DNA of 64,000 nt, taken from positions 1-64,000 of the forward strand of contig NZ_BOMN01000098.1 in the NCBI RefSeq assembly GCF_016862215.1. The letters run 5' to 3'. This DNA is from Winogradskya humida (GTDB taxonomy: Bacteria > Actinomycetota > Actinomycetes > Mycobacteriales > Micromonosporaceae). The position numbers and the translations under genes were made by a program. Within the stretch, counting starts at the first letter, position 1. Every line of letters starts with the position of its first letter. Under the pieces are notes generated by a model. That model ran no database searches. It worked only from the letters and a program-made list of their open reading frames with translations, and had not been told where the DNA came from. Shown here piece after piece: positions 1 to 64,000 of the stretch.

Positions 1-216
1 TCGTCGTCGCTTACGTCGGAGCAGATGGCTGCGGCTCTGACCGAGTCGGTGCTCGCCTGGGCCCGGCAGAACGAGGCGCTCGCGGCTTCCGTGAACCACA
101 GCCCACCGGCCTGCGCCGTCGAGGACCTCACCGTCATCCACCAGGGCCGGCTCGCCGCCGTCCGTGCCGCCGCGCAGCTCTGCGACGTGCTGAGTTCCGC
201 GATGGTGGCGAACTGA
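1..216 (+). CDS. C-terminal part of a TetR-like regulator paralogue (cut by window start)
   Basis: The frame is open from the first base, so the gene starts outside the window; the ATG at 25 is internal. The visible 60-odd C-terminal residues align closely with the C-terminus of the complete gene at 354-968. Both share WARQNEALAA, AVEDLT, HQGRLAAVRAAAQL and DVL, so the two are tandem paralogues. The conserved piece would be the helical ligand/dimer domain of a TetR-like protein; the DNA-binding part is not visible. The last codons and the TGA stop lie inside a three-unit direct repeat (194-261). Ligand and target are unknown. Confidence 0.6.
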   Translation, partial: SSSLTSEQMAAALTESVLAWARQNEALAASVNHSPPACAVEDLTVIHQGRLAAVRAAAQLCDVLSSAMVAN

Positions 217-261
217 GCTCCGCGATGGTGGGGCCTGAGCTCCTCCATGGTCGCGAACTGA
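194..261. repeat. Three 22-23 bp direct repeats over the end of the first gene
   Basis: Units at 194-216, 217-238 and 239-261 follow the pattern G(T/C)TCC...ATGGT...CTGA. Each ends in TGA; the first TGA is the stop codon of the upstream gene and the others fall just after it. Confidence 0.75.
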
Positions 262-266
262 CGTAG

Positions 267-284
267 ATCACGTGAACACGTGAT
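267..284. promoter_or_regulatory. Perfect 8-bp-arm palindrome upstream of TetR-like gene
   Basis: ATCACGTG and CACGTGAT are separated by AA. It lies 70 bases before the start codon at 354, where an operator of a self-regulating TetR-like protein would be expected. Inference from symmetry and position only. Confidence 0.5.
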
Positions 285-353
285 GCCCCGTCCCGGCGGT
301 GCGAGCCACGCTCGACATCGGAGACAAGCCGACCCGAAAAGGGGCCCCAGCCG

Positions 354-968
354 ATGTCCACGACCATCACCCACGAACTGCGGCACACCGTCACCGCCGG
401 CTGGCTCCTCAGGCTCTCGGGCAACACGTCCCTGCGCCGCAACCACTGGCAGACGAAAATCATCTACTTCCGCGCGGCGGCGGAGCTCCTGGTCACCCGC
501 CCCGGCACCCCGCTAACCTGGAAGAGCATCGTCGCCGCGGCCCGGCCACACGGCTGCCGCAGCACCTTCTACGAGGTGGCCGGCTCCCACGCCCGGCACC
601 GCATGGTCGACGACCTGATCGCCGACGGCCGCCCCGACTCCGTCCAGCTCGCCCTGCGCTACCTTCGCACCGACCCGGTAGAGCAGCTGCTCGACGAAAC
701 CAAGGTCTGGTCCTACTGGCCCCACCGCCAGCAACTCCTCGCGTACTACGCAGCCCACGACCTCCCACCCGCCGCCATGGCCACAGCCCTCATCGAATCG
801 GTCACCACCTGGGCCCGCCAAAACGAAGCCCTGGCCGCCGCCATCAGCCACACCCCACCCGCCGGCGCCGTCGAGGACCTCACCATCCTCCACCAGGGCC
901 GCCTGGCCGCCGTCCGCGCCGCCGCCCAACTCTCCGACGTCCTGCGTCACTCCTCAGGGGCGCGCTGA
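354..968 (+). CDS. TetR-like transcriptional regulator
   Basis: 204 residues. Residues about 33-85 look like a TetR N-terminal helix-turn-helix region (KIIYFRAAAELL, then TWKSIVAAA, then STFYEV, an aromatic-rich recognition-helix end). The rest is helical and forms the presumed ligand domain. The family role is repression of neighbouring genes in the absence of a small ligand. The ATG at 354 is preceded by a purine-rich AAAAGGGG at suitable distance. It is a tandem paralogue of the truncated gene at 1-216. A perfect palindrome (267-284) in its leader suggests autoregulation. HTH similarity is moderate, so the family call is not certain; ligand and targets are unknown. Confidence 0.6.
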   Translation: MSTTITHELRHTVTAGWLLRLSGNTSLRRNHWQTKIIYFRAAAELLVTRPGTPLTWKSIVAAARPHGCRSTFYEVAGSHARHRMVDDLIADGRPDSVQLALRYLRTDPVEQLLDETKVWSYWPHRQQLLAYYAAHDLPPAAMATALIESVTTWARQNEALAAAISHTPPAGAVEDLTILHQGRLAAVRAAAQLSDVLRHSSGAR

Positions 969-1062
969 CCAGCCACTTCAGCACAATTGGCCGGCAGTGC
1001 GGGGCGGACCCGGCACCCGGGAGCGGAGGCGGCCGCCCCGGGCGCCGGGCCACTCACTCACC

Positions 1063-1611
1063 CCGGCCACTCACCCTGCCCGGCCACTCACTCTGCTCGG
1101 GCCGCTCAATCTGCGAGCACCGTTCACTCTGCGCGGGCCACTCGTTCTGCGACCGCCGCTTAATCCGCAACCACCGGCCACTCTGCGCGGACCGCTCACT
1201 CTGCGAACGCCGCTCACCCTGAGAGCACCGCTCACCCTGAGAGCACCGCTCACCCTGAGAGCACCGCTCACCCTGCGCGGGCCACGCACACTGCGAACGC
1301 CACTCACTCCGCGCGGGCCACTCACCCTGCAAGCGCCACTCACCCTGCAAGCGCCACTCACCCTGCAAGCGCCACTCACCCTGCGTGGGCCACTCACCCT
1401 GCGGGCGGCACTCACCCTGCGAACGCCACTCACTCTGCGAACGCCACTCACCCTGCGAATGCCGCTCACCCTGCGAGCACCGCTCACTCTGCGTGGGCCG
1501 CTCACCCTGCGAACACCGCTCACCCTGAGAGCACCGCTCACTCCGTGAGCACCACTCACTCTTTGAGCGCAGCGCGCTCTGCGCAAACCGCTCACTCTGC
1601 CGGGCCGCTCA
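1063..1611. repeat. 18-bp minisatellite, about 30 degenerate units
   Basis: It fills the convergent spacer between the TetR-like gene (ends 968) and the membrane protein gene. The consensus is close to CGCCACTCACCCTGCGAA, repeated every 18 bases with small variants. Units at about 1333-1390 are nearly identical, showing recent expansion. Because 18 is a multiple of 3, several frames stay open on both strands and create false ORFs (LTLRAP on plus, RVSGAR on minus). The end of the array supplies the last codons and TGA of the membrane protein gene. The remainder of 969-1062 holds nothing recognised. Confidence 0.85.
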
Positions 1612-3010
1612 AGCGGCCTCGCGCGGTCCGGCCGCCCAGCCACGGGGAAAGCGCATCCCCCCGGACCTGGCCGATCATGAGGACAGCCGTCCAGGCCACC
1701 AGAACCAGCAGACCGCCCCACCACGGCAGCGGGAAGTAACCGGTCGAGGGCGCATAGTGGGCCGCGACCTGCGAATATTCGGGAACCGTCCCCACGACCG
1801 CGAAACCCGCCGCCGGGGTGAGCCGCAAAAGCCACCCGGCAACCACGTCCGGCAGAAGCGGGAACGCCGCCAGCAGGTAAGGCAGAACGACCACGGCGAT
1901 CGCGACAAGTATCGCGAGCCAGCGCCGGTGGAGGCGGACGGCGAGGGCTCGGGCGAACAGGGCGGCCAGCGCGAACAGCACCCCGACGCCGACGACCACT
2001 CGTAGCTCGGTAAGGGCAGACACCGCGTTGACCGTGTTGCCGTTCGTGCGCAGCAGCCGGACGCCGAGCGGGATGGTGACACCCGCCGCGATCAGTCCGG
2101 CGCCGAAGGCCACCGCGGCGAGTTTCATCGGGCCGGTGTTCGCGCGCGTGCTGATCACGAGCACGATCAGGAGGCCGAGTGCCAGGGCGGCCAGGGTGTC
2201 CTCGATGTCGCGCGCGCCGCCGTCGACCTGGGGGCCGATGTCGCCGCTGCCCGTGACGGTGACCGTGCCGGCGGACTCGGTCACGCCCGGGGGTCGATGG
2301 TGTTTCTCCCAGTCCGTGTGGCCGAGGTCGCCGACGATCGCGGGGGTCCAGGGCGCGGTGGGCGTACCCGTGGTGGTGATGGTGTCGAAGGTCGCGGAGG
2401 CCTGGGTGAAGCCGGATTCCGCGACGCTTCCGCCGAGTGCAACAGTGCGCAGTCCCAGCCAGCCGGGCGAGGTTGCGAACATGCCCGTTTCGACCGTGGC
2501 GGGCAGTCCGGGAATGCGCGTACGGCCAACTTCCGTCCACTCACGGCCGTCCATAGAATCAAAACCGATCACGGTGTCACCCGCCCGGGTGAGGCGCAAC
2601 CAGGTCGCATCCGGGCTCCCGGCCAGATCATGGGTGTACGCGTACTGCAACCGGACGCCGTGCTCGGCTGTCCGCATGAGCGCGACGTACGGGCTGCCCT
2701 GACCGGTTCCGTCCTTGATGATGATGCCGCCCTTCGCCCACGGCACCAGCCCCGGCACGATCGCGTCGCGGCCGGGCGGCGGATAGGTGAGCGTTCCGGT
2801 CAGCGCGGCGACGTGGACGGTGATGCTGCCGTTCGCGCTCATCGGCTTGTGCGCGAAGGCGAACGTGTCGCTCACCCGTTCGGCGGCCGGGCAGGGCACT
2901 TCCCGCTCGCCCTCACTGCATTGGGCCATATCGGTGTACGCGGTGAGCAGCCCGCCGAGAATGACGACCAGCACAGCACTGGCGAACCCGATGATGATGG
3001 TTTTCCGCAT
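1592..3010 (-). CDS. Membrane protein with extracytoplasmic beta-sandwich-like domain
   Basis: 472 residues. An N-terminal hydrophobic anchor (about 5-25) is followed by an outside domain of about 230 residues. Phrases such as GLVPWAKGGIIIKDG, YVALMRTAEHGVRLQY and TWLRLTRAGDTV resemble the DUF1349/ConA-like beta-sandwich fold. The C-terminal half has about six transmembrane segments (ALALGLLIVLVIS, AVAFGAGLIAAGVTI, VVVGVGVLFALAALFA, LAILVAIAVVVLPYLL, GGLLVLVAWTAVLMI), like ABC-2-type permease ends. It is divergent from the two-component system at 3098, with 87 bases between starts, so it may be controlled by or signal to that system. Its final residues and stop lie in the 18-bp minisatellite. 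Substrate is unknown. Confidence 0.7.
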   Translation of the reverse strand: MRKTIIIGFASAVLVVILGGLLTAYTDMAQCSEGEREVPCPAAERVSDTFAFAHKPMSANGSITVHVAALTGTLTYPPPGRDAIVPGLVPWAKGGIIIKDGTGQGSPYVALMRTAEHGVRLQYAYTHDLAGSPDATWLRLTRAGDTVIGFDSMDGREWTEVGRTRIPGLPATVETGMFATSPGWLGLRTVALGGSVAESGFTQASATFDTITTTGTPTAPWTPAIVGDLGHTDWEKHHRPPGVTESAGTVTVTGSGDIGPQVDGGARDIEDTLAALALGLLIVLVISTRANTGPMKLAAVAFGAGLIAAGVTIPLGVRLLRTNGNTVNAVSALTELRVVVGVGVLFALAALFARALAVRLHRRWLAILVAIAVVVLPYLLAAFPLLPDVVAGWLLRLTPAAGFAVVGTVPEYSQVAAHYAPSTGYFPLPWWGGLLVLVAWTAVLMIGQVRGDALSPWLGGRTARGRLSGPAE

Positions 3011-3097
3011 GCCGAAATTCCTACCGGCCGGGCGGTGACAGGGCGGTGTCGCGAGCTGTTACCGCGTTGTTCCCGGTCATGCGGCATCCTTCACGCC

Positions 3098-4210
3098 ATG
3101 GATCAGCCACGACGGACAGCCCGGCAACGGCTCGTGATCATGTACGCGGCCATGTTCCTGGTCTCGGGCACCGTGCTGCTGGCCCTGGCCAACGTCCTCG
3201 GCACGGTCAGGTACACCCGCCCCGCCGGTGCCGGACCGGATCTCCGTGAACAACTGGCCGGCGCCGAGGCGGCCCAGAACCGCCAACTGCTGGCCGGCTC
3301 CCTGATCGCGCTGGCCGTGATGGCGGCGGTGTCGGTGCTGCTGGGCTGGTCAGCCGCACGGCGCGTGCTGCGGCCCCTCACGATGATCACCACGGCCACC
3401 CGCCGGATCACCGCCGAGAACCTGCACGAGCGGCTCGCCGTCCCCGGCCCGGCCGACGAGGTGAAAGACCTCGCCGACACCATCGACGACCTGCTGGAAC
3501 GTCTGGAGGTGTCCTTCGCGGCGCAGCGCAGATTCGTCGCGCACGCATCACACGAGCTGCGTACCCCGCTCACCACGATCCGCGCCACCCTCGACGTCGC
3601 CTCGGCGAAACCCCAGGCCGCCGCGCAGACCGTCGCCCTGGCCGAGCGGTTGCGCCCCGAACTCGACCGGATCGAGACCCTGCTCGAAGGCCTCCTCATG
3701 CTCGCCCGCGCCCAGCACGGCACCCTGTCCGCCGGCGGCGACCCGGCCGGCACCGCGGAGGTGGAGCTCGGGGCACTGATCGAGCGGGCGGTCGAGGCGC
3801 GCGGCGCGGACATCGCGGCCAAAGGACTGACGGTGGAGCGCACCGGAGACCCTGGCCGGACGTGGGGCAATCACGCGTTGCTGAGCCGGTTGGTGGACAA
3901 CCTGATCGACAATGCGGTCACGCACAACGTGGACGGCGGGTGGGTGCGCGTTTCCGGCGACCATGCCCGGATCGTCGTGGAGAGCGGCGGGCCGGTGCTC
4001 GATCCCGCGCGGGTCGCCCGGCTCGGACAGCCCTTCCAACGGCTCGGCGAGGGCATCGGGGCGGGCAGCGGATCGGGACTCGGGCTGTCGATCGTCGCGG
4101 CTGTCGCCGGTGCGCACGGCGGGCGGCTGGAGTTGCACACTCGCGCATCGGGCGGACTTGCGGCGACGGTGACCTTGCACGAATGGACACCTGGAGGCGT
4201 ACACCGATGA
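3098..4210 (+). CDS. Sensor histidine kinase of two-component system
   Basis: 370 residues from the ATG at 3098. The frame is open far upstream, but residue 1 here places the first membrane helix (LVIMYAAMFLVSGTVLLALA) properly. A short extracytoplasmic loop of about 50 residues is followed by a second helix (LLAGSLIALAVMAAVSVLLGW), HAMP (RRVLRPLTMI...), a HisKA H-box FVAHASHELRTPLTTI with the phospho-accepting His, an N-box LVDNLIDNAVTHN and a G-box GSGSGLGLSI. It autophosphorylates and passes phosphate to the regulator encoded by the next gene, whose ATG overlaps this stop by 4 bases (ATGA). The loop is small, so the signal may be membrane-derived. Signal unknown. Confidence 0.93.
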   Translation: MDQPRRTARQRLVIMYAAMFLVSGTVLLALANVLGTVRYTRPAGAGPDLREQLAGAEAAQNRQLLAGSLIALAVMAAVSVLLGWSAARRVLRPLTMITTATRRITAENLHERLAVPGPADEVKDLADTIDDLLERLEVSFAAQRRFVAHASHELRTPLTTIRATLDVASAKPQAAAQTVALAERLRPELDRIETLLEGLLMLARAQHGTLSAGGDPAGTAEVELGALIERAVEARGADIAAKGLTVERTGDPGRTWGNHALLSRLVDNLIDNAVTHNVDGGWVRVSGDHARIVVESGGPVLDPARVARLGQPFQRLGEGIGAGSGSGLGLSIVAAVAGAHGGRLELHTRASGGLAATVTLHEWTPGGVHR

Positions 4211-4869
4211 GGGTCCTGGTTGTTGAGGATGCGCGAGCCCTGGCCGATGTCGTCGCGGAAGGGCTGCGGGATCAGGGTCTGGCGGTCGACCTCGCCCACG
4301 ACGGCCTGGAGGCGGCCGCAAAACTCGACATCACCGGGTACGACGTGGTCGTGCTCGATCGCGATCTGCCCGGGCTGCACGGCGACACGCTCTGCCAGAT
4401 GATCACCGAACGCGACGACCGGCCGATGGTGCTGATGCTGACCGCCGCCGGAGCACCTGGCGATCGCGTCCGCGGGCTCACCCTCGGCGCCGACGACTAC
4501 CTCGCAAAACCGTTCCACTTCCCCGAACTGGTCCTGCGCGTCCGGGCCCTGGCACGGCGCAGACCGGCGGCCCGCCCACGAACGTTACGGGCCGCGGGCA
4601 TCGAGCTGGATCCCGTACGCCGCACCGCGGTCCGCGACGGCAGACAGCTCGACCTCTCCGCCAAAGAATTCGCGGTCCTGGAAGCCCTGCTTCTCTCCGG
4701 GCCGGCGTTCCTCAGCACCGAGACCCTGCTCGACAAGGTCTGGGACGAGCACACCGACCCGTTCACCAAAACGGTGACGGTGACGATCGGCCGCCTGCGC
4801 CGCAAGCTCGGCACACCACCGGTCATCATCACGATCCCCGGTGCGGGCTACCGCATAGCCGACTCCTGA
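4207..4869 (+). CDS. OmpR/PhoB-family response regulator
   Basis: 220 residues. The receiver domain has the acidic pair E7/D8, phospho-acceptor D51 (VVVLDRDLPG) and the conserved Lys in YLAKPF. The C-terminal winged helix (about 130-218) ends in TVTVTIGRLRRKLG...GAGYRI, typical of OmpR-type DNA binding. The start is fixed by the ATGA overlap with the kinase gene. Probable targets include the divergent membrane-protein gene and its own operon. Its last 22 bases overlap, tail to tail, the end of the XRE regulator gene on the other strand. Confidence 0.94.
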   Translation: MRVLVVEDARALADVVAEGLRDQGLAVDLAHDGLEAAAKLDITGYDVVVLDRDLPGLHGDTLCQMITERDDRPMVLMLTAAGAPGDRVRGLTLGADDYLAKPFHFPELVLRVRALARRRPAARPRTLRAAGIELDPVRRTAVRDGRQLDLSAKEFAVLEALLLSGPAFLSTETLLDKVWDEHTDPFTKTVTVTIGRLRRKLGTPPVIITIPGAGYRIADS

Positions 4870-5708
4870 TCACCCGCGGCCGAGGGGGACTCCGCGGCCC
4901 AGGAGGTGAGCATGCGCAGGCCGTCGTGGGCGGGGGTGCCGGGGGCGGCGGTGAGGGCGATGAGTTGCTGGTCGGGATCGGCGGCATCGGTCAGGGTGGA
5001 CCAGTCGAGTGCGAGCTCGCCCACGACCGGATGGCGCAGCGTCTTGGTCCCCGCGGCCGACGCGCCGACGCGGTGGTCGCTCCACCATCGACGGAAATCC
5101 GGGTCCTGCACGGACAGTTCGCCCACCAGCGTTGTCAGGCGGGGATTGCGCGGGTCGCGGGCGGCCTCCATCCGCAACTGCGCGACGCATGCGCGTGCCA
5201 CGTAGTCCCAGTCGACGTACATTGCGCGGATCGCCGGGTCGGTGAACACCAAGCGGACAAAATTGCGCTCCTTCTCCGGCACCTGTGCGAAGTCGGTGAA
5301 CAGTGCGGCGGCCAGCGGATTCCAGCCGAGAATGTCCGTGCAGCGACCGAGGACCATGGCCGGGGTGCTCGTCAGGTCATCGAGCAACCGCTGCAACTGC
5401 GGCTGAACCCGCTGGGTGGCACGCCGCCGCGGCCGGGCGGCATCCTTGCCCGAGAGCTCGAAAAGATACGTACGCTCGTCGTCGCTGAGCCGCAACACCC
5501 GCGCAAGAGCGTTCAACACCGGTTCGGCGGCCTGACGACGGCCCTGCTCAAGGCGGGTGTAGTAGTCCGGGCTGATCGACGCGAGCAGAGCAACCTCTTC
5601 CCGGCGCAGACCCGCCACCCGCCGCCGCCCGCCATCGGGCAGCCCTGCCGCCGCCGGGCTCACCTCCCGCCGCCGGGCCCGCAGAAAGTCCCCGAGTTCG
5701 CTGCTCAC
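4848..5708 (-). CDS. XRE-family regulator with MmyB-like ligand domain
   Basis: 286 residues from the GTG at 5708 (VSSELGDFLRARR); an in-frame ATG at 5762 would add 18 residues but family members usually begin right at this LGDFLRARR segment. The N-terminal helix-turn-helix (about 15-75) contains GLRREEVALLASISPDYYTRLEQGR, the hallmark of this actinobacterial family. The remainder (about 95-270) matches the MmyB-like PAS-type ligand domain (GRCTDILGWNPLAAALF, FTDPAIRAMYVDWDYVAR). Members usually control a divergent enzyme gene; here the alpha/beta hydrolase gene starts 99 bases away on the other strand. Effector unknown. Confidence 0.88.
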   Translation of the reverse strand: MSSELGDFLRARRREVSPAAAGLPDGGRRRVAGLRREEVALLASISPDYYTRLEQGRRQAAEPVLNALARVLRLSDDERTYLFELSGKDAARPRRRATQRVQPQLQRLLDDLTSTPAMVLGRCTDILGWNPLAAALFTDFAQVPEKERNFVRLVFTDPAIRAMYVDWDYVARACVAQLRMEAARDPRNPRLTTLVGELSVQDPDFRRWWSDHRVGASAAGTKTLRHPVVGELALDWSTLTDAADPDQQLIALTAAPGTPAHDGLRMLTSWAAESPSAAGDQESAMR

Positions 5709-5807
5709 AGGTTCAAGTCTCGCACCGGAAAAGCATGGGGCAGGCGCCGTTGAGGGGGCCAATTCTGGCCCCTTATCGCAGCACGCAACGCCTGCGAGTG
5801 TCGAACC

Positions 5808-6752
5808 ATGAAGATCGACGTCACCTTCCCCAGCAACAACCTCGCAATCGCCGGCACCCTCTACCTGCCCGAAGCGTCCGAAGCACCCGAAATCCTAGAA
5901 GCACCGGACGCGCCGTCCACCGACCGGCTTCCCGCCGTAGTCGTCTCCCACCCCGGCGGCGGGGTGAAGGAGCAGACCGCGACCATCTATGCCGAGCGCC
6001 TGGCCCGGGCGGGCTTCGCGGCCCTGGTCTTCGACGCGGCCTACCAGGGCGAGAGCGAAGGCGAGCCACGTGGCCTGGAGAACCCGTTCCAGCGCGCCGA
6101 GGACATCAAGTCAGCCGTGAGCTTCCTGACCACCCGCGACGAGATCGACCCGGACCGTATCGGCGCCCTGGGCATCTGTGCCTCCGGCGGCTACGTCCCG
6201 TACGCCGCCCAGACCGACCTGCGGATCAAGGCCGTGGCCACGGTCAGCGGAACGGACATGGGCGCGGTGATGCGCGAGGGCCTCGGCCGCACCCAGACCC
6301 CGGAGACGCTGCGTACGATCCTCGAGCTCACCGCCGCCGCCCGCACCGCCGAAGCACACGGTGAGGGCGTCCAGCGCCAGGAATGGATCACGGACGCGGT
6401 GGACGCCGAAACCTACGAGTACTACCGCACGCCGCGCGGTTATCACCCCCGTGCGGTGCAGCCCTGGCCGGTGCGCAGCCTCGATCAGCTCATCCAGTAC
6501 GACTCGTACGCCCTGATCCGCCTCATTGCACCCCGCCCGCTCCTCATGATCATCGGCTCGGACGCGAACACGGCCTACCTCAGCCGCGAAGCGATCGCAG
6601 CGGCAGCCGAACCCAAGGAACTCTTCGTCATCGACGGCGCCACGCACATCTCGCTCTACGACAAGGACGAGCACGTCACTCAGGCCGTCGCCAAGCTGGT
6701 CCCGTTCTTCGCCGCGCTGCGTCAGGACGCCGAGCCGGTGGCCGCGCTCTAA
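5808..6752 (+). CDS. Alpha/beta hydrolase (dienelactone hydrolase-like, YcjY type)
   Basis: 314 residues, no signal peptide, probably cytoplasmic. The oxyanion region is VSHPGGGVKEQTA and the nucleophile elbow is LGICASGGY with Cys124 in the nucleophile position, as in dienelactone hydrolases and YcjY-like proteins. The late His is likely in GATHISLYD and the acid in MIIGSDANTAY. Such enzymes cleave or rearrange esters and lactones; the substrate cannot be read. Residues 22-37 hold a small repeat-like insert (EASEAPEILEAPDAP). The XRE gene is divergent and is the likely regulator. The TAA stop overlaps the ATP-grasp gene by 4 bases. Confidence 0.85.
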   Translation: MKIDVTFPSNNLAIAGTLYLPEASEAPEILEAPDAPSTDRLPAVVVSHPGGGVKEQTATIYAERLARAGFAALVFDAAYQGESEGEPRGLENPFQRAEDIKSAVSFLTTRDEIDPDRIGALGICASGGYVPYAAQTDLRIKAVATVSGTDMGAVMREGLGRTQTPETLRTILELTAAARTAEAHGEGVQRQEWITDAVDAETYEYYRTPRGYHPRAVQPWPVRSLDQLIQYDSYALIRLIAPRPLLMIIGSDANTAYLSREAIAAAAEPKELFVIDGATHISLYDKDEHVTQAVAKLVPFFAALRQDAEPVAAL

Positions 6753-7624
6753 AGGCTCCGGATCCGATCGCGGATGGCCCCGGCGACGAGGCCGACCGCT
6801 TCGGGAACGGTGTCGCTCTGATACGCAGGCTCAAACACCTCGACCTCGATCACTTCCGTCCCGGCTGCGATGTCGATCCGGGCATAAAGCGGAAGATCAA
6901 ATCCCGTTTTCCGTACGGCCTCAAGTGCCCGTTCACCCAAAGCGATCTCCGCCGGGCTGGCCTCCGCGGCGGTGATCGCCGGCCCGTACTCCCCGCCCAC
7001 ATATTCCCCGCCGGGCGCCAGAATCGGCCCCTTGTGGAACGCGTACGCGTACGTCCCGTTCAAGAAGAACAACCCGTTCTCGCCGTACGAGATCACATGC
7101 TCGTTCGCGGGCTGAACCATGACGGTCTTCCCGGCGGCAACAATCCGGCCGGCCAGTGTGAGCGCCTCAAGATCACCGGCCGCGAACAACCCGGTATCCC
7201 GCGACCCGGCGGAAATGGACGGCTTGACCACGATCCGCCCCTGCCCCGAGCGCGACACGGCCACTTCCGCCTCCTCAACCGTCTCGCAGAAGACGGTGGG
7301 CACACACGGCAGACCATGTCCTTCAAGATCGCGCAGGTACTTTTTGTCGATGTTCCACCGGATCAGCTCGGGCGCGTTGAGAATCCGCGTCAACCCCGCC
7401 GCCCGATCCAGCCAAGCCATGAACTCCGCGAACCGCTCCGAGTAGTCCCAAGGCGACCGGACAACCACCAGGTCGTACGCACTCCAGTCAACCGACCCGT
7501 CATGCCAGACCGGCGCATCAACCCGAAGCCCGTCCCCCCGCAGCGCATCGAGCAGGGGTCCGGTGTCCACATCGCGACCGTGCAGGGCAACGCTGTCCGT
7601 GGTGAGCAGTCCGAGATAAGCCAC
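6749..7624 (-). CDS. ATP-grasp ligase-like protein
   Basis: 291 residues. The fold is suggested by an N-terminal Rossmann-like part (YDLVVVRSPWDY), ATP-binding phrases RIVVKPSISAGSRDTG and VMVQPAN, and the metal/ATP segment LYARIDI....VIEVEVFEPAYQSD near the C-terminus. These match the RimK/glutathione-synthase-like group of ATP-grasp proteins, which join an acid to an amine through an acyl phosphate. Glu in VEVFEP would bind Mg. Substrates unknown. It stands alone on its strand and overlaps the hydrolase stop tail to tail by 4 bases. Confidence 0.8.
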   Translation of the reverse strand: MAYLGLLTTDSVALHGRDVDTGPLLDALRGDGLRVDAPVWHDGSVDWSAYDLVVVRSPWDYSERFAEFMAWLDRAAGLTRILNAPELIRWNIDKKYLRDLEGHGLPCVPTVFCETVEEAEVAVSRSGQGRIVVKPSISAGSRDTGLFAAGDLEALTLAGRIVAAGKTVMVQPANEHVISYGENGLFFLNGTYAYAFHKGPILAPGGEYVGGEYGPAITAAEASPAEIALGERALEAVRKTGFDLPLYARIDIAAGTEVIEVEVFEPAYQSDTVPEAVGLVAGAIRDRIRSL

Positions 7625-7682
7625 CCGGCCAGCTTAAACTGTTGATCATCAAGCCGTTCCGCGCCCTTTATGAGCATTATTC

Positions 7683-7694
7683 GGTTAAATAACC
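7683..7694. promoter_or_regulatory. Small dyad just upstream of recC start
   Basis: GGTTA-AA-TAACC lies 3 bases before the recC GTG, in an AT-rich patch (7645-7695) that is the only likely promoter region for recCBD. It could occlude initiation, but the evidence is symmetry and position only. Confidence 0.3.
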
Positions 7695-7697
7695 CAG

Positions 7698-10600
7698 GTG
7701 CTGCGCCTCCACCGCGCCGAACGCGCCGACCGCCTCGCCGAAGCCCTGGCCACCCTCCTGCGCACACCACTCCCCGACCCCTTCACCCCAGAAATCATCA
7801 GCGTCCCCTCCCGCGGCGTAGAACGCTGGCTAACCCAACGCCTCTCCCACCACCTCGGCACAGCCCCCGCAACGTCCCGCCCCAAGGTGGTCGCCCACAA
7901 CCCGGCCGGCCACGAGAAGGCCGGACACGAGAAGGCCGACCATGAGACGGCTGGTCGTGGAGACGGGATCTGCGCGAATGTGCAGTTCCCGTCGGTGGCC
8001 GCACTGATCGACTCGATCACCGATCCCGGCGCCCGGGCGGCCCTGGACGCAGCACCCGACCCCTGGCATCCCGACCGACTGGTGTGGCACGTCCTCGACG
8101 CGATCGACCGCTCAGTTCGTCAGCCGTGGTGCGACGCCCTGGCCGCCTACCTGGCGACGGACGGCCGCCGCTACGCGACAGCCCGCCACCTGGCCACACT
8201 GTTCGACTCGTACAACCTGCACCGCCCGGACATGGTCACCGCCTGGACAGCCGGCGACGACGTCGACGGCATCGGCAAAGCCCTCCCCGACGACCTGCGC
8301 TGGCAGGCAGCCCTCTGGCGCGACCTGCGAGCCCACCTCCACACCCCGAGCCCGGCCGAACGCCTCACCGACATCTGCGAAGCCCTGCGCCACGCCCCGC
8401 AAGCAGCGTCGATGCCACCCCGGTTGTCCATTTTCGGGCTGACCCGCCTCCCCTCCGCACACGCAACGCTCCTGACCGCCCTGGCCGAACACCACGACGT
8501 CCACCTCTGGCTCCCCCATCCCTCCCCCGCCCTCTGGGACCGCCTCCGCCCCTACTCAAAACCCCGCACCCGCCTGGACGACCCCACCAAGGACCTCCCC
8601 CGCAACCCGCTGCTCGCCTCACTGGGCCGCGACGCCCGAGAACTCCAACTCACCCTCACCGCCCCACCCCACGACACCCACCACCCCGGCCCCGCCTACC
8701 CGAACACCGCCCTCGGCCGCCTCCAGCACGCAATCGCCAACGACCTCCCGCCCGGACAAACACCGGCGTCGCAGAGACCCCCATCGCAAGAACCCTCGCC
8801 GCAAGAACCACCGTCACAGCGACCGGCACAGCAGGAACCGGCGACCCAAGGACCAACGCGGCAAGAACCGATACCGCAGGGACCGGCGCGGCAAGAACCG
8901 ATGTCGCAGGGACCGGCGCCGCAGGGACCGATGTCGCAGGGACCGGCACCGCAGGGACCGGCACCGCAGGGACCGGCACCGCAGGGACCGGCCGATTTCA
9001 GTGTTCAGGTGCATGCCTGTCATGGGCCGGATCGGCAGGTGGAGGTGTTGCGGGAGGTGATCCTGCAGTTGCTGTCGCGTAGTCCCGGGCTTGAGCCGCG
9101 CGACATCCTCGTCATGTGCCCGGACATCGAGACGTTCGCGCCGCTCATCTCGGCCTCGTTCGGTCTGGGCGAGCAGGCGACGCACCCCGCGCACCGCCTC
9201 CGCGTCCGCCTGGCGGACCGGGCACTCCGGCAGGTCAATCCCCTGTTCGCCGTGCTGGCCCGCCTCCTGGAACTGGCCGAGTCGCGCGTGACGGCGGCCC
9301 AGGTCCTGGACTTCGCGAGCCTTCCCCCCGTACGCCGCAAGTTCCGGCTGGACGACGACGACCTCGACCGGATGCGTGACCTCGTGGTCGACTCCGGTGT
9401 CCGGTGGGGGTTCGACGCCGGTCACCGTGCCCGTTTCCAGCTTGACGTACGCCCGAACACCTGGGCCGCGGGCCTCGACCGGATCCTGCTGGGCGTGGCG
9501 ATGTCGGAGGAAGAACTGACCTGGCTCGGGACAGCCCTGCCGCTCGACGACGTCGACTCCAGCGATGTGGATCTCGCCGGCCGGTTGGCCGAGCTGGTCG
9601 ACCGCCTGGAGACCGTCCTGACAGTCATGACCGACGAACAACCGCTCAACGAATGGCGCGAAGTGCTCGCGGGCGCCGTCGATTCGCTCACCGAGGTGTC
9701 GGATGCCGATGCCTGGCAGAGCTCCCAGGTACGCGCGGAACTGTTCGCGCTCACCGAGAACGCGCAAAACCCGTCACTCGGTCTCGCCGACATCAGTTCA
9801 CTTCTGAGCGAGCGCCTCCGGGGCCGGCCCACGCGAGCAAACTTCCGCACCGGCGATCTGACGATGTGCACCATGGTCCCGATGCGCTCGGTGCCGCACC
9901 GGGTCGTCTGCGTGCTCGGCCTCGACGACGGCGCTTTCCCGAGGCAGGCCGGCGTCGACGGCGACGACGTGCTGGCCCGTGACCCCTGCGTGGGTGAGCG
10001 CGACCCACGCGGTGAGGACCGGCAGCTTCTGCTCGACGCGGTCATGGCAGCCACTGACACTCTTGTCATGCTCTACTCGGGTGCGGATGAGCGGACGAAC
10101 GCGCCGCGCCCGCCGTGCGTACCCCTGGATGAACTGCTTGATGTCCTCGGCCCGGACGTTGTGACCCGCCATCCGCTGCAACCGTTCGATCAACGCAACT
10201 TCACCGGTGACCCGTTCAGCTTCGACCCGACGGCGCTGGCCGGCGCGCTGGCCGCGGCCGGGGAGCGCCGGGCGCCCATGCCGTTCCTGACCGGCCCGCT
10301 GCCCCGCAACGGCCACAGCGGCCACAGCGGCCACAGCGGCCACAGCGAGACAGTCGCCCTGGACGATCTGCGCGCTTTCCTCGACCATCCCGTGCGCGCG
10401 TTTCTGCGCCGGAACCTCGGGCTCGGGTTCACCACCGGCGAGGACGAGCCGGACGACGCGCTCCCCCTCGAGCTGGACGCGCTGAGCAAATGGGCAGTCG
10501 GTGACCGGATGCTGCGCGCCCTGCTCGACGGTGCAGACCTGGAACGCTGTGTCCAAGCCGAATGGCGGCGCGGAGCCGTCCCTCCTGGCCCGCTGGGCAA

Positions 10601-11258
10601 GCGGCTGCTGGACGAGATAGCCACGGACGTCCGCCCACTCTCCGATGCTGCCCAGGCCCATCTGATCGGTACGCCCGAAGCCCTCGACGTCGAGCTCCCC
10701 CTCCCCGGCGGCCGCCGCATCACGGGCACCGTCACCAACGTCCACGACCACACCACCGTGACGGTCACGTACGCCAAACTCGGCCCCAAATACCGGATCC
10801 GCGCGTGGCTCAACCTCCTGGCCCTGTCCGCCACCCGCCCCGGCGTCCCGTGGCGGGCGGTCACCATCGGGCGCGGCATGCGCGGCGGGGCAAGCCGTTC
10901 CACGCTCGGCCCGATCGACGCGGACACGGCGCTGCGGACGCTGACCACGCTCACCGCATGGGCTGAGCAGGGAGAGCCGGCACCCATGGCGACAAGGACC
11001 TCCCATGCGTACGCGCAAAGCCGCCTTGCCGGTCGACCACCGGAGGTCGCAGTCGGCAAAGCCCGGGATGCGTGGACCCGCTTCGGTGGCGGTGGCGAGT
11101 CGGACGACCCGGCGCACACCCTGGTCTGGGGTCCCGGTGCCCCGCTGGATCGCCTGACAGCGACGGCGTCCACCGGTCCGGAACCGACTCTCTTCGGCGG
11201 CCTGGCGCTGCAACTCTGGCGCCCGCTGCACGACGCCGAAGTCCTGGACGTCCCGTGA
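7698..11258 (+). CDS. recC: Exodeoxyribonuclease V subunit gamma (RecC)
   Basis: 1186 residues, GTG start, a little longer than E. coli RecC. It begins with the conserved N-terminus (EIISVPSRGVERWLTQRLSHHLG) and carries FSVQVHACHGPDRQVEVL and the LGLDDGAFPR segment of the inactive helicase fold. RecC holds the RecBCD complex together and scans for Chi during double-strand break repair. Three simple-repeat tracts are inserted: AGHEK x3 (7905-7949), a Pro/Gln-rich pentapeptide tract (about residues 353-433, unit like PQGPA) directly before the conserved FSVQVHACH strand, and GHS x4 (10311-10346). These look like tolerated surface loops. The stop overlaps the recB GTG by 4 bases. Confidence 0.93.
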   Translation: MLRLHRAERADRLAEALATLLRTPLPDPFTPEIISVPSRGVERWLTQRLSHHLGTAPATSRPKVVAHNPAGHEKAGHEKADHETAGRGDGICANVQFPSVAALIDSITDPGARAALDAAPDPWHPDRLVWHVLDAIDRSVRQPWCDALAAYLATDGRRYATARHLATLFDSYNLHRPDMVTAWTAGDDVDGIGKALPDDLRWQAALWRDLRAHLHTPSPAERLTDICEALRHAPQAASMPPRLSIFGLTRLPSAHATLLTALAEHHDVHLWLPHPSPALWDRLRPYSKPRTRLDDPTKDLPRNPLLASLGRDARELQLTLTAPPHDTHHPGPAYPNTALGRLQHAIANDLPPGQTPASQRPPSQEPSPQEPPSQRPAQQEPATQGPTRQEPIPQGPARQEPMSQGPAPQGPMSQGPAPQGPAPQGPAPQGPADFSVQVHACHGPDRQVEVLREVILQLLSRSPGLEPRDILVMCPDIETFAPLISASFGLGEQATHPAHRLRVRLADRALRQVNPLFAVLARLLELAESRVTAAQVLDFASLPPVRRKFRLDDDDLDRMRDLVVDSGVRWGFDAGHRARFQLDVRPNTWAAGLDRILLGVAMSEEELTWLGTALPLDDVDSSDVDLAGRLAELVDRLETVLTVMTDEQPLNEWREVLAGAVDSLTEVSDADAWQSSQVRAELFALTENAQNPSLGLADISSLLSERLRGRPTRANFRTGDLTMCTMVPMRSVPHRVVCVLGLDDGAFPRQAGVDGDDVLARDPCVGERDPRGEDRQLLLDAVMAATDTLVMLYSGADERTNAPRPPCVPLDELLDVLGPDVVTRHPLQPFDQRNFTGDPFSFDPTALAGALAAAGERRAPMPFLTGPLPRNGHSGHSGHSGHSETVALDDLRAFLDHPVRAFLRRNLGLGFTTGEDEPDDALPLELDALSKWAVGDRMLRALLDGADLERCVQAEWRRGAVPPGPLGKRLLDEIATDVRPLSDAAQAHLIGTPEALDVELPLPGGRRITGTVTNVHDHTTVTVTYAKLGPKYRIRAWLNLLALSATRPGVPWRAVTIGRGMRGGASRSTLGPIDADTALRTLTTLTAWAEQGEPAPMATRTSHAYAQSRLAGRPPEVAVGKARDAWTRFGGGGESDDPAHTLVWGPGAPLDRLTATASTGPEPTLFGGLALQLWRPLHDAEVLDVP
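7905..7949 (+). repeat. 15-bp x3 in-frame repeat in recC (AGHEK)
   Basis: Three units encode AGHEK, AGHEK and ADHET, so the third is diverged. They sit near residue 70 of RecC. Confidence 0.8.
8757..8995 (+). repeat. 15-bp in-frame repeat tract in recC (PQGPA-like)
   Basis: About 16 pentapeptide units rich in Pro, Gln, Ser and Gly. The first half has varied units such as SQRPP and SQEPS; the second half is a near-perfect run of PQGPA/SQGPM units, indicating recent expansion at the 3' end of the tract. Confidence 0.85.
10311..10346 (+). repeat. 9-bp x4 perfect repeat in recC (GHS)
   Basis: GGCCACAGC is repeated four times without change, adding GHSGHSGHSGHS at residues about 872-883. Confidence 0.9.
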
Positions 11259-14200
11259 CGACCACGATTCCCGCGTTCGACGTGTGCGGGCCGCTGCCGA
11301 CCGGCACCACGGTCCTCGAGGCCAGCGCCGGCACCGGGAAGACGTTCACGATCGCGGCGCTGGCGGCCCGCTATGTCGCCGAGGGGCGGGCGGGGCTGCG
11401 GGAGTTGCTGCTCGTGACGTTCGGGCGCGCGGCCACGGCGGAGCTGCGTCAGCGCGTACGGGAGAGACTTGTCAGTGCTGAGCGAGGGCTCGCAGACCCG
11501 GCAGCTGCCCGCGCGGGTGACGATGTGGTCCTTGCCCTGCTGGCGACGGCAGGCCCCGGGGAGGTGGCCGCCCGCAGGCAGCGGCTCGCGGCGGCGGTGG
11601 CGGACTTCGACGCGGCAACGATCGCCACCACGCACCAGTTCTGCCACCAGGTGCTGGCCGGGCTCGGCATCACGGCCGGCAGCGACCCGGACGCGACGTT
11701 CGTGGAGGACCTCGACGATCTGGTCGCGGAGGTGGTCGACGACCTCTACATCCGCAAGTACGCGCGAAGCGGCGCACCCGTCCCGCATTTCGGCCGCGAG
11801 ATCGCGCTCGCCATCGCACGCCAGGCGGTCGCGGACAGCCAGGCGCGGCTCGAACCTGCGACAGCGCCACCGGATTCCGTTGCGGGGGTGCGCTACCGGT
11901 TCGCGTGCGCCGTGAGGTCCGAAGTAGAGCGACGGAAAGCGAGCCGACGGCTGTACTGCTACGACGACATGCTCACCGGGCTGCAGGCCGCACTCGCCGA
12001 CCCGGCGCGGGGTCAGGCGGCGTGCACGCGGTTGCGCGAGCGGTACCCGGTGGTGCTCATCGACGAGTTCCAGGACACCGACCCGGTACAGTGGACGATC
12101 GTCAGCACCGCGTTCCACGGCCACACGACGCTGGTCCTGATCGGCGACCCCAAGCAGGCGATCTACGCGTTCCGCGGCGCGGATGTGGTGAGCTACCTGA
12201 CCGCCGCCGGTGCCGCGCCCGCGCACGCCACTCTGGCCACGAACTGGCGCAGTGACGAGCAGGTCCTGTCCGCCTTCGAGACCGTCTTCGGGCACGCCGC
12301 GCTCGGCGACAGCCGCATCACCGTGCGCCCGGTCCGCGCCGCAACCCCCGCCAGGCACCGGGCCATGACGCCGTTCCGCCTGCGCGTCCTTGCCCGCACC
12401 GGATTCACGCTGAACAAACCCGGGCTGATCCCCGCCGCGGACGCCCGGGACGCGGTCGCCGCCGACCTGGCCGCCGACATCGCGAGCCGCCCCGGACTGG
12501 TCCCCGGCGACGTAGCGGTCCTGGTGCGCACCCACCGGCAGAGCACCCAGGTCCACGACGCCCTGACCGCACTCGGGGTCCCCGCCGTCCTGGCCGGGGC
12601 GACCAGCGTCTTCGGCACCCCCGCGGCCCGCGACTGGCTGGCACTGCTGGAGGCCCTGGAACAACCGCATCGCCGGGCCCGGGTCGCCGCCGTCGCGTTG
12701 TCGGGCCTGATCGGCTGGTCCGCTCAGCGCCTGGCCGCCGCCACCGAACCGGAGCTCGACGAACTCGGCGCGACGCTACGGCAGTGGGCCAAGCTGCTCG
12801 ACCAGCGTGGCGTCGCCGCCCTGCTGGAAGCGGTCACCGCGACGGGGCTGCCCGCCCGGCTGCTCGCGGAGCGGGCCGGCGAACGCCACCTCACCGACCT
12901 GCGCCACATCGGCATGGCGATGCACGCCGCGGCGACCGAGGGCACCCTCGGGCTGGCCGCCGTCGCGGAGTGGCTGCGCCGCCGCATCGACGAGGCCCCG
13001 CACGACATGAGCCTGGAACGCAGCCGCCGCCTCGAATCCGACGACGACGCGGTACAGATCCTCACCGTCCACAGTAGTAAAGGCCTCGAATATCCGGTGG
13101 TGTATCTGCCGTTCGGCTGGGACAGGCACCTGGGCAAGCCGGACCTGCTGCACCTGCACGACGACACCGGCGCCCGGGTCCTCGACGTCGGCGGGCCCAG
13201 CGGCCCCGCGTTCACGGCGAGTCTGCGCCGGCATCTGGCCGAGGAAGCGGGCGAGGACCTGCGCCTGCTCTACGTCGCGCTGACCCGGGCCGCGAACCAG
13301 GTCGTCGCGTGGTGGGCGCCGACCCTGAACACCACCGCCTCGGCCCTGCACCGTTTCCTGTTCGGCCGTCCCGGTCCCGGTGAGAACCCCCTCCCCGAAT
13401 ACCCGGTCCCCACCGACGCCGCCGCACTGGACCATCTCCACCACCTCAACCTGACGGTCGAGCAGATCACCACCTCCCCGCCATCCCCCTTCCACGGCAC
13501 ACCGGCAGACCCGCCATCACTCTCCGCCGCCCGGTTCCACCGCCACCTCGACCTCGGCTGGCGCCGGACCTCCTATTCCCGCCTCACCGCCGCCCACCAC
13601 GCCCAAGCCACCGCGGCCTCGCAGGAGGCGCCCGGTGTCCGCAGCGAGCCCGACGTCGGCATCGAGGATGAGCTGGATGCTTTCGCCGAAGGGGAGGCGG
13701 ACGGTGGTGATGCGCCGATGGGTGGTCTGCCGAAGGGGGCGGCGTTCGGCACTCTGCTGCACGCTCTGCTCGAGGACCTCGACTTCACGGCCCCCGACCT
13801 GCACGCCGCCCTGCTGGAACGCGCACAACCGCTCATCGCCGCGACAGCCCTCACCCTCGATCCGGACACACTCGCGCAAGCGATGCTCCCCAGCCTGCAC
13901 ACCCCGCTCGGCCCGCTCGCCGGCAATCGCAGCCTCACCGGCTTCTCCCCCGCCGACCGCCTGGCCGAGCTGGACTTCGAGCTCCCCCTCGACGGCGGCG
14001 ACCTGCCCCGCAACGGCCCGCCGGTCACCCTCGGCCTGTTCGGCGACAGCCTCGCGCGGCATCTGCCCACCGACGATCCACTCCTCGGGTACGCCCAGCA
14101 GCTGCGCGAACCGTCGCTCAGTTCGCAGCGGCTGCGTGGCTACCTGACCGGGAGCATCGACGCCGTGCTACGCCTGCCCGGGCCCCGGTACCTCGTCGTC

Positions 14201-14497
14201 GACTACAAGTCGAACTGGCTGGGAGCGGTGCCGCTCACGGCGTACGCATATCGGTCTGCGGCACTCGCGGAGGCGATGATCGCGGCGCACTATCCGCTGC
14301 AGGCTCTGCTCTATGCCGTTGCCCTGCACCGTTATCTGCGCTGGCGTCAGCCCGGCTACGACCCGCGGACCCACCTCGGCGGGGTGCTGTACCTGTTCCT
14401 GCGCGGCATGAACGGCCCCGCAACCCCGTCCGGGCAGGGCGTTTTCAGCTGGCGGCCGCCCGCCGCCCTCATCGAGGAACTGTCGGACCTGCTATGA
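11255..14497 (+). CDS. recB: Exodeoxyribonuclease V subunit beta (RecB)
   Basis: 1080 residues from the GTG at 11255, set by the 4-base GTGA overlap with recC. The open frame runs further upstream inside recC, but the protein start fits here: VTTTIPAFDV then Walker A ASAGTGKTFT at about 23-32. Further SF1 helicase motifs are LIDEFQDTDPVQW (Walker B), GDPKQAIYAFRGAD, TNWRSD, VHSSKGLEYPVVYLP and LRLLYVALTRA. The C-terminal nuclease domain has YLVVDYKSNW with the catalytic Asp-x-Lys near residue 983. RecB is the 3'-5' motor and the only nuclease of RecBCD. Its stop overlaps the recD ATG by 4 bases. Confidence 0.95.
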   Translation: MTTTIPAFDVCGPLPTGTTVLEASAGTGKTFTIAALAARYVAEGRAGLRELLLVTFGRAATAELRQRVRERLVSAERGLADPAAARAGDDVVLALLATAGPGEVAARRQRLAAAVADFDAATIATTHQFCHQVLAGLGITAGSDPDATFVEDLDDLVAEVVDDLYIRKYARSGAPVPHFGREIALAIARQAVADSQARLEPATAPPDSVAGVRYRFACAVRSEVERRKASRRLYCYDDMLTGLQAALADPARGQAACTRLRERYPVVLIDEFQDTDPVQWTIVSTAFHGHTTLVLIGDPKQAIYAFRGADVVSYLTAAGAAPAHATLATNWRSDEQVLSAFETVFGHAALGDSRITVRPVRAATPARHRAMTPFRLRVLARTGFTLNKPGLIPAADARDAVAADLAADIASRPGLVPGDVAVLVRTHRQSTQVHDALTALGVPAVLAGATSVFGTPAARDWLALLEALEQPHRRARVAAVALSGLIGWSAQRLAAATEPELDELGATLRQWAKLLDQRGVAALLEAVTATGLPARLLAERAGERHLTDLRHIGMAMHAAATEGTLGLAAVAEWLRRRIDEAPHDMSLERSRRLESDDDAVQILTVHSSKGLEYPVVYLPFGWDRHLGKPDLLHLHDDTGARVLDVGGPSGPAFTASLRRHLAEEAGEDLRLLYVALTRAANQVVAWWAPTLNTTASALHRFLFGRPGPGENPLPEYPVPTDAAALDHLHHLNLTVEQITTSPPSPFHGTPADPPSLSAARFHRHLDLGWRRTSYSRLTAAHHAQATAASQEAPGVRSEPDVGIEDELDAFAEGEADGGDAPMGGLPKGAAFGTLLHALLEDLDFTAPDLHAALLERAQPLIAATALTLDPDTLAQAMLPSLHTPLGPLAGNRSLTGFSPADRLAELDFELPLDGGDLPRNGPPVTLGLFGDSLARHLPTDDPLLGYAQQLREPSLSSQRLRGYLTGSIDAVLRLPGPRYLVVDYKSNWLGAVPLTAYAYRSAALAEAMIAAHYPLQALLYAVALHRYLRWRQPGYDPRTHLGGVLYLFLRGMNGPATPSGQGVFSWRPPAALIEELSDLL

Positions 14498-16227
14498 CCC
14501 TCGCCCTGCGCGCCACCGGCCTATTGCAGGTCTTCAACACCGCCGGTGTCCTGGCCCTCGCCGATGTGCACACCGCCCGTCGCGTCTCCGCGCTGGGCGG
14601 CGAGAGCGATGAGACGGTTCTGCTCGCGTTCGCACTGACCGTACGCGCACTGCGGCTGGGCTCGGTCTGTGTCGATCTGACGACGGTCGCCGGCACCGCG
14701 ACCGGTGACGAGGACGTCGTCACGGGCGACCTGCCCTGGCCGGCGCCGGCCGAGTGGGTGCGGACCTGCGCGCGCAGTCCCCTGGTCGCCCCCGGCGGCC
14801 CGCTGCGTCTCGTCCGCGAACTGCTCTATCTTGACCGTTACTGGCGCCAGGAGGAGCTGGTCCGGCACCATCTCGAACAACGCGCCCGGTCCACCCCGCT
14901 GTTCGATTCTGCACGTTTGAACACCGACCTCGACGCGCTGTTCCCCGGCGCGGACAGCGAATGCCAGCGTCTCGCCGCCGCGGTTGCCGTCCATCGCTGG
15001 ACGACAGTGCTCGCCGGCGGCCCGGGCACCGGCAAGACAACCACAATCGCGCGCATCCTGGCCGCCCTGCACCACCAGCCCGGCGACCCACCCCGCATCG
15101 CCCTGGCCGCCCCCACCGGCAAGGCCGCCGCCCGTCTGGAGGAGGCAGTCCGGGCCTGCGACCTGCCACACCTCGGCGACCTGCACGCGTCGACCATCCA
15201 CCGCCTGCTCGGACGCCGCCCGGGCTCCCGCACCCGCTTCCGCCACGACCGCACCAACCGCCTCCCCTACGACGTCGTCGTCGTCGACGAGACCTCCATG
15301 GTGTCGCTCACCCTGATGGCAAGACTGCTGGACGCCGTACGCCCCACCGCCCGCCTCATCCTGGTCGGCGACCCCGACCAGCTCGCCTCGGTGGAAGCCG
15401 GAGCGGTCCTGGGCGACATCGTCCGCGCCGAGGGCCACCGCAGCGAGATCCTCGGCCGGCCCGTCACCAACGGCGTCGTCACCCTCGACCACACCTGGCG
15501 CTTCCAGGGCAGCATCGCCGCCCTGGCCAGAGCCATCCGCGCAGGCGACCCCGGCGCAGCCCTCGAAGTGCTGCACCGAAACGCCGACGCCAAGGAAAGT
15601 GGGCACGGAGAAGTCGAGCTGATCGAGGACGGCGCGACCGACGGCCTCCGCGCGGACGTCACAGCCGCACTCGACGAGGTGACCGAGGCAGCGCTGGAAG
15701 GCGACGCCGCGACCGCGCTCGACCGCCTCGACACCCACCGCCTCCTGTGCGCCCACCGCCGCGGGCCGCACGGCGTGACCCGCTGGAGCGCGGAGGTCGC
15801 CCGCTGGCGGGAAGCCAACCCGTCAGGCTCCGACTGGTACCCGGGCCAGCCGCTGCTCATCACGGCCAACGACTACGACGCGGGCCTCTACAACGGCGAC
15901 ACCGGCGTCATCGTCCAGACTCCGGCCGGGCTGCGAGCGGCTTTCGCCCGTGGGGGAACGCCGGTCCTGATCCCCCCGACCCGCCTCCTCGAGGCACAGA
16001 CCCTCTACGCCCTGACCGTCCACCGCAGCCAGGGCAGCCAGTTCGGCCGGGTCACCCTGATCCTCCCGCCACCCGACTCCCCGCTCCTGACCCGCGAACT
16101 CCTCTACACCGCGGCCACCAGGGCGAAGACCCACCTGCGCATCCTCGGCACCGCGGAAGCGATCCGCGCGGCGATCACCCGCCCGATCGCCCGCGCCAGC
16201 GGCCTCCGCTCCCTCCTCGGCACGTAA
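14494..16227 (+). CDS. recD: Exodeoxyribonuclease V subunit alpha (RecD)
   Basis: 577 residues. SF1B helicase: Walker A LAGGPGTGKTTTIARIL, LAAPTGKAAARL, Walker B VVVDETSMV, LVGDPDQLASVEAG, and the C-terminal UvrD-like segment TVHRSQGSQFGRVTLI with LLYTAATRAK. It is the 5'-3' motor of RecBCD. The ATG overlaps recB by 4 bases, so the three subunits are translationally coupled and probably made in equal amounts. The TAA stop lies inside a 21-bp tandem repeat. Confidence 0.95.
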   Translation: MTLALRATGLLQVFNTAGVLALADVHTARRVSALGGESDETVLLAFALTVRALRLGSVCVDLTTVAGTATGDEDVVTGDLPWPAPAEWVRTCARSPLVAPGGPLRLVRELLYLDRYWRQEELVRHHLEQRARSTPLFDSARLNTDLDALFPGADSECQRLAAAVAVHRWTTVLAGGPGTGKTTTIARILAALHHQPGDPPRIALAAPTGKAAARLEEAVRACDLPHLGDLHASTIHRLLGRRPGSRTRFRHDRTNRLPYDVVVVDETSMVSLTLMARLLDAVRPTARLILVGDPDQLASVEAGAVLGDIVRAEGHRSEILGRPVTNGVVTLDHTWRFQGSIAALARAIRAGDPGAALEVLHRNADAKESGHGEVELIEDGATDGLRADVTAALDEVTEAALEGDAATALDRLDTHRLLCAHRRGPHGVTRWSAEVARWREANPSGSDWYPGQPLLITANDYDAGLYNGDTGVIVQTPAGLRAAFARGGTPVLIPPTRLLEAQTLYALTVHRSQGSQFGRVTLILPPPDSPLLTRELLYTAATRAKTHLRILGTAEAIRAAITRPIARASGLRSLLGT

Positions 16228-16282
16228 AAGCCGTCAGAGAGCACGTAAACGCCGTCAGAGAGCACGTAAACGCCGTCAGAGC
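16220..16282. repeat. 21-bp x3 tandem repeat bridging recD and NUDIX gene ends
   Basis: The unit is GCACGTAAACGCCGTCAGAG plus one base, at 16220-16240, 16241-16261 and 16262-16282. Unit 1 carries the recD TAA. Unit 3 carries, on the other strand, the TGA of the NUDIX gene, so both convergent genes end in the array. Confidence 0.9.
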
Positions 16283-16677
16283 CGCCCGGCGAGCAGCAGT
16301 GGCAGGAGCCGGTCGACGATCAGCGGGGCGAGCACGACGTCACCAGGCGTCCGTGGGTCGAGCCACCGGGCCTCCTCGATCTCGGCGAGCGGCGTGACCG
16401 GGCCTGGGTAGGGCGCGGTGTAGACGTCCACGTCGATGTCGAACCCGGCCTCGTTGGCGGCGGGTGCCATGAACCGCCCGACATGCCCGAGCGCTTCCAC
16501 CCCGACGCGCATCCCGAGTTCCTCGTGCAGCTCGCGTACCAGAGCTTGATCGGGTGATTCTCCCGGCTCGAGCTTCCCGCCCGGCTGCATGAAGATGGTT
16601 GTCCCGCGCTTGCGCACGAGCAGCCAGCGCCCCTCGGGATCGCGGATGACGGAGGCGACGATTCGCAGCGTGGGCAC
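16276..16677 (-). CDS. NUDIX hydrolase
   Basis: 133 residues. The NUDIX box is complete: starting at GKLEPG, the pattern G-x5-E-x7-REL-H-EE-L-G-M is satisfied. NUDIX enzymes hydrolyse a nucleoside diphosphate linked to another group; short proteins of this type (RIVASVIRDPEGRWLLVRKRGT) resemble MutT-like house-cleaning enzymes. Substrate cannot be predicted. Its stop is in the 21-bp repeat shared with recD. Confidence 0.92.
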   Translation of the reverse strand: MPTLRIVASVIRDPEGRWLLVRKRGTTIFMQPGGKLEPGESPDQALVRELHEELGMRVGVEALGHVGRFMAPAANEAGFDIDVDVYTAPYPGPVTPLAEIEEARWLDPRTPGDVVLAPLIVDRLLPLLLAGRL

Positions 16678-16700
16678 CGGATGGATCTTAGGGGCAAAGA

Positions 16701-16733
16701 CCCGCGGACCGCCGGGTGACGGCGGTCCGCGGG
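16701..16733 (-). terminator. Rho-independent terminator of the GH6 exocellulase gene
   Basis: A perfect 14-bp stem (16701-16714 with 16720-16733) has a 5-base loop. On the minus strand it is followed by TCTTTG. It lies 30 bases after the cellulase stop and before the NUDIX gene. Confidence 0.8.
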
Positions 16734-16762
16734 CTGTGGGAGAGGGTCAGGTCGGAAATGCT

Positions 16763-18544
16763 CTACAGCGCCGGGTACGCGTTGGCCATCAGCTGCTGGA
16801 ACTGTGCTGAGAACCAGGCACCCGAGATCGGGGCGTTGGGGAGTGCTCCGCTGAGGCTGTTGCCGTTGCGGGCGTTGCCGGTGTAGGTCGGGTCGCACAT
16901 CCGGTCGAAGCCCTTGCCCTCGTCGTTCGGGATGAGGGAGCTCGAGCCGTCCGACTCGCCCGGGGGCTTGACCCAGACGTAGGCGTCGATGCCGGTCTCC
17001 GGGTTGGCCCGGGGGCGCTCGCCGAGGCCGGCGCCGGACTGGTTGCACCAGTTGCCGGCGTGGATGCGGCGGTCGATGCGGGACTGGTTGACGAACGTGT
17101 TGACGTCGGTCGAGGTGCTGGCCGCCGTCGGGCGGGCCGAGCCGCCCCAGCCGTTGCGGCTGGTGTCGATCAGCATGCCGATGCTCGAGTTGAAGCCGAC
17201 CGCGACGAGCTGGTTGCGGAAGGACTGCGCGAACGTGAGCTCGTCGACGTACTGGTTCCAGTCCACCCAGGTCGACTGGCGTACCGAGGTGCCGTTGACC
17301 GAGGTGCCGATGCCGAACCACTGCTCCTTGAGCGCGGAGTAGTTCGCCGTGTTGACGATGAAGCCGGTCACGTTGTTGACGCTGCCGGAGGCCTGGGCCG
17401 CCTGGAGCAGAATGTTCGCGGTCGGGAGGAAGTTGCTGTCCCAGCCGATCCAGCCGTGGTGCGCGGCGTCGACGTAGTTGTAGACGTTGCCGATCGCGCC
17501 GAGCTTGTTGAGCGCGTACCCGACGCCCTGGACGTATCCGCCGTTGGCCTTCATGGTGTCGCAGGCCGCGGTGCCGCCGGCGTTGCCGGAGGTGTTCGTC
17601 ACGAGGTTGGGCAGCGAGTCGATCTCGACGATGTTGATGATCCGCAGGGCGGCGTACTTCGGGTCGGCCTGGATCGCGGCGATCGGGTCGATGTACTCGC
17701 TCTTGTAGCGGGGCAGGTCGTTCGGGCCGAGCTCACCGTTGGAGGCGAGCGCCGCGCAGTCGCGGCCGGGCAGGTTGTAGATGACGAACTGGATGTAGCC
17801 GGCGCCCTGGGCGAGGGCCGCGTCCAGGTGGTCACGGACGCCCATCGAGCCGTTGGAGCTGCTGCCGTCGGTGCCTTCGATCGCGGCGATCCGGTCGAGC
17901 CAGACCGCGGTCGGGTTGTTGGAGACGCGGCTGCCTCCGGCCTCGGCGTTCGCCTTGGCCTGCCATTCCGGGTTCTTGTAGCCCTGCACACCCGCGTACG
18001 GGTTGTCGACCTTGGCACCGGCCGGCGGCGGGGTCGTGGTCGGCGGCGTGGACGGGCTGGTCGGCGGCGAGGACGGCGTCGCGGACGACGTCGGTGGCGT
18101 CGTGCCGGTGCTGCCCGTGCAGGCCACGCCGTTGAGCGTGAACGCCGTCGGGTTCGTGTTCGTCCCCGAGTAGTTCGCGTTGAAGCCGAAGGTCGCGGAC
18201 GCGTTGGTGGCCAGCGAGTTCGCGTAGGTCGGGCTCACCGCGGTCACGTTCTTCGCGCTCTGGGTGATGGTGGCGTTCCAGCCCTGGGTGACGGTCTGGT
18301 TGCCGGCGAAGGCCCAGGCGACCGTCCAGCCGTTGGTGATCGGGTCACCCAGGTTGGTGACCGTCACGTTGCCGGTGAAGCCGGTGCTCCACGTGTTGGC
18401 GGAGTAGGCGACCCGGCAGCCGGCGGCGGCACTCGCCTGGGTGGCGGCCACCACGCCGAGTCCGGAGACCAGCGTCACGGCCGCGGCCACGGTGAGCGCC
18501 CGGGTGAGGGTGCGCCGGGGTGATCGAGAGGGAGGGGGAGTCAT
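16763..18544 (-). CDS. Secreted GH6 cellobiohydrolase (exocellulase) with N-terminal CBM2
   Basis: 593 residues. Signal peptide about 1-39 (twin Arg at 10-11, long hydrophobic core, TQASA cut region). CBM2 about 42-143 (CRVAYSANTWSTGFTGNVTVTN...LNGVACTG). Pro/Thr/Ser linker about 144-175. GH6 catalytic domain about 178-593. D262 in YNLPGRDC and D309 in NIVEIDSLPN match the two central catalytic aspartates of GH6, the second being the general acid. The VEIDSLPN form and the long loops fit bacterial exo-acting Cel6B-type enzymes that release cellobiose from chain ends. A perfect CebR-like box (18630-18643) is 86 bases upstream. Confidence 0.93.
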   Translation of the reverse strand: MTPPPSRSPRRTLTRALTVAAAVTLVSGLGVVAATQASAAAGCRVAYSANTWSTGFTGNVTVTNLGDPITNGWTVAWAFAGNQTVTQGWNATITQSAKNVTAVSPTYANSLATNASATFGFNANYSGTNTNPTAFTLNGVACTGSTGTTPPTSSATPSSPPTSPSTPPTTTPPPAGAKVDNPYAGVQGYKNPEWQAKANAEAGGSRVSNNPTAVWLDRIAAIEGTDGSSSNGSMGVRDHLDAALAQGAGYIQFVIYNLPGRDCAALASNGELGPNDLPRYKSEYIDPIAAIQADPKYAALRIINIVEIDSLPNLVTNTSGNAGGTAACDTMKANGGYVQGVGYALNKLGAIGNVYNYVDAAHHGWIGWDSNFLPTANILLQAAQASGSVNNVTGFIVNTANYSALKEQWFGIGTSVNGTSVRQSTWVDWNQYVDELTFAQSFRNQLVAVGFNSSIGMLIDTSRNGWGGSARPTAASTSTDVNTFVNQSRIDRRIHAGNWCNQSGAGLGERPRANPETGIDAYVWVKPPGESDGSSSLIPNDEGKGFDRMCDPTYTGNARNGNSLSGALPNAPISGAWFSAQFQQLMANAYPAL

Positions 18545-18629
18545 CGCAGATTGCTCCTCGGAGGACGGGGGCGGGGAATCGGATCGACGTTCGTCGGTGC
18601 CGAACTAGCGACTGAGCGTGATGTTGCCA

Positions 18630-18643
18630 TGGGAGCGCTCCCA
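18630..18643. promoter_or_regulatory. CebR-type operator (perfect palindrome)
   Basis: TGGGAGCGCTCCCA is identical to the known consensus of CebR, the cellobiose-responsive LacI-family repressor of actinomycetes. It sits between the GH6 exocellulase start (minus strand, 18544) and the end of the GH5 gene. Repression relieved by cello-oligosaccharides is inferred. Confidence 0.85.
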
Positions 18644-18674
18644 GCGCAATACCCAGTTAACGAACCCGAAACTT

Positions 18675-20042
18675 TCAGGAAATAGAGCACCCAGGAGTGG
18701 CCGTCGGGGCCGCGCCGGTGCCCTGGAATCCGAACTCGGTGCTGGCGCCGGCGGCGAGCGACCCGTTGTAGGCCACATTGGAGAACCGCACGGTGCCGCC
18801 GGACCCGGACGCGGTCGCGCTCCAGGTGTTGGTCACGGCCGCCCCGGAGGGCAGCGCGAGCGAGACGACCCAGCCGGTCAGTGCGGCGCTTCCAGCAGTG
18901 ACACGCACGGTCGCCACGAACCCGCCTCCCCAGGAGTTCACGGAAACGGCCGCCGAGCAAAGTCCGGCAGGAGGCGATGAAGGAGGCGTGGACGGCGGGG
19001 TCGAAGGAGGCGTGGACGGCGGGGTCGAAGGAGGCGTGGACGGCGACGAGGGCGGCGTGGTGCCCCCGTAGACGCTGGCCTCGACAGAGGTCGCGGTGAT
19101 GCCGTTGGCGCCGCTGAAGAGACGCTGACCCCACGAGGTGAGCGCGGCCGGGGAGAAGCCGGTGACCAGGTCCAGATATTCGACGCCACCGCCGTTGCCG
19201 CTCCACGACCAGCCGAGATAGCCGATGCCCAGCGACTGTGCGGTGGCCATGATGGTGTCCTCGTCCGGGTCACCGTCGGAGTGCAGGTTGCCGAACTCCC
19301 CCACCACGATCGGCAGCCCGGCGCTGCGGAACCGCCCCAGGTAGTCGGTGATCTCGGCGGCCGTGTCGAACACGCCGTACATGTGGATCGAGAAGATGGT
19401 GTTGCGCTGCGGGTCGGCCGCGAAGACCGCCGCGGCGTTGTCGCGCATGACGAACTGCCAGTCCTGGCCCCAGTTGGGGGCGTCGACCATGATGGAGTGC
19501 TCGAAGCCGGCCGCGCGCAGCCTGACGATCGCGTTCCTGGTCGCATCGGTCCAGGCCGCGGCGCCCGTGTTCCCGTACGGTTCGTTGCCGATGTTGAGAA
19601 TGACGTAACGCTCCTGACCTGCCAGGGCGCTCTTGACCGAGATCCAGTAGTCGACGGCCTGGTCGAGGGTGGCGGCGGTGGCCTCCTCGCCGTAGCCGGT
19701 CGTGTCGTGCGCCTCGAGTACGCAGATCAGCCGGTTGGCCTTGCACTGGTTGATCACATTGGTCACGTCGGCGGCGTCGTTCTTGGTCCAGCGCTGACCG
19801 CTCGCGAGCACGACGCGCACGGTGTTGGCGCCGAGCGCCTTGATATCGGCGAGCGCCTGCGTCGTGCGGGTCGTGTACCAGGTGTGCGCGTGGTTGACAC
19901 CGCGCATGACGAAGGTGGCGCCATTGGCATCAAGGATCCGCCCACCGCTGACGGTGAAACCGGCGGCGGCATGAGCGGGCTGCGCCACAAAAACAATCAG
20001 GAGCGACAAAACGCCCAGTAAAGCCAGAGCGAACTTACGCAC
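18675..20042 (-). CDS. Secreted GH5 glycoside hydrolase (mannanase/cellulase type) with C-terminal CBM2
   Basis: 455 residues from the GTG at 20042, which has GGAAGG eight bases upstream; the in-frame ATG at 20084 would place the operator inside the gene. Signal peptide about 1-26 (LALLGVLSLLIVFVAQPAHA). GH5 domain about 28-320: general acid Glu in LNIGNEPYGN (about 154) and nucleophile Glu in IVVGEFGNLH (about 249). The GVNHAHTWY start and WSWSGNGGGVEYLDLV fit GH5 subfamily 8 beta-mannanases, but endoglucanase is possible. A linker with PPSTPPST repeats leads to CBM2 (about 360-455). A degenerate CebR box lies 28 bases upstream. Confidence 0.88.
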   Translation of the reverse strand: MRKFALALLGVLSLLIVFVAQPAHAAAGFTVSGGRILDANGATFVMRGVNHAHTWYTTRTTQALADIKALGANTVRVVLASGQRWTKNDAADVTNVINQCKANRLICVLEAHDTTGYGEEATAATLDQAVDYWISVKSALAGQERYVILNIGNEPYGNTGAAAWTDATRNAIVRLRAAGFEHSIMVDAPNWGQDWQFVMRDNAAAVFAADPQRNTIFSIHMYGVFDTAAEITDYLGRFRSAGLPIVVGEFGNLHSDGDPDEDTIMATAQSLGIGYLGWSWSGNGGGVEYLDLVTGFSPAALTSWGQRLFSGANGITATSVEASVYGGTTPPSSPSTPPSTPPSTPPSTPPSTPPSSPPAGLCSAAVSVNSWGGGFVATVRVTAGSAALTGWVVSLALPSGAAVTNTWSATASGSGGTVRFSNVAYNGSLAAGASTEFGFQGTGAAPTATPGCSIS

Positions 20043-20069
20043 GGGGATACGCCTTCCATCGCATACAGA

Positions 20070-20083
20070 CGGATGCGCTCCCA
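20070..20083. promoter_or_regulatory. Degenerate CebR-like box upstream of GH5 gene
   Basis: CGGATGCGCTCCCA matches 11 of 14 positions of the perfect box; the right half GCGCTCCCA is intact. Its position just before the GH5 start suggests weaker CebR control. Confidence 0.55.
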
Positions 20084-20182
20084 CGATGGATCGACAGCGG
20101 TCTTTCTAGTCCCCCGAACCGGGCGGCGTCAACAGGTACCGGCGCAAAGACCCCACATCGCGCCAGAGTTTGTTTCCAACTC

Positions 20183-20211
20183 TTGACAGCCACGTGAACA
20201 GACAGCATTGT
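20183..20211 (+). promoter_or_regulatory. Promoter of the GH74-LPMO-GH6 operon
   Basis: A perfect -35 TTGACA (20183-20188) is followed after 17 bases by CATTGT (20206-20211). The CebR box begins two bases later, covering the probable transcription start, a classic repression geometry. Confidence 0.65.
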
Positions 20212-20212
20212 C

Positions 20213-20226
20213 TGGGAGCGCTCCCA
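20213..20226. promoter_or_regulatory. CebR-type operator (perfect palindrome) at GH74 promoter
   Basis: TGGGAGCGCTCCCA lies 29 bases before the TTG start of the xyloglucanase gene and directly downstream of the -10 element. Same sequence as the box at 18630. Confidence 0.85.
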
Positions 20227-20254
20227 CAATCACGTCCATCGATGGGAGGAACAT

Positions 20255-22879
20255 TTGCACCGCCGACGCCTCACCGTCCTCATCGCCGCGCTGTCCCTCA
20301 GCAGTGCGGCCGCCCTCGCCGTGCCCGCGCTCCAGCAGCCGCTTCCGGCAGCTGCTGCCGCCTCGGACGCGTACGCCTGGAAGAACGTCCGGATCGACGG
20401 TGGCGGTTTCGTCCCGGGTCTGGTCTTCAGCCGCGCCGAGAAGAACCTGATCTACGCGCGCACCGACATCGGCGGCGCCTACCGCTGGAACCAGGCCGGC
20501 CAGAACTGGGTGCCCCTGCTGGACTGGGTGGCGCGCGACAAGTTCGGCTACAACGGCGTGCTGAGCATCGCCGCCGACCCCGTCGACGCGAACAGGGTGT
20601 ACGCGGCCGTCGGCATGTACACCAACAGCTGGGACCCGAACAACGGCGCGATCCTGCGGTCGGCCGACCGCGGCGCGACCTGGCAGATCACCACGCTGCC
20701 GTTCAAGAACGGCGGCAACATGCCCGGCCGCGGCATGGGCGAACGGCTGGCCGTCGATCCGGGCAACAACCGCAACGTCTACTTCGCCGCCGAGGGTGGC
20801 AACGGGCTGTACCGCAGCACCGACTACGGCGCGACGTTCAGCAAGGTGACCGCGTTCCCGAACGCGGGAAACTACGTGCAGGACCCGAGCGACCCGAACG
20901 GCTACCTGAACCAGAACCAGGGCCTCACCTGGGTGACGTTCGGCGACACCAACCAGATCTACGTGGGCGTCGCGGACAAGCAGAACCCGGTCTACCGCTC
21001 GCTCGACGGCGGCACGACCTGGGAACGCGTCGCCGGGCAGCCCACCGGATATCTCGCGCACAAGGGCGTCATCCAGGGCAAGTACCTGTTCGTCGCGACC
21101 AGTGACACCGGTGGCCCGTACGACGGCGGCGCCGGCCAGGTGCAACGCCTCGACACCACCACCGGGACCTGGACCGACATCAGCCCGACCCCGGCCGCGG
21201 ACGCGTACTACGGCTACTCCGGGCTGACCGTCGACCGGCTGCACCCCGGCACGCTGATGGTCGCCACCCAGATCTCGTGGTGGCCCGACGCCATCTTCTT
21301 CCGCAGCACCGACTACGGCGCCACGTGGACCCGGATCTGGGACTACAACGGCTATCCGAGCACGACCAAGCGCTACACCATGGACATCTCCACGGATCCG
21401 TGGCTCGACTTCAACACCAACCCGCAGCCGCCGGAGGCCACCCCGAAGCTCGGCTGGATGACCGAGTCGCTCGAGATCGACCCGTTCGACTCGAACCGGA
21501 TGCTCTACGGGACGGGCGCGACCATCTACGGCACCACGCAACTGTCCAATTGGGACAGCGATACCGCGTTCACGATCAAGCCGTTCGCCACCGGCATCGA
21601 GGAGACGGCTGTTCTCGACCTGGCCAGCCCGCCGTCGGGGGCGCCGCTGGTCAGCGCGCTCGGTGACGTCGGCGGTTTCTACCACGCCGATCTGAGCGCC
21701 GTGCCGCCGAACTTCCACGACACCCCGAGCCTGGGCAGCAACACCAGCCTCGACTTCGCCGAGCTCAGCCCCGCGGTCTTCGCCCGGGTCGGCAACGCGG
21801 ACGCCGCACCGCACCTCGGTGTCTCCAACGACGGCGGCAAGAACTGGTACGCGGGCCAGGAACCCTCGGGCGTCACCGGCGGCGGCACGATCGCGGTCGG
21901 CGCGGACGCCAACGCGTTCGTCTGGTCCCCGGCCGGCACCGGCGTCTACTACTCGACCACCCGCGGCAGCTCCTGGACCGCCTCCACCGGCATCCCTGCC
22001 GGGGCCAAGGTCGAATCGGACAGGGTCAACCCCAGGACCTTCTACGGGTACGCGGGCAGCTCGGTCTACGTCAGCAAGGACGGCGGGGCAACGTTCACCA
22101 CCGGAGCAGCCCTCGCCGCCACGAACCTGAAGGCAGTGCCCGGAAAGACCGGCGACGTGTGGCTGGCCGGCACGACCGGACTGCACCACTCGACCGACGC
22201 GGGCACCACGTTCACGAAGCTCGCCACCGTCACCTCCGCCATCAACGTGGCGTTCGGCAAGGCGGCGCCCGGTGCGGCGTACCCGGCGGTGTTCCTGGTC
22301 GGTGTGGTCGACGGCGTGGACGGTGTCTTCCGCTCCGACGACGCCGGCGCGACCTGGGTGCGGATCAACGACAACGCCCACCAGTACGGCAACAACGGCG
22401 ACGCACTCGCCGGCGACCCCCGCGTCTACGGCCGCGTCTACCTGGGCACCAACGGCCGCGGCATCCTCTACGCCGACCGCACCGGCACGACGACAACCCC
22501 GCCGACGTCCAGCCCGACGGCGAGCCCCACTCCCAGTACGTCGCCCAGCCCCACTCCTTCCACCACCACGCCCCCGCCTTCCACCAACGGCTGCACGGCG
22601 ACCTACCGGGTCACCAGCTCGTGGCAGGGCGGCTTCCAGGCCGAGGTCACCGTCACCAACGGCCCGGCCGCGACGACCGCCTGGACCGTCGGCTGGACGC
22701 TCCCGTCCGGCCAGGACGTCACCCAGGTCTGGAACGGCACTCTCACCAAGTCCGGAGCGGCGGTCACCGTACGCAACGCGGCCTACAACGGCACTCTCGC
22801 CGCGAACGCCACCACCACCTTCGGCCTCACCGGCACCGGGGCAGCCACCGTCCCGGCCACCACCTGCGCACGGAGCTGA
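20255..22879 (+). CDS. Secreted GH74 xyloglucanase with C-terminal CBM2
   Basis: 874 residues, TTG start preceded by GGGAGGA. Signal peptide about 1-37 ending in AAA. Two seven-bladed propellers characteristic of GH74 with many Asp-box-like SxDxGxTW repeats (SADRGATWQ, SLDGGTTWE, STDYGATWT, SDDAGATWV). D71 in ARTDIGGAY and D471 in SALGDVGGF match the two catalytic aspartates of the family. It cleaves the beta-1,4-glucan backbone of xyloglucan outside the cell. A Ser/Pro/Thr linker (about 745-780) leads to CBM2, which targets cellulose. First gene of a three-gene operon under a CebR-like box; 14 bases before the LPMO gene. Confidence 0.95.
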   Translation: MHRRRLTVLIAALSLSSAAALAVPALQQPLPAAAAASDAYAWKNVRIDGGGFVPGLVFSRAEKNLIYARTDIGGAYRWNQAGQNWVPLLDWVARDKFGYNGVLSIAADPVDANRVYAAVGMYTNSWDPNNGAILRSADRGATWQITTLPFKNGGNMPGRGMGERLAVDPGNNRNVYFAAEGGNGLYRSTDYGATFSKVTAFPNAGNYVQDPSDPNGYLNQNQGLTWVTFGDTNQIYVGVADKQNPVYRSLDGGTTWERVAGQPTGYLAHKGVIQGKYLFVATSDTGGPYDGGAGQVQRLDTTTGTWTDISPTPAADAYYGYSGLTVDRLHPGTLMVATQISWWPDAIFFRSTDYGATWTRIWDYNGYPSTTKRYTMDISTDPWLDFNTNPQPPEATPKLGWMTESLEIDPFDSNRMLYGTGATIYGTTQLSNWDSDTAFTIKPFATGIEETAVLDLASPPSGAPLVSALGDVGGFYHADLSAVPPNFHDTPSLGSNTSLDFAELSPAVFARVGNADAAPHLGVSNDGGKNWYAGQEPSGVTGGGTIAVGADANAFVWSPAGTGVYYSTTRGSSWTASTGIPAGAKVESDRVNPRTFYGYAGSSVYVSKDGGATFTTGAALAATNLKAVPGKTGDVWLAGTTGLHHSTDAGTTFTKLATVTSAINVAFGKAAPGAAYPAVFLVGVVDGVDGVFRSDDAGATWVRINDNAHQYGNNGDALAGDPRVYGRVYLGTNGRGILYADRTGTTTTPPTSSPTASPTPSTSPSPTPSTTTPPPSTNGCTATYRVTSSWQGGFQAEVTVTNGPAATTAWTVGWTLPSGQDVTQVWNGTLTKSGAAVTVRNAAYNGTLAANATTTFGLTGTGAATVPATTCARS

Positions 22880-22893
22880 AAGGAGCACACCCC

Positions 22894-25366
<2,473 letters not shown>

Positions 25367-25382
25367 CAACCCTGGGGTCCAG

Positions 25383-25411
25383 GCCCGGCCTTCGTTGCGG
25401 GAAGGCCGGGC
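25383..25411 (+). terminator. Terminator of the GH74-LPMO-GH6 operon
   Basis: GCCCGGCCTTC pairs perfectly with GAAGGCCGGGC across a 7-base loop, 16 bases after the endoglucanase stop; followed by TTCCCC rather than a long T-run. Confidence 0.8.
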
Positions 25412-25532
25412 TTCCCCGTGTCACGGCGATCCGCTCGCCCCGGCACCGGCGATTGCGCCCTGCTCTGTCGCGGGAGGGCTGAACGTGGGCGGGACCGAGA
25501 TACCGTGAGGTGACAAGCGACTGGAGGCGCCG

Positions 25533-25979
25533 ATGTTAGCCGCGGACGTGGCCGTCACCATGGCGACGGTCACCGAGGACATGCCCGCCCGCGAGGCCGT
25601 CAAGGTGCTCGCCGGTCAGGACCTGCCCGGTCTGATCGTCGTCGACCGCCGGGGCCGCCCGCTCACCGTGCTGGCCGGCGTCCAGGTCCTGCGGATGGCG
25701 CTGCCGTCCTACTGCCAGGAGGACCCGGCTCTGGCCCGGGTGATCGGCGAGGCCGACGCCACGGTGATCCTCGACGGCATCGGCGACCGCACGGTCGCGG
25801 ACCTGCTGCCCCGCGAGCGCCGGGAGCTGCCCGCGGTCAGCCCGAAGGCCACGCTGCTGGAGGTGGCCGCGGTGATGGCCCGTGCGAAAGTGCCGCTGGT
25901 GGCGGTCGTCGACGCCGACCGGGTGATGACCGGCGCGATCACCCTGGACGGCCTGCTCGACCGCATCCTGGGCACCTGA
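25533..25979 (+). CDS. CBS-domain protein
   Basis: 148 residues forming a tandem CBS pair: first about 1-60 (ATVTEDMPAREAVKVLAGQDLPGLIVVDRRGRPLTVLAG), second about 85-146 (VSPKATLLEVAAVMARAKVPLVAVVDADRVMTGAITLDGLLDRI). CBS pairs bind adenine nucleotides and regulate a partner. The gene is convergent with the nhaA-nhaD operon, whose transporters are possible partners, though nothing in the sequence proves it. ATG at 25533 follows GGAGGCGCC. The stop lies in a 17-bp tandem duplication (25963-25996). Confidence 0.85.
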   Translation: MLAADVAVTMATVTEDMPAREAVKVLAGQDLPGLIVVDRRGRPLTVLAGVQVLRMALPSYCQEDPALARVIGEADATVILDGIGDRTVADLLPRERRELPAVSPKATLLEVAAVMARAKVPLVAVVDADRVMTGAITLDGLLDRILGT

Positions 25980-25996
25980 GCATCCTGGGCGCCTGA
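25963..25996. repeat. 17-bp x2 tandem duplication at the CBS gene stop
   Basis: GCATCCTGGGCACCTGA is followed immediately by the same sequence with one change (A to G). Each copy ends with TGA; the first is the stop codon. Confidence 0.85.
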
Positions 25997-25998
25997 GC

Positions 25999-27288
25999 TC
26001 AGAAGAAGCGCAGGTAGAGGTAGGGGACGGCCAGCGCGACCGAGACGACCGTGACGATCAGGCCCCACCGGGTGAACTCCCAGAACGTGATCCGGTGCCC
26101 GGCGCGTTCGGCCAGGCCCAGTACGACCACGTTCGCCGAGGCTCCGACGGCGGTGGCATTCCCACCGAGGTCGGCGCCGATGGCGAGCGCCCACCACAGG
26201 ACCTGAGCGCGGCCGAGCCCGCCGTTGGCGTCGACGAGGTCCGCGACGATCGGGCTCATGGTGGCCACGTAGGGGATGTTGTCGACGATCGCGGACAGCG
26301 CGGCGGAGGCCCACAACAGCAACATCGTCGCCGGCCACAGCTTGCCCGCGGTCGCTTCGGTGGCGGCGTGGGCCAGGGAGCCGATGACGCCCGTAGTCAC
26401 CAGGGCGCCGACCATGACGAACAGGCCGGCGAAGAAGATCAGTGTGGGCCACTCGACCTCGCGGGCGATCTCGCCCGCGTCGATCCGGGACAGGGCCAGC
26501 AGCAGCAGCCCGCCGAGCAGGGCGACGACGGACGGCTCGAGATCCAGGACGGTGTGCAGCCCGAACGCGGCGAGCACCGCGGCGAGCACGGACAGGCTCG
26601 TCACGACCAGGCGCGGGTCCCGGATCGCGTCCCGTTCGTTCAGCGCCATGATCCGCTGCACCCGTTCGTGGTCGTAGCGGAACGCCTTGCGGAACATGAT
26701 CCGGCAGAGCCCGACCAGCACCACGAGCACGACCACCACGAACGGTGCGAGCACACTGAGGAAGTCGTTGAACGTCAGCCCGGAGCGCCCGGCGATGATG
26801 ATGTTCGGTGGGTCACCGATCAGCGTCGCGGTTCCGCCGATGTTGGAGGCGAACACCTCCGCAAGCAGGAACGGCACCGGTGGTACGCCGAGCCGTTCAC
26901 AGACGAGCAGCGTCACGGGTGCCACCAGCAGCACGGTGGTGACGTTGTCGAGCGCGGCGGAGAGCACGCCGGTGACCACGATGAAGATCACCATGATCGG
27001 GAACGGACGGCCACGGGCTCGTTTGGCCGACCAGATCGCCAGGAACTCGAACAGTCCCGTGCGGCGGAGCACGGCGACGATCATCATCATTCCCATCAGC
27101 AGGAAGATGACGTTCCAGTCGATGCCGGCGTCCTCGGAGAAGAACGCGTGCTCCGCGTCGGTCGCGCCGATGGCCAGCATCAGTGCCGCGCCACCCACGG
27201 CGACGGCGACGCGGTTGATCTTCTCGGTGGCGATCAGGACGTACGCGGTCACGAAGATCGCCACCGCGATCCAGCCGAGTGTGCTCAC
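25999..27288 (-). CDS. ArsB/NhaD-type ion transporter (SLC13-like)
   Basis: 429 residues from the GTG at 27288, which overlaps the nhaA stop by 4 bases (GTGA). About 11-12 hydrophobic helices. The family hallmarks are present: [39 protein letters not shown], and in the second half [16 protein letters not shown] with [18 protein letters not shown], the mirrored hairpin motifs of the ion transporter superfamily (ArsB, NhaD, YbiR). Coupling to nhaA suggests sodium/proton exchange rather than arsenite export, and no ars genes are near. The large open frame upstream of 27288 is a shadow of nhaA. Confidence 0.85.
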
Positions 27289-28565
27289 GCGGGATCTCTC
27301 TGATAGACGTCGGGAATACCGTCCCGGTCGCTGTCGACCTCTTCCTGCTCGCAGAGCCGCCGGTAGTGGCGATTGCGCAGCCGCAGCACCACCATCGCGA
27401 GCAGGGCCGCGACCAGCGAGCCGGCCAGGACACCGATCTTCGCGTAGCCGTCGCGCTCGGTGCCGGCGCCGAACGCCAACTCGCCGATGAGCAGCGAGAC
27501 GGTGAAGCCGACCCCGCCGAGCAGGCCCAGGCCCGTGACGTCCCACCAGCTCAGCCCGTCGTCGAGCCGGGCCCGGGTGAAGCGCTGCACGAGCCACGTC
27601 GACCCGGTGATGCCGGCGACCTTGCCGAGGACCAGCCCGGCGACGACAGCGAGCGTGACGGTGTTCGTCAGCGCCGAGCCGATCCCCCCGGCGTCGGCCA
27701 CCGACACTCCGGCCGCGAAGAACGCGAAGACCGGGACCGCTACGCCGGCCGAGATCGGCCGCCAGCGGTGCTCGAAGAGCTCAGCCGGCCCGTGGCCCGT
27801 GCCGTCGCGGTCGCGCACCGGGACGGTGAAAGCCAGCAGGACGCCCGCCACAGTGGCGTGGATGCCGGACGCGTGCACGAGTCCCCAGGCCACCACGGCC
27901 AGCGGTAGTAGCAGCCACCAGCTGCGGACCCGGCGCTGCACCAGCACGCCGAACAGTGCGATGGGCACGAGTGCCAGCAGCAACGGGATCAGGTGCAGCG
28001 CCGACGTGTAGAAGACCGCGATGATCGCGATGGCCAGCAGGTCGTCGACCACCGCCAGGGTCAGCAGGAACGTCCGCAGCGAGCTGGGCAGATGGGTGCT
28101 GATCACGCTGAGCACGGCCAGCGCGAATGCGATGTCGGTGGCGGTGGGGATCGCCCAGCCTGCGAGGGCACCGCCGGTGCGAGAGGCGACAGCGGCGAAG
28201 ATCAGCGCCGGCACCGCCATACCGCCGACCGCCGCAGCCACCGGTAGCGCGGCGCGTCGCGGATCGCGCAGGTCGCCGGCGACGAACTCGCGCTTGAGCT
28301 CGAGCCCGGCGACGAAGAAGAAGACGGCGAGCAGCCCGTCGGCCGCCCACTGGGCCAGGGTCAGGTCGAGGTGCCAGCCGTGCGGCCCGATCCGGATCTT
28401 CGACAGCTCGTGGTAGGCGTCCGACCAGGGCGAATTGGCCCAAACCAAGGCGAGCACCGCAGCCGCGAGAAGCAGCACGCCGCCGACCGTCTCGGCGCGC
28501 AGCACGTCGGCGATCCGCCGGGCCTCGGGCCAGGTGCCACGGGAGAAGAGACGGGAAGTGGCCAT
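27285..28565 (-). CDS. nhaA: Na+/H+ antiporter NhaA with C-terminal calcium-binding-like tail
   Basis: 426 residues. Typical NhaA core with 12 helices: [31 protein letters not shown], and the ion-binding Asp pair in [15 protein letters not shown]; later [18 protein letters not shown] and [19 protein letters not shown]. It exports Na+ in exchange for protons across the cell membrane. Unusual is the last segment, [18 protein letters not shown], which carries the DxDxDGxxD loop of EF-hand/thrombospondin type-3 calcium motifs right after the last helix. The start overlaps a structured leader (28575-28606). Operon with the NhaD-like gene (GTGA overlap). Confidence 0.93.
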
Positions 28566-28574
28566 GGGCTGAAT

Positions 28575-28606
28575 CCTCCGGAGGGGTCGGCAAAAGAACC
28601 GCCGAC
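28575..28606 (-). promoter_or_regulatory. Structured nhaA leader with sequestered ribosome site (candidate)
   Basis: On the minus strand a hairpin GTCGGC/GCCGAC with 9-base loop (28586-28606) is followed at once by the palindrome CCTCCGGAGG (28575-28584), whose GGAGG is the likely ribosome site of nhaA. The anti-SD half CCTCC lies next to it, so folding could mask initiation. Could be ion- or protein-responsive; not matched to a known family here. Confidence 0.4.
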
Positions 28607-28644
28607 CAGACTTCCCGGCACACCTGATCCAAACCCTACGGGAT

Positions 28645-28685
28645 CACGGGATCCGCCGCCCGGTCTACGGGCCGCGGATCCCGTG
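28645..28685 (-). terminator. Strong hairpin after the desaturase gene
   Basis: CACGGGATCCGC pairs perfectly with GCGGATCCCGTG, and the 17-base interior contains a further GCCCG/CGGGC stem. It lies 45 bases after the desaturase stop and before the nhaA leader, so it most likely ends the reductase-desaturase transcript. No T-run follows. Confidence 0.6.
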
Positions 28686-28729
28686 GCATCTTTCACGATC
28701 GAAAACGCCGAGGCACCGTCAGCGAGGGC

Positions 28730-30040
28730 TCAGGCCTGCGCAGTGGTGGTTCCTGCCAGCCCGGTCGCGGCATCCGCGACGGCGGACGACGCGGCGGCTG
28801 CGGAAGCTGCTACGGCGGAGGATGCCGCGGCCGCGGAGGCAGCGACGGCTGCCGGGGCCTCGGCCACCGCCGCCGAGGCACGGCGCCAGCGGGCGGAGGG
28901 GTCGCTCGCGACGACGGGCTTGACGGCCTTGGGGCGGCGGATGGCGGCTTCGCCCCGGTTGGGGAGGGAGAGGCGGATGACCTTGTACCAGGCGGAGGCC
29001 ACCTGCTTGGGGAGCGGGCCACTCGTGTACGTGAGGCCGTACCGCTGGAAGAGGTCCTTGATCTTGGGGGCGATCTCGGCGTAGCGCCGGCTGGGCATGT
29101 CGGGGAAGAGGTGGTGCTCGATCTGGTGGGAGAGGTTGCCGGTCATGATGTGCATGGCCTTGCTGCCGCTGATGTTGGCGGAGCCGAGCATCTGGCGCAG
29201 GTACCACTCGCCGCGGGTCTCGCCCTCGATGGAGGTCTTCTCGAACGTCTCGACGCCGTTCGGGAAATGGCCGCACATGATGACCGAGTGGCTCCACACG
29301 TTGCGGATCAGGTTGGCCGTGGCGTTGGCGGCGAGGGTGTGCAGGAACGACGGGCCGGACAGGGCCGGGTGCACGACGTAGTCCTTGAGCATCTGCTTGC
29401 CGATCTTGCGGCGGACCTTCTTGAGGGCGCTCTTGAACTCGGGGCGCTGGCGGCGCTCCTTGGTGGCGAGGTTCTTGCCGAGTTCGAGGTCGTACGCCGC
29501 GATGCCGTACTCGAAGAAGCAGGCGTTGATGAAGTTCCACAGCGGCTGGCCCAGGTGCATGGGGTGCCAGCGCTGATCCTCGTCGACGCGCATGATGCCG
29601 TAACCGAGGTCGTTGTCGCGACCGACGACGTTGGTGTAGGTGTGGTGCAGCTCGTTGTGCGAGTGCTTCCACTGCTCGGCCGGGGAGGCGTGGTCCCACT
29701 CCCACTTGGTCGAGTGGATCTTCGGGTCGCGCATGAAGTCCCACTGGCCGTGCATGATGTTGTGGCCGATCTCCATGTTCTCGAGGATCTTCGCCACCGA
29801 CAGACCGGCCGTGCCCACCAGCCACGCCGGCGGGAACAACGAGAAGAGCAGCACCCCGCGGCTGCTGAGCTCCAGCCCGCGCTGCCAGGCGATCACCCGC
29901 CGGATGTACGCGGCGTCCTTCTCACCCCGGCTGTTCATGACCTCGTCGCGGATGGCGTCGAGCTCCACGCCGATCGCTTCGATGTCCTCGGGCGTGAGGT
30001 GGGCGATCGGGCTGGACTTCTTGCGCTGGATGGTGGTCAT
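28730..30040 (-). CDS. Membrane acyl-CoA/lipid desaturase (DesA3-like)
   Basis: 436 residues. The three His boxes of membrane di-iron desaturases are present: HNIMH (first), HSHNELHH (second) and HQIEHHLFP (third), with hydrophobic helices between (GVLLFSLFPPAWLVGTAGLSV; FLHTLAANATANLI). It inserts a double bond in a fatty acyl chain using electrons from the ferredoxin-reductase-like protein encoded just upstream (44-base gap). Start ATG at 30040 with GAGGA six bases before. The C-terminal 50 residues are a low-complexity Ala/Ser/Val tail with repeated AAAASSAVA units, not part of the enzyme family. Confidence 0.93.
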   Translation of the reverse strand: MTTIQRKKSSPIAHLTPEDIEAIGVELDAIRDEVMNSRGEKDAAYIRRVIAWQRGLELSSRGVLLFSLFPPAWLVGTAGLSVAKILENMEIGHNIMHGQWDFMRDPKIHSTKWEWDHASPAEQWKHSHNELHHTYTNVVGRDNDLGYGIMRVDEDQRWHPMHLGQPLWNFINACFFEYGIAAYDLELGKNLATKERRQRPEFKSALKKVRRKIGKQMLKDYVVHPALSGPSFLHTLAANATANLIRNVWSHSVIMCGHFPNGVETFEKTSIEGETRGEWYLRQMLGSANISGSKAMHIMTGNLSHQIEHHLFPDMPSRRYAEIAPKIKDLFQRYGLTYTSGPLPKQVASAWYKVIRLSLPNRGEAAIRRPKAVKPVVASDPSARWRRASAAVAEAPAAVAASAAAASSAVAASAAAASSAVADAATGLAGTTTAQA

Positions 30041-30084
30041 AAAATTCCTCGTTTTCGCAGGGAGCGGGGGAAGAGGTAGGAGGG

Positions 30085-31155
30085 TCAGTCTTCGATGCGG
30101 CAGGGGCCCGCCGCGGCTGACACACAGGTTTGTACGGGGATGCTGTCGCCGGCCTCGGCGACGGTGAGCGTCCCGTCGCGCAGGTCGCGGACGGCGCCCT
30201 CGCGCAGCGGGAGAACGCAGCTGAAGCAGATGCCCATCCGGCAGCCGGACGGCATCAGGACGCCGGCGGCCTCACCGGCGTCGAGCAGCGGCACCGAGCC
30301 GTCGGTCTCGAGGACCGTGCCGGACTGCGTGAACGTGACCGTGCCGCCGCCACCGGCGCTGATCAGAGCGGGCCGGAAACGCTCGGTGACGAGCCGGTCC
30401 GCCTGGCCGGCGTCGGCCCAGTGCGCCTCCAGGTCGTCCAGCATCTCGTTGGGCCCGCAGGCCCAGGTCTGCCGGTCGAACAGGTCGGGGACCAGGTCGT
30501 CCAGGTCGGCGGGCTTGATCCGGCCATCGGTACGGGTGTGCCGCTCGACCAGCCGGATCCGTCCCTCGGCGGCGAGCGTGCGCAGCTCGGCGCCGAACAC
30601 GACGGCCTCGTGGGTGCCGGCCGAGTGCACCACCACGACGTCGGACATCTCGTGCAGGGCGCTGCGCAGCATCCCCATGACGGGGGTGATGCCGCTGCCG
30701 GCCGTCACGAACAGCGCCTTGCCGGGGCGCGCCGCCGGCAGCTGGAACTCGCCGGTCGGGACGTCGAGGTGCAGCAGCATCCCGCGCCGGGCCCGGGTGA
30801 GCAGGTGGGTGCTGACCGCGCCGTCGGGCACGGCGTTCACGGTGATCGTGATCCGGCCGTCCTTGCGGGCGGGCGGGCTGGTGATGGAGTAGGAGCGCCA
30901 GAGGCGGACGCCGTCGACGTCGACTCCCACCCGTACATACTGGCCTGGCTCGTGCGGCAGCCAGCCGCGACCGGGCCGCAGCACCAGCGTGACGGCCCTG
31001 TCCGTTTCGGGACGAACCGCATCGACCCGGGCACGCAACACGTTCGCGTTGCGTAGCGGGGCGATCACGTCGAGGTAGTCGGCGGGGACCACCGGCGTGG
31101 TGATGAGTTCCACGACGCGCCAGGCGCCGGTCCGCAGGTTGCGTATAACAGCCAC
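30085..31155 (-). CDS. Ferredoxin-NAD(P)H reductase with C-terminal 2Fe-2S domain (desaturase electron donor)
   Basis: 356 residues, GTG start at 31155. FAD domain with RSYSITSPP at about 88-96; NAD(P)-binding domain with VTAGSGITPVMGMLR and ACGPNEMLDDL; C-terminal plant-type ferredoxin with CRMGICFSC (CX4CX2C) and the fourth Cys in VQTCVSAA. It moves electrons from NAD(P)H through FAD and 2Fe-2S to the desaturase gene product encoded next, as in mycobacterial Rv3230c-DesA3. The same-strand, closely spaced arrangement supports one operon. No strong ribosome site precedes the GTG. Confidence 0.93.
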   Translation of the reverse strand: MAVIRNLRTGAWRVVELITTPVVPADYLDVIAPLRNANVLRARVDAVRPETDRAVTLVLRPGRGWLPHEPGQYVRVGVDVDGVRLWRSYSITSPPARKDGRITITVNAVPDGAVSTHLLTRARRGMLLHLDVPTGEFQLPAARPGKALFVTAGSGITPVMGMLRSALHEMSDVVVVHSAGTHEAVVFGAELRTLAAEGRIRLVERHTRTDGRIKPADLDDLVPDLFDRQTWACGPNEMLDDLEAHWADAGQADRLVTERFRPALISAGGGGTVTFTQSGTVLETDGSVPLLDAGEAAGVLMPSGCRMGICFSCVLPLREGAVRDLRDGTLTVAEAGDSIPVQTCVSAAAGPCRIED

Positions 31156-31265
31156 ATAACAAGGGTCCTGCGTTTCAGGGGTAGAGTCCTGACCACACGA
31201 AGTGAATTCAAGCGTGTTCTTTGTTCGTCCTGCACAAGATTCCGCGTTTAAACGGGAGTATTGCC

Positions 31266-32468
31266 GTGACCGAGCCCCTCCCCGACGTCCGGAGCTACCG
31301 GCTCTCGCCGGACGTGGTCGCTCCGTTACGCGAACGGCTGTCGGATGTCGCGCTGCAGACCATCGATGCGATCACGGCCGAGGTCCCGGCGTACACCGAG
31401 GCTTTCACCGGCCTGCTGGGCAGCAAGATCGAGCGGGCGGTCAAGGCGGCGCTGGGCACGTTCCTCAATCTCGTGGCACGCGCGTACGGCCCCGATCCGC
31501 AGTCGCCCCTGGCCCCCGCACTCGAGGCGGCGTACGCCCTGGGCCGGGGTGAGGCCCGCAGCGGTCGCAGCCTGGACGCCCTGCTCGGTGCCTATCGGGT
31601 GGGGGCACGGGTCGCCTGGCACGAGCTGGCCGCGATCAGTGTCGGCGCGGGGCAGCCCGCCCCGATCATCGCGCACTTCGCCGAGCTGGTCTTCGCCTAC
31701 ATCGACGAGCTGTCCGCGGCGAGCGTGGCCGGGCACGCCGACGAGCTGGCCTCCACCGGCCGGGCCCGGCTGCGCCACCTGGAGCAGCTCGCGCGCGCAC
31801 TGCTCGCGGGCGAGGCCGAGCAGAGCCTGATCGCGGCGGCCGAGCGCGCCGACTGGGCACCCCCGCAGTCGCTGACGGCGGTGCTGGTGCCCGAGCACGC
31901 CGCGCGTACGGTCGTCGATCTGCTCGACGGCCGGACCCTGCAGCTGAGCGAGGCAGGTCCGGGGGTGCAGGATTTCTCGCTGCTGCTCGTTCCCGACGCG
32001 CACGGCACGTCGCGGGCGGCCGTCACCGGTCTGCTGCGCGGGCAGAGTGCGGTGGTCGGCCCGGCCCGCCCGTGGACGCAGGTGCGGGCGTCGTTCGACC
32101 GCGCGGTGCGCACGATGCAGATCCCGGGGCTCTCGCCGGCCGGGCGGGTCGTCGACACCGAGGACCACCTCGCCGTCCTGGTGCTCACGGCCGACCCGCA
32201 GGCCCTCGCCGACCTGCGTGCGAAGGTGCTGGCGCCGCTCGCCGGCGGCCCGGATCTCGCCGCCGCGAAGCTGGTCGAGACGCTGCGCAGCTGGCTGATG
32301 CACCAGGGGCGGCGCGAGGACGTGGCGGCGGAGCTGTTCATCCACCCGCAGACCGTGCGCTATCGCATGACCCGGCTGCGGGAGCTCTACGGCGAACGGT
32401 TGCGCGACCCGGAGTGGCTGTCCGCGCTCACCATCGCACTGGCGGCGCCGTCCGCACCGTCACCGTGA
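31266..32468 (+). CDS. PucR-family transcriptional regulator
   Basis: 400 residues from the GTG at 31266, chosen because GGGAG lies 7 bases before; an upstream in-frame TTG at 31221 lacks one. The N-terminal helical region (about 20-170) and middle GGDEF-like degenerate part lead to a C-terminal HTH_30 domain (LVETLRSWLMHQGRREDVAAELFIHPQTVRYRMTRLREL...), the PucR signature. It is divergent from the reductase-desaturase operon, with 110 bases between starts, so it very likely controls membrane lipid desaturation. The last 41 bases overlap the RsbW-like gene tail to tail. Confidence 0.88.
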   Translation: MTEPLPDVRSYRLSPDVVAPLRERLSDVALQTIDAITAEVPAYTEAFTGLLGSKIERAVKAALGTFLNLVARAYGPDPQSPLAPALEAAYALGRGEARSGRSLDALLGAYRVGARVAWHELAAISVGAGQPAPIIAHFAELVFAYIDELSAASVAGHADELASTGRARLRHLEQLARALLAGEAEQSLIAAAERADWAPPQSLTAVLVPEHAARTVVDLLDGRTLQLSEAGPGVQDFSLLLVPDAHGTSRAAVTGLLRGQSAVVGPARPWTQVRASFDRAVRTMQIPGLSPAGRVVDTEDHLAVLVLTADPQALADLRAKVLAPLAGGPDLAAAKLVETLRSWLMHQGRREDVAAELFIHPQTVRYRMTRLRELYGERLRDPEWLSALTIALAAPSAPSP

Positions 32469-32844
32469 ACCAGACGACCTTGCCCTGAGCCTCCTGCCGC
32501 CACCCCCACCGGGCGGCGAGCGCCTCGACGAGCAGCAGCCCGCGGCCACCGAGCGCCCGGGGCTGCTGCTCGGCCACCGCCGGCGGCAACGAGCTGGAAT
32601 CACCGACCTCGACGCGGACGAACTCGTCGGCCAGGGCCAGGGTCAGGTCACCCGGCGGCGGCGCGTGCTTGACGGCGTTGGCGACGAGTTCACTGGTGAG
32701 CAGAACGGCGATGTCGACGGTGTCCGGCGGCAATCGCCACCGGGTCAGTTGCGCGGTGACGAATTCCCGCCCGGCAGCGCCGGCACCGGAGTCGTCGGGA
32801 AGGGTCAGCCGGGTTATGTGCTCGTCCGTTGGTGAAGGCAACAT
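32428..32844 (-). CDS. RsbW-like ATP-binding protein (anti-sigma-factor kinase family)
   Basis: 138 residues from the ATG at 32844; the frame continues upstream but only through repeat-rich spacer. GHKL fold: N-box ELVANAVKHA, and G-box-like GGRGLLLVEALAARWGWR, as in HATPase_c_2 proteins of actinomycetes. These bind or phosphorylate anti-anti-sigma factors, or serve as small regulatory kinases. No sigma factor or STAS gene is beside it, so it is an orphan. Its end overlaps the PucR gene by 41 bases. Confidence 0.85.
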   Translation of the reverse strand: MLPSPTDEHITRLTLPDDSGAGAAGREFVTAQLTRWRLPPDTVDIAVLLTSELVANAVKHAPPPGDLTLALADEFVRVEVGDSSSLPPAVAEQQPRALGGRGLLLVEALAARWGWRQEAQGKVVWFTVTVRTAPPVRW

Positions 32845-33065
32845 GGGTCCCGCGGACTCGGCAGCCGACGAGGGGTGGCCTGCCGCTGACACACCCTCCG
32901 GGCGACTCCGGAAAACTCCGGTGCCGCACCTGACAAGTGTCCCACCGCGCACCGGGGACCGCATTTCGCCTTTGCCGGGAAAAGCCGCGGCGGCCCACCG
33001 AACCGGTTGGGCCGCCGCGCGACATTTCGGGGCAACATTTCGCCGCGGTATTTTCTCAGCAACCG

Positions 33066-33180
33066 AGGTTGAGCGCGAACGCGGTTGAACGCGAACACGG
33101 TGGAGGCATACACGGTGGAGGCAAAAGCGGTGAGGCAAACGCGGTTGGGGCAAATGCTGTGGGGCAAACATTTGCTGCAA
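33066..33180. repeat. Degenerate 13-18 bp repeats in a 490-bp spacer
   Basis: The spacer 32845-33335 has no convincing gene. Within it, variants of GCGGTTGAACGCGAACAC, ACGGTGGAGGCATAC and GCGGTTGGGGCAAAT follow one another, each with a GGTTG or GGTGG core and a GCAAA or GCGAA end. The surrounding DNA is more AT-rich than its neighbours. Confidence 0.55.
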
Positions 33181-33250
33181 TCGGGGCGGTCGATGACGAA
33201 ACCCGACACTACGAGCCTAACACGAAAAAATTGATCGAATCCGAAATCGG

Positions 33251-33290
33251 CCGGTGCGCGAGCATTAAAACCGGTGCGCGGGCATTAAAA
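33251..33290. repeat. 20-bp x2 tandem repeat
   Basis: CCGGTGCGCGAGCATTAAAA is followed directly by the same 20 bases with one change. It lies just beyond the 3' end of the P450 gene (stop at 33336-33338, minus strand). Confidence 0.85.
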
Positions 33291-33335
33291 CGCCGCTGCG
33301 AATTCCACGGGGGAAGAACTCGCAACGGCGTGTCC

Positions 33336-34538
33336 TCAATGTAGAGCCCCCCGCTGCCGCTGTCCAGCCTCCGCGGCCCGCACGGGCAATGATCGCAGCG
33401 CACGGGACCGGAAGGACGGCCGCCAGCCGAGCTCGCCGACCGGCACCGCGAGCTGCAGATCGGGAAGCCGGCGCAGCACCGCACCGATGGCCTCCTCGGC
33501 TTCGATCCGGGCGAGCGGGGCACCAAGGCAGTAATGAATGCCGTGCCCCAATGACAACTGCCCGGACGTGTCGCGCGTGAGGTCCAGCGTGCCGGGATCG
33601 GGCCACCGCGCCGGATCCCGGTCGGCCGAGGCGATGGCGATCAGCACGGTGTCGCCGGCCGGTATGCGTACCCCGCCGATCTCCAGGTCCTGCTTGGGAA
33701 AGCGCCGCAACGACACCGGCGCGGGTGGCTCGAACCGCATCAACTCCCGCACGGCCCCGGGCAGCAGCCCCGGATCGGCCCGCAGAGCCGCCCATTGCGC
33801 CGGATGCCGCAGCAGGGTGAGCAGCGAGAGCCCGATCAGATTGGCGGAATTCTCGTAGCCCGCGATGATCGTCAGGAATGCGAGCGAGGTCAGCTCGTCC
33901 TCGCTCAAGCGGTCGTCCTCGTCGCGGGCCGCGATCAGGGCGGAGAGAATGTCATCCCCCGGCCGGCTCCGCTTGTCCTCGATGAGCCGCCCGAGAAATT
34001 CCTGAATCTCCAGCACTGCCCGGCCGGCGGCCTTCGGGTCGTCCTTCGGCGGTGCCAGCAGGACAGCGGCCCAGTTCTTCAGCTCCCCGCGCTGCTGCCC
34101 GGGAATGCCGAGCACGTCACAGATCACCGCGACCGGCAGCGGCGCGAATGCCCTGACCAGATCCCCCTGCCCGGCGGCGACAACGGGCTCCAGCAACGCA
34201 TCGGCGACCTGCGCGATCCCGGGCCGCAGAAGCTCCATCCGACGTGGTGTGAAAGCCGACGAAACCAGCCGGCGCAGCCGCGTGTGGTCCGGCGGATCCA
34301 TGTTCAGCAGATTCGCGTCGAGCGCGGGCGGCAATCCGAAACCCTTCCAGGCACCGGGCCCGGCGTGGGCCTTGCTCAGCGAGAGCCGGGGGTCGGCCAG
34401 CGCCGCCCGCGCATCGTCATAACGGGTCACGATCCACGCGGAACTGCCGTCCGGAAGCACGAATTGGTGAACCGGTCCGTCCTCCCGCAACTGCGCATAA
34501 ACAGCGTGCGGATCAGAGACGATAGCTGCCGGCAACAT
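33336..34538 (-). CDS. Cytochrome P450
   Basis: 400 residues from the ATG at 34538 (a GTG at 34553 is an alternative). Length and order match bacterial class I P450s: I-helix FLTIIAGYENSANLIG, K-helix ExxR in VRELMRFE, and the haem loop LSLGHGIHYCLGAPLAR with the Cys ligand. The usual Phe seven residues before the Cys is Leu here. It hydroxylates a small molecule with electrons from a ferredoxin system; no ferredoxin gene is adjacent. The next gene on the same strand, an oxidoreductase, ends 122 bases upstream. Substrate unknown; the sequence resembles the CYP107/105 type of biosynthetic P450s. Confidence 0.93.
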   Translation of the reverse strand: MLPAAIVSDPHAVYAQLREDGPVHQFVLPDGSSAWIVTRYDDARAALADPRLSLSKAHAGPGAWKGFGLPPALDANLLNMDPPDHTRLRRLVSSAFTPRRMELLRPGIAQVADALLEPVVAAGQGDLVRAFAPLPVAVICDVLGIPGQQRGELKNWAAVLLAPPKDDPKAAGRAVLEIQEFLGRLIEDKRSRPGDDILSALIAARDEDDRLSEDELTSLAFLTIIAGYENSANLIGLSLLTLLRHPAQWAALRADPGLLPGAVRELMRFEPPAPVSLRRFPKQDLEIGGVRIPAGDTVLIAIASADRDPARWPDPGTLDLTRDTSGQLSLGHGIHYCLGAPLARIEAEEAIGAVLRRLPDLQLAVPVGELGWRPSFRSRALRSLPVRAAEAGQRQRGALH

Positions 34539-34659
34539 TCTTTCGGTACGCACAACGTGCAATTCAACCGCAAATGCCGCGTCCACGCATCCTCGCCGAT
34601 CCACTGCCTGGTCCGGGCCATACGCTGCTGCCGGGCGATGGCTCATTCCCCGCGGATGG

Positions 34660-35544
34660 TCAGCTTTCCCCCGGGTGCCCGGTCTCGCTCTCGGCCTGCG
34701 CGGCGGCCGCGTCCGCGAGTGCGTAACTGCGCCGGTGGACGATCCGCACCCCACGCTCGGTGACCCAGCGCGCGACCTCCGCGAGGGACTTCCGGGTCTG
34801 CTCGCCGCCTGTGGAGTACGGGATCCCCAGCTCGAACGCAGCGTCGTCGGCGATGGTGATGATCCGTCCCTTGCCGCCGAGCAGCTCGATCGATCCCGGC
34901 AGCTGTCCGTGCCCGGCCGCGTCGTAGACCGCGTCGATGTGTCCTGCCGCGACGAGGCGGGCTCGGTGGGGCCAGCCCTCGCCGTACAGGATCGGCACGA
35001 CGCCCAGCGCCCGCAGGTCGTCGTGGTGGCGGGCCCCGGCGGTGCCGATGACCGTGACCCCCTTGGCAAGCGCGACCTGGGCCGCGAACCGGCCGGTTGT
35101 CCCGCTGGCACCGTGGATCAGCAACGTCTCCCCCGCGCGGACCGCCAGCCGGTCGAGGTCGCGGACCGCCGCGGCACCGGCGATCGGCAGCGTCGCCGCG
35201 TCGGCCCACGAGAGCCCGGCGGGTTTCGGCGCGAGGTTGGTGGCCAGCGCGAACTCGGCGTACGCGCCGGCGTCCGCCCAGCCGAACACCTCCTCGCCGA
35301 CCTCGAAGCCCGCGTCCACCCCGGCGGCGTCGACGATGCCCGCCAGTTCCAGGCCGGGCGTGTGCGGCATGGTGACCGGGAAGACGTGCCGGAGCGCGCC
35401 GCTGCGGATCTTCCAGTCGATCGGGTTGATTCCGGCGGCGCGGACTTTGACGCGTACCTGTAGCGGTCCTGGTTCTGGAATGTCGATCTCGGAGATCCGC
35501 AGGACCTCGGTGCCGCCGTACTCGGTGAAGGTGATCGCTCGCAT
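34660..35544 (-). CDS. NADP-dependent quinone oxidoreductase-like (MDR family, zinc-free)
   Basis: 294 residues. GroES-like N-terminal half (MRAITFTEYGGTEVLRISEIDIPEP...GINPIDWKIRSG) and a Rossmann half with LLIHGASGTTGRFAAQVA as the dinucleotide loop. The catalytic zinc residues of alcohol dehydrogenases are absent, as in quinone oxidoreductases (QOR/zeta-crystallin group). They reduce quinones or enones with NADPH. It is divergent from the LuxR gene at 35683. Confidence 0.88.
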   Translation of the reverse strand: MRAITFTEYGGTEVLRISEIDIPEPGPLQVRVKVRAAGINPIDWKIRSGALRHVFPVTMPHTPGLELAGIVDAAGVDAGFEVGEEVFGWADAGAYAEFALATNLAPKPAGLSWADAATLPIAGAAAVRDLDRLAVRAGETLLIHGASGTTGRFAAQVALAKGVTVIGTAGARHHDDLRALGVVPILYGEGWPHRARLVAAGHIDAVYDAAGHGQLPGSIELLGGKGRIITIADDAAFELGIPYSTGGEQTRKSLAEVARWVTERGVRIVHRRSYALADAAAAQAESETGHPGES

Positions 35545-35682
35545 GGGATTTCCTGACGCCGGAGTTGTTTCGACGCCGGGAAGTCAACTCGCCGGGCGGG
35601 CGCGGCAGCCCACTCGAAGGAGCAGCGTCCACTACCCGAAGGAGCAGTCCCCCGGCCCGCCGGCCTGCCTACCCTGGTTGCC

Positions 35683-36969
35683 ATGGACGCCTGCTGGTCG
35701 GACCCGCGCCACGTGCTCGACGTCGTCGAACGGTTGCTGGCGGTCCCGCGCGCGGACCTGTACGAGTTGTTCACCGCCGAGCTGGAAAAGCTCATCCCGC
35801 ACCACGCCACCGCGATCCAGACCGGCGACTGCGCCCGCAGCCCCCTGGCGGTAGCGGGTGACCCGGCGATCACGGAAGCGGTCACCAGCGCGGAACTGCT
35901 CCGCCTGTCCGAACGCGCAGAAGGACACGCAGAAGTCGGCGGCGCCCTCCTGATCGATGCTGTCCTCGCAGGCGCCGAACGCCGCCTCGTCCTGCTCGCC
36001 TCGGCCCGGTCACTGCTGGTGATAGTCCCCGAGGACCCCGAACCACCGGCCGCCGCCCTGGACGTGGCTGCCCGGTTGTGGCGCGTCCTCAGCACGGACC
36101 AGGGCAAACGTGCGACCGCTCAGACCCCGGACCTGCTGGCGGGCAACCTGGCAGCGGCCGCCGCCCGGGCCCGGACGATCACCGATCTCGGCCAGAGCTG
36201 GTCGACCACCCTCACGAGCCTGCTGGCGGTGCTCCGATCGGCCCGCCTCACCGACCCGGTGGCGCGCAGGACAGCCACCGATCTCGCCGCCGAAGCCCTC
36301 ATCGAGCTCAAGGCCGTGGCCGACCGCGACCAGGAGCTCTCCGCGGAACCGGCGAGCGCGTCGTTCGCCGCCCTGGAGGACCAGCTCGCCCCGCTCGTCC
36401 GTCACACGCACATCGACATCACCCTGGCCGGTTCCGCGGAGGACGGCTTGATCCCGCAGGACATCGCGCACACCGCCCGCGCGGTGACCCGGGGCCTCGT
36501 GCTCGCCGCGATCGACCGGCCGAGGACCACCCGCATCCGGGCGTCCTGGCGCCTCGGAAGCCAGGCACTGCACATCACGGTCCGCGACGACAGCACCGAC
36601 GGGAGCGGCCCGGCCCACGACATGAGCGGCTCAGCCCACGACGTGAGCGGACCGGCCCACGACGTGATCCGGCGGCTCGCGGCGCTCGGAGGCGGCTGGG
36701 AGGTCGATGCCGTCCCCGGGTGGGGAACCACGGTGACCGCGAGCCTCCCGCTGGGCATCGAGGCGCCGGCGGACATACGCCCCCTCGACCGGCTCAATCC
36801 GCGGGAGCTGGAGGTGCTCGCGGGGATCACCCAGGGCCTGCGGAACCGTGCGATCGCCGAGCGTCTTCAACTCAGCGAGCACACGGTCAAGTTCCACGTC
36901 CGCAACATCCTCGACAAGCTCCAGGTGAGCTCCCGCGGCGAAGCGGCCGCCCTGAGTTTCAGGCGGTGA
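35683..36969 (+). CDS. LuxR-family regulator with degenerate sensor-kinase-like domain
   Basis: 428 residues. N-terminal part (about 1-150) is a GAF-like sensory region. The middle (about 155-355) resembles a histidine-kinase-type dimer plus ATPase fold, ending ALHITVRDD...GWEVDAVPGWGTTVTASLPLG, but without a visible phospho-His. The C-terminal LuxR helix-turn-helix (about 365-428) is clear: LNPRELEVLAGITQGLRNRAIAERLQLSEHTVKFHVRNILDKL. A 21-bp x3 in-frame repeat (36607-36669) is inserted where the ATP lid would be. Probable targets are the divergent oxidoreductase and itself. The end overlaps the LLM gene by 11 bases. Confidence 0.85.
   Translation: MDACWSDPRHVLDVVERLLAVPRADLYELFTAELEKLIPHHATAIQTGDCARSPLAVAGDPAITEAVTSAELLRLSERAEGHAEVGGALLIDAVLAGAERRLVLLASARSLLVIVPEDPEPPAAALDVAARLWRVLSTDQGKRATAQTPDLLAGNLAAAAARARTITDLGQSWSTTLTSLLAVLRSARLTDPVARRTATDLAAEALIELKAVADRDQELSAEPASASFAALEDQLAPLVRHTHIDITLAGSAEDGLIPQDIAHTARAVTRGLVLAAIDRPRTTRIRASWRLGSQALHITVRDDSTDGSGPAHDMSGSAHDVSGPAHDVIRRLAALGGGWEVDAVPGWGTTVTASLPLGIEAPADIRPLDRLNPRELEVLAGITQGLRNRAIAERLQLSEHTVKFHVRNILDKLQVSSRGEAAALSFRR
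36607..36669 (+). repeat. 21-bp x3 in-frame repeat in the LuxR gene
   Basis: The units encode GPAHDMS, GSAHDVS and GPAHDVI (residues 309-329), in the presumed ATP-lid loop. Confidence 0.9.
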
Positions 36970-37834
36970 GCGCGGCGAGCGTCCGCCATTGCCGTAGTGG
37001 CAGCTCGCCGGGCAGCGCCCCGATCACGCTCAGGCAGACGTGGTCGGCACCGGCGTCGAGGTGCTCCCGGACGCGCTGCCCGATCTCGTCGACGCCGCCG
37101 CGGGCCACGAGATCGTCGACGAGACCGTCCGGGCCGGCGCTCAGGTCGTACCCCAGGGATCGCAGCATTTCTGCCCGATTGGGCAGGGCCTCCACGACGT
37201 ATTGGCGGGCTGCGGCCCGGTCCTCGACCCGCTCGCCCACGCCGGTGCGGTCGGCCGGGAGGACGGGCAGCACCACGCCGAGGAACGCCGCCGGACCCAT
37301 CAGTGCCCGCGCCATCCGGGTGTGCCCGACCGGCATCCCCATCGGCAACGCGCCGTCGGCGTGCGAGGCGGCCAGCCCGAGCATTCCCGGCCCGACCGCC
37401 CCGAGCACGCGCGGTGGCCGCTTCTCGGCGTTCGGCGGGCCGAACGACACCTCGTCCAGCCGCTCGAGGTAGGCGCGCATCGTCGGCAGGCGCGGCCCGA
37501 ACGGGAGCCCGCGCATCTCGCTCACCGTCCACGGATGCCCGACACCGAGACCCAGCAGAAAACGCGGGCCGTACGCCTCGTGCAGCGTCCGCTGTGCCTG
37601 CACCATCACGGTGGCGTCCCGGCCGTGGATGCTCGCCACGCCCGTCGCCACCGTGATCGCGCTCGTCGCGGACAGCACGAGCGTCGCCTGGGTCAGCGCC
37701 TCGCGGCCGAACAGCTCACCGAGCCACAGCGCCGAGTATCCGAGCTGTTCGAGCTCGGCCGCGGCGCGCAGGGCGGACGACAGGCGTACCTGATCGAATT
37801 GATTGGTCCAGATGCCGACCCGCCCGATCTCCAT
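36959..37834 (-). CDS. LLM-class (F420-dependent) oxidoreductase
   Basis: 291 residues with the luciferase-like monooxygenase TIM barrel: GRVGIWTNQF at the start, ELEQLGYSALWLGE, ITVATGVASIHGRDA, RFLLGLGVGHPW, and VDEIGQRVREHLDAGADHVCLSVIG at the end. The actinobacterial subgroup with this layout (often annotated TIGR03620 type) uses F420. Its substrate is unknown. Convergent with, and overlapping by 11 bases, the LuxR gene; 9 bases downstream of the dehydrogenase pseudogene on the same strand. Confidence 0.85.
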   Translation of the reverse strand: MEIGRVGIWTNQFDQVRLSSALRAAAELEQLGYSALWLGELFGREALTQATLVLSATSAITVATGVASIHGRDATVMVQAQRTLHEAYGPRFLLGLGVGHPWTVSEMRGLPFGPRLPTMRAYLERLDEVSFGPPNAEKRPPRVLGAVGPGMLGLAASHADGALPMGMPVGHTRMARALMGPAAFLGVVLPVLPADRTGVGERVEDRAAARQYVVEALPNRAEMLRSLGYDLSAGPDGLVDDLVARGGVDEIGQRVREHLDAGADHVCLSVIGALPGELPLRQWRTLAALTA

Positions 37835-37843
37835 CCGCTCAGA

Positions 37844-38732
37844 TTAGGCGTCTTCTGTTACGTCGAGGACGAACCGGTACCGCACATCGTTGCGGCGCAG
37901 GCGGTCCATGGCCTCGTTGACGTCGGCCAGGGCGACGATCTCGATGTCCGCGGTGACGCCGTGCTCCGCGCAGAAGTCGAGCATCTCCTGCGTGCCCTTC
38001 GTTCCCGCACTGCCGGCGGAGGCGAAGCTCTTGCGGCCGACGAGCAGGCTCATCGGGTCGACCGTCCAGCTGCCCGGGATGCCGAGCACGCACAGGGTGC
38101 CGTCGAGGCCGAGCGCCCGCAGGTACGGGTTGGGGTCGTGCGCGCCTGACGCCGTGTCGAGGATGAACGCGAAGCGGCCCTTCTGAGCCTCCATCGCGCT
38201 CGCGTCGCTGGAGACGACGACCTCGTCCGCGCCGAGCTCCAGTGCGGCCGCCTGTTTCGCGGGCGAGGTGGTGAACACCGCGACGCGGGCGCCGAGGGCC
38301 TTGGCGAGCTTGACCGCGAGGTGACCGAGCCCGCCGAGCCCGACCACGCCGACGAGCATGCCCGGGCCGGCGTTCCAGCGGCGCAACGGTTCCCAGACGG
38401 TGACGCCGGCGCACATCAACGGGGCTGCCGCGGCCGGGTCGAGCCCGTCGGGCAGGTGATAGGTGAACGCCTCGCGGACCACGTACTCGCGTGAATACGC
38501 ACCCCGGGTGACACTGCCGTCCTGCCGGTCGATCCCGCCGTACGTGGTGGTCGGGAACGAACGGCGTCCCCTCGTCGCTCGCGCCGTCGACGGCGTGCAC
38601 GTCGGAGTGGCAGAGGCCGCAGTAGGTGACAGTGACTGCCACGTCGTCGGGCCGCAGGTCACGGCGCTCGAACTGCCACGGGCGCAGCTCGTCGCCGGGC
38701 TTGTGCAGGGCATATCCGGATGTCTGACGCAT
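37844..38732 (-). pseudogene. Zinc alcohol dehydrogenase (CAD/YahK type) disrupted by an internal out-of-frame deletion
   Basis: The N-terminus (MRQTSGYALHKPGD..., then VTYCGLCHSDVHAVDG with the catalytic-zinc Cys) reads in one frame from 38732. After GTPFVP at about 38553 the family sequence jumps to TTYGGIDRQDGSVTRGAYSREYVV in another frame and continues intact (VVGLGGLGHLAVKLAKALGARVAVFT) to 37844. Missing at the junction (about 38540-38556) are the GHE motif and the whole four-Cys structural-zinc lobe, some 50-60 residues in relatives. A deletion that also shifts the frame explains it; an assembly error is the alternative. The divergent TetR gene and its operators are intact. Confidence 0.8.
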
Positions 38733-38756
38733 GCGCGTTGCCTTTCGACGGAGGCC

Positions 38757-38772
38757 AACGAACTAGTTGGTT
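38757..38772. promoter_or_regulatory. TetR operator 1 (near-perfect palindrome)
   Basis: AACGAACTAGTTGGTT is symmetric in 7 of 8 base pairs. It lies 24 bases before the dehydrogenase start and shares CTAGTTGGTT with operator 2. Confidence 0.65.
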
Positions 38773-38793
38773 GGTCGACCGTACCACTAGGGC

Positions 38794-38809
38794 AACCATC
38801 TAGTTGGTT
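38794..38809. promoter_or_regulatory. TetR operator 2 (near-perfect palindrome)
   Basis: AACCATCTAGTTGGTT is symmetric in 7 of 8 base pairs and lies 22 bases before the TetR gene start. Centre-to-centre distance from operator 1 is 37 bases. Confidence 0.65.
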
Positions 38810-38831
38810 TGTCCCCTGTTAAGGTCGCCAC

Positions 38832-39407
38832 ATGGCAGACGGACAGGCATCGCGACGCCGCCTCCTCGACGCGGCCGCCGCCGAGTTCGCCACCTGGGGC
38901 CTGGCCGGCGCCCGCGTCGACCGCATCGCCACCACTTCCAAGGTCAACAAGCAGCAGATGTACGCCTGGTTCGGCAACAAGACCGACCTCTTCGACGCCA
39001 TCTGGACGGAATCCGTCAACGAGATCGTCGACGCGGTCCCCTTGACCGCCGACGACCTCCCCGGCTACGCGACCCGCCTGTACGACGCGTACCTCGGCAG
39101 CCCCCACCTCGTCCGGCTGAGCGCCTGGGCCCGCCTCGAACGCATCCCCACGGGCAACCTGTACGCCCACATGGCCAAGAGCGACGAGAAGAAGCACCAG
39201 TCGATCGCCGACGCCCAGGCAGCGGGTCACATCGACACCGGCTACGCCCCGCAGGACGTCCACTCGCTGGTCATCGCCATGTCCATGGCCTGGTCCCCGG
39301 CGAGCACCCTGGTCGCGGCGAGCCCCGAGGACACCGCCACGGAGCACGCCCGCCGCAAGAAAGCGCTGGCCACGGCCGTCGACGGAGCATTCCGCCCGAA
39401 GTCCTGA
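38832..39407 (+). CDS. TetR-family repressor
   Basis: 191 residues. N-terminal HTH (about 7-55): RRRLLDAAAAEFATWGLAGARVDRIATTSKVNKQQMYAWFGNKTDLFDAIW, a textbook TetR domain; the C-terminal ligand domain is of the DUF1956/TetR_C type without recognisable specificity. Divergent from the zinc dehydrogenase pseudogene, with two palindromic operators in the 99-base gap, so it originally repressed that dehydrogenase and itself. Its former regulated enzyme is now broken. Confidence 0.92.
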   Translation: MADGQASRRRLLDAAAAEFATWGLAGARVDRIATTSKVNKQQMYAWFGNKTDLFDAIWTESVNEIVDAVPLTADDLPGYATRLYDAYLGSPHLVRLSAWARLERIPTGNLYAHMAKSDEKKHQSIADAQAAGHIDTGYAPQDVHSLVIAMSMAWSPASTLVAASPEDTATEHARRKKALATAVDGAFRPKS

Positions 39408-39413
39408 CCGCCT

Positions 39414-39461
39414 GCCGGGCTGGCCGCGCGCCGGGCTGGCCGCGCGCCGGGCTGGCCGCGG
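39414..39461. repeat. 16-bp x3 tandem repeat after the TetR gene
   Basis: GCCGGGCTGGCCGCGC in three copies, the last with one change, begins 6 bases after the TetR stop codon. A unit of 16 would break a reading frame, fitting its position outside genes. Confidence 0.9.
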
Positions 39462-39474
39462 GTCTCGCCCATTT

Positions 39475-39505
39475 AGGTTGTGCACAATTAAATTGTGCAC
39501 AACCT
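39475..39505. promoter_or_regulatory. Perfect 15-bp inverted repeat with one-base centre
   Basis: Arms AGGTTGTGCACAATT and AATTGTGCACAACCT flank a single A; each arm itself contains the palindrome TTGTGCACAA. It is an AT-rich island in GC-rich DNA, between the ends of the convergent TetR and hydroxylase genes. It looks like a double operator or a terminator without T-run. It is followed by CCGAA x3 and a CCGG run (39510-39543). Confidence 0.6.
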
Positions 39506-39546
39506 TTCGCCGAACCGAACCGAACCGGCCGGCCGGCCGGCCTTGG

Positions 39547-41292
39547 TCAGCGGTCGAGGAGCTCGGTCAGGACGCGGGACAGCTCCTGGGACGGGCCGGC
39601 GGCGAGGTGGGCGGAGCGCCAGGCGACGTGCGCGTCCGGGCGTACCAGGACACAGCCGTCCTCGCCGACCTCCCGCAGCCGGGCCCAGTCGTCGTAGAGA
39701 TCGGTGAGGTCCGCGCCGGGCCCGATGACAACGGCCTCGAGCTTGACGCCGAGCTGGTCCGCCACCTTGGCCGCGGCCTGCACCCACGCCCGCCCGGTGA
39801 TGCCGGTGAGCAGCACGAACCGCCCCTTGCCCGCCACGTCCAGCGTGCTCACCTTGTGCCCGTCACGGCCGAGCCAGCAGTGCGGCAGCCGCGCCCCCGG
39901 CCACGTGGTCGGGTGGTAGAAGAGCTCAGGATCGCGTGTGTACGCGGGCTCCGGCGACCCGTCGGAAACGATCGCGCGGGAGGCGTACCGTTGCCCGAGC
40001 TCGACCCCGTGCGCGTTGAACTCGTAGTCCTTCAGCTCGAGCGCCGTCCGCAACTGCTCGCGCCGGGCCGCGCCTTCCGGTGAGTCGTCCCCGCGGGCGG
40101 CGATGGCCTGCTGCATCTGCGTCACGTCCTGGTCGCCCCGCACACCGAGCGCCGCGAGGATCGCCCCGAACTCCTCGATGCTCTTGTTGGCCCGGAGCAC
40201 GATCTGCTTGCCGACCGGCGCGCGCTCGGCGTCGAAGCTGTCGAGCAGCCCCTCCCCCGCCTTGCCACTGAGCACATGCGCGAGCTTCCACGCCAGGTTG
40301 TACGAGTCCTGGATGGACGTGTTGGACCCGAGCCCGTTCGACGGCGGGTGCCGGTGCACCGCGTCGCCGACGGCGAAGACCCGGCCCTCGCGGTAGCGCT
40401 CGGCGTACATCTTGTTGTTGCCCCACAACGACAGCGACCGGATGACCACCGGCACGGAGTCGTCACCGATCAGGCTGTGCACGATGCCGGTGGCCATCTC
40501 GTCGTCGAGCTTCGGCGGCGGCCCGATGATGTCGTAGCCCCACGTGATCAGCCATTCGTTCCACGGCCGGACCATCCGTACCAGCCCGAGCCCGATGCCG
40601 CCGATGGTCGCGCCCGGCTGCAGCACCCAGTAGAGGACGCTGGGCCGGTGGGCGACGAACGTGCTGAGGTCGGCGTGGAAGACAATGTTCATGCTGCCGG
40701 CGACGTCCATCTGCCCCGCCATGGGCAGCTCCAGATCGGCGGCGACCTTGCTCCGGCCGCCGTCCGCGGCGATCACGTACTTCGCGCGGATGACGTACTC
40801 GTGACCGGAGATGCGGTCCCGGACCCGCACGCTGACCCCGTCGGCGTCCTGCTCCAGCGACACGTACTCGGTGTCGAACCGGATCCGGCTCCCGCGCGCC
40901 GCCGCATGCCCGATGAGCAGCGGCTCGAACAGCGTCTGCGGCAGGTCGCAGTTGAGGGAGGGGCTCGCCAGCCGGTAGTCGGCCTCGCGCGCCGGGTGGG
41001 TGCCCCAGGTGCGTACCCGGCCGATCTCGTCACCGGCCAGGCTGCTGCAGAAGACGGTGTCACCCATCAGGTGATGCGGCGTCGCCTCGGCGAGCACCTC
41101 GTCCTCGATGCCCATGTCCCGCATGATCTCGACCGTGCGCTGGTTGGTGATGTGCGCGCGCGGGGTGTTCGCAGTCCAGCGGTACTTCGTGACGACGATG
41201 TGCTCCACGCCGTAGGTGGCCAGGAACAGCGCGGCGGACGCGCCGGCCGGGCCGCTGCCGATCACCAGGACGCCGGTCTGCAGCTCGGTCAT
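39547..41292 (-). CDS. FAD-dependent aromatic hydroxylase (phenol/resorcinol hydroxylase type)
   Basis: 581 residues. FAD-binding GxGxxG in [18 protein letters not shown] at 9-26; DG-type motif [13 protein letters not shown]; second FAD motif [35 protein letters not shown]; a C-terminal thioredoxin-like domain (about 455-575) as in PheA/TfdB-type hydroxylases. It inserts one oxygen atom into a phenolic ring using NAD(P)H. The position after the hydroxyquinol dioxygenase-maleylacetate reductase gene (ATGA overlap) argues for making hydroxyquinol, for example from resorcinol or a chlorophenol. Exact substrate is uncertain. Confidence 0.88.
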
Positions 41293-43175
41293 GCGGGCTC
41301 CCCAAGGTCGATGAGAACAATGTCGAACTGCGCGCGGGTCCAGGTGCCGTCGAGCTCCCGTCCCGTGGGATTCGGGGTGTCCGGCTCCTGCTCGGTGAAG
41401 TCCACGACCAGGGATTCCTTGACGCCGAAGACCGCGTCGGAGTCCTGGTAGGTGTCACCGCGTACGAATATGTGTGTCACCAGCCGGTGGAAGCCCGCCG
41501 CCGTGACCATGAAGTGCAGGTGCGCCGCGCGCATGGGCCCGCGGCCTGCCGCGGTGAGCAGATCCCCCACCGGGCCGTCATGAGGGATGGGGTACGGCGT
41601 GGGCGTCACACACCAGAACCCGTAACGCCCCCGCTCGTCGGTGAGAAGATGCCCGCGCCCCGCCGTACGGTCGTCGCCGTACTGCACGTCGTACCGCCCG
41701 TCCTCGTCCGCCTCCCACACGTCGATACGCGCACCCGCGACCGGCCGCCCGTCGCCACCGCGGACCACGCCGTCCACCCAGCACGGCTGCCCGTTGGCCT
41801 CCTGCGCGAGGTCACCGCCGTACGGCACGGCGGGAGCCCCGGCGACGAAGAACGGCCCGAACACCGTCGCCTCGGTGGCACCCGGCTCCGGCGGCTGGTT
41901 CACCGCGATCGTCAGCATCGACAGGCCGAGCACGTCGGAGAGCAGGATGAACTCCTGCCGCCGGTCGTCCGTGATGTGCCCGGAGCGGGTCAGGAACCCG
42001 ATCGCGGCCTCCCATTCGGCCTCGGTGAGCCGCACATCGCGGACGAACGCGTGCGAGTGCCGGACGAGCGCCTCCATCACTTCCTTGAACCGCGGCTCGG
42101 GAGCGTCCGCGAAGCTCCGCAGCACCTGATCGGTCACGTACTGCTCGCGCCGCGCGGCCTCACCCGACGGTCCCGCCGTGGGAATCCGACCGGACCAGGC
42201 GTCCCGGATCAGGTGGTCCGCGACGGCGAGGGGGACGGAAGCGGCCTCCACGACCAGACGTGCGGCCTCCCCCAGGGCGGATTCCGGCATGCCGAGGTCC
42301 CGCAGCGCGCGTGGCGCCCCGATCGCGTCGTACAGAGCGAGCAACTCGGTGAGCGCATCGGCCGTGCCTTTGTACGCAAGCACGTGCGGCAACACCACCG
42401 CGTGGGTCTGCGCGTGCGGCAGGTTGTAGGCGCCGCCGAGCACGTGGCAGATCTTGTGGTGCAGCCCGGAGCCGGCCCCGGCGAAACTCAGCCCGGCGAG
42501 GTAGGCGCCGTACAGAACCTGCGTGCGCCCGGCCAGGTCCTTGCCGTCCGCGTGCACGAGCGGCAGACCGGCCATGAGCGAGCGTGCACCCTCGCGCGCC
42601 AGGGCGGTGTCGACCGGGTTCGCCTGCGGGGCCCACTGCGAGTCGATGCAGTGCGCGAGCGCGTTGAGCCCGCTCGCGACGGTCAGCTCGGGCGGCAGGC
42701 CGAGGGTCAGCTCGGGGTCGTAGATGACGGTCCGGGGCAGCACTCGCGGGTCGGTGCCGGTCGTTTTGCGGCCCGCTTCGGTGAGGCCCCAGACCGGGGT
42801 CACCTCGCTGCCGGCGTACGTGGTGGGGACGGCGAGGATCGGCAGGCCGCTGGTGAGCGCGACGGCTTTGGCCGTACCCGTGGTCGAACCGCCCCCGATG
42901 CTGAGCAGGAGGTCCGCGCCCGCAGAGACGGCCTGTTCCCGGGCCCGCCCGGCGGCCTCGACAGGAACGTGCATCCGGACGTCGGCGACGAACCCCGCCA
43001 CCGGAAGCTGCGCGGTCAACTCCTCGGCCAGCTGCCGTGAGGCCTTTCCGGCGACGACGAGTACGCGCTTCGAGCCGAGCCGTTCGATCTCGGCACCGAG
43101 CTGGGAGCGGGCGGCGCCGGCACCGAAGACGACCCGCTGGCCGTTGGTCTGACGCTCGAAGGGGACGAGGGACAT
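41289..43175 (-). CDS. Fusion of maleylacetate reductase and hydroxyquinol 1,2-dioxygenase
   Basis: 628 residues from the ATG at 43175 (AGGAG five bases before). Residues 1-355 are an iron-type alcohol dehydrogenase fold typical of maleylacetate reductase: [52 protein letters not shown] with [15 protein letters not shown]. Residues about 356-628 are a complete intradiol dioxygenase: iron ligands Y495, Y528, H552 and H554 have the same spacing (33, 24, 2) as characterised hydroxyquinol dioxygenases. The dioxygenase opens hydroxyquinol to maleylacetate, which the reductase half turns into 3-oxoadipate, so two consecutive steps are on one chain. Operon with the hydroxylase; divergent LysR regulator. 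Confidence 0.93.
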
Positions 43176-43235
43176 GAGTGCTCCTGTGATCGCGGTCACG
43201 ACGGAGGCCGATGTGCCCACTCTCCCCGGAGCGTG

Positions 43236-43256
43236 CGATACGAACAATATGTATCG
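43236..43256. promoter_or_regulatory. LysR-type operator in the hydroxyquinol operon promoter
   Basis: CGATAC and GTATCG flank nine bases (an AT-rich T-N11-A type dyad). A further half-site CGATACG at 43267-43273 precedes the regulator start. It sits in the 106-base gap between the divergent genes. Confidence 0.7.
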
Positions 43257-43281
43257 GGCGCATTTACGATACGTTTCCGAT

Positions 43282-44223
43282 ATGGATATCCGGCAGCTCC
43301 GCTACCTCGTGACGGTCGTGCACGAGCGATCGGTGTCGCGGGCGGCCGAACGGCTCGCCATGACGCAGCCCCCGCTGAGCGCGGCGATCGCTCAGCTCGA
43401 GCGGGAGCTGGGCGTACCGCTGCTGGAACGGCACCCTCGCGGGGTCGAGCCCACCGAGGCCGGCCGGTATCTGATCGAGCAGGCCACCCAGATCCTCGAG
43501 TCCATGGAGGCAGCCGCCGCCACGGTCCGCGCCGTCGGCACCGGTCGCCGCGGACGGCTCACGATCGCGGCGTCCCCCGCGATCGCCCAGGATCTGCTGC
43601 CCGCCGTGCTGGGCCAGTTCGACGAGACGTCACCCGAGGTGACGACGGAGATCCACGACGCCGCGGATCCTGACGTCGTGACCCGGGTACGCGATCGGGA
43701 CAGCGACGTGGGCCTGGTCTACTGCGCGAACGCGGCCGAGCTCGACCGGCTGACCCGCCGCGATCTGGACGTGGCCCTGATCCGCCGGGAACCGCTCGTC
43801 GCCGTCGTCCACGAGCGGCCCGCCTCGCCGATCCTGGAGCATCTGGCCGACGAACGCTGGATCCTGCCGACCGCACACCCCGGCTTCCCCGGTCTTGGCG
43901 ACGTGGTGGAGCGCGCCTGGGCCCGGGCCGCCCTCCACCCGCAGAGCCGTCGCCATGTCGCGAGCCCCGTCACCGCGATCCGGCTGGCGGTCACCACCCG
44001 GGCGGTGACCCTCGTCCCGTCCTCGCTGACCTCGTTCGCCGAAGGCCTGGGGGCGCACGTGCTCCCCCTGAGCGACCCGCTCACCTCCGTCGAGGCCGCT
44101 GTCCTCTGGCGGCGGCACGAGCGCCGTTCCCCCGTGCTCGCGCATTTCCTGCGGGCGGCCTTGTGGACCCGCGAACCCGATCGCCTCGAACCCGCGCACC
44201 GCACCGGACCCTCAGATGGTTAA
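43282..44223 (+). CDS. LysR-family regulator of the hydroxyquinol operon
   Basis: 313 residues from the ATG at 43282; the frame is open upstream, but [61 protein letters not shown] is the full LysR winged helix and must begin here. The C-terminal periplasmic-binding-like domain (about 90-295) follows. LysR proteins activate a divergent catabolic operon when bound to a pathway intermediate; here the likely effector is hydroxyquinol or maleylacetate. The operator-like dyad at 43236 supports this. Confidence 0.93.
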
Positions 44224-44273
44224 CAGCGGGTTCACAGCTCACTAAGGCGTAATGGACGCGTCGTTACCGCCGG

Positions 44274-45299
44274 ATGAGGGACCTTCGTGAACCAGCTCCT
44301 GGTCGTCGCCGCCGACCTCGTCGCCATCGCCCTGCTCACCTTCGGGAGCTGATCGCCGCCGTCAGCTCCGCAGTTCTGGCCGCCGCCGCGCTCACCGCCC
44401 GCACCGACGACAAGGACAGCGACACCCCGCCGACCGCGCAGACGAGCGCGGCGGCCACGGTCGACGCCGGCCAGGACGCGGCCACCGTGCTCGCCGCGAA
44501 CAAAGCCGTGCACAGTGACGGCTCGGTCCACCTCCACGGCGTCGCGCTGACGGCGGCGAGCGGCGATGACGGCGTACACGCGGAGGATGCTCTTCGTATT
44601 GACGCCGGGAGAGTGACGATCACCGGGAGCAACGAGGGTCTCGAAGCGGCCCACATCGCCGTCGCGGGCGGCACGGCGTCCGTGACCTCCAGCGACGACG
44701 GTGTGAACGGGTCGGGGGAAAGCGAAGGGGACAGCGAAGGAGGCGGAGGAGGCGAGCAGGTCGGCGACTTCGACGTCACCGTCTCCGGCGGCACCCTGAT
44801 CATCAACGCGGACGGCGACGGCCTCGACTCCAACGGCACCGCGTCGATCACCGGCGGCACCGTCGTCGTGAACGGCCCGACCGAGAGGAACAACGGCGCC
44901 CTGGACGTCAACGGTGCCTTCACCATCAGCGGCGGCATCCTGATCGCGGCGGGGAGCTCGGGCATGCCGGTGGCACCGGGCACGGACTCGACGCAGGCCT
45001 GGCTCTCGGCGACCCTCGCCTCCACCGTCCCGGCCGGCACGACCCTGTACGTGACCGACGCCAACGGCAAACCGCTCGCCACGTTCGTCACGAGCAAGGA
45101 CATGCAGAACCTCGTGTACTCGTCGTCCACGCTCACCAAGGACGGCAAGTACACGATCTACTCGGGCGGCAAGGCCTCAGGGACGAGCACCGGCGGCCTG
45201 TCCGCCTCGGGCACCCTGGGCTCGGCGAAGAAGCTGACCACCGTCACCGCGGGAGTCGCTCCCGAGGGCGGCTTCGGCGGCCGCCGCCCGGGCCGGTAG
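44274..45299 (+). pseudogene. Carbohydrate-binding-domain protein (DUF4353-like), shortened at both the start and inside
   Basis: The ORF has 341 codons, but its first 25 residues (MRDLREPAPGRRRR...) are the out-of-frame DUF4956 remnant. Native sequence starts at about 44349 as ELIAAVSSAVLAAAALTA, a lipoprotein signal without its start codon and with Arg where the lipobox Cys should be. After a short linker ending ATVLAAN the protein jumps to KAVHSDGSVHLHGVALTAASGDDGVHAEDALRIDAGRVTITGSNEGLEAAHI, then VSGGTLIINADGDGLDSNGTASITGGTVVVNGPTE..., the C-terminal beta-helix repeats of the family. About half the usual helix seems deleted, in frame. It probably is not exported normally. Confidence 0.6.
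44287..44352 (+). pseudogene. 5' remnant of a DUF4956-type membrane protein gene
   Basis: From the GTG at 44287 the 21-codon product VNQLLVVAADLVAIALLTFGS looks like the N-terminus and first helix of DUF4956 proteins, which are about 200 residues long. It stops at once where the sequence runs into the signal-peptide region of the next gene in another frame. Such genes usually sit beside a VTC-type polymerase and carbohydrate-binding-domain genes; here only fragments remain. Recognition of this family is from memory of its N-terminus. Confidence 0.5.
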
Positions 45300-45367
45300 G
45301 AAACGCTCGCCGAAGCCCGGGCCCGGGCCCGGGGAGACACGCTCACCGGCGCCCAGGTGGAGCCGGC

Positions 45368-46528
45368 TCATCGCAGGACGACGTTGTCGGGGTACAGCTT
45401 GCCGAGCAGCGCGAGCCTCACCAGGTCGTCCGGGTGGGCGGGCACACCGATCTCGGCGCCGTCCGTCCACACCAGGCCGTCAACGACAAGAACCGCCCCG
45501 ATTTCAGGCGCCGCAACAGCTGCGGGGCGCCGATGGGCGAAGCGATGGCCGCGGAGGGCCTGGCCGAGATCGACCCGCGAGGTCTGCGCGCCACGAACAA
45601 CCTCGATGGCAGCGGTACGAACCCCGCCAACGACCGGGCTCGCGACAACGCGAGCGCTCAGCACAGCATCCGGCACGTCTTCGGCAAGATCCTTCAGCGT
45701 TGTACCAAGATCCTGCAGCGGTGTACGAGGTGCCGCGTAGTAGTCCGCGTGCTCAGCGACGTACGTCGCCGTTCCGGTGGTGACGCTGCCGGGCCGCCAG
45801 GACAACAGGTAGCGGGGTGCGGTGAGGACTGAACCGCCGACGACCGCCGGCAGCGCCGTACCCGTGTCATGGTCGAAGCCGTAACCCGCCGGGCCGGACG
45901 TGCCGGTCACCACCGTGCGCGCGAAGGCCACGATGCTGGTGTGCCGGACCTGCCGGAACATCAGCTCGGCGAGGAATTTCTCCCGGGCGGCCTCGACGTG
46001 GCGCAGGCCCTGCGGGGTCACCAGCAGCGGTACCTCCGCCCAGTTGGTGAACGGCAGCAACGCGTCGCGCAGCAGGACCATCTGGTGCAGCCACTCGTTG
46101 TAGAGCTGCATCCCCACCGGCCCGCCCCGGCTCCCGAGCAGCAGGTCCGCCGCGGCCGGGGTGAGCAGGTGCCCGTCGCAGTGACTACGGATTGCCAGCG
46201 GCCCACCGGGCAGCGGCACCGGCGCGTCCAGCGACTCGGCGAGGGCCCGCGATGCCCATTGTGCCAGCGTCTCGCCGATCGTCCGGGCCTGCTCCGCGAG
46301 CTCGCGGGTGACCGGGGCAGCGTCGGCGTACCCGGAAAGTGGCAGTGACGTCTCCCGGGTGCCCAGGGCGAGCGTGGCGCGGATCTGTTCATCGAGGATG
46401 TGCGGGTCGACGTCGTCCGTGGCCTGCACGGCGCCCTGCAACAGGGGCCGGAGCTGGGCGAAGACGCTGTCCGCGGTGAGGTTCGCCCGCTCGGGCAGGG
46501 TGTTCCAGCGGTTGCCGCCGAGAGTCAT
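45368..46528 (-). CDS. Conserved hypothetical protein, 386 residues
   Basis: Not recognised. No signal peptide or membrane helix; composition is ordinary for a cytoplasmic protein of this GC range. The middle part is helical and contains GGPLAIRSHCDGHLLTPAAADLLLGSRGGPVGMQLYNEWLHQMVLLRDALLPFTNWAEVPLLVTP, where Asp/His residues could form a site. It ends VRLALLGKLYPDNVVLR. The TetR gene upstream on the same strand is 50 bases away, so the two may be one unit. Codon use matches neighbours, supporting a real gene. Confidence 0.65.
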   Translation of the reverse strand: MTLGGNRWNTLPERANLTADSVFAQLRPLLQGAVQATDDVDPHILDEQIRATLALGTRETSLPLSGYADAAPVTRELAEQARTIGETLAQWASRALAESLDAPVPLPGGPLAIRSHCDGHLLTPAAADLLLGSRGGPVGMQLYNEWLHQMVLLRDALLPFTNWAEVPLLVTPQGLRHVEAAREKFLAELMFRQVRHTSIVAFARTVVTGTSGPAGYGFDHDTGTALPAVVGGSVLTAPRYLLSWRPGSVTTGTATYVAEHADYYAAPRTPLQDLGTTLKDLAEDVPDAVLSARVVASPVVGGVRTAAIEVVRGAQTSRVDLGQALRGHRFAHRRPAAVAAPEIGAVLVVDGLVWTDGAEIGVPAHPDDLVRLALLGKLYPDNVVLR

Positions 46529-46578
46529 GAGCCACTCCTTTTGTGGATCGTGCGATACAGAATTTGGGCACGAGAAAA

Positions 46579-47154
46579 TCAGTCGAGGGTGGACAGCGCA
46601 ATTTCCACGAGCGGTTCGAGCTCGCGCACCTCGGGCGTGACCTTCGAGACGACCAGCAGCCCGTTGAGAAAGGTGACGAGGAAGGCGGCCAGCGTGACCG
46701 GATCGCGGCCGGTCCGGATCTCGCCGCGTCTGCCCGCCGCGCGCAGCACCTCGGCGAGGGCATCCCTGCTGGCATCGAGCGTTTCGCGGACGGCCCGCGC
46801 GGTGGCGGTGTCGCCCGGCAGCCGTTCGGCGATCGCATTCACGAGGAGACAGCCCCGAGCGCCGTCGGTGGCGATGGCGACCCGTTCGAGCAGCATCGCC
46901 CGGATGACGGTGCGCGCGTCGCCGGACTCCTCCAGCGAGGCGAGCGCGTCGGCGGCCAGCGTCTCCCGGTATCGGGTCAGCGCCGCCCGATAGAGCCCGT
47001 CCTTGCTGCCGAACGCGGCGTAGAGCGACCCCTGCCCGACCCCGAGCGCCTCGGTGAGGTCGCGCACCGACGTCGCCTCATATCCGCGCAGCCAGAACAG
47101 CTCCATGGCACGCGCCACGGCGAGCTCCGTGTCGAACTCCCGCAACCGCGCCAT
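46579..47154 (-). CDS. TetR/AcrR-family regulator
   Basis: 191 residues. HTH at about 7-55: FDTELAVARAMELFWLRGYEATSVRDLTEALGVGQGSLYAAFGSKDGLYRAALTRY, with a C-terminal TetR_C domain (ARGCLLVNAIAERLPGD is typical of the YxaF/AcrR-like subgroup). Likely controls the 386-residue gene that follows and itself. No clear palindrome was seen in the 42 bases before its start. Confidence 0.92.
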   Translation of the reverse strand: MARLREFDTELAVARAMELFWLRGYEATSVRDLTEALGVGQGSLYAAFGSKDGLYRAALTRYRETLAADALASLEESGDARTVIRAMLLERVAIATDGARGCLLVNAIAERLPGDTATARAVRETLDASRDALAEVLRAAGRRGEIRTGRDPVTLAAFLVTFLNGLLVVSKVTPEVRELEPLVEIALSTLD

Positions 47155-47196
47155 GCCGACACGCTACCTTTTCTGGAACGCGCGATCAAGATAGTG

Positions 47197-47658
47197 TCAC
47201 CAGCCGCGGGTGCCGGGCCCGCCCTTGAACGGACCGGTGATGTCCGACGTGATCCAGCCGCCGTAGAAGTCACCCTCCTGCGCGCGGACCACCTCGTCCC
47301 CGACCCGGCACTCGTCGACCTTGCTGGGATAGAAGGCGACGGCGCCGGTCATCTCGGCGTACGCCGGGGAAGGATCTTCGTAGGACCACGCGGCCTCCGG
47401 GATCCGCGCGCCGCCGACGCTGAGGTCCCAGTAGGTCGCGTCGCCCTTGAACTCGCAGAACGACCGCCCCCGAGCGGGCTGCAGCACCCCCGCCGCGACA
47501 TCCTCGCGCGGCACGTAATAGACCGGCGGATGCGACGTCTCCAGCACCCGCCAGCACCGATCACTGCTCACGATGCTCTGCCCGGCATGCACGATACTGA
47601 CCCGCGCACGGCTCAGCTCCAGCCGCGGCGGCCGCGGATAATCCCACACAGATTCCAC
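47197..47658 (-). CDS. DUF427 protein
   Basis: 153 residues from the GTG at 47658 (VESVWDYPRPPRLE), the usual N-terminus of this family; the longer ATG form would add 24 atypical residues. The conserved core CEFKGDATYWDLSVGGARIPEAAWSYEDPSPAYAEMTGAVAFYPSKVDECRVGDEVV and the end GDFYGGWIT match DUF427, a small beta-barrel family of unknown role common in actinobacteria. Confidence 0.88.
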   Translation of the reverse strand: MESVWDYPRPPRLELSRARVSIVHAGQSIVSSDRCWRVLETSHPPVYYVPREDVAAGVLQPARGRSFCEFKGDATYWDLSVGGARIPEAAWSYEDPSPAYAEMTGAVAFYPSKVDECRVGDEVVRAQEGDFYGGWITSDITGPFKGGPGTRGW

Positions 47659-47720
47659 CCTTTGACCGTACGCCGTCAGCGCCGCCGCCCGGTTTGGCAC
47701 CGTGCAGCATGATGGCCGGA

Positions 47721-48302
47721 ATGAGGACACGATGGCTGGTGCCCGTGCTGGTGACGGCGGTGCTGCTCGCGGGTTGCGACGTCTCCCCGGAGGACGGCCG
47801 GCCCCTGGTGCTCGGCTCGCCCGCGCCGGCGGTGCCCGTGCCGGCCGCGGTCTCGCCGTCCCCAGCGGCGGTGGGTGATACCGGGTGCCTGGAGCCCGGT
47901 GTGGAGCTTTCGCTCAGCGAGGTCGATGGCGCGATGGGGCTGCGGGCCGTCGGGATCCAGCTGCGCAACTGCGGCACGAAACCGTACGTCGCCTACGGTT
48001 ATCCCCTGGTCGATGTCCTCGACGCCGACCACCGGAAGCTCGACGTGAAGGTTCTGGTCGGGACCGACAACATTCAGCAGGTCGACACGCTGAAGGACAC
48101 CCCGGAGCGGGTGGAGGTCGCGCCGGGTGAGCAGATCGGCGCCGCGCTGTTGTGGCGCAGCACGAACGCCCCGGGTGAGGGCGATTTCATGCTCGGCGCC
48201 TACCTGAGTGTCGCCCCGGCGGAGGGGCAGCCCCGGCACACGCTCCCGCTGAACGTCGATCTGGGCACCACCGGAAAAATGGGTGTGGGGCCCTGGGAGT
48301 AG
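47721..48302 (+). CDS. Lipoprotein with DUF4232-like domain
   Basis: 193 residues from the ATG at 47721. Lipoprotein signal MRTRWLVPVLVTAVLLAGC with the lipobox LLAGC (Cys19 to be lipidated). A Pro/Ala linker (about 30-55) leads to a beta-sandwich domain with C58 and C84 (LRAVGIQLRNCGTKPYVAYGYPLVDVLD), typical of DUF4232. Surface-anchored; function unknown. Five bases before the GNAT gene, probably co-transcribed. Confidence 0.85.
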   Translation: MRTRWLVPVLVTAVLLAGCDVSPEDGRPLVLGSPAPAVPVPAAVSPSPAAVGDTGCLEPGVELSLSEVDGAMGLRAVGIQLRNCGTKPYVAYGYPLVDVLDADHRKLDVKVLVGTDNIQQVDTLKDTPERVEVAPGEQIGAALLWRSTNAPGEGDFMLGAYLSVAPAEGQPRHTLPLNVDLGTTGKMGVGPWE

Positions 48303-48307
48303 GTGCG

Positions 48308-48886
48308 ATGATCTCCGCGATGACCCAGCCTTCCGTACGTTTTGTGCCCCTGCCGCCGCCCGTTCTCGAGGCGCTGCTGGCCGGCGATCTCGCCACCGCC
48401 CGCGACCTGACCGGTGTCCCGCTGTCCGAGTGGTTCCTCTCCGACGAGGTCACCTGGTTGTGGCGGCTGCGGCTCGACCAGATCGCCGCCGACCCGCGCG
48501 CCGCCGATTGGATCGTGCGCGCGACGGTCAGCGTCCCGGACGGCGTTGTTGTCGGCGCCGGCGGTTTCCACGGGCCGCCCGATGAGGCCGGCATGGTCGA
48601 GATCGGCTACAGCACCGATCCGGCTTTCCGCAGGCGCGGGTACGCGCGGGCCATGGTGACCGAGCTGCTGCGCTGGGCTGCTTCCGAGCCGCAGGCCGTG
48701 ACGGTTCGCGCGAGCATCCGCCCCGACAACGTGGCCTCGCTGGCGACCATCGCGGGCTTCGGCTTCGAGCACGTCGGCGAGCAGTGGGACGAGGAGGACG
48801 GCACCGAGTATCTCTACGAGGTGAGTCTGCGCTCGATCGAGACCAGGGTGCCCGTCGACGAGGACGTCACCCGCACCTCGCCGTAG
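48308..48886 (+). CDS. GNAT-family N-acetyltransferase
   Basis: 192 residues. Acetyl-CoA-binding motif A in VEIGYSTDPAFRRRGYARAMVTELLRWA, followed by VRASIRPDNVASLATIAGFGFEHVGEQWDEEDGTEYLYEV, typical of the RimJ/RimL-like GNAT group. It acetylates an amine using acetyl-CoA; the substrate (protein or small molecule) is unknown. Its last 73 bases overlap the end of the large kinase gene on the other strand; the final 16 residues beyond YEVSL are outside the family core. Confidence 0.88.
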   Translation: MISAMTQPSVRFVPLPPPVLEALLAGDLATARDLTGVPLSEWFLSDEVTWLWRLRLDQIAADPRAADWIVRATVSVPDGVVVGAGGFHGPPDEAGMVEIGYSTDPAFRRRGYARAMVTELLRWAASEPQAVTVRASIRPDNVASLATIAGFGFEHVGEQWDEEDGTEYLYEVSLRSIETRVPVDEDVTRTSP

Positions 48887-51800
48887 GCGTTCATCAGCAG
48901 GGCGCCCCGGCCACGGTCGAGCGGGGCCGGGCGGCCGCGCCAGCTGCCGTAGTCCTGGACGCTGACCCGGATGGTGCCGTGCGCGATCCGCAGCCGGACG
49001 TCGACCTCCGGCCGGGTCGGCTGCTGGGCGTGCTCCACCGCGTTGTTGACCGCCTCGGTCGCCGCGAGCTGCAGGTCACCGAGCAGGTCCGCGTCGATCA
49101 GGCCGGTGAGCGTGGCGCGCAGATCCGCGCGCATCATCGAGGACGCGGTCGGCACCAGCGGATAGCGCCAGCTCACCTCCAGGTCGGCGATCGTGGGCAG
49201 CGCCGTGGCGGGGTCCTCGCCGGGAGCACGCCGGAGCGCGAGCGCCGCGATGTCGTCCGCCGCCGGTTGCACGGCCGCCGCCAGCGCGGTGGTGAGCAGG
49301 TCGGCGGCGGGAACGCCACGCCCCGCGCCGTCCGCGCAGCGGGTGAGCACGTGGGAGACCCCGGTGTCGAGCGGTTCGTCCCGGGTCTCGACCAGCCCGT
49401 CGGTGAAGAACAGCAGGTAGCCACCGGGCGGCAGGACAGAACTGTTCGACGTGTACGCGGCCGCGGAAAGCCCGAGCGGCGGCCCCACCACACCGCGCAT
49501 CCAGACGGGCGCCTGCCCGGGAGCCCACTGCAACGGCGCAGGATGCCCCGCCGTGCACCACGTCACCTCCCCCGTCGCCGGGGTGAGCCGCGCGAGCAGC
49601 ATCGTGGCGAAGTACGGCGTGCTCAACCGGCCGAGCATGGACACGATCCGGGACAGGATGCGCTGCGGGCCGCCGTCCTCGACCGCGTAGGCGCGCACGG
49701 CGTTGCGCAGCTGCGCGGCTGTCACGGCGGCGCCCAGGCCGTGACCCGCGACGTCGCCGATCACGAGCAGCAGGTCGTCGCCGGGCAGCGTGATGACGTC
49801 GTACCAGTCGCCGCCGAGGTTCCCGGACGCCGGCTGATACCGCGCGCTGAACTCCCATCCGGGCACCGCGGGCAGGGTCTCCGGCAGCACGCTCTGCTGC
49901 AACGTGATCGCGATCTGCCGTTCGTGGTCGAGCTCCCAGCGACTCTCGGCGAGCGCCGCGAGCATCGCCGCGACCGGCGCGAGCAGGGCCTGGGCATGCG
50001 CCGGAGCCGGCGCGCCGAGCAGAACCGTGACCGAGCCGATCTCGCTGCCGTCCCGGCCCTTCACGGGGGTACGCACGGAGTCCGCCGCGGTCGCCTTCCC
50101 GTCCGGCAACGGTGTGCTGAACGTCAGCGCCCTGCGGTCCGGCCCGCCGCTCAGCTCGGTGAACGCCTGCAGGCCGTCGAGCAGCGCCCGGGCCTGTTCG
50201 GTGGTGGCGTGCACGGCCTCCTCGAGCGCCCGGCCGGAAGCGATCACCGCCGTCGTACCGGCGGACCCGCCCCGGGGCCGGGCGGACGCGTCCCGGTCAC
50301 GCTGCAGGTTGCTGCGGACCCGGGCGATCAGCTCGGCCGGCGTGAACGGTTTGACCACGTAGTCGTCCGCGCCCGCGTCGAGACCCTCCACGCCGGCCTC
50401 GCCACCCGCCCGCGCGGACAGCATCACGATCGGCAGGGTGCGCGTGCCGTCATGCCGGCGCAGGGTGCGTACCAGGGCGAAGCCGTCCATCCGCGGCATC
50501 ATCGCGTCGGTGATCAGCAGATCCGGGGGCCGGCGCCGGATCGCCTCCAGCGCGGCCTGCCCGTCACCGACCGTTTCGACCTGCCAGTTCTCCGCGGTCA
50601 ACAGCCTCTGCAGGTACGCCCGCATGTCGCTGTTGTCATCAGCGACCAGCACCCGGACGTCATGCTCGCCTGAGGGAATGGGATCCGGGGCGGCGAGCCA
50701 GCCTTGCGCCTCCTCGGCGAGGGCGTAGGCGTGCGCGGTGGGCGTACCCATAGCTGGGGTTTCGTCCTGGGGTGTAATGGTTTTCCAGGGCAGCGTCACG
50801 CTGAAGGTGGTGCCCGAGCCCGGCGCGCTCGCCACGGTGACCTCGCCGCCGAGCAGCCGGGTGAGCTCGCGGACGAGCGCCAGACCGATGCCGCTGCCCT
50901 CGTGACTGCGCGCCTGGGCGCCCTGCACCCCTCTTTTATGGAGGTCAACTCTGTGAAAGCGGTCGAACAGGTGCGGCAGCTCGTCGGCGCTGATCCCGAT
51001 GCCGGAGTCGGCGACCCGCAGGCGTACTCCCTGGTCGTCGCTGTCGAGGGTCACCCGGATCTCGCCGACGAACGTGAACTTGAGCGCGTTGGAGACGAGG
51101 TTCGTGACGATCGTCTCCCAGTTCACGGGGTCGACCGCGGTCGGGCGGGACAGTGGCGGGCTCTCCACGACCAGGCGCAGCGACGCCCGCTCGACGGCGG
51201 AGCGGAACACCCCGGCCAGGTCCGCGGTGAGCCCGGCGAGGTCGATGCGGCGCGGGGTGTTCCCGGCCCTCCCGGCCTCCAGGCTGGAGAACGTCATCAG
51301 GTTGTTGACCAGCGTCAACAGCCGGGTCGCGTTGCGCCGGGCGGTGTCGACTCGCTCGTGCTGACGCTCCCCCAGCGGTTCGGCAGTGTCGGCGAGGGCC
51401 TCGGTCAGCGGGCCGAGCATGAGGGTCAGCGGGGTGCGGAACTCGTGGCTGACGTTGGTGAAGAACGCGGTCTTGACCCGGTCCAGCTCGGCGAGCTGCT
51501 CGGCCCGGCGGCGTTCCTCCTCGTACGCGTACGAGTTGCGCACCGCCAGCGACACCTGCTGGGCGAGCAGGTGGAAGAACGAGCGGTAGCCGTCGTCGAG
51601 CGCGCGGCTCGGGCTCGCACCGGCCACCAGGACGCCGAGCGGTTGCCCCTGCCCGGCCGAGTCGAGCGGGATCGTCACCGCTGTGCGTACGGGTAGGTCC
51701 CAGGGCCCGCCGGTCACACCGTACGTCCCGGGTTCGGCGTCCCCGCTCAGCTCCTCAGGCAGGTTGTCGGCGTCCCCGCTCAGCTCCTCGGGCAGGCCGC

Positions 51801-52485
51801 CGGCGCCGCCGCTCAGCTCCTCGGGCAGGTTGTCGGTGCCGCAGCTCGCGACGCGCCGCAGCCGGTCGCCGTCGCGCAGGTAGATGCCGGCGAACGGGAC
51901 GTCGAGCGGGTGCTCGGCGATCGCCGCCGCCAGCCGTTCGCAGGTCGGTCCGGCGCCGATCGCCTCACCGCCGGCGCGGACCGAGAGCTCCCTCAGCAGC
52001 CGCAGCCGCCGCTCCCCCACGACCTGGTCGGTCACCTCGCTGCACACGGTGAGGACACCGACCGTACGGCCGTCGTCGTCCCGGGCGGGGGCGTGCGAGA
52101 CGCTGAAGTACGCCTCCTCGCGATACCCCGCCCGCTCGAGCATCAGCTGCAGCGCGGGCACCCAGCTCGCGACGCCGGTGGCCATTGCTTCGGCGATCAG
52201 CGGCTCCAGCACGGCCCACCCGGCCGCGAGGGTGACCCGCACATCCCCGCCGAGCGCGGCCGGATGCTGATCACCGATGAGCGCGGAATACGCGTCGTTG
52301 TACAGCTGGGTGTACTCCGGGCCCCAGAGCAGCAGCATCGGATAGCGCGACGAGAGCACGATGCCCACCGCCGCCCGCAGGCTCTGCGGCCACTGGTCGA
52401 CGGCGCCCAGCGGCGTCCCGGCCCAGTCGAGACCGGCCATCAGCCGTCCGGTCTCCCCACCGCCGGCGAACAATCCGGCCATCAT
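48814..52485 (-). CDS. Hybrid histidine kinase-receiver-PP2C phosphatase-RsbW protein
   Basis: 1223 residues from the ATG at 52485 (GGGGGTGA seven bases before; the longer form at 52530 or beyond is less likely). Order of domains: PAS about 25-155; GAF about 160-318 with a 33-bp x3 insert (LPEELSG units, 220-250); HisKA with H347 in FFTNVSHEFRTPLT; HATPase with N-box 461-471 and G-box EGSGIGLAL near 531; receiver 609-725 with phospho-acceptor D660; linker/GAF-like 740-850; SpoIIE-type PP2C with GGDWYD (891-896), IGDVAGHG (909-916), FFTDGLVE and DDIAALAL; C-terminal HATPase_c_2 with ATEAVNNAVEHA (1142-1153). It should sense a signal, autophosphorylate, and control an anti-sigma-factor circuit. 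No membrane segments, so cytoplasmic. Confidence 0.92.
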   Translation of the reverse strand: MMAGLFAGGGETGRLMAGLDWAGTPLGAVDQWPQSLRAAVGIVLSSRYPMLLLWGPEYTQLYNDAYSALIGDQHPAALGGDVRVTLAAGWAVLEPLIAEAMATGVASWVPALQLMLERAGYREEAYFSVSHAPARDDDGRTVGVLTVCSEVTDQVVGERRLRLLRELSVRAGGEAIGAGPTCERLAAAIAEHPLDVPFAGIYLRDGDRLRRVASCGTDNLPEELSGGAGGLPEELSGDADNLPEELSGDAEPGTYGVTGGPWDLPVRTAVTIPLDSAGQGQPLGVLVAGASPSRALDDGYRSFFHLLAQQVSLAVRNSYAYEEERRRAEQLAELDRVKTAFFTNVSHEFRTPLTLMLGPLTEALADTAEPLGERQHERVDTARRNATRLLTLVNNLMTFSSLEAGRAGNTPRRIDLAGLTADLAGVFRSAVERASLRLVVESPPLSRPTAVDPVNWETIVTNLVSNALKFTFVGEIRVTLDSDDQGVRLRVADSGIGISADELPHLFDRFHRVDLHKRGVQGAQARSHEGSGIGLALVRELTRLLGGEVTVASAPGSGTTFSVTLPWKTITPQDETPAMGTPTAHAYALAEEAQGWLAAPDPIPSGEHDVRVLVADDNSDMRAYLQRLLTAENWQVETVGDGQAALEAIRRRPPDLLITDAMMPRMDGFALVRTLRRHDGTRTLPIVMLSARAGGEAGVEGLDAGADDYVVKPFTPAELIARVRSNLQRDRDASARPRGGSAGTTAVIASGRALEEAVHATTEQARALLDGLQAFTELSGGPDRRALTFSTPLPDGKATAADSVRTPVKGRDGSEIGSVTVLLGAPAPAHAQALLAPVAAMLAALAESRWELDHERQIAITLQQSVLPETLPAVPGWEFSARYQPASGNLGGDWYDVITLPGDDLLLVIGDVAGHGLGAAVTAAQLRNAVRAYAVEDGGPQRILSRIVSMLGRLSTPYFATMLLARLTPATGEVTWCTAGHPAPLQWAPGQAPVWMRGVVGPPLGLSAAAYTSNSSVLPPGGYLLFFTDGLVETRDEPLDTGVSHVLTRCADGAGRGVPAADLLTTALAAAVQPAADDIAALALRRAPGEDPATALPTIADLEVSWRYPLVPTASSMMRADLRATLTGLIDADLLGDLQLAATEAVNNAVEHAQQPTRPEVDVRLRIAHGTIRVSVQDYGSWRGRPAPLDRGRGALLMNAYGEVRVTSSSTGTLVSIERRLTS
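51745..51843 (-). repeat. 33-bp x3 in-frame repeat in the GAF domain of the hybrid kinase
   Basis: Each unit encodes LPEELSG followed by a variable tetrapeptide (GAGG, DADN, DAEP), at residues about 220-251. Confidence 0.9.
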
Positions 52486-52540
52486 CCCCGCATCACCCCC
52501 GGCACGGTACCCGTGGCCGGGCCTGACCATGCCTGAGCGC

Positions 52541-52993
52541 TTAAAACCAGTCGGAGCAGACAGTCTGCGTGTACGTTTCGGCAACGTTGGAAATGATCCG
52601 CGCAAAACCGGGGAAAACGTCGCGCCCGCACACCCGGACCATGGTCGGCGGGCTGTCGGCATAACCCGGGGTATAGCTCGTCCCGTCGGCGGAAAATGGG
52701 CGTGACCGGCTCTTTCCGAGCAGTCCCTCCCACGTTTCGCCGGCGTCAAGGGTCAGGTCGATCCACAGCTCCCCGGCGCCACGGGTGCCCAGGAAGCCCC
52801 ACGCGCAGCGGTGACTGTCGGAAAACCTCAGTTCGAGCGTGGCGCCGGCCTGCGTACTGATCTCGTAGACGGCTCGGGCGCCGAGGTCACCGGCGCCGCA
52901 GCCAAGATCGATTTCGGGATGCCGGTGAAATGGTTGCCCCGCGGATGCCAGAACCAGGCCGGCGACGACCGCTTGCACAACGTATTTATGCAC
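52541..52993 (-). CDS. Secreted DUF2690-like protein
   Basis: 150 residues. N-terminal signal ([19 protein letters not shown]). The mature part has Cys in DLGCGAGDLGARAVYEISTQAGATLELRFSDSHRCAWGFLG, matching the start of DUF2690 domains (GC..G....A.......GTLELRYS..C...W). Extracellular, probably disulfide-bonded, function unknown. Orphan: it lies downstream of nothing on its strand and 55 bases above the kinase start. Confidence 0.65.
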   Translation of the reverse strand: MHKYVVQAVVAGLVLASAGQPFHRHPEIDLGCGAGDLGARAVYEISTQAGATLELRFSDSHRCAWGFLGTRGAGELWIDLTLDAGETWEGLLGKSRSRPFSADGTSYTPGYADSPPTMVRVCGRDVFPGFARIISNVAETYTQTVCSDWF

Positions 52994-53163
52994 GGTTCTC
53001 CATCCGCTTTCGCCGCTTCAAATTCCCATTCGCGCGGCGGCGCGGGCAAGCAATGTCATCCCTGCGGGTAAACCGGCACTCCCGTGGTCACCCGGACCGG
53101 TTCGCCGGTTCGGCCGGCCGTTCGCGTAGCGTGAGGTTTCTGTCGATCTCACGGAGGTTTCGG

Positions 53164-53904
53164 ATGCGGTACGCGGCGGTCGGGGACAGCTTCAGTGAGG
53201 GGATGGGTGACGAGCTGCCCGACGGGTCACCGCGCGGCTGGACAGACCTGGTCGCCGCGGGTCTGCCCGGCGACGTGCAGTACGCCAACTTCGCGATCCG
53301 TGGCCGCCTGCTCGCCTCGATCGTCGACGACCAGCTGCCGGCGGCGCTCGCGCTCGACCCGCAACCGACGCTGCTCACCCTCAACGGCGGCGGGAACGAC
53401 ATGATGCGCCCGGGCACGGACACCGTCCGCCTGATCGCCCTGCTCGAACAGGCGATCAAGCGGGTCGTCGACGCCGGCATCCGGCTCGTGGTGATCAGCG
53501 GCGCCGACCCGTCCCAGCGGCTCCCGTTCGGCGCCTCGATCCGACGCAAGGGCGAGATCCTCACCGAGGCCACCCGGGAACTGGCCGAGCGGCACGGCGC
53601 CCAGCTCGTCGACGTCTTCCACGACGTCGAGATCCGCCGCGCGCCGTACTGGTCGGCGGACCGCCTGCACCTCAACGCCGCCGGCCACCAGCGGGTCGCG
53701 GGTCTCGTGCTCACCCAGCTGGGCTACGCGGAGGCCGCCCACGCGGTCGACCCGGGCCCGGCCGAGACCCGCCGGGTGCTGTCCGAGGCCCGCTACTACC
53801 GCGAGCACGTCCTGCCCTGGGTGCAGCGCCGCCTGCAGGGCCGCTCCTCGGGCGACGACCGCACGGGCAAGTACCTCGACTGGACCAGCATCAAGCCGGG
53901 CTGA
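53164..53904 (+). CDS. SGNH/GDSL hydrolase
   Basis: 246 residues from the ATG at 53164 (GGAGG six bases before; the upstream open frame has no such site). Blocks: VGDSFSEGMGDE with catalytic Ser (block I), ANFAIRGRLL (II), LNGGGNDMM (III, Asn of the oxyanion hole), and SADRLHLNAAGH with the Asp-x-x-His pair (V). No signal peptide, so cytoplasmic. SGNH enzymes hydrolyse esters of lipids, sugars or nucleotides; the substrate is unknown. Common as a single actinobacterial gene. Confidence 0.92.
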   Translation: MRYAAVGDSFSEGMGDELPDGSPRGWTDLVAAGLPGDVQYANFAIRGRLLASIVDDQLPAALALDPQPTLLTLNGGGNDMMRPGTDTVRLIALLEQAIKRVVDAGIRLVVISGADPSQRLPFGASIRRKGEILTEATRELAERHGAQLVDVFHDVEIRRAPYWSADRLHLNAAGHQRVAGLVLTQLGYAEAAHAVDPGPAETRRVLSEARYYREHVLPWVQRRLQGRSSGDDRTGKYLDWTSIKPG

Positions 53905-53971
53905 CACGGCTTAACCGGCCGGTCATCCCTACGCGACAGCCGGGACACGCCCGCTGCATAGAACTACGCCA

Positions 53972-55255
53972 ATGAACAGGATGCGTGAGGCGCTGGGTCG
54001 GCGTACGTTCCTGCGGGCGGTTGCGGCGGTCGGAGCCGGCGGTATGCCGGCTGCCGTCCCCCATCCCAAGGTCGCCGGGCTTCTGCAGCCGGGCAGGGGG
54101 CCGATCCACGGCCGGCACTATCTGGGCTCGCGGCCGGATCAGGTCCGCTGGGGGTACGTGCCGTCGACCACCAGCGACGCCGTCCTGCGGATGCGCTCCG
54201 GTGAGACGGTCACCGTGGACACCGTCTCGCACGAGGGCATCCTCGAGGACCAGGGCCGCGACCCGGTGACGTGGTTCGCCGGGCACGGCGTCCCCCGGCG
54301 CGAGGTCCTCACCGACGCGATCGACATCGCCCGCGAGTACGACCGGGCACCGCGTAACTTCGATGTGGACGGTCCGCACGTGGTCACCGGCCCCATCCAC
54401 GTCGACGGGGCCGCACCCGGCGATGTCCTGAAGATCGAGGTGCTGTCCGCGCTGCCCCGGGTCCCGTACGGCGTCGTCTCCTCCCGGCACGGCAAGGGCG
54501 CTCTGCCGCGGCTCGCGGGCGGCGCCGTTCCCGCCGGGATCACCGAGGCGGAGATCATGCCGCCGGTGGCGACCGACGGCCGGGCGACCGGGGACCCGAC
54601 CCGTTACGGCAACGTCTCGGTCTTCACGCCCGTGCGGTCAGGCCACGGCATCATGCCGCGCGGCCCGCGCAGGCAGGTGAGGTTCCCGCTGAACCCGTTC
54701 ATGGGCATGATGGGCGTGGCGTTCGCCGGTGCGCCTTCTCTGACCGACCCGCTGCTCAACTCGATCCCGCCGACCCTCGGCGGCGGCAACATCGACATCA
54801 ACCTGCTCGGTGTCGGCGCCACGTTCTACCTGCCGGTCTTCGCCGAGGGCGCGCTGTTCTACGTCGGCGACCCGCACCTGGCCATGGGCGGCGGCGAGGT
54901 GGCGCTCACGGCGATGGAAGGCTCGCTGCGCGCGACGTTCCGCCTGACCGTCGTCAGGAAGGGCAGGCCGGGTGCGCCGTCGGTGGCGTTCACCTACCCC
55001 TTCGCCGAGACGCGGGACGCGTGGATCCCCATCGGGCTGTCCGATCCGGACGGTGTGCGGGACGGTCAGGGCAACGATCTCGACATCGCGATGCGCCGGG
55101 CGGTGGTCAATGCCCTCGACTTCCTCCAGCACGATCTCGGGATGGACAGATCTGTCGCGTACGCCTACCTGTCAGCAGCCGCGAACTTCGAGGTCTCCCA
55201 GGTCGTCGATCGCACCACGGGCGTGCACGGCGTCATCAACAAGGGACACTTCTGA
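53972..55255 (+). CDS. Tat-exported acetamidase/formamidase-family protein
   Basis: 427 residues. Tat signal GRRTFLRAVAAVGAGGMP at 9-26. Mature part follows the acetamidase/formamidase (FmdA) fold: HYLGSRPDQVRWGYVP, RMRSGETVTVDTVSHEG, GPIHVDGAAPGDVLKIEVL, NPFMGMMGVAF, GGNIDIN and GALFYVGDPHLAMGGGEVALTAMEGS (the His/Glu residues of the metal site). It hydrolyses short amides; here it would act outside the membrane, which is unusual for the family. The end overlaps the next gene tail to tail by 20 bases. Confidence 0.9.
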   Translation: MNRMREALGRRTFLRAVAAVGAGGMPAAVPHPKVAGLLQPGRGPIHGRHYLGSRPDQVRWGYVPSTTSDAVLRMRSGETVTVDTVSHEGILEDQGRDPVTWFAGHGVPRREVLTDAIDIAREYDRAPRNFDVDGPHVVTGPIHVDGAAPGDVLKIEVLSALPRVPYGVVSSRHGKGALPRLAGGAVPAGITEAEIMPPVATDGRATGDPTRYGNVSVFTPVRSGHGIMPRGPRRQVRFPLNPFMGMMGVAFAGAPSLTDPLLNSIPPTLGGGNIDINLLGVGATFYLPVFAEGALFYVGDPHLAMGGGEVALTAMEGSLRATFRLTVVRKGRPGAPSVAFTYPFAETRDAWIPIGLSDPDGVRDGQGNDLDIAMRRAVVNALDFLQHDLGMDRSVAYAYLSAAANFEVSQVVDRTTGVHGVINKGHF

Positions 55256-56633
55256 ACGCGTCCCGGACGCCCACGGTCCAGCGGCAGCCGAACTTCGGGT
55301 CAGCGACAGCGCGGCGGTTGAGGACGGCGTCACCGGCGGGGCGGTGACCGGTGCGGACCCAGGTGACAAGGTCGTCGAAGCCGCGCTGGAGTTCGGGCTG
55401 GGTGAAGTCGCAGTGGCCGACGCCGCGGATCGCCCGGGAGACGAACAGGTTCGAGCGTCCGTTGGCGGCAGCGCGCTGGGCGTACACCTGCTCCATGGAG
55501 AACGGCACGAAGAGGTCGCCGATGTCGTGCATCGACAGGACGGGGATGGACGGTCTGCCGTCGACGCGCGGGATGCCGTCGAGGCCGTCGCTGGCCCGGG
55601 CGGTGTGGCGCACGCGCAGGACCTCGGCGTTGAGGCGCCGCTCGGCCGCCGTGAGCTTCCGCTTGTCGGTGCTGCGGTAGACCGTGAACCGGTTGTCCGT
55701 GACGTTGCCGTCCGCGATGCCGCCGGTCCCGCCCGTGACACCCGGGTAGAGGCCGAACAGGAACGGCAGGTCGCTGAGGGGCTCGATCGAGCGGGCGGTG
55801 TTCCAGTACGCGAAGGCGCCGTCGAATCCGGGGCGCTCGCCACCCGTACGCCGCTCGACGACGTCCGACCAGGTCCGCCCCGCCGGGGTCAGCGCCGGCG
55901 GGGCGCCCGGTGTCACGCCGAGCTTGGGCAGGATCCTGCCGACCTGTTCACGCCATGTCTGCGGATAGTCGGCGGCGGGCTGGAGCGGGAAGTCGATGTC
56001 GACACCTGCCAGGGCGGCGGCGGTGACGTTGGCGTCGAGGAAGTAGTCGTAGAGCTCGGTGTCCCCGATCACGCCGCAGGTCGGCATGGCGCCCACGAAC
56101 GCGCGGGGGTGTTCCTCGATGGCGACGGCGGTGACGTGGCCGCCCATCGACTCGCCCGTCATGTAGACGTCGTTCGCACGCTTGCCGGTGGCGCGGCGGA
56201 ACACATCGATCAGGGTGTACGAATCGCGCACGCCCTGCCCGACGTCGTACCCGTTGGTGCTGTAACTGGAGGACGCCCACGCGAAACCGCGCGCGAGATA
56301 GTGCGCGCGCAGCGCCGGGTTGTTCACATAGACGGTCGTGCCGGCACCGCGATAGCCGTGCGCGTAGACGACCAGAGAGCCGTTCCACCGGCGCGGTAGC
56401 TCGACCCGCCACGCCGCACCGTCACGGATTCCGGTGTAGACCCGGGAAGCGTCCGGCAGCGCGGTGAACGGGGTGCCGTCGACATCGCAGTCCGGGTCGG
56501 CGACGAGGTAGCCGGGCTGGGTGGTGCTGGGCGTGGGCGCCGTACAGGCCGCCGGCGCCGCGGATGCGGGTGTCGCGACCAGCGAGACCCCGAGCGTCAG
56601 CACCACTATGGAGTGTTTCCACTTCATCACCAT
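55236..56633 (-). CDS. Secreted alpha/beta hydrolase (serine esterase/peptidase type)
   Basis: 465 residues from the ATG at 56633 (GGGAGG before it). Signal peptide about 1-27 (HSIVVLTLGVSLVATPASA|A). Nucleophile elbow GESMGGH (Ser in VYMTGESMGGHVTAVAIEEHP); late His likely in GVGHCDFTQPE; Asp likely in HDIGDLFVP. HG of YAHGYRGAG is the oxyanion loop. Related to the secreted tannase/feruloyl-esterase-like or S15-type hydrolases of actinomycetes, but the substrate cannot be read. Two Cys pairs (CTAPTP... and the C-terminal C) suggest disulfides. Confidence 0.8.
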   Translation of the reverse strand: MVMKWKHSIVVLTLGVSLVATPASAAPAACTAPTPSTTQPGYLVADPDCDVDGTPFTALPDASRVYTGIRDGAAWRVELPRRWNGSLVVYAHGYRGAGTTVYVNNPALRAHYLARGFAWASSSYSTNGYDVGQGVRDSYTLIDVFRRATGKRANDVYMTGESMGGHVTAVAIEEHPRAFVGAMPTCGVIGDTELYDYFLDANVTAAALAGVDIDFPLQPAADYPQTWREQVGRILPKLGVTPGAPPALTPAGRTWSDVVERRTGGERPGFDGAFAYWNTARSIEPLSDLPFLFGLYPGVTGGTGGIADGNVTDNRFTVYRSTDKRKLTAAERRLNAEVLRVRHTARASDGLDGIPRVDGRPSIPVLSMHDIGDLFVPFSMEQVYAQRAAANGRSNLFVSRAIRGVGHCDFTQPELQRGFDDLVTWVRTGHRPAGDAVLNRRAVADPKFGCRWTVGVRDAFRSVPC

Positions 56634-56694
56634 CGGGCTACCTCCCTGTGACATCAAACGGCCGCCGTCGATGCGTGTCAACACCCGCATCGTG

Positions 56695-56722
56695 TTCGCT
56701 TGCGAATACTCGCACGCGAATA
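56695..56722. promoter_or_regulatory. PadR-type operator region
   Basis: TTCGC-TT-GCGAA (56695-56706), then direct repeats TGCGAATA (56701-56708) and CGCGAATA (56715-56722), all within 40 bases of the PadR GTG and in the gap to the divergent esterase gene. Suggests PadR self-control and perhaps control of the esterase. Confidence 0.5.
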
Positions 56723-56735
56723 ATACGGTGGCCGG

Positions 56736-57332
56736 GTGAAGCGACGCAGGGTGGCGAACATGTTGGCGCTGGCTGTGCTCTCCGCGCTGGTGGAGCGGCC
56801 GATGCACCCGTACGAGATGGCCACGATCCTGCGGGAGCGCGGCAAGGACGACGACATGGAGATCAAGTGGGGGTCGCTCTACACCGTCGTGCGCAACCTC
56901 GCCAAGCACGGTCTGATCGAGCCCGCCGAGGTCGGCCGGGACGGCCGGCGTCCTGAACGGACGGTCTACCGGATCACCACCATCGGCCACGACGAGCTGG
57001 TCGACTGGGTCCGCGAGCTGATCGCGATGCCGGGCCCCGAGCACCCCCGCTTCCGGGCCGGCCTGTCCGTGCTGTCCGTCCTGCACCCCGGCAACGCGAC
57101 GGCCCTGCTCCGCGAACGCCTCGCCCGCCTCGACGACGGGGTGATCGCAGCCCGCGCGGCACTCGAACAGTACGGCCGCGAGGTCCCCCGTCTGTTCCTC
57201 GTCGAATCGGAATACGACCTCGCGATCCGGGTCGCGGAAGCAGCCTGGGTCCGCTCCCTGCTGGCCGAGATCGACCTCGGCACCTACCCCGGGCTGGACG
57301 CCTGGCGGGCCTTCCACGAGGAGAACCCATGA
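56736..57332 (+). CDS. PadR-family regulator
   Basis: 198 residues, GTG start. N-terminal winged helix MLALAVLSALVERPMHPYEMATILRERG...IKWGSLYTVVRNLAKHGLIEPAEVGRDGRRPERTVYRITTIGHDEL is the PadR signature; the C-terminal helical Vir_act_alpha_C domain follows. PadR proteins repress detoxification or catabolic genes. The stop overlaps the monooxygenase ATG by 4 bases, so regulator and enzyme are made together. Confidence 0.95.
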   Translation: MKRRRVANMLALAVLSALVERPMHPYEMATILRERGKDDDMEIKWGSLYTVVRNLAKHGLIEPAEVGRDGRRPERTVYRITTIGHDELVDWVRELIAMPGPEHPRFRAGLSVLSVLHPGNATALLRERLARLDDGVIAARAALEQYGREVPRLFLVESEYDLAIRVAEAAWVRSLLAEIDLGTYPGLDAWRAFHEENP

Positions 57333-58501
57333 CACAGGTACGCACAGCGCTGATCGTCGGTGGCGGGATCGCCGGTCCGGTGGTGGCAGCGGCGCTCCGG
57401 CGAGCCGGCATCACCTCAACGGTCGTGGAGGCGCACGCCGCGCAGGACGATCACCTCGGCGGCACCCTGGCCCTGGCGCCCAACGGCGTCGCGGCCCTGC
57501 ACGCCATCGGCATGGACGAGGGCGTTGTGGAGCACGCGACGCCGATCAGCAGACAGGTCATGGCGTTCGGCGGTAAGCGCATCGCCATGCCTTCGCTCAA
57601 GGACGTGCCACCCCTGCGCGTGGTGCACCGCGCAGCTCTGCACCGCGCCCTGTACGAGCAGGCGGGCGTGCCATTCCTGTTCGGCAAACGCCTCTCCGGC
57701 GCGCACGAGACGACGACCGGGGTCACCGCGACGTTCGACGACGGCAGCACCATGGAGGCCGACGTCCTCATCGGTGCCGACGGTGTCCGGTCGACCGTGC
57801 GCGGGCTGATCGACGCGGACGCCCCCGGGCCGGAGTTCACCGGCGTTCTCGGCTTCGAGGGCGTCTCCGACCACGAGGTGGACCTGCCTGCGGGGACGAT
57901 GACGTTCGCTTTCGGCCGCCGGGGTTACTACCTCTACTGGCCGGAGCCGGGCGGTGGGACGCGGTGGGGTGCCAACCTGCCGTGGAAGCAGCCGCTGCGG
58001 CGCTCGGAGGCGCTCAGGAGACACGACTGGATGAGTGTGCTCCGGGAGGCGTACGGAGATGATGATCCTGGTGGAGAGCTGATCCGGCGCACCGACGCCG
58101 CCGCCCTGCAGGTTGTCGGCGGTCTGCAGATCATGCCGCGGGTGCCGCACTGGCATCGCGGCCGCATGGTCCTCTGCGGGGATGCGGCCCACGCGCCGTC
58201 GAACAGCTCCGGCCAGGGCGCGTCGCTGGCGATCGAGAGCGCCGTGCAACTGGCGCGCTGTCTGCGCGATCTTCCCGACCTTCCGGCTGCCTTCGGGACC
58301 TATGAACGCCTACGCCGTGACCGCGTGGAGCAGATCGCGGCACGTGCCGCGCGCATCAACCACGCCAAGGCGCCCGGCCCGATCGCGCGGACGCTCATGC
58401 CGGTGCTGATGCCGCTGGCGATGAAGGCCATGCACATCGAGCGGACCACCGGCGAGGAGCAGCGCTACCGCATCAACTGGGACGCCCCGGTGACCTCGTG
58501 A
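57329..58501 (+). CDS. FAD-dependent monooxygenase (PHBH-like)
   Basis: 390 residues. FAD motif ALIVGGGIAGPVVAAALRRAG at 8-28, then DVLIGADGVRSTVR and RMVLCGDAAHAPSNSSGQGASLAIESAVQLA (second FAD site with GD). These belong to the para-hydroxybenzoate hydroxylase fold, Tet(X)/salicylate-hydroxylase-like. It could hydroxylate an aromatic or modify an antibiotic. Co-translated with PadR (ATGA overlap), suggesting xenobiotic-induced use. Confidence 0.9.
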   Translation: MTQVRTALIVGGGIAGPVVAAALRRAGITSTVVEAHAAQDDHLGGTLALAPNGVAALHAIGMDEGVVEHATPISRQVMAFGGKRIAMPSLKDVPPLRVVHRAALHRALYEQAGVPFLFGKRLSGAHETTTGVTATFDDGSTMEADVLIGADGVRSTVRGLIDADAPGPEFTGVLGFEGVSDHEVDLPAGTMTFAFGRRGYYLYWPEPGGGTRWGANLPWKQPLRRSEALRRHDWMSVLREAYGDDDPGGELIRRTDAAALQVVGGLQIMPRVPHWHRGRMVLCGDAAHAPSNSSGQGASLAIESAVQLARCLRDLPDLPAAFGTYERLRRDRVEQIAARAARINHAKAPGPIARTLMPVLMPLAMKAMHIERTTGEEQRYRINWDAPVTS

Positions 58502-58601
58502 AATCAATCCGGAAAACGACGTATCGGATCTTTCCGGCTGCCCTCTGAGTGGTGACGGGGCCCGGAGCAGCCGGCGCCCCGAACACCACACGGGGGATCA
58601 G

Positions 58602-60467
58602 ATGAACACCCACACACCGGCTCGGCGCCGCATTGCCGTGGGGGCCGCCGCACTGCTCGCGGCTCCTGCGCTCGGGGGCGCCGGGGCGAGCGCGCACGAA
58701 ACGACAACCGTGGTGCCCACATACACGGTTGTGCAGGAGGGGCTGACCGCCGAGCAGGGCGGCGAGCTCGCCCGCGCGTTCGGCACCGAGAACGCGCTGC
58801 AACCGAACGGGTATTTCAGCTACGTCGACACGGCGTACGGGCAGGTGCCGCTGACCGAAGCCGCCGCCGAGCGGGGCGGGGAGAAAGGCGAGCAGATCAC
58901 CGCCCAGACCCTGGACACCAAGGCCCTGCAACGCATCCGCCCGGTGGCCGACGAGCAGGCCCTCGAACGCGGCGCGGAGCTGGTCAAACTCGCTCAGCTG
59001 AGCCCCGATCTCACCGCGACTCCCGAGGTCACCCACACCGAGCTGACGATCACGAGCACCACAGGCAGGACGGCCAGGGCAAAGGCCAAGGTCTACCCCC
59101 TCGACACGGTGGTCAGCTACCGGCTGGACCTGGGCGGCCTCCCCGTCACCGGGCAGGGCGCGAAGCTGCGGCTCACCGTCGGGCCCGACGGCGCGGTCAC
59201 CCAGCTCTCGAGCGCCCTGCGCCAGGTGGAGAAGAGCGGCAAGGCCGAGGTCATCAGCCCCAGGCGCGCGTACGCACAATGCGCCGCTCTCTACGGCGAA
59301 GGCGTCAAACAGGACGAGCCGACCCTCGGCTACCAGTTCCCCGAGCTGAGCGCCGCAGACGCGAGCGGCAAGGGAACGGTGTCCACGATCCTTCCGCAGT
59401 ACACGTGCAACCCGGCCGACGGCGCCCAGGCGCACCGGCTCGTGCCGGCGGTCGAGGGCGCGGCACCGGCGGGCAAGATCGGAGCTGTCCGCACGGGCGG
59501 GACGATCAGCGCGAAGGTGTCCGTCGACGGCGGCACAGCACCGTACACCTATCTGTGGTCCTCCTCCTCCACCGTCCTGACCAGCCGTAACGAAGCGGGC
59601 ATCACCTACGAGCGCAGCCCGCGCGATCGGGAGGACGGCGGCGAGCAGCTCACCGTCGAGGTAACCGACGCGAACGGCCTGGCCGCCACCGCCCACGTGG
59701 ACCTGGGCAGCGACGGGGAGACGAGCGCCGAGTTCCAGCCCGGCGGCGGCGGCTTCGGGGCATTGTCGACCGGCCGCACGGACGTCGGTATCGAGCAGAC
59801 CATCAACGAGTGGCAGTGCGCCCAGGACAGCGCGAACGGTTTCCGCAACGTCATGGCCGATCACGGCGTCCCCACGCAGTTCGACTGGCGTGGCGCGAGC
59901 GCGTTCGAACGCGACTTCAAGGAGCCCTACGACAACTCGTATGTCGATGACGTCGACGCGACCTGGTACACCGGCCACGGCTGGCCGGGCGGTTTCACGT
60001 TCAAGGGCGCCCACGACGACACCACGATCACGCCGGGCGACGCCCGCTGGGGCAACAACGACCTCGAATGGCTCCAGCTCGAATCGTGCCAGGTGCTGCG
60101 CGACACGAACGGCAACCATGACTACTTCGGCCGCTGGCGTCAGGCGTTCGCCGGGCTGCACATCCTGAACGGGTTCGACACCAACGCGTACTGCGTCGGC
60201 GGTGGCACGGGCGGCACGTTCGCGTCGTACCTGTTCCCGAAGAAGTTCCTCTGGTGGCAGCTGCGCCCCGCCTACCGGGTCCAGTCGGCCTGGGCGGCCA
60301 TGGCCATCGACCGCGAACCGTCGGGCGTCAAGTACCGCTCGATGGGCCTGATCCGCTCCGACGGCGTCACCAACATCGGCGACTACTTCTGGGGCCAGGG
60401 CCCCACCGGCCCGGACATCCCGCTCACCGCCGGCACAGGAATGTGGTCACTCTCCGGCACAGTCTGA
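58602..60467 (+). CDS. Secreted DUF6345 protein with caspase-like His/Cys signature
   Basis: 621 residues, signal peptide about 1-31 (twin Arg at 8-9, cut near ASA|H). An N-terminal region (about 40-280) rich in alpha/beta repeats resembles a propeptide-like domain; about 300-375 is an Ig/PKD-like sandwich (GTISAKVSVDGGTAPYTYLWSSSS); about 385-615 is the DUF6345 domain. There TWYTGHGWPGG (H459) and LEWLQLESCQVL (C496) match the hydrophobic-His-Gly and hydrophobic-x-Cys blocks of clan CD cysteine peptidases. Many Trp and Asp residues. Function unknown; possible secreted peptidase. Confidence 0.75.
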   Translation: MNTHTPARRRIAVGAAALLAAPALGGAGASAHETTTVVPTYTVVQEGLTAEQGGELARAFGTENALQPNGYFSYVDTAYGQVPLTEAAAERGGEKGEQITAQTLDTKALQRIRPVADEQALERGAELVKLAQLSPDLTATPEVTHTELTITSTTGRTARAKAKVYPLDTVVSYRLDLGGLPVTGQGAKLRLTVGPDGAVTQLSSALRQVEKSGKAEVISPRRAYAQCAALYGEGVKQDEPTLGYQFPELSAADASGKGTVSTILPQYTCNPADGAQAHRLVPAVEGAAPAGKIGAVRTGGTISAKVSVDGGTAPYTYLWSSSSTVLTSRNEAGITYERSPRDREDGGEQLTVEVTDANGLAATAHVDLGSDGETSAEFQPGGGGFGALSTGRTDVGIEQTINEWQCAQDSANGFRNVMADHGVPTQFDWRGASAFERDFKEPYDNSYVDDVDATWYTGHGWPGGFTFKGAHDDTTITPGDARWGNNDLEWLQLESCQVLRDTNGNHDYFGRWRQAFAGLHILNGFDTNAYCVGGGTGGTFASYLFPKKFLWWQLRPAYRVQSAWAAMAIDREPSGVKYRSMGLIRSDGVTNIGDYFWGQGPTGPDIPLTAGTGMWSLSGTV

Positions 60468-60478
60468 CCGTACGCCCG

Positions 60479-60515
60479 AAGCAGCGCTCCGCCGTCCCCC
60501 GGTGGAGCGCTGCTT
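60479..60515 (+). terminator. Rho-independent terminator after the DUF6345 gene
   Basis: AAGCAGCGCTCC pairs perfectly with GGAGCGCTGCTT (12-bp stem, 13-base loop), with TTTCG after it; 11 bases from the stop codon. Confidence 0.85.
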
Positions 60516-60789
60516 TCGTCACACCAAATAACCGCATTCCGGCACAGGCGGAATGGAATCGGTCGCTTGACGACGGGGCTCAGCCGATCATTCAGCGCCC
60601 CGTGGCCATGTTGCTCGAAATGTCAACTTGTCCGTTTGCTCGCTGGTTCGCGCCCGGCCCACGGTTCTATGTTGGCCGGGAACGAGACGTCCGGGCGATC
60701 CCGGTCTCTGTGCCAGATGACCTTTTCATCGACGCCGCCGATCCACACAGTGCTATGTCGACGTTCATTTCTTTCCCGGAGGACCCTCC
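60516..60789. other. Upstream region of the cyclase-like operon
   Basis: No gene seen. It holds a dyad CATTCCG-N7-CGGAATG (60535-60555), an AT-rich start (CACCAAATAA), and the ribosome site GGAGG at 60778-60782. The region must contain the promoter of the coupled three-gene operon that follows; no clear -35/-10 pair stands out. Confidence 0.5.
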
Positions 60790-61533
60790 ATGCGCAATCC
60801 CACGTTCCACTACATCGTGGTCGTCGATGTCGAGGGATACGGCCGCCGGCTCGTGCCCGTGCAGGCGTCGCTGCGGACCGCCATGTACGAGGTGACGGAG
60901 AACGCGTTCGAGGACGCCGGCCTGGACTGGGAGTCCGTGGTCAAGCTGGATCGCGGCGACGGGATCCTGATGCTCGTGCCGCCCACCGCCGACGGGGTCA
61001 CCCTCGCGGGGAAGTTCGTGATCGCCCTGCACGAGAGCCTGCGGGAGAAGGCCGGCTTCTTCTCCGCCGAGCATCAGATGCGGATGCGGGTCGCGCTGCA
61101 CCAGGGCACCTGCCAGCAGGACCGCAACGGCTGGGTCGGCGAGGCGATCAACACCGCGGCCCGCCTGGTCGACGCCGGCCCGCTGCGCGCGGCGCTGGCC
61201 TCGGCACCCGCGGCGACCATGGCGTTCATCGCCTCCGACGACATCTACCGCAGCGTGATCCGGCACGGCTTCCGGCACATCGACACGGCGTCGTTCGCCC
61301 CGGTCGAGATCGACATGAAGGAGCTGCAGGAGACCGCCTGGGTGCAGATCCCCGGCTACCCGCACCCGCCGCACCTCAACCCGCAGCCCGCGCCGGCGCC
61401 CGCCCCGCAACCGTCGCCCGCGGGCGGGGAGCGCAGGACGTCCGCCGGGGTGCAGTTCCACGGGCCGTTGACCTTCGGCGGCGATCAGGTGATCGGTCAC
61501 AAGACCGTGCACGGCAACGAGTATCCCCGATGA
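60790..61533 (+). CDS. Class III nucleotide-cyclase-like protein with C-terminal peptide motif
   Basis: 247 residues. Residues 5-190 have the catalytic core layout: metal-binding D13 (VVVDVEGYG) and D57 (RGDGILML), then N121 and R125 in GEAINTAARL, the transition-state Asn-x3-Arg pair. The Lys/Asp substrate-choice region is not standard (one extra residue before GDG), so the product nucleotide, if any, is uncertain. A Pro/Ala linker (about 192-212) leads to a short end, FHGPLTFGGDQVIGHKTV. This kind of domain is common in actinobacterial multi-gene signalling operons. Its stop overlaps the next gene by 4 bases (ATGA). Confidence 0.8.
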   Translation: MRNPTFHYIVVVDVEGYGRRLVPVQASLRTAMYEVTENAFEDAGLDWESVVKLDRGDGILMLVPPTADGVTLAGKFVIALHESLREKAGFFSAEHQMRMRVALHQGTCQQDRNGWVGEAINTAARLVDAGPLRAALASAPAATMAFIASDDIYRSVIRHGFRHIDTASFAPVEIDMKELQETAWVQIPGYPHPPHLNPQPAPAPAPQPSPAGGERRTSAGVQFHGPLTFGGDQVIGHKTVHGNEYPR

Positions 61534-63863
61534 CAGCACCCGCACCACCGCCGCAGCAGCAGGCACCGGCGATCCCACAACCGCAGGGCCCCGCGCCGCA
61601 GAAACAGCAGGACCCCACCCCGGGCCCGGTCAAGCCGGCCGGGAACGCCGCGAAACCCACCTCGGGCGCGCAGAAGCCCGCGGGAGGGCCGCCGAAGGAC
61701 GCGGCCGCCGGTAAGGAGGCCGCCAAAGACGGGGCCGCCGTCCCGCAGGCCGGGCCGCAGCCGGAGCCGATCTCCACGACCGGTCTGGAGGACCAGGAGA
61801 AGCGGGGCGCGCTGCCCGAGGCCGCCGACGACCGGCTGGAGGAGCGGCTGCGCAAGGCCGCGTACAACCTCTCCGGTGACCTGGTCGCCGGTGACAAGCT
61901 CGTGATGATGCTCGGCGGCAAGGAGAAGGCGCCGATGCAGCCGCTCGGTGCCCAGCTCACCGAGCCGGTGCGGCACGCGTTCGTCGAGCCCGCGGACTGG
62001 CCGAAGATCCGCGGTGTCCTCTTCGACCAGCGCCTCGTGGTGCTGCGCGCCGATCCGCATCAGGGCAAGGTCGCGGCCGCGATCCGGATGCTGCAGGCGG
62101 TGCCGGAGCGCCCGATCTACAACCTGGACAACGACGTCGACCTGGCCCGGCTCACGACGCTGCTGGACGACGCCAACAACGACAACCCGCTGCCGCCCGG
62201 CGCCGGCTTCCTGCTGTGCGAGCCACAGCGGTGGGGCGAGGTGCAGGGCTGGATGCTGCAGCAGCTCGAAGCCGTGATGAAACGCATCGACGCCCGGATG
62301 GTGCTCACCCTCGGCACGGACGCCCCGCTCGCCGACGAGGACATCCGCGAGCACGTGGTGGCGCTGGGCCAGGCCCGCCCGCACGCCGAGATCCTTGCCA
62401 GCCACCTCGCGTGGCGGCTGGAGGACCGGGAGCTCGCGCAGCGGCTGCTCGCGGAGAAGAGCGTCGCCGAGCTGGCCGATGAGACCTTCACGGGGGTGAT
62501 GTCGCTGAAGGTGGCGGCGGACCTCGCGGTGATCATCAGCCAGGAGCTGAGCGGCGCGACGGTCGACGTGGACCGGGTCCGCGCCCGGGTGGCCGAGCGA
62601 ACCATCGAGGACTTCGACATCTGGTTCGGCGGGCTGGACGAGGTCCCGGACCGGTGCATGGCGATCGCGCTGGCGGCGTTGAACGGGCTGCCCTACGAGA
62701 TCGTGGTCCGCGCCGCCGATGCCCTGGCCGACCGGCTCGACGGGCCGCCCCTGGTCGTCGGTGGTGACACGGTGCATGTCGTGGCGCCGTGGCGGGACCC
62801 GTTCCGGCGTACCAGGCGGGAGCGGTTGCGGCTGTTGCGGGCCCAGGTACGCACGACGACCGTGCGCGGCCCGTTCGGCACCGGTCCGGCGGAGGTCCTC
62901 GAGTACGCCGACACCAGCTATCCCCTCCAGATCCTCACCCACGTGTGGCGGGAATTCGACATTCAGCGGGTCCTGCTGGACTGGCTGCGCGATCTGGCGG
63001 TCAGCTCGAACAAAGATGTGCGCGCCTGGTCCGGCACCGCGCTGGGCGTCCTGTCCTGCCAGGCGTTCGACTTCGTCCACGCCGAGGCCCTGCGCCCGAT
63101 GTCGATCGACGACGACAGCATCCAGAACCGCGAGGTCGTCGCGTACGCCCTGCGCGTACCCGCCGATGATCCGAAGCTGCGCCCGCTCGTGACCGCCGTG
63201 ATCACCGGCCTGTACACCAACCGCGACTCCCCGTTCGGCCAGGCCACGGCGGCGAGGGCGTACGGCATCAGCCTCGGCCGGCAGAGCGCCCCGGACGCGC
63301 TGACCGCCCTCGACCGGCTCGCCACCATCGACCACATCGCGATCGCGTCGGCCATCGCGGGCAGCCTCGGCGATCTGATCCTGCAGAACGAGCAGGACAA
63401 CGCACCCCTGGTGCTGGACCGGATCTCCGGCTGGCTCAACGACCGCCGCCGGGCACTGACCGGCCAGTTCGCCTTCCTCCAGCTGGCCCGGTCGCTCACC
63501 ACCGAGGTCACGATGGGTGACCCGGCGGTCAAGACGTCCTGGCCGACGCTGCTGATGTTCGCCGATCAGCGGCTGCCACTGCGCCACGGCCTGATCGGCA
63601 TGTGGCGCCACGTCCTGCACTCGGGGACGTTCCCGCTCGCCACCGAGCAGGCGCTGGACACGTGGGCCGCGCTGGCCGAGGCGGACGGCGACGTGCAGGT
63701 CTCGTTCTGCCGGATGCTCGCCGCCGCCGCCGAACAGCTCCGCACCGGCAACCTGATCCGGCGCCACGTGACCCGCTGGCGGGCCGTCGACAACCTGCAA
63801 CCCAAACCCCGGACGGCGTACGCGGTCGAGGCCGCGCTCGATGCGAGGAGTGAGCCCCGGTGA
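61530..63863 (+). CDS. Large protein with disordered N-terminus, degenerate P-loop and helical repeats
   Basis: 777 residues from the ATG at 61530 (ATGA overlap). Residues 1-95 are Pro/Ala/Gln/Lys-rich and disordered. At 116-123 is GDLVAGDK, like GDQVIGHK in the partner protein. About 165-235 looks like an NTPase first strand and loop: RLVVLRADPHQGKVAAAIRML, where the P-loop GxxxxGK(S/T) has lost its first Gly and its Ser/Thr, so it is probably an inactive STAND-like module; FLLCEP could be a degenerate Walker B. About 300-460 is helical, and 500-777 is HEAT-like. Likely a scaffold or sensor working with the cyclase-like protein. GTGA overlap with the next gene. Confidence 0.65.
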   Translation: MTAPAPPPQQQAPAIPQPQGPAPQKQQDPTPGPVKPAGNAAKPTSGAQKPAGGPPKDAAAGKEAAKDGAAVPQAGPQPEPISTTGLEDQEKRGALPEAADDRLEERLRKAAYNLSGDLVAGDKLVMMLGGKEKAPMQPLGAQLTEPVRHAFVEPADWPKIRGVLFDQRLVVLRADPHQGKVAAAIRMLQAVPERPIYNLDNDVDLARLTTLLDDANNDNPLPPGAGFLLCEPQRWGEVQGWMLQQLEAVMKRIDARMVLTLGTDAPLADEDIREHVVALGQARPHAEILASHLAWRLEDRELAQRLLAEKSVAELADETFTGVMSLKVAADLAVIISQELSGATVDVDRVRARVAERTIEDFDIWFGGLDEVPDRCMAIALAALNGLPYEIVVRAADALADRLDGPPLVVGGDTVHVVAPWRDPFRRTRRERLRLLRAQVRTTTVRGPFGTGPAEVLEYADTSYPLQILTHVWREFDIQRVLLDWLRDLAVSSNKDVRAWSGTALGVLSCQAFDFVHAEALRPMSIDDDSIQNREVVAYALRVPADDPKLRPLVTAVITGLYTNRDSPFGQATAARAYGISLGRQSAPDALTALDRLATIDHIAIASAIAGSLGDLILQNEQDNAPLVLDRISGWLNDRRRALTGQFAFLQLARSLTTEVTMGDPAVKTSWPTLLMFADQRLPLRHGLIGMWRHVLHSGTFPLATEQALDTWAALAEADGDVQVSFCRMLAAAAEQLRTGNLIRRHVTRWRAVDNLQPKPRTAYAVEAALDARSEPR

Positions 63864-64000
63864 CCCATCCCCTTTCCATCATCCTCAGTGTCACCCCCGT
63901 GCAGCGGGGCATCTTCGACCGCAGCAAGGCGACCCTGCCGAACGTCGGCGTGGTCTACTCGACCGCAGCCGGGCAGGTCGCGTACTTCGACGGGCGACCG
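63860..64000 (+). CDS. Third gene of the cyclase operon, cut by window end
   Basis: Starts at a GTG overlapping the previous stop by 4 bases. The 47 visible residues (VTHPLSIILSVTPVQRGIFDRSKATLPNVGVVYSTAAGQVAYFDGRP...) show a hydrophobic N-terminus of moderate length and no recognised domain. The coupling makes it a core member of the operon. Confidence 0.55.
   Translation, partial: MTHPLSIILSVTPVQRGIFDRSKATLPNVGVVYSTAAGQVAYFDGRP

What the first reader, a model, noticed from the sequence alone, without database searches (positions are those of the whole stretch)
60790..64000. Tightly coupled cyclase-like / degenerate-NTPase / unknown operon: candidate undescribed signalling or conflict system
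Three genes in a row overlap by exactly 4 bases (ATGA, GTGA), so they are made together. Gene 1 has intact class III cyclase residues (D13, D57, N121, R125) but a non-standard substrate-choice region. Gene 2 has a long disordered head, a P-loop that has lost its first Gly and Ser/Thr, and HEAT-like helices. Gene 3 is cut off. Established: multicellular bacteria often carry multi-gene NTP-dependent conflict systems with inactive STAND modules and cyclase-like proteins. Inference: this is one of them, with a nucleotide signal and an effector beyond the edge.
Basis: partly seen in the sequence, partly recalled or inferred. Interest (0 to 1): 0.7.

Follow-up and report, generated by a model that had tools for sequence, protein, structure and literature searches.

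The report
Amyloid-like switch coupled to nucleotide cyclase
This bacterial gene cluster looks like a receptor that switches on a second-messenger enzyme through a matching prion-like tag carried by both proteins, a wiring resembling fungal and bacterial immune signalling but with a nucleotide signal as its output.

Summary
In detail: three genes overlap by 4 bases, gene 1 is a class III nucleotidyl cyclase, gene 2 has a degenerate P-loop and HEAT-like helices. Beyond the window the operon continues: gene 3 (SPFH-like + vWA), vWA, PP2C, kinase-like, and a Crp-family cyclic-nucleotide sensor. Related modules occur in 41 of 67 genomes of the genus. Key finding: the end of gene 1 and the N-terminal region of gene 2 carry a matching short Gly/Asn-rich tag specific to cognate pairs (34 non-redundant pairs, 45.1 vs 22.3, 0 of 5000 permutations; of five control comparisons four show nothing, one p about 0.03). 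This is the layout of HET-S/NWD2-type amyloid NLR signalosomes. The effector slot is exchangeable: cyclase in 52 of 66 loci, TIR in 10, at least 6 changes on a quick receptor tree. A Crp-type gene accompanies 45 of 52 cyclase slots and 0 of 13 others. Proposed mechanism: receptor, tag templating, cyclase clustering, cyclic nucleotide, Crp response. Amyloid formation, catalysis and any defence role are untested. New variant of a known kind.

The parts
60790..61533 (+). gene 1: class III nucleotidyl cyclase with C-terminal tag, 247 aa
   Evidence: ORF; family profile matches solved class III cyclases, E 4e-7 over residues 7-131
60808..61182 (+). cyclase domain of gene 1 (residues 7-131) with D13, D57, N121, R125
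   Evidence: D13 in 53, D57 in 52, R125 in 51 and N121 in 17 of 54 cyclase-slot domains
61456..61515 (+). effector-side tag of gene 1 (residues 223-242, core GDQVIGHKTV)
   Evidence: aligned with the gene 2 tag, shuffled-tail p 0.003 (300 shuffles); cognate pairing across the family
61530..63863 (+). gene 2: receptor-like protein, disordered head + tag + degenerate P-loop domain (nSTAND3-like, weak) + HEAT-like helices, 777 aa
61875..61904 (+). receptor-side tag of gene 2 (residues 116-125, GDLVAGDKLV)
62046..62072 (+). degenerate P-loop of gene 2 (residues 173-181)
   Evidence: sequence; family alignment
63860..64000 (+). start of gene 3 (581 aa, continues to L005:5605): SPFH/Band_7-like N-part and vWA-like C-part
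   Evidence: Band_7 in 2 of 28 relatives, best 0.003; PDB 2rpb E 0.0012. Further genes beyond the window (L005 coordinate + 60000): vWA 5631-6305, PP2C 6295-7296, kinase-like 7293-8828, Crp 8833-9519

Best explanation
The operon encodes an NLR-like signalosome. Gene 2 is the receptor: HEAT-like helices, a degenerate STAND-type P-loop domain, and a short Gly/Asn-rich tag in front of that domain. Gene 1 is its effector: a class III nucleotidyl cyclase with the matching tag at its C-terminus. When gene 2 senses its trigger and assembles, its tag templates the tag of gene 1 (probably a cross-beta, amyloid-like assembly as in HET-S/NWD2 and the BASS systems). This brings cyclase domains together; class III cyclases work as dimers. 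The cyclic nucleotide is read by the Crp-family regulator at the end of the operon. The SPFH-like gene 3 probably supplies a membrane scaffold, and the vWA/PP2C/kinase-like genes set the threshold. Shown by sequence comparison: the domains, cognate tag pairing, effector exchange, the cyclase-Crp link and conserved metal aspartates. Inferred: amyloid fold, direction of signalling, catalysis, trigger, membrane role, and a conflict or stress role.
For: Cognate tags: 34 non-redundant pairs (<40% receptor identity), slot tail vs gene 2 head 45.1 cognate vs 22.3 non-cognate, best partner in 22 of 34, 0 of 5000 permutations. Same at <30% identity (11 pairs, 0 of 20000) and in non-cyclase slots alone (11 pairs, 0 of 5000). 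Controls: tail vs gene 2 301-470, vs gene 2 last 170, vs third gene first 170 and last 170 show no excess. Tails are enriched in Asn 3.4x and Gly 2.3x, Leu down to 0.11x. Effector exchange: 52 cyclase, 8 TIR, 2 TIR+cyclase, 3 other, 1 none called, of 66 loci; Pfam TIR_2 in all 4 TIR-type slot proteins scanned; the TIR label needs at least 6 changes on the receptor tree. Crp neighbour: 45 of 52 cyclase slots, 0 of 13 others, Fisher 5e-9; non-redundant 20 of 24 vs 0 of 10, p 8e-6; tree-independent pairs 5.9 for, 0.0 against, of 7, median p 0.03. Of 52 Crp-like genes among 1017 called, 50 lie in these windows, one in the duplicate record L083 and one beside gene 2 in L097. cNMP_binding + HTH_Crp_2 in the window's Crp and 10 of 10 others scanned. 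In 49 readable Crp proteins the phosphate cassette keeps its Arg in 49 and Glu in 45 (Asp in 4). Metal aspartates D13 53 and D57 52 of 54; the exceptions are the two TIR fusions, which have no Crp.
Against: No experiment. Per pair the tag match is not universal: 36 of 60 pairs have shuffled-tail p<0.01 and 39 p<0.05 (part of the misses come from a mislocated P-loop). One control, slot residues 41-90 vs gene 2 head, reaches 154 of 5000 (p about 0.03). The window tag itself is short and modest (6 identities of 10), and in the unmasked test its best alignment lay in Pro/Ala linkers. The transition-state Asn is kept in only 17 of 54, so catalysis in many relatives may be altered or lost; it is kept in the window. 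7 of 52 cyclase loci have no Crp called nearby. The STAND assignment is weak (nSTAND3 4e-4 at best, 6 of 20), as is the SPFH assignment of gene 3. The two structure predictions (2 sequences each) were unusable (pLDDT 41 and 37). Loci are related, so Fisher p-values overstate independence; the tree-corrected p is about 0.03 (range 0.016-0.125).
Confidence: 0.55

Rival explanations
1. The matching tags mediate an ordinary, non-amyloid contact (strand pairing) that holds cyclase and NTPase in a standing complex; there is no prion-like templating.
For: The tags are short, and no amyloid test is available here; cognate matching fits any paired contact.
Against: Position (effector C-terminus, receptor N-terminal region), adjacent genes and TIR as an alternative effector agree with the published description of BASS signalosomes (PMC7889193 passages); several loci have nearly identical tags on both sides (L065, L075, L120), which a heterotypic interface does not need.
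Confidence: 0.25
2. The module is a developmental or nutrient cyclic-nucleotide circuit (cyclase + Crp) of filamentous actinobacteria with no role in conflict.
For: Crp neighbours are ordinary regulators with HTH; kinase, PP2C and vWA genes are general signalling parts.
Against: Patchy presence (41 of 67 genomes of the genus), strong divergence (to 16% identity), repeated exchange with TIR, and a Lamassu-type operon beside it.
Confidence: 0.25
3. Gene 1 is a pseudo-cyclase: a nucleotide-binding or dimerising adaptor without catalysis.
For: N121 is lost in 37 of 54 relatives; the LmuA-fused cousins and the PP2C-fused cousin have lost D13 and N121.
Against: Metal aspartates are kept in 53 and 52 of 54 while the proteins diverge to about 27-30% identity; Crp accompanies the unfused cyclases (45 of 52) and neither TIR fusion. 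The window copy keeps all four residues.
Confidence: 0.15
4. A MoxR-vWA iSTAND or VMAP ternary conflict system as described by Kaur et al. (PMC7159879).
For: Degenerate STAND-like NTPase, vWA genes, cyclase.
Against: No MoxR match in the eight downstream proteins scanned, five of the operon and three of the convergent strand; the cyclase is a separate gene.
Confidence: 0.05

Closest known systems
Bacterial amyloid signalling (BASS) NLR signalosomes (Dyrka et al. 2020; known here through passages of PMC7889193 and PMC8086366)
   Same: Adjacent or overlapping two-gene layout, shared short tag at effector C-terminus and receptor N-terminus, TIR as one effector, multicellular actinobacteria.
   Different: The effector in the window is a class III cyclase; the word 'cyclase' does not occur in PMC7889193 or PMC12261475. 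The receptor is a degenerate, weakly nSTAND3-like HEAT type. A third SPFH-like gene and a Crp sensor go with the module. Amyloid formation untested.
HET-S/NWD2 fungal prion-NLR pair (largely recalled; related passages)
   Same: Overall architecture and the proposed templating.
   Different: Different domains and organism; no homology tested.
Pycsar (PMC11224242 passages)
   Same: Class III cyclase plus a cyclic-nucleotide-binding protein.
   Different: No PADLOC match of gene 1 at E<=10; the sensor has a Crp-type HTH, not a TIR or TM domain; an NLR-like partner is present.
MoxR-vWA ternary systems and GAP1-N2 systems (Kaur et al. 2020, PMC7159879: passages and sections 29, 31, 33)
   Same: vWA, PP2C and kinase genes together in actinobacteria (GAP1-N2 third theme); cNMP cyclases and degenerate STAND modules occur in some of these systems.
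   Different: No MoxR, GAP1 or GTPase Pfam match in the eight downstream proteins scanned nor in genes 1 and 2.

Membership tests
Class III nucleotidyl cyclases | Profile match to solved members over the catalytic domain | tested here: met
   3mr7 E 4e-7, 5d0g 5e-7, Ma1120 2e-6, with the family profile
Class III nucleotidyl cyclases | Two metal aspartates, transition-state Asn and Arg | tested here: met
   All four in the window protein; family: D13 53, D57 52, R125 51, N121 17 of 54
Class III nucleotidyl cyclases | Enzymatic activity | not testable with these tools
   needs an assay
BASS amyloid NLR signalosomes | Adjacent effector and receptor genes share a tag (effector C-terminus, receptor N-terminal region) | tested here: met
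BASS amyloid NLR signalosomes | Receptor with STAND/NLR NTPase and superstructure repeats | tested here: inconclusive
   nSTAND3 weak in 6 of 20, HEAT_2 in 11 of 20 at E<=1; P-loop degenerate
BASS amyloid NLR signalosomes | Tag belongs to one of the ten published BASS families | not tested
BASS amyloid NLR signalosomes | Tag forms self-propagating amyloid | not testable with these tools
   needs fibril assays
Pycsar | PycC-type cyclase | tested here: not met
   no PADLOC hit for gene 1 at E<=10; the library does hold a PycC model (listed)
Pycsar | Sensor is CNBD with TIR or TM domain | tested here: not met
   Neighbour is CNBD + HTH_Crp_2
MoxR-vWA ternary systems (iSTAND/VMAP) | MoxR AAA+ gene in the operon | tested here: not met
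   no match in the eight downstream proteins scanned with Pfam; relatives not scanned for MoxR
TerY-P phosphorylation triad (recalled name; presence of its models in the library not checked) | vWA, PP2C and kinase match TerY-P models | tested here: inconclusive
   no PADLOC hit for the vWA and PP2C proteins at E<=1; the kinase-like protein matches only MkoA weakly
Crp/Fnr regulators (gene L005:8833-9519) | cNMP_binding + HTH_Crp_2 | tested here: met
   2e-16 and 2e-13 (on a slightly longer reading frame)

The most novel reading that the evidence does not exclude
A prion-like, all-or-none switch gates second-messenger synthesis: NLR-like receptors in multicellular actinobacteria template an amyloid tag on a class III cyclase, and the cyclic nucleotide made by the clustered enzyme drives a dedicated Crp regulator. 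The same receptor family swaps this output for a TIR effector in other lineages, so one amyloid chassis serves either a transcriptional response or TIR-type (probably NAD-depleting) cell death.
Probability: 0.45. Interest if true: 0.9.

Novelty: new variant of a known kind. Interest (0 to 1): 0.74.

Why it matters
[quoted passage not shown] A version with a diffusible product and a dedicated transcription factor makes it directly testable: one can measure a nucleotide and a promoter instead of cell death. It would join three fields (prion-type NLR signalling, cyclic nucleotides, actinobacterial conflict systems), and it supplies dozens of divergent cognate tag pairs (64, 34 below 40% receptor identity) for studying amyloid specificity. 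Repeated exchange of cyclase and TIR on one receptor family would show that the tag is a true plug-in interface.

Tried and rejected
Rejected: an ordinary metabolic operon (downstream genes are vWA, PP2C, kinase-like and Crp). Not filed as a MoxR-vWA ternary system (no MoxR match) or Pycsar (no PycC match, sensor has HTH). TerY-P: no model match, but whether the library holds its models was not checked.

Led nowhere: Pfam, PADLOC and NCBIfam with the three window proteins alone. The search for related loci in genome contigs gave one near-identical locus only (L038, Winogradskya consettensis, 97%). Plasmid tblastn of gene 2: no match. Paper searches around amyloid/NLR/cyclase/Crp and TerY/vWA/PP2C/Band 7 showed no description of this module in the entries listed; several of these searches matched many more papers than were listed. 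The primary BASS paper (J Mol Biol 2020) was not looked up or read. The Swarozyc preprint PMC13174449 (passages) is unrelated.

Weak points: the best local alignment for the window pair and some others fell in Pro/Ala linkers (window rank 3), so I masked linkers. The regular expression that located the P-loop failed for 4 of 64 pairs and mislocated some others; one search uses fixed ranges and agrees. One control reaches 154 of 5000. In one search the label 'vWA' on third genes is unreliable, because the profile had absorbed SPFH-like sequences; only the stand-alone genes of about 220 aa should be read as vWA. My gene caller missed the slot gene of L097: read directly, it is a cyclase with a matching tag, and the 521-aa opposite-strand gene called there is Crp-like; I left it as 'none' in the counts. 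'Other' in L119 looks by eye like a transposase, so 0 of 13 could be read as 0 of 12; the windows of L107 and L119 are cut short by contig ends (4 and 3 genes). The receptor tree is a quick one with some long branches. MoxR was not sought in relatives.
Full report
1. What is there. Gene 1 (60790-61533, 247 aa), gene 2 (61530-63863, 777 aa) and gene 3 (from 63860) overlap by 4 bases each. The window is bases 1-64000 of an 85,659-base contig, so the operon can be read on. It continues with gene 3 (581 aa), a vWA protein (224 aa, VWA_2 2e-6), a PP2C phosphatase (333 aa, 2e-20), a kinase-like protein (511 aa; Kdo 0.002 and SnoaL_2 0.015, both below the curated cut-offs) and a Crp-family regulator (228 aa; cNMP_binding 2e-16, HTH_Crp_2 2e-13, scanned on a slightly longer frame). 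The relative L038 (Winogradskya consettensis, 97% identical gene 2) has the same order. The source is thus an Actinoplanes-like organism (inference).

2. Domains. Gene 1 is missed by Pfam, PADLOC and NCBIfam, but a 15-member profile finds solved class III cyclases (E 4e-7). Gene 2 belongs to a very divergent family (16-61% identity to the window among 19 others): a disordered Pro/Ala head, a short variable segment, a P-loop domain whose Walker A is degenerate, then helices. Of 20 members scanned at E<=1, 11 hit HEAT_2 and 6 hit nSTAND3 weakly; the family profile's only PDB hit below 0.001 is an artificial alphaREP (HEAT-like, recalled) protein (4e-4). Gene 3 combines an N-part resembling SPFH/Band_7 (2 of 28 relatives, best 0.003; PDB 2rpb 0.0012, a stomatin-type domain by my recall) with a vWA-like C-part. 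In the 28-row alignment only 5 rows (L005, L054, L057, L059, L074) carry the full vWA-like C-part.

3. Distribution. Gene 2 homologues: 41 of 67 genomes of the genus, own genome included; 14 of 60 in a mixed sample with a single-sequence query; 9 of 396 across the phylum, own genome included, with only 2 candidates scored in each genome listed, so probably an undercount. Gene 1 homologues: 31 of 60. The window's own genome has two modules. Neighbourhoods came; genes were called by a codon-usage script.

4. The tag. The C-terminus of the gene directly upstream (the slot gene) and the head of gene 2 carry a short Gly/Asn-rich sequence that differs greatly between loci but tends to agree within a locus. 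Examples: GGGTVHGTQNNISGNRISGGFHLGG / GGGTVRGDQNNIAGNQISGDVFLGG in L075; APDNSGQVAATVHGGMHQ / APDNSGQVASTVYGGMHQ in L120; GGPAAGRDVNYH / GGPSAGRDVNIY in L065; window GDQVIGHKTV / GDLVAGDKLV. Tests: 64 pairs, cognate 55.7 vs 33.2, permutation maximum 38.5 in 20000. With linkers masked: 60 pairs 37.8 vs 19.2; 31 pairs below 40% receptor identity 36.1 vs 18.5; 11 pairs below 30% 36.3 vs 17.2; each 0 of 20000; single pairs: 36 of 60 at shuffled-tail p<0.01, 39 at p<0.05. With controls, 34 pairs: tail vs gene 2 head 45.1 vs 22.3 (best partner in 22 of 34, 0 of 5000); tail vs gene 2 residues 301-470, 1583 of 5000; vs gene 2 last 170, 746; slot residues 41-90 vs gene 2 head, 154; tail vs third gene first 170, 4390; vs third gene last 170, 3510. 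So the strong signal is confined to these two regions. The tail is rich in Asn (3.4x) and Gly (2.3x) and nearly free of Leu, Trp and Cys. [quoted passage not shown] PMC8086366, passages).

5. The slot is exchangeable. Of 66 loci (duplicate L083 dropped, near-duplicate L038 kept), the slot holds a cyclase in 52, TIR in 8, TIR fused to a degenerate cyclase in 2, something else in 3 (a BTAD regulator in L067, a 99-aa protein with apparent membrane helices in L061, a transposase-like gene in L119), and none called in 1 (L097, where a cyclase with a matching tag was missed by my caller) (TIR by a profile that I built from seven members). Pfam confirms TIR_2 in the four TIR-type slot proteins scanned and BTAD in L067. 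The tag is kept in the non-cyclase slots: 11 pairs, 41.5 vs 24.1, 0 of 5000. On a quick tree of 62 gene 2 proteins the slot label needs 8 changes, and starred branches force at least 6 for TIR.

6. The cyclase goes with a cyclic-nucleotide sensor. A Crp-family gene lies among the surrounding genes (up to three upstream of the slot, up to eight downstream of gene 2) in 45 of 52 cyclase loci and in 0 of 13 others (Fisher 5e-9); below 40% identity 20 of 24 vs 0 of 10 (8e-6), below 30% 9 of 9 vs 0 of 2 (0.018); tree-independent pairs: 5.9 in favour, 0.0 against, of 7 (median p 0.03, range 0.016-0.125). Of the 52 Crp-like genes among 1017 called, 50 lie in these windows, one in the duplicate L083 and one beside gene 2 in L097. 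Ten of ten further Crp neighbours scanned have cNMP_binding and HTH_Crp_2. Of 49 Crp proteins readable at the phosphate-binding cassette, 49 keep Arg and 45 Glu (4 Asp). The metal aspartates D13 and D57 are kept in 53 and 52 of 54 cyclase-slot domains, R125 in 51, but N121 in only 17. D57 is missing only in the two TIR fusions, which have no Crp. The seven cyclase loci without a Crp called are L056, L057, L059, L062, L066, L074 (at a contig end) and L118.

7. Reading. The most economical mechanism: gene 2 senses and assembles; its tag templates the tag of the cyclase; clustered cyclase makes a cyclic nucleotide; Crp responds. That cyclases can gain activity on going from monomer to dimer is stated in PMC11224242 (passage). 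The SPFH-like protein would place the complex at the membrane, and vWA/PP2C/kinase would tune it; these three genes are found together in 11 of 66 loci (L005, L038, L054-L060, L084, L086; in L057 and L058 partly or wholly on the other strand), so they are an add-on. Amyloid fold, catalysis, nucleotide identity and biological trigger are not shown. My two structure predictions were unusable.

8. Known or new. In the entries listed by the paper searches I saw no description of a cyclase-Crp-SPFH module with NLR-type tags. Beyond listings I saw passages of PMC7889193, PMC12261475, PMC8086366, PMC8195603, PMC10907252, PMC11224242 and PMC13174449, and the outline, passages and sections 29, 31 and 33 of PMC7159879. 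The primary BASS paper was not read, so overlap with its supplementary lists cannot be excluded. I file it as a new variant of a known kind: it is laid out like a BASS signalosome, but membership is not claimed, since the motif families and amyloid formation were not tested.

Noticed in passing
L005:9516-15487, minus strand (window coordinate + 60000, beyond the window): A convergent Lamassu-type operon (PADLOC LmuA 8e-81, LmuB 4e-171, and a 231-aa gene) whose LmuA carries a C-terminal cyclase-like domain related to gene 1, with D13 and N121 lost, next to a second kinase-like gene. A literature search for it showed no such fusion in the six entries listed.
   Followed up: partly
L068:8396-13863: In another genome a gene 1 homologue without a gene 2 called in the locus lies directly beside a LmuA-cyclase/LmuB operon of the same kind.
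   Followed up: no
L054:4305-5723: A PP2C phosphatase fused to a degenerate cyclase-like domain lies directly upstream of the module.
   Followed up: no
L006:7807-8520 (contig C60 of the window's genome): Paralogue of gene 1 (85% DNA identity) with no gene 2 called in the locus.
   Followed up: partly
L058:3704-4819 and the slot gene of L087: TIR domain fused to a degenerate cyclase domain: an apparent intermediate between the two effector types.
   Followed up: partly
L099, L101-L104: Two Crp-family genes instead of one stand near the cyclase.
   Followed up: no
L098-L106, L108, L109, L110, L112-L114, L116, L118 downstream of the third gene: One or two further genes of roughly 330-490 aa recur after the third gene in many of these loci (not in L100); unidentified.
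   Followed up: no
54 cyclase-slot domains: The transition-state Asn of class III cyclases is replaced, mostly by Val, Asp or Ile, in 37 of 54 domains although both metal aspartates and the Arg are nearly always kept; possible unusual chemistry.
   Followed up: no
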